This document shows positions 1 through 10,534 of a stretch of 10,534 nucleotides of DNA, piece by piece (the first letter of the stretch is position 1; every line of letters starts with the position of its first letter). Position numbers and translations under genes: made by a program. Below the pieces are notes generated by a model, which worked only from the letters and a program-made list of their open reading frames with translations, did not search any database and was not told the DNA's origin. The stretch spans positions 2,326 through 12,859 of the forward strand of contig JAJZMR010000077.1 in assembly GCA_021847535.1 (NCBI GenBank), read 5' to 3'. This DNA comes from a bacterium. Lineage in GTDB: Bacteria > Babelota > Babeliae > Babelales > Babelaceae.

Positions 1-58
1 TCTGCATCTGGTTGAGATCGATGGTGATTTTTCGTTGATTATTTTTTATATGAATCAT
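1..58 (-). CDS. ybeY: Probable YbeY rRNA-maturation endonuclease, N-terminus only
   Basis: An open frame begins at the ATG complementary to 56-58 and runs off the left edge of the window; only 19 codons are visible. The peptide begins MIHIKNNQRKITID. This resembles the first strand of YbeY proteins, which often start with an I-x-N-x-Q-x-K-x-x-I-D pattern. YbeY is a zinc-dependent endoribonuclease of 16S rRNA maturation and ribosome quality control; its histidine cluster would lie outside the window. The start is 11 bases after the valS stop on the same strand, so the two are probably co-transcribed. No clear Shine-Dalgarno sequence precedes it. With so few residues the family call is tentative; that a gene starts here is more secure. 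Confidence 0.45.
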   Translation of the reverse strand, partial: MIHIKNNQRKITIDLNQMQ

Positions 59-69
59 ACCGGATGCGC

Positions 70-2556
70 TCAAGGTTCGATACATATGGTTGCTTCATAG
101 AGCGTATGGTTATCGACCAGTTTCGATTCCATCGGTTCATGTGCATAGATTATTGTCTGTGTACGAGCAACGCCTTTAATTATTTTTTCAACGGTTACCA
201 GCTCTTTTTGTATGGACTCAGAACAGCTTATGGTGAGGGTATGTAACTCAGTTTTAAGAGATAAGGCCTTATCTGTCTTTAATTTACGCAGGTGTTGAAC
301 GACCATTAAAAGAGTCTGCACAGTTGCTGCCGCCTGAGGGAACCCTTCAGCTCGTGAGTCATCACCATGAACAAAAGAAGAATACGTTGTTTGATGGAGC
401 GAATCTTTACCATGATCGCCCTTATATAATTCTTGATAAATTGCATCGGTGATATAGGGCAAAAAAGGTGCGTACCATTGCAATAATTCGAATCCTACTT
501 GATACAAAATAGCACGTGTTTCATCTTTTTGTTCTACCGTATAATTGTCGGGATTAAAAAATTGATCCTTGATTAATTCTAAATAATTATCACACCAATC
601 ATTCCAAAAAAATCGCTCTATATGCTCAAGCGCCTTATGAAAATTATAGAGCTCAAAGCTTTTTTTATAGTGCTTAAATGTTTGCAGAGCCTGATGCATA
701 ATCCATTGATTAAGCTTATCACGTGGATCGACCGGCTTGTGACTAAATTTTGCCCCATGCTCCGGCTTGATGGCATGTTCAGCCACAAAAAGATAGGCAT
801 TCCAAAGTTTAACGATCAATCGCATGCCGATTTTTAATTGATTTTCAGAAAATGGTGTATCAGCGCCGAGCTGCGCACCCGCGGCCCAGTAACGAATAAC
901 ATCTGCTGGATAACTTTTTAAAAGATTTTCAGGCTCAAGAGGACTATTACCCTGCGACTTAGATATTTTTTGTTTTTCTGTGCTCAATACATGACCAGAA
1001 ATAACAATATCTTGCCACGGAATCTGCTTATTATGCATCCACGATTTGACTATTGTATCAAAGGCCCAGGTACGTATAATATCATGCGCCTGCGGCCGCA
1101 TGCTCATAGGCAAAAAAATTTTGTCCGTTGTATACTTTTGATTAAAAATTTGCTGACAAATCATCGGCGTGAGTGACGAAGTGTTCCATGTATCCATAAC
1201 ATCCATATCAGCAACAACAGTATCATTGCCACACGAAGGGCACGGCTTGCCATACGGTGTTTCTTGTGGATCGATGGGAAGCTGACTCGCTTGCGCTAAC
1301 AAAATTTCACCGCAATGACTACAATGCCAACAAGGAAACGGAATCCCAAAAAAACGTTGCCGCGATATACACCAGTCCCAATTAATGTGCTCTACCCAAT
1401 TATCGTATCGCGATTTCATATATCCCGGGTACCAAGAAATTTCAGCACCCTTGGTCATAAAAATATCCTTATACGATTTTATATCGATAAACCACTGCGG
1501 TAAGCTTAAAAATTCAATAGAATTCTTACAACGCTCATGAATATTAACGGCATGAGCAATCTTTTTTTGATCTATAATCAGATCATTATGAGCAAGCTCA
1601 GTAAGAATTTTTTCACGTGCCGGCTTTACCTTAAGATCACCTATATAAGCAATATCTGGTGCAAATCGGCCATTTTTTTGTAAAATCTGCACAAAAGTTA
1701 ATCGATGCTTTTTAATCCATTCGATGTCAGACGTATCCCCAAATGCACAACACATCACCAACCCCGTACCTTTGTCCATTTTAACGCTCGTGTCCGGAAT
1801 GAGAGGTACTTGGTGATTATATAACGGCACACGAGCAAATCCACCACTTAAATGGGCATAACGCTGATCGTCTTTATGATATAAAAGCGCGACGCATGAA
1901 GCTAAAAACTCCGGCCTGGTTGTTGCAATCGACAAAGACGTACCATCTTGATATGTAAACAACAGGGTCGACATTAATGTCTCTTGTTCTACATCTTCAA
2001 GCTCTGCCTGCGAAACTGATGTATAACAGGTGGTACAATAAAGAGCCGGCTCTTCTTTACGGTAGACAAATTTTTTACGAAAAAGATCTAAAAATGACTG
2101 TTGCGAAAGTTTTCGTGTTTGTGGATCGATTGTTGAATAGACATGTCTCCAATCAATTGAAAGAGCCATTGTCTGAAACAGGTCTTGAAATTTTTTTTCT
2201 ACTTCAATCGTTTCATGTAAACAAAGATTTATAAAAGCGGACCTGCCAAGACTTAATGCGGTCACTGACTTCTTTTTTTCAACAAAGCGCTCGGTCGGTA
2301 AGCCATTGCCATCAAACCCAAAAGGGTAAAAAACGGCAGCGCCGCTCATCCGCTGGTACCGGGCAATAAGGTCCGTATGGGTATAAGAAAATATGTGACC
2401 AATATGGAGTGCCCCTGAAACAGTTGGTGGGGGCGTATCGATGGTAAAAAGAGGTCGTTCATCAACATCCAGCTGATTGAGACGGTAAACGCCTGTATCA
2501 TGCCACATTTTTTTAAGACGAAGCTCTTGAAATTGATGATCGTACTTTTTTTCCAT
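70..2556 (-). CDS. valS: Valyl-tRNA synthetase, archaeal/rickettsial type
   Basis: This class I aminoacyl-tRNA synthetase charges tRNA-Val in the cytoplasm. The 828-residue protein has the Rossmann signature HIGH at 51-54 within TPPPTVSGALHIGH, an editing (CP1) domain with TTRPE at 212-216, CxxC pairs at 412-415 and 439-442 that probably bind zinc, RPQAHDIIRTW at 487-497, and the KMSKS loop as KISKS at 530-534. An anticodon-binding helical domain follows from about residue 620. The PPPTVSG-LHIGH and RPQ-HDIIRTW signatures and the absence of the long C-terminal coiled-coil arm of typical bacterial ValRS point to the archaeal type, which is also known from Rickettsia. The gene is complete. It is divergent from mraY and followed 11 bases later by the putative ybeY. 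Confidence 0.96.
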   Translation of the reverse strand: MEKKYDHQFQELRLKKMWHDTGVYRLNQLDVDERPLFTIDTPPPTVSGALHIGHIFSYTHTDLIARYQRMSGAAVFYPFGFDGNGLPTERFVEKKKSVTALSLGRSAFINLCLHETIEVEKKFQDLFQTMALSIDWRHVYSTIDPQTRKLSQQSFLDLFRKKFVYRKEEPALYCTTCYTSVSQAELEDVEQETLMSTLLFTYQDGTSLSIATTRPEFLASCVALLYHKDDQRYAHLSGGFARVPLYNHQVPLIPDTSVKMDKGTGLVMCCAFGDTSDIEWIKKHRLTFVQILQKNGRFAPDIAYIGDLKVKPAREKILTELAHNDLIIDQKKIAHAVNIHERCKNSIEFLSLPQWFIDIKSYKDIFMTKGAEISWYPGYMKSRYDNWVEHINWDWCISRQRFFGIPFPCWHCSHCGEILLAQASQLPIDPQETPYGKPCPSCGNDTVVADMDVMDTWNTSSLTPMICQQIFNQKYTTDKIFLPMSMRPQAHDIIRTWAFDTIVKSWMHNKQIPWQDIVISGHVLSTEKQKISKSQGNSPLEPENLLKSYPADVIRYWAAGAQLGADTPFSENQLKIGMRLIVKLWNAYLFVAEHAIKPEHGAKFSHKPVDPRDKLNQWIMHQALQTFKHYKKSFELYNFHKALEHIERFFWNDWCDNYLELIKDQFFNPDNYTVEQKDETRAILYQVGFELLQWYAPFLPYITDAIYQELYKGDHGKDSLHQTTYSSFVHGDDSRAEGFPQAAATVQTLLMVVQHLRKLKTDKALSLKTELHTLTISCSESIQKELVTVEKIIKGVARTQTIIYAHEPMESKLVDNHTLYEATICIEP

Positions 2557-2580
2557 AATCGTTATAACACTTTGTTGAAA

Positions 2581-2610
2581 TTGAATTTTTTACGTAAACT
2601 TTGTTATAGT
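2581..2610 (+). promoter_or_regulatory. Candidate mraY promoter
   Basis: TTGAAT (2581-2586) and TATAGT (2605-2610) are separated by 18 bases, a reasonable sigma-70-type pair about 50 bases upstream of the mraY ATG. It lies in the spacer between divergent valS and mraY. It was read by eye from consensus only. Confidence 0.45.
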
Positions 2611-2614
2611 TTAC
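2594..2614. promoter_or_regulatory. Inverted repeat over the mraY -10 region, possible operator
   Basis: GTAAACT (2594-2600) and AGTTTAC (2608-2614) form a perfect 7-bp inverted repeat around a 7-base centre. It covers the proposed -10 hexamer at 2605-2610. A dyad in this place in a divergent spacer could bind a dimeric regulator acting on mraY and perhaps valS. No regulator gene is visible in the window. Confidence 0.35.
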
Positions 2615-2658
2615 ACATATCTTTATAGTAATTAAAGAGCTCGATCGATTGGGGACTT

Positions 2659-3723
2659 ATGATTTATTATTTTTTACTTGAGTTGCAACACCATCTCAGT
2701 TTTTTGCGCGTTATAGAATCGGTCAGTTTTCGTGCAATGGCAGCTTTTTTAACAGCACTTATACTTTCATTTATTTCAGGCGGCTGGTTTATTGAGACTT
2801 CTAAGCGTTTTTTTCGTGCCGCTGTTCGAGCACATACCCCCGCAAGTCATCAAGCTAAAAATAATACCCCTACCATGGGTGGCATTTTTATTGTCACCGT
2901 CGTTATTTCAACCATTTTTTTGTGGTGCAAATTATCCGATCCGCACGTAGTTATCATACTTTTCACTCTCTTTCTTTTTGCTGGAATAGGTTTTTGGGAT
3001 GATTGGATGAAAATCCATTATAAAAGAGGACTTACTGAAAAAACAAAATGGGGCGCGCAGTTGATTGCAGGAACTTTGGTCATAGCCGCATGGCATTTTT
3101 TATTGCCGCCATTGACAACGGTCTGTATACCTCTTTTTAAACAAATAAACCCTGACTTGGGAATCGCTTACTATCTTTGGGCTCTTTTTGTTCTTGTCGG
3201 CACCTGTAATGCAGTTAATTTAACCGATGGGCTTGATGGCCTTGCTTCAAGTGCATTGCTCCCCAATTTTGCAACATTCTCGCTGATAGCATACTGCGCA
3301 GGGCATGCTCTTTTTGCACGGTATCTGCACATCCCTTTTGTCGGAACTGCTGAAATAGCGATTATTGGAGCGATATTAATAGGTGCCTGTCTTGGTTTTT
3401 TATGGTATAACACCTACCCTGCACAAATTTTTATGGGCGATGTCGGAGCCCTCTCTTTAGGTGCCGCCCTTGGCATGATGGCCCTCATGACTAAACAGGA
3501 GATCCTGCTTATTCTTTCAGGAATCGTTTTTGTCGGAGAAACATTATCAGTAATTGTACAAGTTGTTGGCTTCAAAATTTTTAAAGTTCGTATTTTTAAA
3601 ATTGCTCCAATCCACCATCATTTTGAAAAATTAGGTTGGCCAGAAATGAAAATTACCGTACGCGCAAGCATTATCACCATAATTGCCTGTTTATGCGCGT
3701 TGATGCTCCTTAAAATTCGCTAA
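2659..3723 (+). CDS. mraY: Phospho-N-acetylmuramoyl-pentapeptide-transferase (lipid I synthase)
   Basis: MraY transfers phospho-MurNAc-pentapeptide from UDP to undecaprenyl phosphate, making lipid I, the first membrane step of peptidoglycan synthesis. The 354-residue polytopic inner-membrane protein has the usual length. It shows the family landmarks in order: TPTMGG at 70-75, the Asp pair in FWDDW at 112-116, NLTDGLDG at 187-194, FMGDVG at 258-263, and the HHH motif in PIHHHFEKLGWPE at 317-329. The start is supported by GGGGA at 2651-2655 just before the ATG. The gene stands alone rather than between murF and murD, and its last 33 bases overlap the end of the convergent permease gene. An active MraY implies that the organism makes a lipid-II-dependent cell wall. 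Confidence 0.97.
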   Translation: MIYYFLLELQHHLSFLRVIESVSFRAMAAFLTALILSFISGGWFIETSKRFFRAAVRAHTPASHQAKNNTPTMGGIFIVTVVISTIFLWCKLSDPHVVIILFTLFLFAGIGFWDDWMKIHYKRGLTEKTKWGAQLIAGTLVIAAWHFLLPPLTTVCIPLFKQINPDLGIAYYLWALFVLVGTCNAVNLTDGLDGLASSALLPNFATFSLIAYCAGHALFARYLHIPFVGTAEIAIIGAILIGACLGFLWYNTYPAQIFMGDVGALSLGAALGMMALMTKQEILLILSGIVFVGETLSVIVQVVGFKIFKVRIFKIAPIHHHFEKLGWPEMKITVRASIITIIACLCALMLLKIR

Positions 3724-4986
3724 AAAGCTGACTATGCCCAAAGCCACAAGCAGAAGAAACGGTAAGGCTGGTAGCGCACGATAATGAATGAAATTTTTGA
3801 TTAAAAATATAAGCAATAATAAACAACTCAAGCAGGCTGCCAGAGCCGAGCGTGATGGCCTGCCATATCGCTTTAACTGATAGCCTATAAGCCCAAAAAC
3901 GCTGAGGGTAAAGGTGGTCGTCAATGCAAGTGTATTGATTTGCTGCAACATAATCTGGTTACCCTGCGTATACCAAATATAGACTAATGCAATAACTCCT
4001 TCGGTCAATATGCATGCAACCGGAACTTGATATCCAGACAAGCGTGTAAAAAAATCTACGCCAAAAATTAATTTTTTTTCTGCAAGCGTAAAAAGATTCC
4101 ATGCATTACTAAAAATAATACCATATGCTGCGCCTAATGATGAACAGGCGATCGCGGTATGAATCACAAGTGTTGCATAGACCTTCAATGCCGGATGCCC
4201 TACAAAAAGCGTATCAAAAAAAAGTGGGAACGCTTGAAAAAAGTTACCAGCGCTTCTCAACTGTTGACCAACAATCATATAAATAAAAGTTTGAAACACG
4301 ACCGCAAGAAGAACGCTTGCACAATATGAATAGATAATAGCACGTGGTCCATCACGTTCTGGATCTTCAAGTGTATGTATAAGCGAACAGGTCGCTTCAA
4401 AGCCAGTGAAGGCATACAAAGCAAAAGGAATAGTAATAAAAACGTTTTCCCAAGCAAGCTGTGTATTAATAAGGTTATCAAGCGAAAAGAAAATAAGACC
4501 TGCGCCAACAACTAAGATTATAGGAATAACTTTAAGAACAAAAAAGAATATCTGAATCGATTTATTCACCCGTACATTCAACATATTTAAGGCCATAAAA
4601 AAAAGAATCACCCCCGTATCAAGAATAAGCGTTGATACTGACGCCAACGGCACAAAAATTGTTTTGATTAATGAACAAAAAAGATGAATCCCAAAACTTG
4701 ATGCTGCCATTTTACCAATAAAATAACTCCACTGGCTTAAAAAACCGACGCCTGGGTGGAGCACTGCAGCATAATCGTAAAACGAGCCCCCTTTATAAAT
4801 CGTTACCAAATAGGCAAGCGCACGAATCAACGGGTATAAAAGAAGACCAACTCCTATGTAGGTTAAGGCACCCCACGGACCAAGATAGTCTGACAAAAGA
4901 ACTGAGTTAATAAAAATGCCTGACCCAAGAATGATATTAAGATTAATAAAAATCGCTGCGCGCAACGACAACCTGGTTGAACTCAT
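3691..4986 (-). CDS. APC-superfamily amino-acid permease
   Basis: This 431-residue integral membrane protein has about 12 hydrophobic segments. The N-terminal ILGSGIF (residues 19-25) is the substrate-binding unwound helix of the amino acid-polyamine-organocation superfamily. YAFTGFEATCSLIHTLEDPERDGPRAI, in the middle of the protein, matches the conserved FAFxGFE...E..NPxRxxPRAI block. Such proteins carry amino acids by proton symport or exchange; the substrate cannot be read from the sequence. The start overlaps the stop of the upstream methyltransferase gene by ATGA (4983-4986), so translation is probably coupled. The 3' end overlaps mraY tail to tail by 33 bases. In a small-genome bacterium it would fit nutrient import from a host, which is inference. 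Confidence 0.88.
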   Translation of the reverse strand: MSSTRLSLRAAIFINLNIILGSGIFINSVLLSDYLGPWGALTYIGVGLLLYPLIRALAYLVTIYKGGSFYDYAAVLHPGVGFLSQWSYFIGKMAASSFGIHLFCSLIKTIFVPLASVSTLILDTGVILFFMALNMLNVRVNKSIQIFFFVLKVIPIILVVGAGLIFFSLDNLINTQLAWENVFITIPFALYAFTGFEATCSLIHTLEDPERDGPRAIIYSYCASVLLAVVFQTFIYMIVGQQLRSAGNFFQAFPLFFDTLFVGHPALKVYATLVIHTAIACSSLGAAYGIIFSNAWNLFTLAEKKLIFGVDFFTRLSGYQVPVACILTEGVIALVYIWYTQGNQIMLQQINTLALTTTFTLSVFGLIGYQLKRYGRPSRSALAACLSCLLLLIFLIKNFIHYRALPALPFLLLVALGIVSFLANFKEHQRA

Positions 4987-5735
4987 ATAACCACCTGCTT
5001 ATTTGAAATGGTCATATAAAGGGCTATCGACCCGGCAACTCCTGCATTTAAGCTTTCTGTCTGACCAGGCATGACCAAGGTAATTTTTTTCTCGCAACTG
5101 CGCACCCAGCCTTGCGGAAGACCATTGGCTTCATTTCCTATGACCAATAAAGCTTCTGCATCATCACTTGAAGGGCTGCTCCCGCCCTGCGTAACAAGCG
5201 CAGCAAGGGGAACCGCGCCCTTTTTTTCTTGCAACATCTGCCAAGAAAGAATATGAAGATCGCTCTTTGCAATGGTGCCAGCGCTTGCCTGGATAACTTT
5301 AGGACTCCATGGGTCGACACTGTCAACCAAAACAACTGTTTTTTTATTAAAAGCAACAGCCGACCGTATCACTGTTCCTACATTTCCTGGGTCTTGAAGT
5401 TGCGCACAGACAATACCGCAAGCCAAGGGCGCTTGAGTAGGGGCAAGGCAAAAGATAGCAAGAACGCCGCTTGGTGTTGATGCTGCACTAATATCAAGCA
5501 TGGCGTCATCAGAAATGACGGTATAACCACCATGAGCATGTTTAATACGCTCACAAAAATCCTGATGCTGCCGGTAAGATTTTTCAGTTAGATAGAGCTT
5601 GTCAAGAATATGGCGAGAATCCAAAAAAGTTCCCACCGCACGAACGCCTTCAACAAGACAACGTCCTGTTGGTATGCGTGTTTTTGCTTGATGAAGAGAG
5701 CGTATATATTTTTTTTCCTGTCTGTTCATATTCAT
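4983..5735 (-). CDS. SpoU/TrmH-family RNA 2'-O-methyltransferase
   Basis: This is an SPOUT-fold, SAM-dependent methyltransferase of 250 residues that should methylate a ribose 2'-OH on rRNA or tRNA. An N-terminal substrate-binding domain (about 1-95, with CLVEGVRAV at 26-34) precedes the knotted catalytic domain. Motif 1 is LQDPGNVGTVIRSA at 113-126 with the conserved Asn118 and Arg124. Motif 2 is LVIGNEANGLP at 197-207. Motif 3 is TLVMPGQTESLNAGVAGSIA at 219-238. All three motifs are intact, so it is probably active. The architecture fits RlmB/TsnR-like enzymes, but the target nucleotide cannot be assigned. The start at the first ATG of MNMNRQ is used; Met3 is an alternative. It is the first gene of a two-gene operon with the permease. 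Confidence 0.92.
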   Translation of the reverse strand: MNMNRQEKKYIRSLHQAKTRIPTGRCLVEGVRAVGTFLDSRHILDKLYLTEKSYRQHQDFCERIKHAHGGYTVISDDAMLDISAASTPSGVLAIFCLAPTQAPLACGIVCAQLQDPGNVGTVIRSAVAFNKKTVVLVDSVDPWSPKVIQASAGTIAKSDLHILSWQMLQEKKGAVPLAALVTQGGSSPSSDDAEALLVIGNEANGLPQGWVRSCEKKITLVMPGQTESLNAGVAGSIALYMTISNKQVVI

Positions 5736-5778
5736 AGTGTATCCCGATGACTAGATCCAAACACAAATAAGAAAAAAA

Positions 5779-5806
5779 AGTGTAAACTAGTAGGCATCAA
5801 AAACAA
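5779..5806 (-). promoter_or_regulatory. Candidate promoter for the methyltransferase-permease operon
   Basis: Read on the minus strand, TTGTTT (5806-5801) and TACACT (5784-5779) are spaced by 16 bases. They lie about 45 bases upstream of the methyltransferase start. The call is by consensus only. Confidence 0.35.
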
Positions 5807-5826
5807 TTAAATTAAAAGGTCCTGGT

Positions 5827-5889
5827 ATGCAACCATTAATGCTATATAAAAGAGTTTACCAAATAAACAAAAAAGCGCGAATAACTTAG
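5827..5889 (+). CDS. Possible 20-residue leader peptide
   Basis: A short frame starting MQPLMLYKRV and ending at TAG (5887-5889) has a better ribosome-binding site (AAAAGG at 5814-5819, 7 bases from its ATG) than the secreted protein gene that follows 22 bases later. It could be a leader peptide that controls that gene, a tiny basic peptide in its own right, or chance. No family is recognised. Confidence 0.25.
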   Translation: MQPLMLYKRVYQINKKARIT

Positions 5890-5911
5890 AGAATTTTTTC
5901 AAATTGATCAA

Positions 5912-6646
5912 ATGAGTGCTTATATGAAAAGACAGTTATTTTTCTTATCATTATCGTTATTATTTATCTCTTGTTCATATGCTCATCAGACATTAGTTAT
6001 GTCACCAGGTGCTTTCCAGGCACCGAGTGATTTGCGTGTTCAGTCAGTGTTACATGATGAAGATGGATTTCACATTCTCAGAGACAATATTGTTCATCCT
6101 GTTCAAAGACATGATGTTGATGCTAAGATACGCAATATGCGTCAAGATCAGCTTTCGGCATTTCTCAAAGCGGGATATCTAAAAGTTAATAAACTTAGCG
6201 ATGGAAGCTACAAGATAGGAGCTCATGTTCGTGGTGTGGGCGGTGGACCCCTTTTGGCAACACTTTTTTATGGTGCAACTAAAGGCATAATTTATGGAAG
6301 TATGGCTGCTTCAAGCACTGCAGGACTGATAGCTGTTGGTACAACAGTAGGCGCTGCTGTAGGAGGAGAAAATGGTGCTCAGGTAGGTGCTATGGCAGGC
6401 GGCGCTCTTTCAAGCACATTGAATATTGTTGCTTCCGGTAGTCCCATTATAGCCGGCGCTGCAACTACATCAGGTAGTATAGTGTCAGGAGCGGTGGGAG
6501 CTAATGCTGCTATGGCAACTACTACTGCAGTTGGTGTGGGAACGGGAATAGTTGCAACGGGTGGAAACGCTGTCGCATTTAAAGCGGGTGTTGAAATGGC
6601 TGCTGTGACTATGTGGCATATCGGGATGTGGATACCTTGGCTCTAA
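5912..6646 (+). CDS. Secreted protein with glycine-zipper-like hydrophobic C-terminal half
   Basis: The family is not recognised. The 244 residues divide into three parts. Residues 5-24 are a signal peptide, either cleaved after SYA or a lipoprotein signal at FISC with Cys21. Residues 25-110 are a soluble region containing KIRNMRQDQLSAFLKAGYLK and ending in HVRGVGGGP. Residues 111-244 are a Gly/Ala/Thr/Val-rich hydrophobic region with GxxxG spacing, as in GAAVGGENGAQVGAMAGG (147-164), ending in MWIPWL. The composition suggests membrane insertion or oligomerisation, as in glycine-zipper proteins and pore-formers. A start at 5924 (MKRQLFF) gives a more typical signal peptide. The small membrane ORF at 6613 overlaps its 3' end by 34 bases. 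The layout suggests a constant export head with a variable hydrophobic tail, possibly an effector; that role is inference. Confidence 0.75.
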   Translation: MSAYMKRQLFFLSLSLLFISCSYAHQTLVMSPGAFQAPSDLRVQSVLHDEDGFHILRDNIVHPVQRHDVDAKIRNMRQDQLSAFLKAGYLKVNKLSDGSYKIGAHVRGVGGGPLLATLFYGATKGIIYGSMAASSTAGLIAVGTTVGAAVGGENGAQVGAMAGGALSSTLNIVASGSPIIAGAATTSGSIVSGAVGANAAMATTTAVGVGTGIVATGGNAVAFKAGVEMAAVTMWHIGMWIPWL

Positions 6647-6828
6647 AACAACGTGAATGGTCTTTAAAGCGTACTCTTTTACGCGCTTTGATCTCAGGAT
6701 GTCTTTACATGTTATTGATGAATCTTATCAGATGGTACATATGTGAGTTATCTCATAGTATGATTGCCGTAACGGCAATTCCATTCGGTCGTGTGGTGGA
6801 TAGATTCCTTCAAAATCTTGGCATGTAA
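6613..6828 (+). CDS. Small membrane protein overlapping the secreted protein gene
   Basis: This 71-residue frame begins inside the last codons of the secreted protein gene, with a 34-base overlap. It has a charged N-terminus followed by one clear membrane helix (about residues 23-43, containing LISGCLYMLLMNLI) and a weaker hydrophobic stretch near 49-58. No family is recognised. Its place directly behind a hydrophobic secreted protein is like that of an immunity protein or partner. The second cassette downstream has an equivalent small membrane ORF in the same relative position. The true start is uncertain because no Shine-Dalgarno sequence is evident. Its TAA stop (6826-6828) lies within the first bases of the 239-bp repeat. 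Confidence 0.5.
   Translation: MAYRDVDTLALKQREWSLKRTLLRALISGCLYMLLMNLIRWYICELSHSMIAVTAIPFGRVVDRFLQNLGM
6763..6779. other. Perfect inverted repeat within the small membrane ORF
   Basis: ATTGCCGT and ACGGCAAT flank a single A. As RNA this gives a 6-bp stem with a 5-base loop. It lies inside coding sequence and no U-run follows, so it is not a convincing terminator; it could be chance or a weak attenuating hairpin. Confidence 0.3.
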
Positions 6829-6846
6829 TTGATTATATAATTAATT
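6827..6846. promoter_or_regulatory. Near-perfect 20-bp palindrome over the repeat's -35 box
   Basis: AATTGATTATATAATTAATT is symmetric in 9 of 10 base pairs around ATTATATAAT. It covers the proposed -35 box at 6829-6834 and recurs identically at 7498-7517. It could be an operator for a dimeric repressor, or simply AT-rich sequence. Confidence 0.4.
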
Positions 6847-6857
6847 CGAACTAAACT
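6829..6857 (+). promoter_or_regulatory. Candidate promoter carried by repeat copy 1
   Basis: TTGATT (6829-6834) and TAAACT (6852-6857) are 17 bases apart, the optimal sigma-70 spacing, about 40 bases before the ATG of the fusion gene. The same 8-mer TAAACTAG occurs at 5783-5790 upstream of the first secreted protein gene. Confidence 0.5.
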
Positions 6858-6897
6858 AGGGCTCGCTTAAGAACTTAAAAACTCTCAACCGGGCCCT
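6858..6897 (+). promoter_or_regulatory. Stem-loop abutting the fusion gene's start codon
   Basis: AGGGCTCG (6858-6865) can pair over 8 bp, with one G-U pair, with CGGGCCCT (6890-6897), which ends immediately before the ATG at 6898. The 3' arm occupies the place where a Shine-Dalgarno sequence would lie, and none is present. The structure could occlude the start or mark an operator just downstream of the -10 box. It is identical in copy 2 (7529-7568). Confidence 0.5.
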
Positions 6898-7347
6898 ATG
6901 AATATAAATTCAGATATACGCATAAAACTCAATAAGTTTAAACCCCGTCCTTATCAGATGGAGCCGTGCCTTAAGTTCGAAGAAGGCAGAATAAAAAAGT
7001 TCTTGATCGTAAACCCACGACGGTCAGGAAAAGACTATTGCTGGCTTTCGCTCATGATCAGAGAGGCTATCGGAGGCGTGGTAAGTTCAGGAGCAGGTGT
7101 TATAATTGGTTCTGGGCCAGTAGTAGAAGGCATGGCAACATGTGGAGCTGGTGTTCAATTAGGCACTATCATTGGTGGTGGTATTTCTAACGCTCCTCAA
7201 ACTATTGAAGCGATAGAAGAAAGTTCAAAGGTGGTCGCAGCTGCTGGAGTCTCAGTCGCTACTAATATTGCTGGAGAAACTATTGCAGCTATTGAAACGG
7301 GATCAGCTATTGTTGGAGCTTTATTTTCAGGACCTTGGTGCCCATGA
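6898..7347 (+). CDS. Fusion of phage terminase ATPase head to Gly/Ala-rich hydrophobic segment
   Basis: This 149-residue protein has two unrelated parts. Residues 1-56 match the start of tailed-phage large terminases: FKPRPYQ (14-20) is the adenine-binding Q motif and NPRRSGKD (39-46) the Walker A loop. Walker B, the coupling motif and the nuclease domain are absent, so it cannot package DNA. From about residue 58 it becomes a Gly/Ala/Val/Ile-rich hydrophobic stretch (AIGGVVSSGAGVIIGSG onward) ending in GALFSGPWCP, similar in character to the C-terminal half of the protein at 5912. There is no signal peptide. Its stop overlaps the next ORF by ATGA. It may be a headless cassette given a new start by the repeat; whether it is translated is unknown. 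Confidence 0.6.
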   Translation: MNINSDIRIKLNKFKPRPYQMEPCLKFEEGRIKKFLIVNPRRSGKDYCWLSLMIREAIGGVVSSGAGVIIGSGPVVEGMATCGAGVQLGTIIGGGISNAPQTIEAIEESSKVVAAAGVSVATNIAGETIAAIETGSAIVGALFSGPWCP

Positions 7348-7499
7348 ACGATGATTTTGAAAAAATAATTGATGGAATTAGAAAAACTTCATTATCTGAT
7401 AAATCATTATTTAATTTTATCAGTGGAATGACGATTTTCATAGCTAGCATGATACTTTTAAATGCGCTTACCCATTTTTTTCGTTATCTATTTTCGTAA
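7344..7499 (+). CDS. Small membrane protein coupled to the fusion gene
   Basis: This 51-residue frame starts at the ATG of the ATGA overlap with the fusion gene. It begins MNDDFEKIIDGIRK, then has a single membrane helix at about residues 25-45 (FISGMTIFIASMILLNAL), and ends FFRYLFS. Its TAA stop (7497-7499) lies in the first bases of repeat copy 2, just as the first small membrane ORF stops in copy 1. The two small ORFs share little beyond one helix preceded by I-S-G, so homology is not shown. Position and coupling suggest a partner or immunity role for the preceding hydrophobic protein; this is inference. Confidence 0.55.
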   Translation: MNDDFEKIIDGIRKTSLSDKSLFNFISGMTIFIASMILLNALTHFFRYLFS

Positions 7500-7734
7500 T
7501 TGATTATATAATTAATTCGAACTAAACTAGGGCTCGCTTAAGAACTTAAAAACTCTCAACCGGGCCCTATGAATATAAATTCAGATGTACGCATAAAACT
7601 TAATAAATTTAAACCCCGTCCTTATCAGATGGAGCCGTGCCTTAAGTTCGAAGAAGGCAAAATAAAAAAGTTCCTGATAGTAAACCCACGACGGTCAGGA
7701 AAAGACTATTGCTGGCTTTCGCTCATGATCAGAG
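7496..7734 (+). repeat. 239-bp direct repeat, copy 2
   Basis: This is the second copy of the unit at 6825-7063, offset by exactly 671 bases. The regulatory part before the ATG is identical. The coding part differs at six bases: two conservative amino-acid changes (Ile7 to Val, Arg31 to Lys) and four silent changes. It is the last recognisable element before the bamD operon. Confidence 0.97.
7500..7528 (+). promoter_or_regulatory. Candidate promoter carried by repeat copy 2
   Basis: TTGATT (7500-7505) and TAAACT (7523-7528), with a 17-base spacer, are identical to copy 1. It points toward the bamD operon about 345 bases downstream, with no obvious terminator in between, so it may contribute to that operon's expression. 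Confidence 0.45.
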
Positions 7735-7745
7735 TATTGCAATAA
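7569..7745 (+). pseudogene. Truncated terminase large-subunit head, 58 codons
   Basis: This frame is the same terminase start as in the fusion gene, with FKPRPYQ and NPRRSGKD intact. After the repeat ends at 7734 it reads only a few more residues (VLQ) to TAA at 7743-7745. It has the ATP-binding loop but none of the rest of the motor or nuclease, so it is a remnant or a vestigial leader. The coding differences from copy 1 are mostly silent, so the two heads probably diverged while still part of working genes, or under continuing selection on the peptide. Confidence 0.6.
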
Positions 7746-7873
7746 TTACGTTCTTGGGATGTGGATATTGCTCACTCTTAAGGGTATACATTGAACGATG
7801 CATCCCGATTTACAGCTTTTTGCCAACATGATAGGCTCAAGCAAGAACCTCTTGTACAAAGGCGCTATTTTTT
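7746..7873. other. Spacer between repeat copy 2 and the bamD operon
   Basis: These 128 bases hold no complete gene. A frame in phase with TGA at 7875-7877 is open from 7782 and would encode a short tail ending EPLVQRRYFL. It may be the 3' remnant of a gene once overlapping bamD by ATGA, or chance. GGGATGTGGATA at 7756-7767 also occurs at 6623-6634 in the 3' end of the first secreted protein gene. No tRNA or clear terminator is seen. Confidence 0.3.
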
Positions 7874-8737
7874 ATGAAACAACGGATCATTTTTTTTTAT
7901 TTTATCGCAATAATGTTGCTCATTTCTGGATGTAAAAAGCCATACGAATTGTATAAAACGACCTACAAAACGGCCGGAGCGCAACAATTTTTTAACGCAA
8001 CTACCCAAACCCCTCACATTACACCAGCACAAGCGATAAAGAAAAATATTAAACATATGACTTTGGCCGAAGCGCGTGCCGCACGTATCTATTATGAAGA
8101 ACATAATGAGATTGAGCTTATAGAAAAAGTATTAACTCACCTGATAAAGCTCAGTGACAATTATCAAGAAAAGGCAGACTGCTTATACGAACTTGCAACC
8201 ATTCACCTCAGCCTCGGGCGACTTGAAAAGGCGCGGGAACTATTTGAGCAAGTGATTCGTGATTACCCAGGAGTCCCCTGCAAGCGGGAAGCGGCCTATC
8301 GTCTTATTCTCGCTCATTACTGGGACTGCCGAAAAGCAATGAACGACCAAGATATGACAGAAAAGACGCTTCAGCTTATTCAAACATTTATGCAAGAATA
8401 CCCACATGAAATCGAATTTGCTGCAAATTTGGCCATCATGCATGACGAATGTTACAAACTCCTTTTTGATGGTGAACTTTTACGCATGGAATATTATCTA
8501 ACCAAGTATCAGGTCTTTAACGAATCGCAGGCGGTTGAATCGGCACGGATGCGGGCAACCTATATTCTTGAAAAGCTGCTTGAACAACAAAAAAATATCT
8601 CTAGTCAAACCAAAGACCGTATCCTCGATCATTATACGGCAATAAATGCTATACCGGCTGACAATATCCAAGAAAAATATCGACAATTATGCCTGTTGGT
8701 TGAATTACTTGCCGGAAGGGTTATTCAAATACCATGA
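7874..8737 (+). CDS. bamD: BamD-like outer-membrane assembly lipoprotein with TPRs
   Basis: This 287-residue lipoprotein has a hydrophobic signal ending in the lipobox LISGC, with the acylated Cys at residue 20. Helical repeats follow. The clearest TPR lies at about 98-132 (ADCLYELATIHLSLGRLEKA then FEQVIRDYP), followed by a second helix pair around 137-177 ending FMQEYP and a third with ELLRMEYYLTKYQ (201-213). The order of lipobox, TPRs ending in YP, and a later E-x-x-YYL helix resembles BamD, the essential lipoprotein partner of BamA in inserting outer-membrane beta-barrel proteins. It is slightly longer than E. coli BamD, and similarity is modest, so another TPR lipoprotein is possible. 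Its stop overlaps yraN by ATGA. Only a weak ribosome site (AAAGG, 7858-7862) precedes it. Confidence 0.62.
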   Translation: MKQRIIFFYFIAIMLLISGCKKPYELYKTTYKTAGAQQFFNATTQTPHITPAQAIKKNIKHMTLAEARAARIYYEEHNEIELIEKVLTHLIKLSDNYQEKADCLYELATIHLSLGRLEKARELFEQVIRDYPGVPCKREAAYRLILAHYWDCRKAMNDQDMTEKTLQLIQTFMQEYPHEIEFAANLAIMHDECYKLLFDGELLRMEYYLTKYQVFNESQAVESARMRATYILEKLLEQQKNISSQTKDRILDHYTAINAIPADNIQEKYRQLCLLVELLAGRVIQIP

Positions 8738-9111
8738 AGACAGAACTGCAACAACGTGGACTGGAAGCAGAAACGCTTGTAGCCGATTATCTTATAAAAA
8801 ATGGATATAGAATATGTGCACGCAATTACACTATCCGCGCAGGAGAAATTGATATCATCGCACAAAAAGATGAAGTCATCGCCTTTGTCGAAGTAAAAAT
8901 GCGGACAACTAAACATTTCAATACATCGCTTGTTGTTGATCGTACAAAACAGCGCAAAATTATTACGACCGCACGCACCTATGCAGCTTCCCATAGCTAT
9001 TATCAGCATATATTGCGGTTTGACGTCGCTTTGGTCCATTATGAACCAAGCACCGGCAATGATAGTATCACCTTCATACCTAATGCATTCACGGCCTACG
9101 AGAAGATATGA
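8734..9111 (+). CDS. yraN: YraN/UPF0102 family nuclease-fold protein
   Basis: The 125 residues cover the full family length. Landmarks are Gly9 and Glu12 in RGLEAETLVADYL, the RNY at 30-32, GEIDIIA at 37-43, FVEVKMR at 51-57, and RFDVALV at 95-101. These match the restriction-endonuclease-like core with the E...GEID...EVK catalytic pattern. The cellular role of the family is not settled; the fold suggests action on nucleic acid. It sits between bamD and cdsA with ATGA overlaps at both ends (8734-8737 and 9108-9111), so the genes are probably translated in coupled fashion. Confidence 0.9.
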   Translation: MKTELQQRGLEAETLVADYLIKNGYRICARNYTIRAGEIDIIAQKDEVIAFVEVKMRTTKHFNTSLVVDRTKQRKIITTARTYAASHSYYQHILRFDVALVHYEPSTGNDSITFIPNAFTAYEKI

Positions 9112-9740
9112 TAACAGAATTTTTACAAAGAGCTGTAACTGCGCTCATGCTTGTGGCCGTTGTTGGTTTTTTATTTTTTGCATGCTCGACTTTTATATAT
9201 ACCCTTTTTTTGGCATGTGCTTTGGGGTATATTCTTGCCGGTGAATGGCCACGCTTTAAACTCTGGTGGCTCACGCCTTGGTATCCGGTACTCCCCTTTT
9301 TAGCCCTCATAGATGTTTATATACATGATAAATGGCTTTGGGCCTATCTTGTCTGTGTGGTTGCAGCATATGACACCGGGGCCTATAGTATCGGAAAATT
9401 ATGGGGGTCGACAAAGATAGCTCCTACTATTAGTGGGCAAAAAACAATCGAAGGGCTTTTGGGCGGGCTTTTGTCTGCTGGAATAATGAGTTTTTTTCTT
9501 CGATTTTTATTGCAAAAAACCCTTTGTTATGGCATAATTTTCCTACTGTTGCAAGGATGCGCCATTGGTCTTGTTGCTTTTTTTGGCGACCTTTGGGAAT
9601 CTTGGTGTAAACGCAAGGGGCAGCTTAAAGATGCTGGAGCGCTTTTGCCGGGACATGGAGGACTTTTGGACCGTATCGATGGCCTTCTTTTGGCAGCATT
9701 GGTGTATGATATTCTTTTAATTACAGGTTTTATGCTATGA
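9108..9740 (+). CDS. cdsA: Phosphatidate cytidylyltransferase (CDP-diglyceride synthase)
   Basis: CdsA makes CDP-diacylglycerol from phosphatidic acid and CTP in the inner membrane, the precursor of phosphatidylglycerol, phosphatidylethanolamine and cardiolipin. The 210 residues contain several hydrophobic helices. They carry the diagnostic C-terminal signature: KIAPTISGQKTIEGLLGG (103-120), then GDLWESWCKRKGQLKDAG (160-177) and LLPGHGGLLDRIDG (179-192), including the metal-binding Asp residues. It is shorter than E. coli CdsA (about 285 residues), mainly at the N-terminal membrane helices, but the catalytic half is complete. It overlaps yraN and the following gene by four bases each. Confidence 0.94.
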   Translation: MITEFLQRAVTALMLVAVVGFLFFACSTFIYTLFLACALGYILAGEWPRFKLWWLTPWYPVLPFLALIDVYIHDKWLWAYLVCVVAAYDTGAYSIGKLWGSTKIAPTISGQKTIEGLLGGLLSAGIMSFFLRFLLQKTLCYGIIFLLLQGCAIGLVAFFGDLWESWCKRKGQLKDAGALLPGHGGLLDRIDGLLLAALVYDILLITGFML

Positions 9741-10402
9741 AAAAATTATTAATCGTCATGCCTTTTATCTTGGCATCAATACAAGCAAGTCAAGAGAGTT
9801 GGAGCGCCAGCGAATCATCGCTCAGTGATGCAGATTACTATTTACGCGGGCAATCTCCAGAGCAAGTCTTTACTTCGATCGAGCTTGACGTATTGTATAA
9901 GATGGGCCTTTTTGAAAAAAACGAAACTTCTCAACCAACAGAAACGAATCATCACACGCCCGAGTTTAAAAAAGTAGCCGCTAAATTTTCTGGGAATTCG
10001 TGCAAAAGTACCCATAAGGAAGCATTTGAAAACGTTATGCGTAATCCAAACGTTGGTTCTCTAGAAAACAAACCTAATGAGCAATCTCACAACATACCCG
10101 AACAATCAGATAGCCCATTAAATCGCGTCAGTCATGATACCACGACCGAGCTTCTTGAAAAAGTAGCCGCTGAAATTTATGGGGCTTGGTGCATAAGTGA
10201 CCATAAGAAAGCGTGTGAAAAAGTTGATTTTCTAGAAAACCAATCTAATGAACAATCTAACAAAATAATCAAACAAGCAAATAGACCATTGAATCGCGCT
10301 TACGAGCAACCAATGACGCAAGCCTCTACGCAACCAAACAAGCTCAGTGATAAAGACGTTAATCAAAAATGGAAGGTAGTACGAGGTTTCGTAATAGAAT
10401 AA
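9737..10402 (+). CDS. Secreted hypothetical protein with an internal duplication
   Basis: The family is not recognised. The 221 residues begin with a signal peptide (MKKLLIVMPFILASIQAS, probably cleaved near residue 17), so the protein is exported to the periplasm or beyond. The rest is polar, rich in Asn, Gln, Ser, Glu and Lys and probably partly disordered. Two related units are visible at about 76-130 and 138-187. Each contains KVAA, a Gly, a Cys (89 and 152), a His-Lys, LEN, NEQS and finally PLNR, with unit 2 about six residues shorter. One Cys per unit suggests a possible disulfide. The gene overlaps cdsA by ATGA, so it belongs to the operon, and is overlapped by the next frame by 34 bases. 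Confidence 0.8.
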   Translation: MKKLLIVMPFILASIQASQESWSASESSLSDADYYLRGQSPEQVFTSIELDVLYKMGLFEKNETSQPTETNHHTPEFKKVAAKFSGNSCKSTHKEAFENVMRNPNVGSLENKPNEQSHNIPEQSDSPLNRVSHDTTTELLEKVAAEIYGAWCISDHKKACEKVDFLENQSNEQSNKIIKQANRPLNRAYEQPMTQASTQPNKLSDKDVNQKWKVVRGFVIE

Positions 10403-10534
10403 AAGTGGTCAATGAATTTATTTTTTTAAAAACACTCATTTTTTTATCATTAAGTGCAATATTCTGCCTAGCTCTCAGCCCAGCAGCGCTGACCGCACTG
10501 ATATCGCTGCAAGTGGTCCTGATGAATCTTTTTG
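10369..10534 (+). CDS. N-terminus of a membrane protein running off the window
   Basis: A frame from ATG 10369 stays open to the right edge (55 codons visible). It starts with a basic segment (MEGSTRFRNRIK) and then becomes strongly hydrophobic, with one long or two short membrane helices at about residues 17-55 split by LSPAAL. It overlaps the preceding gene by 34 bases; a GTG at 10405 is an alternative start with no overlap. GC content rises toward the edge, as expected for coding sequence. The family cannot be assigned from this part. Confidence 0.45.
   Translation, partial: MEGSTRFRNRIKVVNEFIFLKTLIFLSLSAIFCLALSPAALTALISLQVVLMNLF

Follow-up and report, generated by a model that had tools for sequence, protein, structure and literature searches.

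Gene content of the window

The window, meaning the whole 10,534-nt stretch of DNA analysed here, is part of contig C4 in a draft genome of 765,576 nt. In the other two genomes of the genus that were compared (G001 and G002; loci L082 and L083), a SpoU-type rRNA methyltransferase gene and a TPR/YfiO-like gene are adjacent, with no insert. The flanking gene order around these two genes is the same in the window and in both loci, and the island that separates them in the window is an insertion relative to the genus. The following features were assigned.

5736..7873, no strand assigned: inserted island of ~2.1 kb between the SpoU-type rRNA methyltransferase and TPR/YfiO-like genes, from synteny with G001 and G002
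5912..6646, + strand: resident polymorphic effector-like protein, putatively secreted, 244 aa (240 aa from ATG 5924), a member of the family described below
6613..6828, + strand: small transmembrane ORF of 71 aa, counted from an uncertain GTG start, candidate immunity gene; best 19-residue hydropathy 1.71
6826..7063, + strand: repeat copy 1, with a 72-nt hairpin leader and terL codons 1-55; 232/238 positions identical to copy 2
6898..7071, + strand: TerL N-terminal fragment in the fused ORF; 66% identical to residues 4-56 of the TerL of locus L009
7066..7071, + strand: junction microhomology, codons Ala-Ile, from residue-level comparison of TerL (..MIREAI) and P0002 (..GGAIGG)
7072..7347, + strand: P0002-type C-terminal piece (..LFSGPWCP), read as displaced from an old effector allele; P0002 residues 157-249 are identical to residues 57-149 of the fused ORF
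7344..7499, + strand: small transmembrane ORF, 51 aa, candidate displaced immunity gene; best 19-residue hydropathy 1.92
7497..7734, + strand: repeat copy 2, with the same leader and terL codons 1-55, from comparison with copy 1
7569..7745, + strand: second TerL head, 58 aa, running three codons past the repeat; TerL profile E 1.1e-20, residues 1-55 aligned

The resident effector-like protein consists of an N-terminal hydrophobic helix (residues 2-18 in its AlphaFold2 model), an N-domain of ~85 aa, a GGGP hinge and a Gly/Ala-rich C-part ending in ..MWIPWL. The 71-aa ORF behind it overlaps the effector gene by 34 nt and has the position of the family's small transmembrane ORFs. A displaced, orphan C-part and an extra small transmembrane gene follow at 7066-7499. 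The start of this 51-aa ORF overlaps the stop of the fused ORF (ATGA, 7344-7347), so that the fused frame runs directly into the presumed old partner gene; similarity between the 71-aa and 51-aa ORFs was not detectable. Both effector-partner sets remain open frames. Elsewhere in the window, two direct repeats lie inside the gene of the last complete protein (9737-10402), one of 80 nt with 81% identity and one of 71 nt with 80%, both within 9966-10298.

The two copies of the 238-nt repeat (6826-7063 and 7497-7734) differ at six positions, four of them silent and the others giving I7V and R31K. Each copy starts at the TAA stop of the preceding small ORF, and the 72-nt stretch leading up to the ATG is the same in both. 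This leader is predicted to fold stably (z -4.78, with 0/200 shuffles equally stable), and the predicted stem extends to the first base of the fusion ATG, which argues for weak initiation. A 16-base piece of the leader had a single, chance-like match in viral contigs, and no match to the leader was found in the TerL-bearing loci among 95 viral loci.

A terminase head in the fused ORF

The ORF at 6898-7347 (149 aa, ATG start) is open, with no break. The preliminary description had taken its first ~56 residues for a phage large terminase, and this identity holds: with a profile derived from six viral-contig TerLs, residues 1-59 score E 5.5e-21 (Z = 1000), and 0/200 shuffled heads match at E<=10. 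The region carries what we take to be a Q-motif-like element and a Walker A loop. The same description had let the terminase reading stand or fall with a profile hit for the head by itself, and here the outcome is divided. Our TerL profile detects the head, whereas the curated PHROGs and Pfam profiles have no match to so short a sequence, which, taken literally, speaks against the reading. Full-length relatives of the heads match PHROG 2, the terminase large subunit.

The closest TerLs found are those of viral contigs, with tblastn matches in ten viral loci at 40-74% identity. It had been proposed that other genomes be searched for the same fusion; among the 101 genomes of the phylum the head was found in one, the window's own. 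With a full TerL as query, the two heads are all that this genome yields, and a distant match occurs in one further genome of the 101. Compared with the large terminase of PHROG 2, the fused ORF is homologous to the first ~57 residues but is devoid of the remaining ATPase and of the nuclease domain, and its tail alone has no TerL profile match. Since the head aligns to positions 1-57 of the 452 of the TerL model, most of the enzyme is missing, and the earlier suggestion of a functional ATP- or nucleic-acid-binding adaptor finds no support.

A working 149-aa fusion, with a TerL head that acts by ATP or nucleic-acid binding or by poisoning the packaging of related phages, would be in keeping with the open frame and with the differences between the two heads, four of six being silent and two conservative. 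We nevertheless consider it highly improbable, given that so few of the TerL positions are present, that the head occurs in one genome of 101, that the silent changes could predate truncation, and that the predicted leader hairpin extends to the A of the ATG. The TerL head is a leftover, albeit one that supplies the start codon for a frame overlapping the start of the presumed old partner gene. The other suggestion made for it, a borrowed start codon, fits this ATGA arrangement.

The tail and the junction

From residue 57 onwards the fused ORF reads, letter for letter, as the end of P0002, an intact 249-aa Gly/Ala-rich protein from an NCBI contig 54,349 nt long. At E<=0.001, three proteins were retrieved with the fusion as query: the fusion itself, P0002 and a 96-aa TerL piece. 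When P0002 is compared with the window effector (from ATG 5924), the first 109 residues differ at three positions, and the C-parts are 31% identical. Because the tail is the C-terminus of P0002, and the N-part of P0002 resembles the neighbouring protein, the tail represents the displaced end of a different allele of the adjacent gene. These results agree with the preliminary description of an in-frame join of a TerL head to a Gly/Ala-rich tail like that of the putatively secreted neighbour, and its term "headless cassette" proves apt.

That description had also called the tail membrane-type. The composition is in line with this (20% Gly, 15% Ala, GRAVY 0.81), but the best 19-residue hydropathy is 1.4, below the 1.6 used here as a simple cut-off for a transmembrane stretch, and the label is therefore moderately supported.

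At the junction, copy 1 stays TerL for three codons past the repeat (..MIREAI) and then enters the tail, and copy 2 diverges after ..MIR. The Ala-Ile join fits both parents, the two-codon microhomology being known at the protein level. A near-identical repeat of 238 nt can confuse short-read assembly, the draft genome is in 100 contigs, and the join might be an artefact that links two loci. This is very unlikely, as the protein database has the fusion on two contigs (the longest of 13,282 nt, against 12,859 nt for the contig with the window), possibly with shared reads, and as the join lies 3-8 nt past the end of the repeat, within the microhomology.

A polymorphic family with small transmembrane partners

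The effector family is found in 26/101 genomes of the phylum with the window protein as query and in 28/101 with P0002. An HMM of the N-domain identified 36 distinct members in the loci searched, including two phage loci and the window. They share a hydrophobic N-terminal helix, the ~85-aa N-domain, a near-invariant GGG hinge and a Gly/Ala-rich C-part that often ends in Trp/Phe-Pro or a TGPV-like sequence. The 36 ORFs are 160-324 aa long, and members from phages reach 378 aa. Searches of 28 members against Pfam, NCBIfam and PHROGs gave no consistent family, only weak matches of single members. The N-domain alone is modelled by AlphaFold2 with a mean pLDDT of 90.9; in the model of the whole effector most of the C-part has low confidence, with residues 130-214 mostly below pLDDT 50. 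The genome of the window has a second member of the family, of the TGPV type, 96 nt after an rve-type integrase/transposase ORF (L079:6936-7601 and 7697-8263), a possible second vehicle.

Polymorphic toxins are characterized by a conserved N-part and an exchanged C-part. We split 40 sequences at the hinge and compared the two parts separately. Among the best 22 pairs listed, the four that agree best in the N-domain show N/C identities of 99/29 (G044 and G047), 96/31 (the window effector and P0002), 93/38 (two genes of G055) and 93/32 (two genes of G081), i.e., N-parts at least 93% and C-parts at most 38% identical. The next pairs in this set are 73/53 (the window effector and P0005), 73/33 and 71/46, so that C-parts are not always unrelated behind similar N-domains. 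The same set contains the reverse case: the members of L079 and L045 are 55% identical in the N-domain and 85% in the C-part, and their partner ORFs are 82% identical.

An effector-immunity arrangement is expected to place a small gene directly behind the effector gene. Partners were defined as same-strand ORFs of up to 200 aa with a predicted transmembrane stretch, and ORFs under 35 aa were left out of the count, whereby some partners known from the type-pairing were lost. Within 60 nt downstream, a limit set after a first look at the data, such an ORF is present behind 24/35 members and 7/126 other genes (Fisher p 2.5e-14). The 35 are those of the 36 members with more than 250 nt of room, and the 126 controls are genes of at least 150 aa from chromosomal loci only (L015-L045 and L052-L083). 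Behind 11/35 members no small transmembrane ORF was found by the hydropathy criterion.

Partner type also follows the type of C-terminus. Ends of the form TG[PL][VAIF], a pattern picked post hoc, pair with a 'YWYE' partner in 8/12 cases, compared with 0/26 for other ends. In 4/12 the TG-type end has no YWYE partner; two of these exceptions, L027 and L029, have partners of a different type in common, with 37% identity over 129 residues, and between these two members the C-parts are 62% and the N-domains 35% identical. Both comparisons are consistent with an immunity-like, type-specific downstream gene. Extra small transmembrane ORFs stand in arrays behind members at L075:4263-6324 and L076:4579-5632; some are interrelated, and two in L075 are 36% identical to each other.

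These data bear on two other readings of the locus. By plain phage decay, a prophage or phage fragment would have been duplicated and eroded in place, and the fusion would be a chance deletion joint with no toxin-immunity logic. The two terL heads break off at almost the same point, the genome lacks a full-length TerL of this clade, and the 97.5% repeat identity is compatible with tandem duplication. However, the same combination of one N-domain with different C-parts recurs in three further pairs from other genomes, two of which (G055 and G081) also have extra partner ORFs in arrays, and both effector-partner sets of the window are still open frames. We regard plain decay as unlikely.

The effectors could alternatively be aimed at a protist host, as pore formers or membrane remodellers, with the small transmembrane ORF serving as chaperone, second pore subunit or lysis helper. 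The genome had been placed in Dependentiae by the preliminary description, and a cultured member of that group attacks a protist and has secretion signals on nearly half of its inferred proteins, according to the part of PMC6561590 used here; Gly-rich hydrophobic C-parts would also suit membranes. In contrast, C-type and partner type co-vary, including the case of 85% C-part and 82% partner identity at 55% N-domain identity, and extra small transmembrane ORFs occur in arrays, which is the pattern expected of immunity. A host-directed role in protists is thus possible, if on balance rather doubtful. In neither the toxin-immunity nor the host-directed reading would the TerL head be expected to act as an ATPase.

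Carriage by tailed phages

The family was found in 12/88 loci of phages with related TerL; some of these 88 loci share a contig, and the phages L005 and L007 are nearly identical. A transmembrane ORF lies within 80 nt of 9/12 phage members, and 6/12 lie within 1 kb of terL; in phage L142 the small ORF behind the family member is absent. Of the ten viral records first found via the TerL head, four contain family members, two of these records being near-identical phages, and G109 has two copies. The nearest parallel to the window is L128, with the order module, small ORF, further ORF, strong hairpin (z -6.86) and terL; a phage with both the gene order and the leader of the window was not found in the viral contigs and loci searched. 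Two family-carrying phages encode Erf-type annealing proteins, which could favour such joints. As separate observations, the TerL genes of two of these phages contain intein domains (L007:4965-7157 and L014:4995-8432), and an AbiEii-type nucleotidyltransferase gene lies between terL and the effector module at L007:7170-7910, so that the border of terL may serve for cargo in general.

Discussion

The P0002-identical tail and the likeness of the N-domains suggest that the window shows an effector whose C-terminus was replaced, with the old piece and its small membrane-protein gene pushed downstream and the 238-nt repeat, containing the 5' end of terL, as the seam. We think it probable that the fused ORF is the seam of such an effector-module swap, and that the gene pairs are most likely polymorphic membrane-active toxins with membrane immunity proteins.

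The order of events that we infer has two steps. Phage DNA with a P0002-type effector gene, a small transmembrane gene, the leader and terL would have been inserted between two chromosomal genes, after which only the 5' end of terL remained. Next, DNA from a related phage, with another module of the family on it, would have entered and been anchored by homology in the shared N-domain part of the effector gene, its other end, within terL, joining illegitimately to the old effector gene at the Ala-Ile codon microhomology. A new effector C-terminus and a new small transmembrane gene would thereby stand in front, and the old C-terminal piece and old small transmembrane gene behind, in frame with the TerL scrap, which would have arrived flanking a phage-borne module. 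A phage flank common to the resident and the incoming module would account for the repeat. The repeat could alternatively stem from tandem duplication and deletion, which leaves the reading of the fused tail unchanged. The toxin would be exported and consist of the N-domain and hydrophobic C-part, and the small transmembrane protein would confer immunity. The ATGA overlap could, through coupled translation, keep the old partner gene translated, and the retained old gene would protect against kin or phages that still carry the old toxin.

Such an arrangement is predicted by the displacement model for V. cholerae type VI effectors, in which homology anchors one end, the other end joins illegitimately, and the old effector end and immunity gene are shifted behind (as outlined in PMC5361080). 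The likeness comprises the conserved 5' anchor, the illegitimate 3' joint, and the old 3' end with its immunity gene behind the new module. In contrast to the arrays as that source outlines them, the window family is a different protein family with no type VI effector domain, and its seam is a phage terL 5' end.

Other systems resemble the putative products. The CDI ionophore toxins have a membrane-active C-terminal domain, with a putative glycine zipper in group 1, and form polymorphic pairs with small hydrophobic CdiI immunity proteins of 72-100 residues (from the portion of PMC11630599 drawn on here). The C-part of the window family would similarly be membrane-active and of glycine-zipper type, its partner is small and hydrophobic, and the pairs are polymorphic. 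Unlike these toxins as described there, the family is 160-324 aa long (up to 378 aa in phages), has an unrelated N-domain and has no CdiA-like carrier; Pfam identified no CdiA carrier domain in 28 members. In Caulobacter, the glycine-zipper killing proteins CdzC/CdzD are accompanied by a small transmembrane immunity protein, CdzI, much as the window pairs would join a glycine-zipper-type protein with an immunity-like partner. Cdz is a two-protein system with type I secretion, and the part of PMC5380434 used mentions no exchange of C-parts on a common N-domain. MuF toxins of temperate phages are likewise a polymorphic family located at the packaging module of tailed phages (PMC5576092, in the section used). 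The window family differs from MuF as presented there in being common on chromosomes as well and in its domains, with no MuF match by Pfam in 28 members at E<=0.1. The present family is apparently an undescribed polymorphic effector-immunity-like family common to chromosomes and phages. Among the literature matches listed, judged by titles and abstract openings, none linked Dependentiae with polymorphic toxins or with such phages.

The fusion, for all its strangeness, is best read as the scar of a recombination of an ordinary sort; the system in which it occurs is less ordinary. A bolder proposal, which we hold to be improbable, is that the tailed phages of the phylum spread a new polymorphic membrane-toxin/immunity family with the terL border as a recurrent landing site for module exchange, and that the captured TerL start keeps the displaced immunity gene translated via the ATGA overlap, making the fusion a selected immunity-rescue device and no mere scar.

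If the module-swap reading is correct, bacteria known mostly from metagenomes would own a polymorphic toxin-immunity family, present on their chromosomes and on tailed phages and often located beside terL. Its members would be direct candidates for studying how these bacteria, or their phages, compete with one another. The window would then be an unusually readable snapshot of effector replacement, in which the new module, the displaced module and the phage-derived seam between them are all visible.
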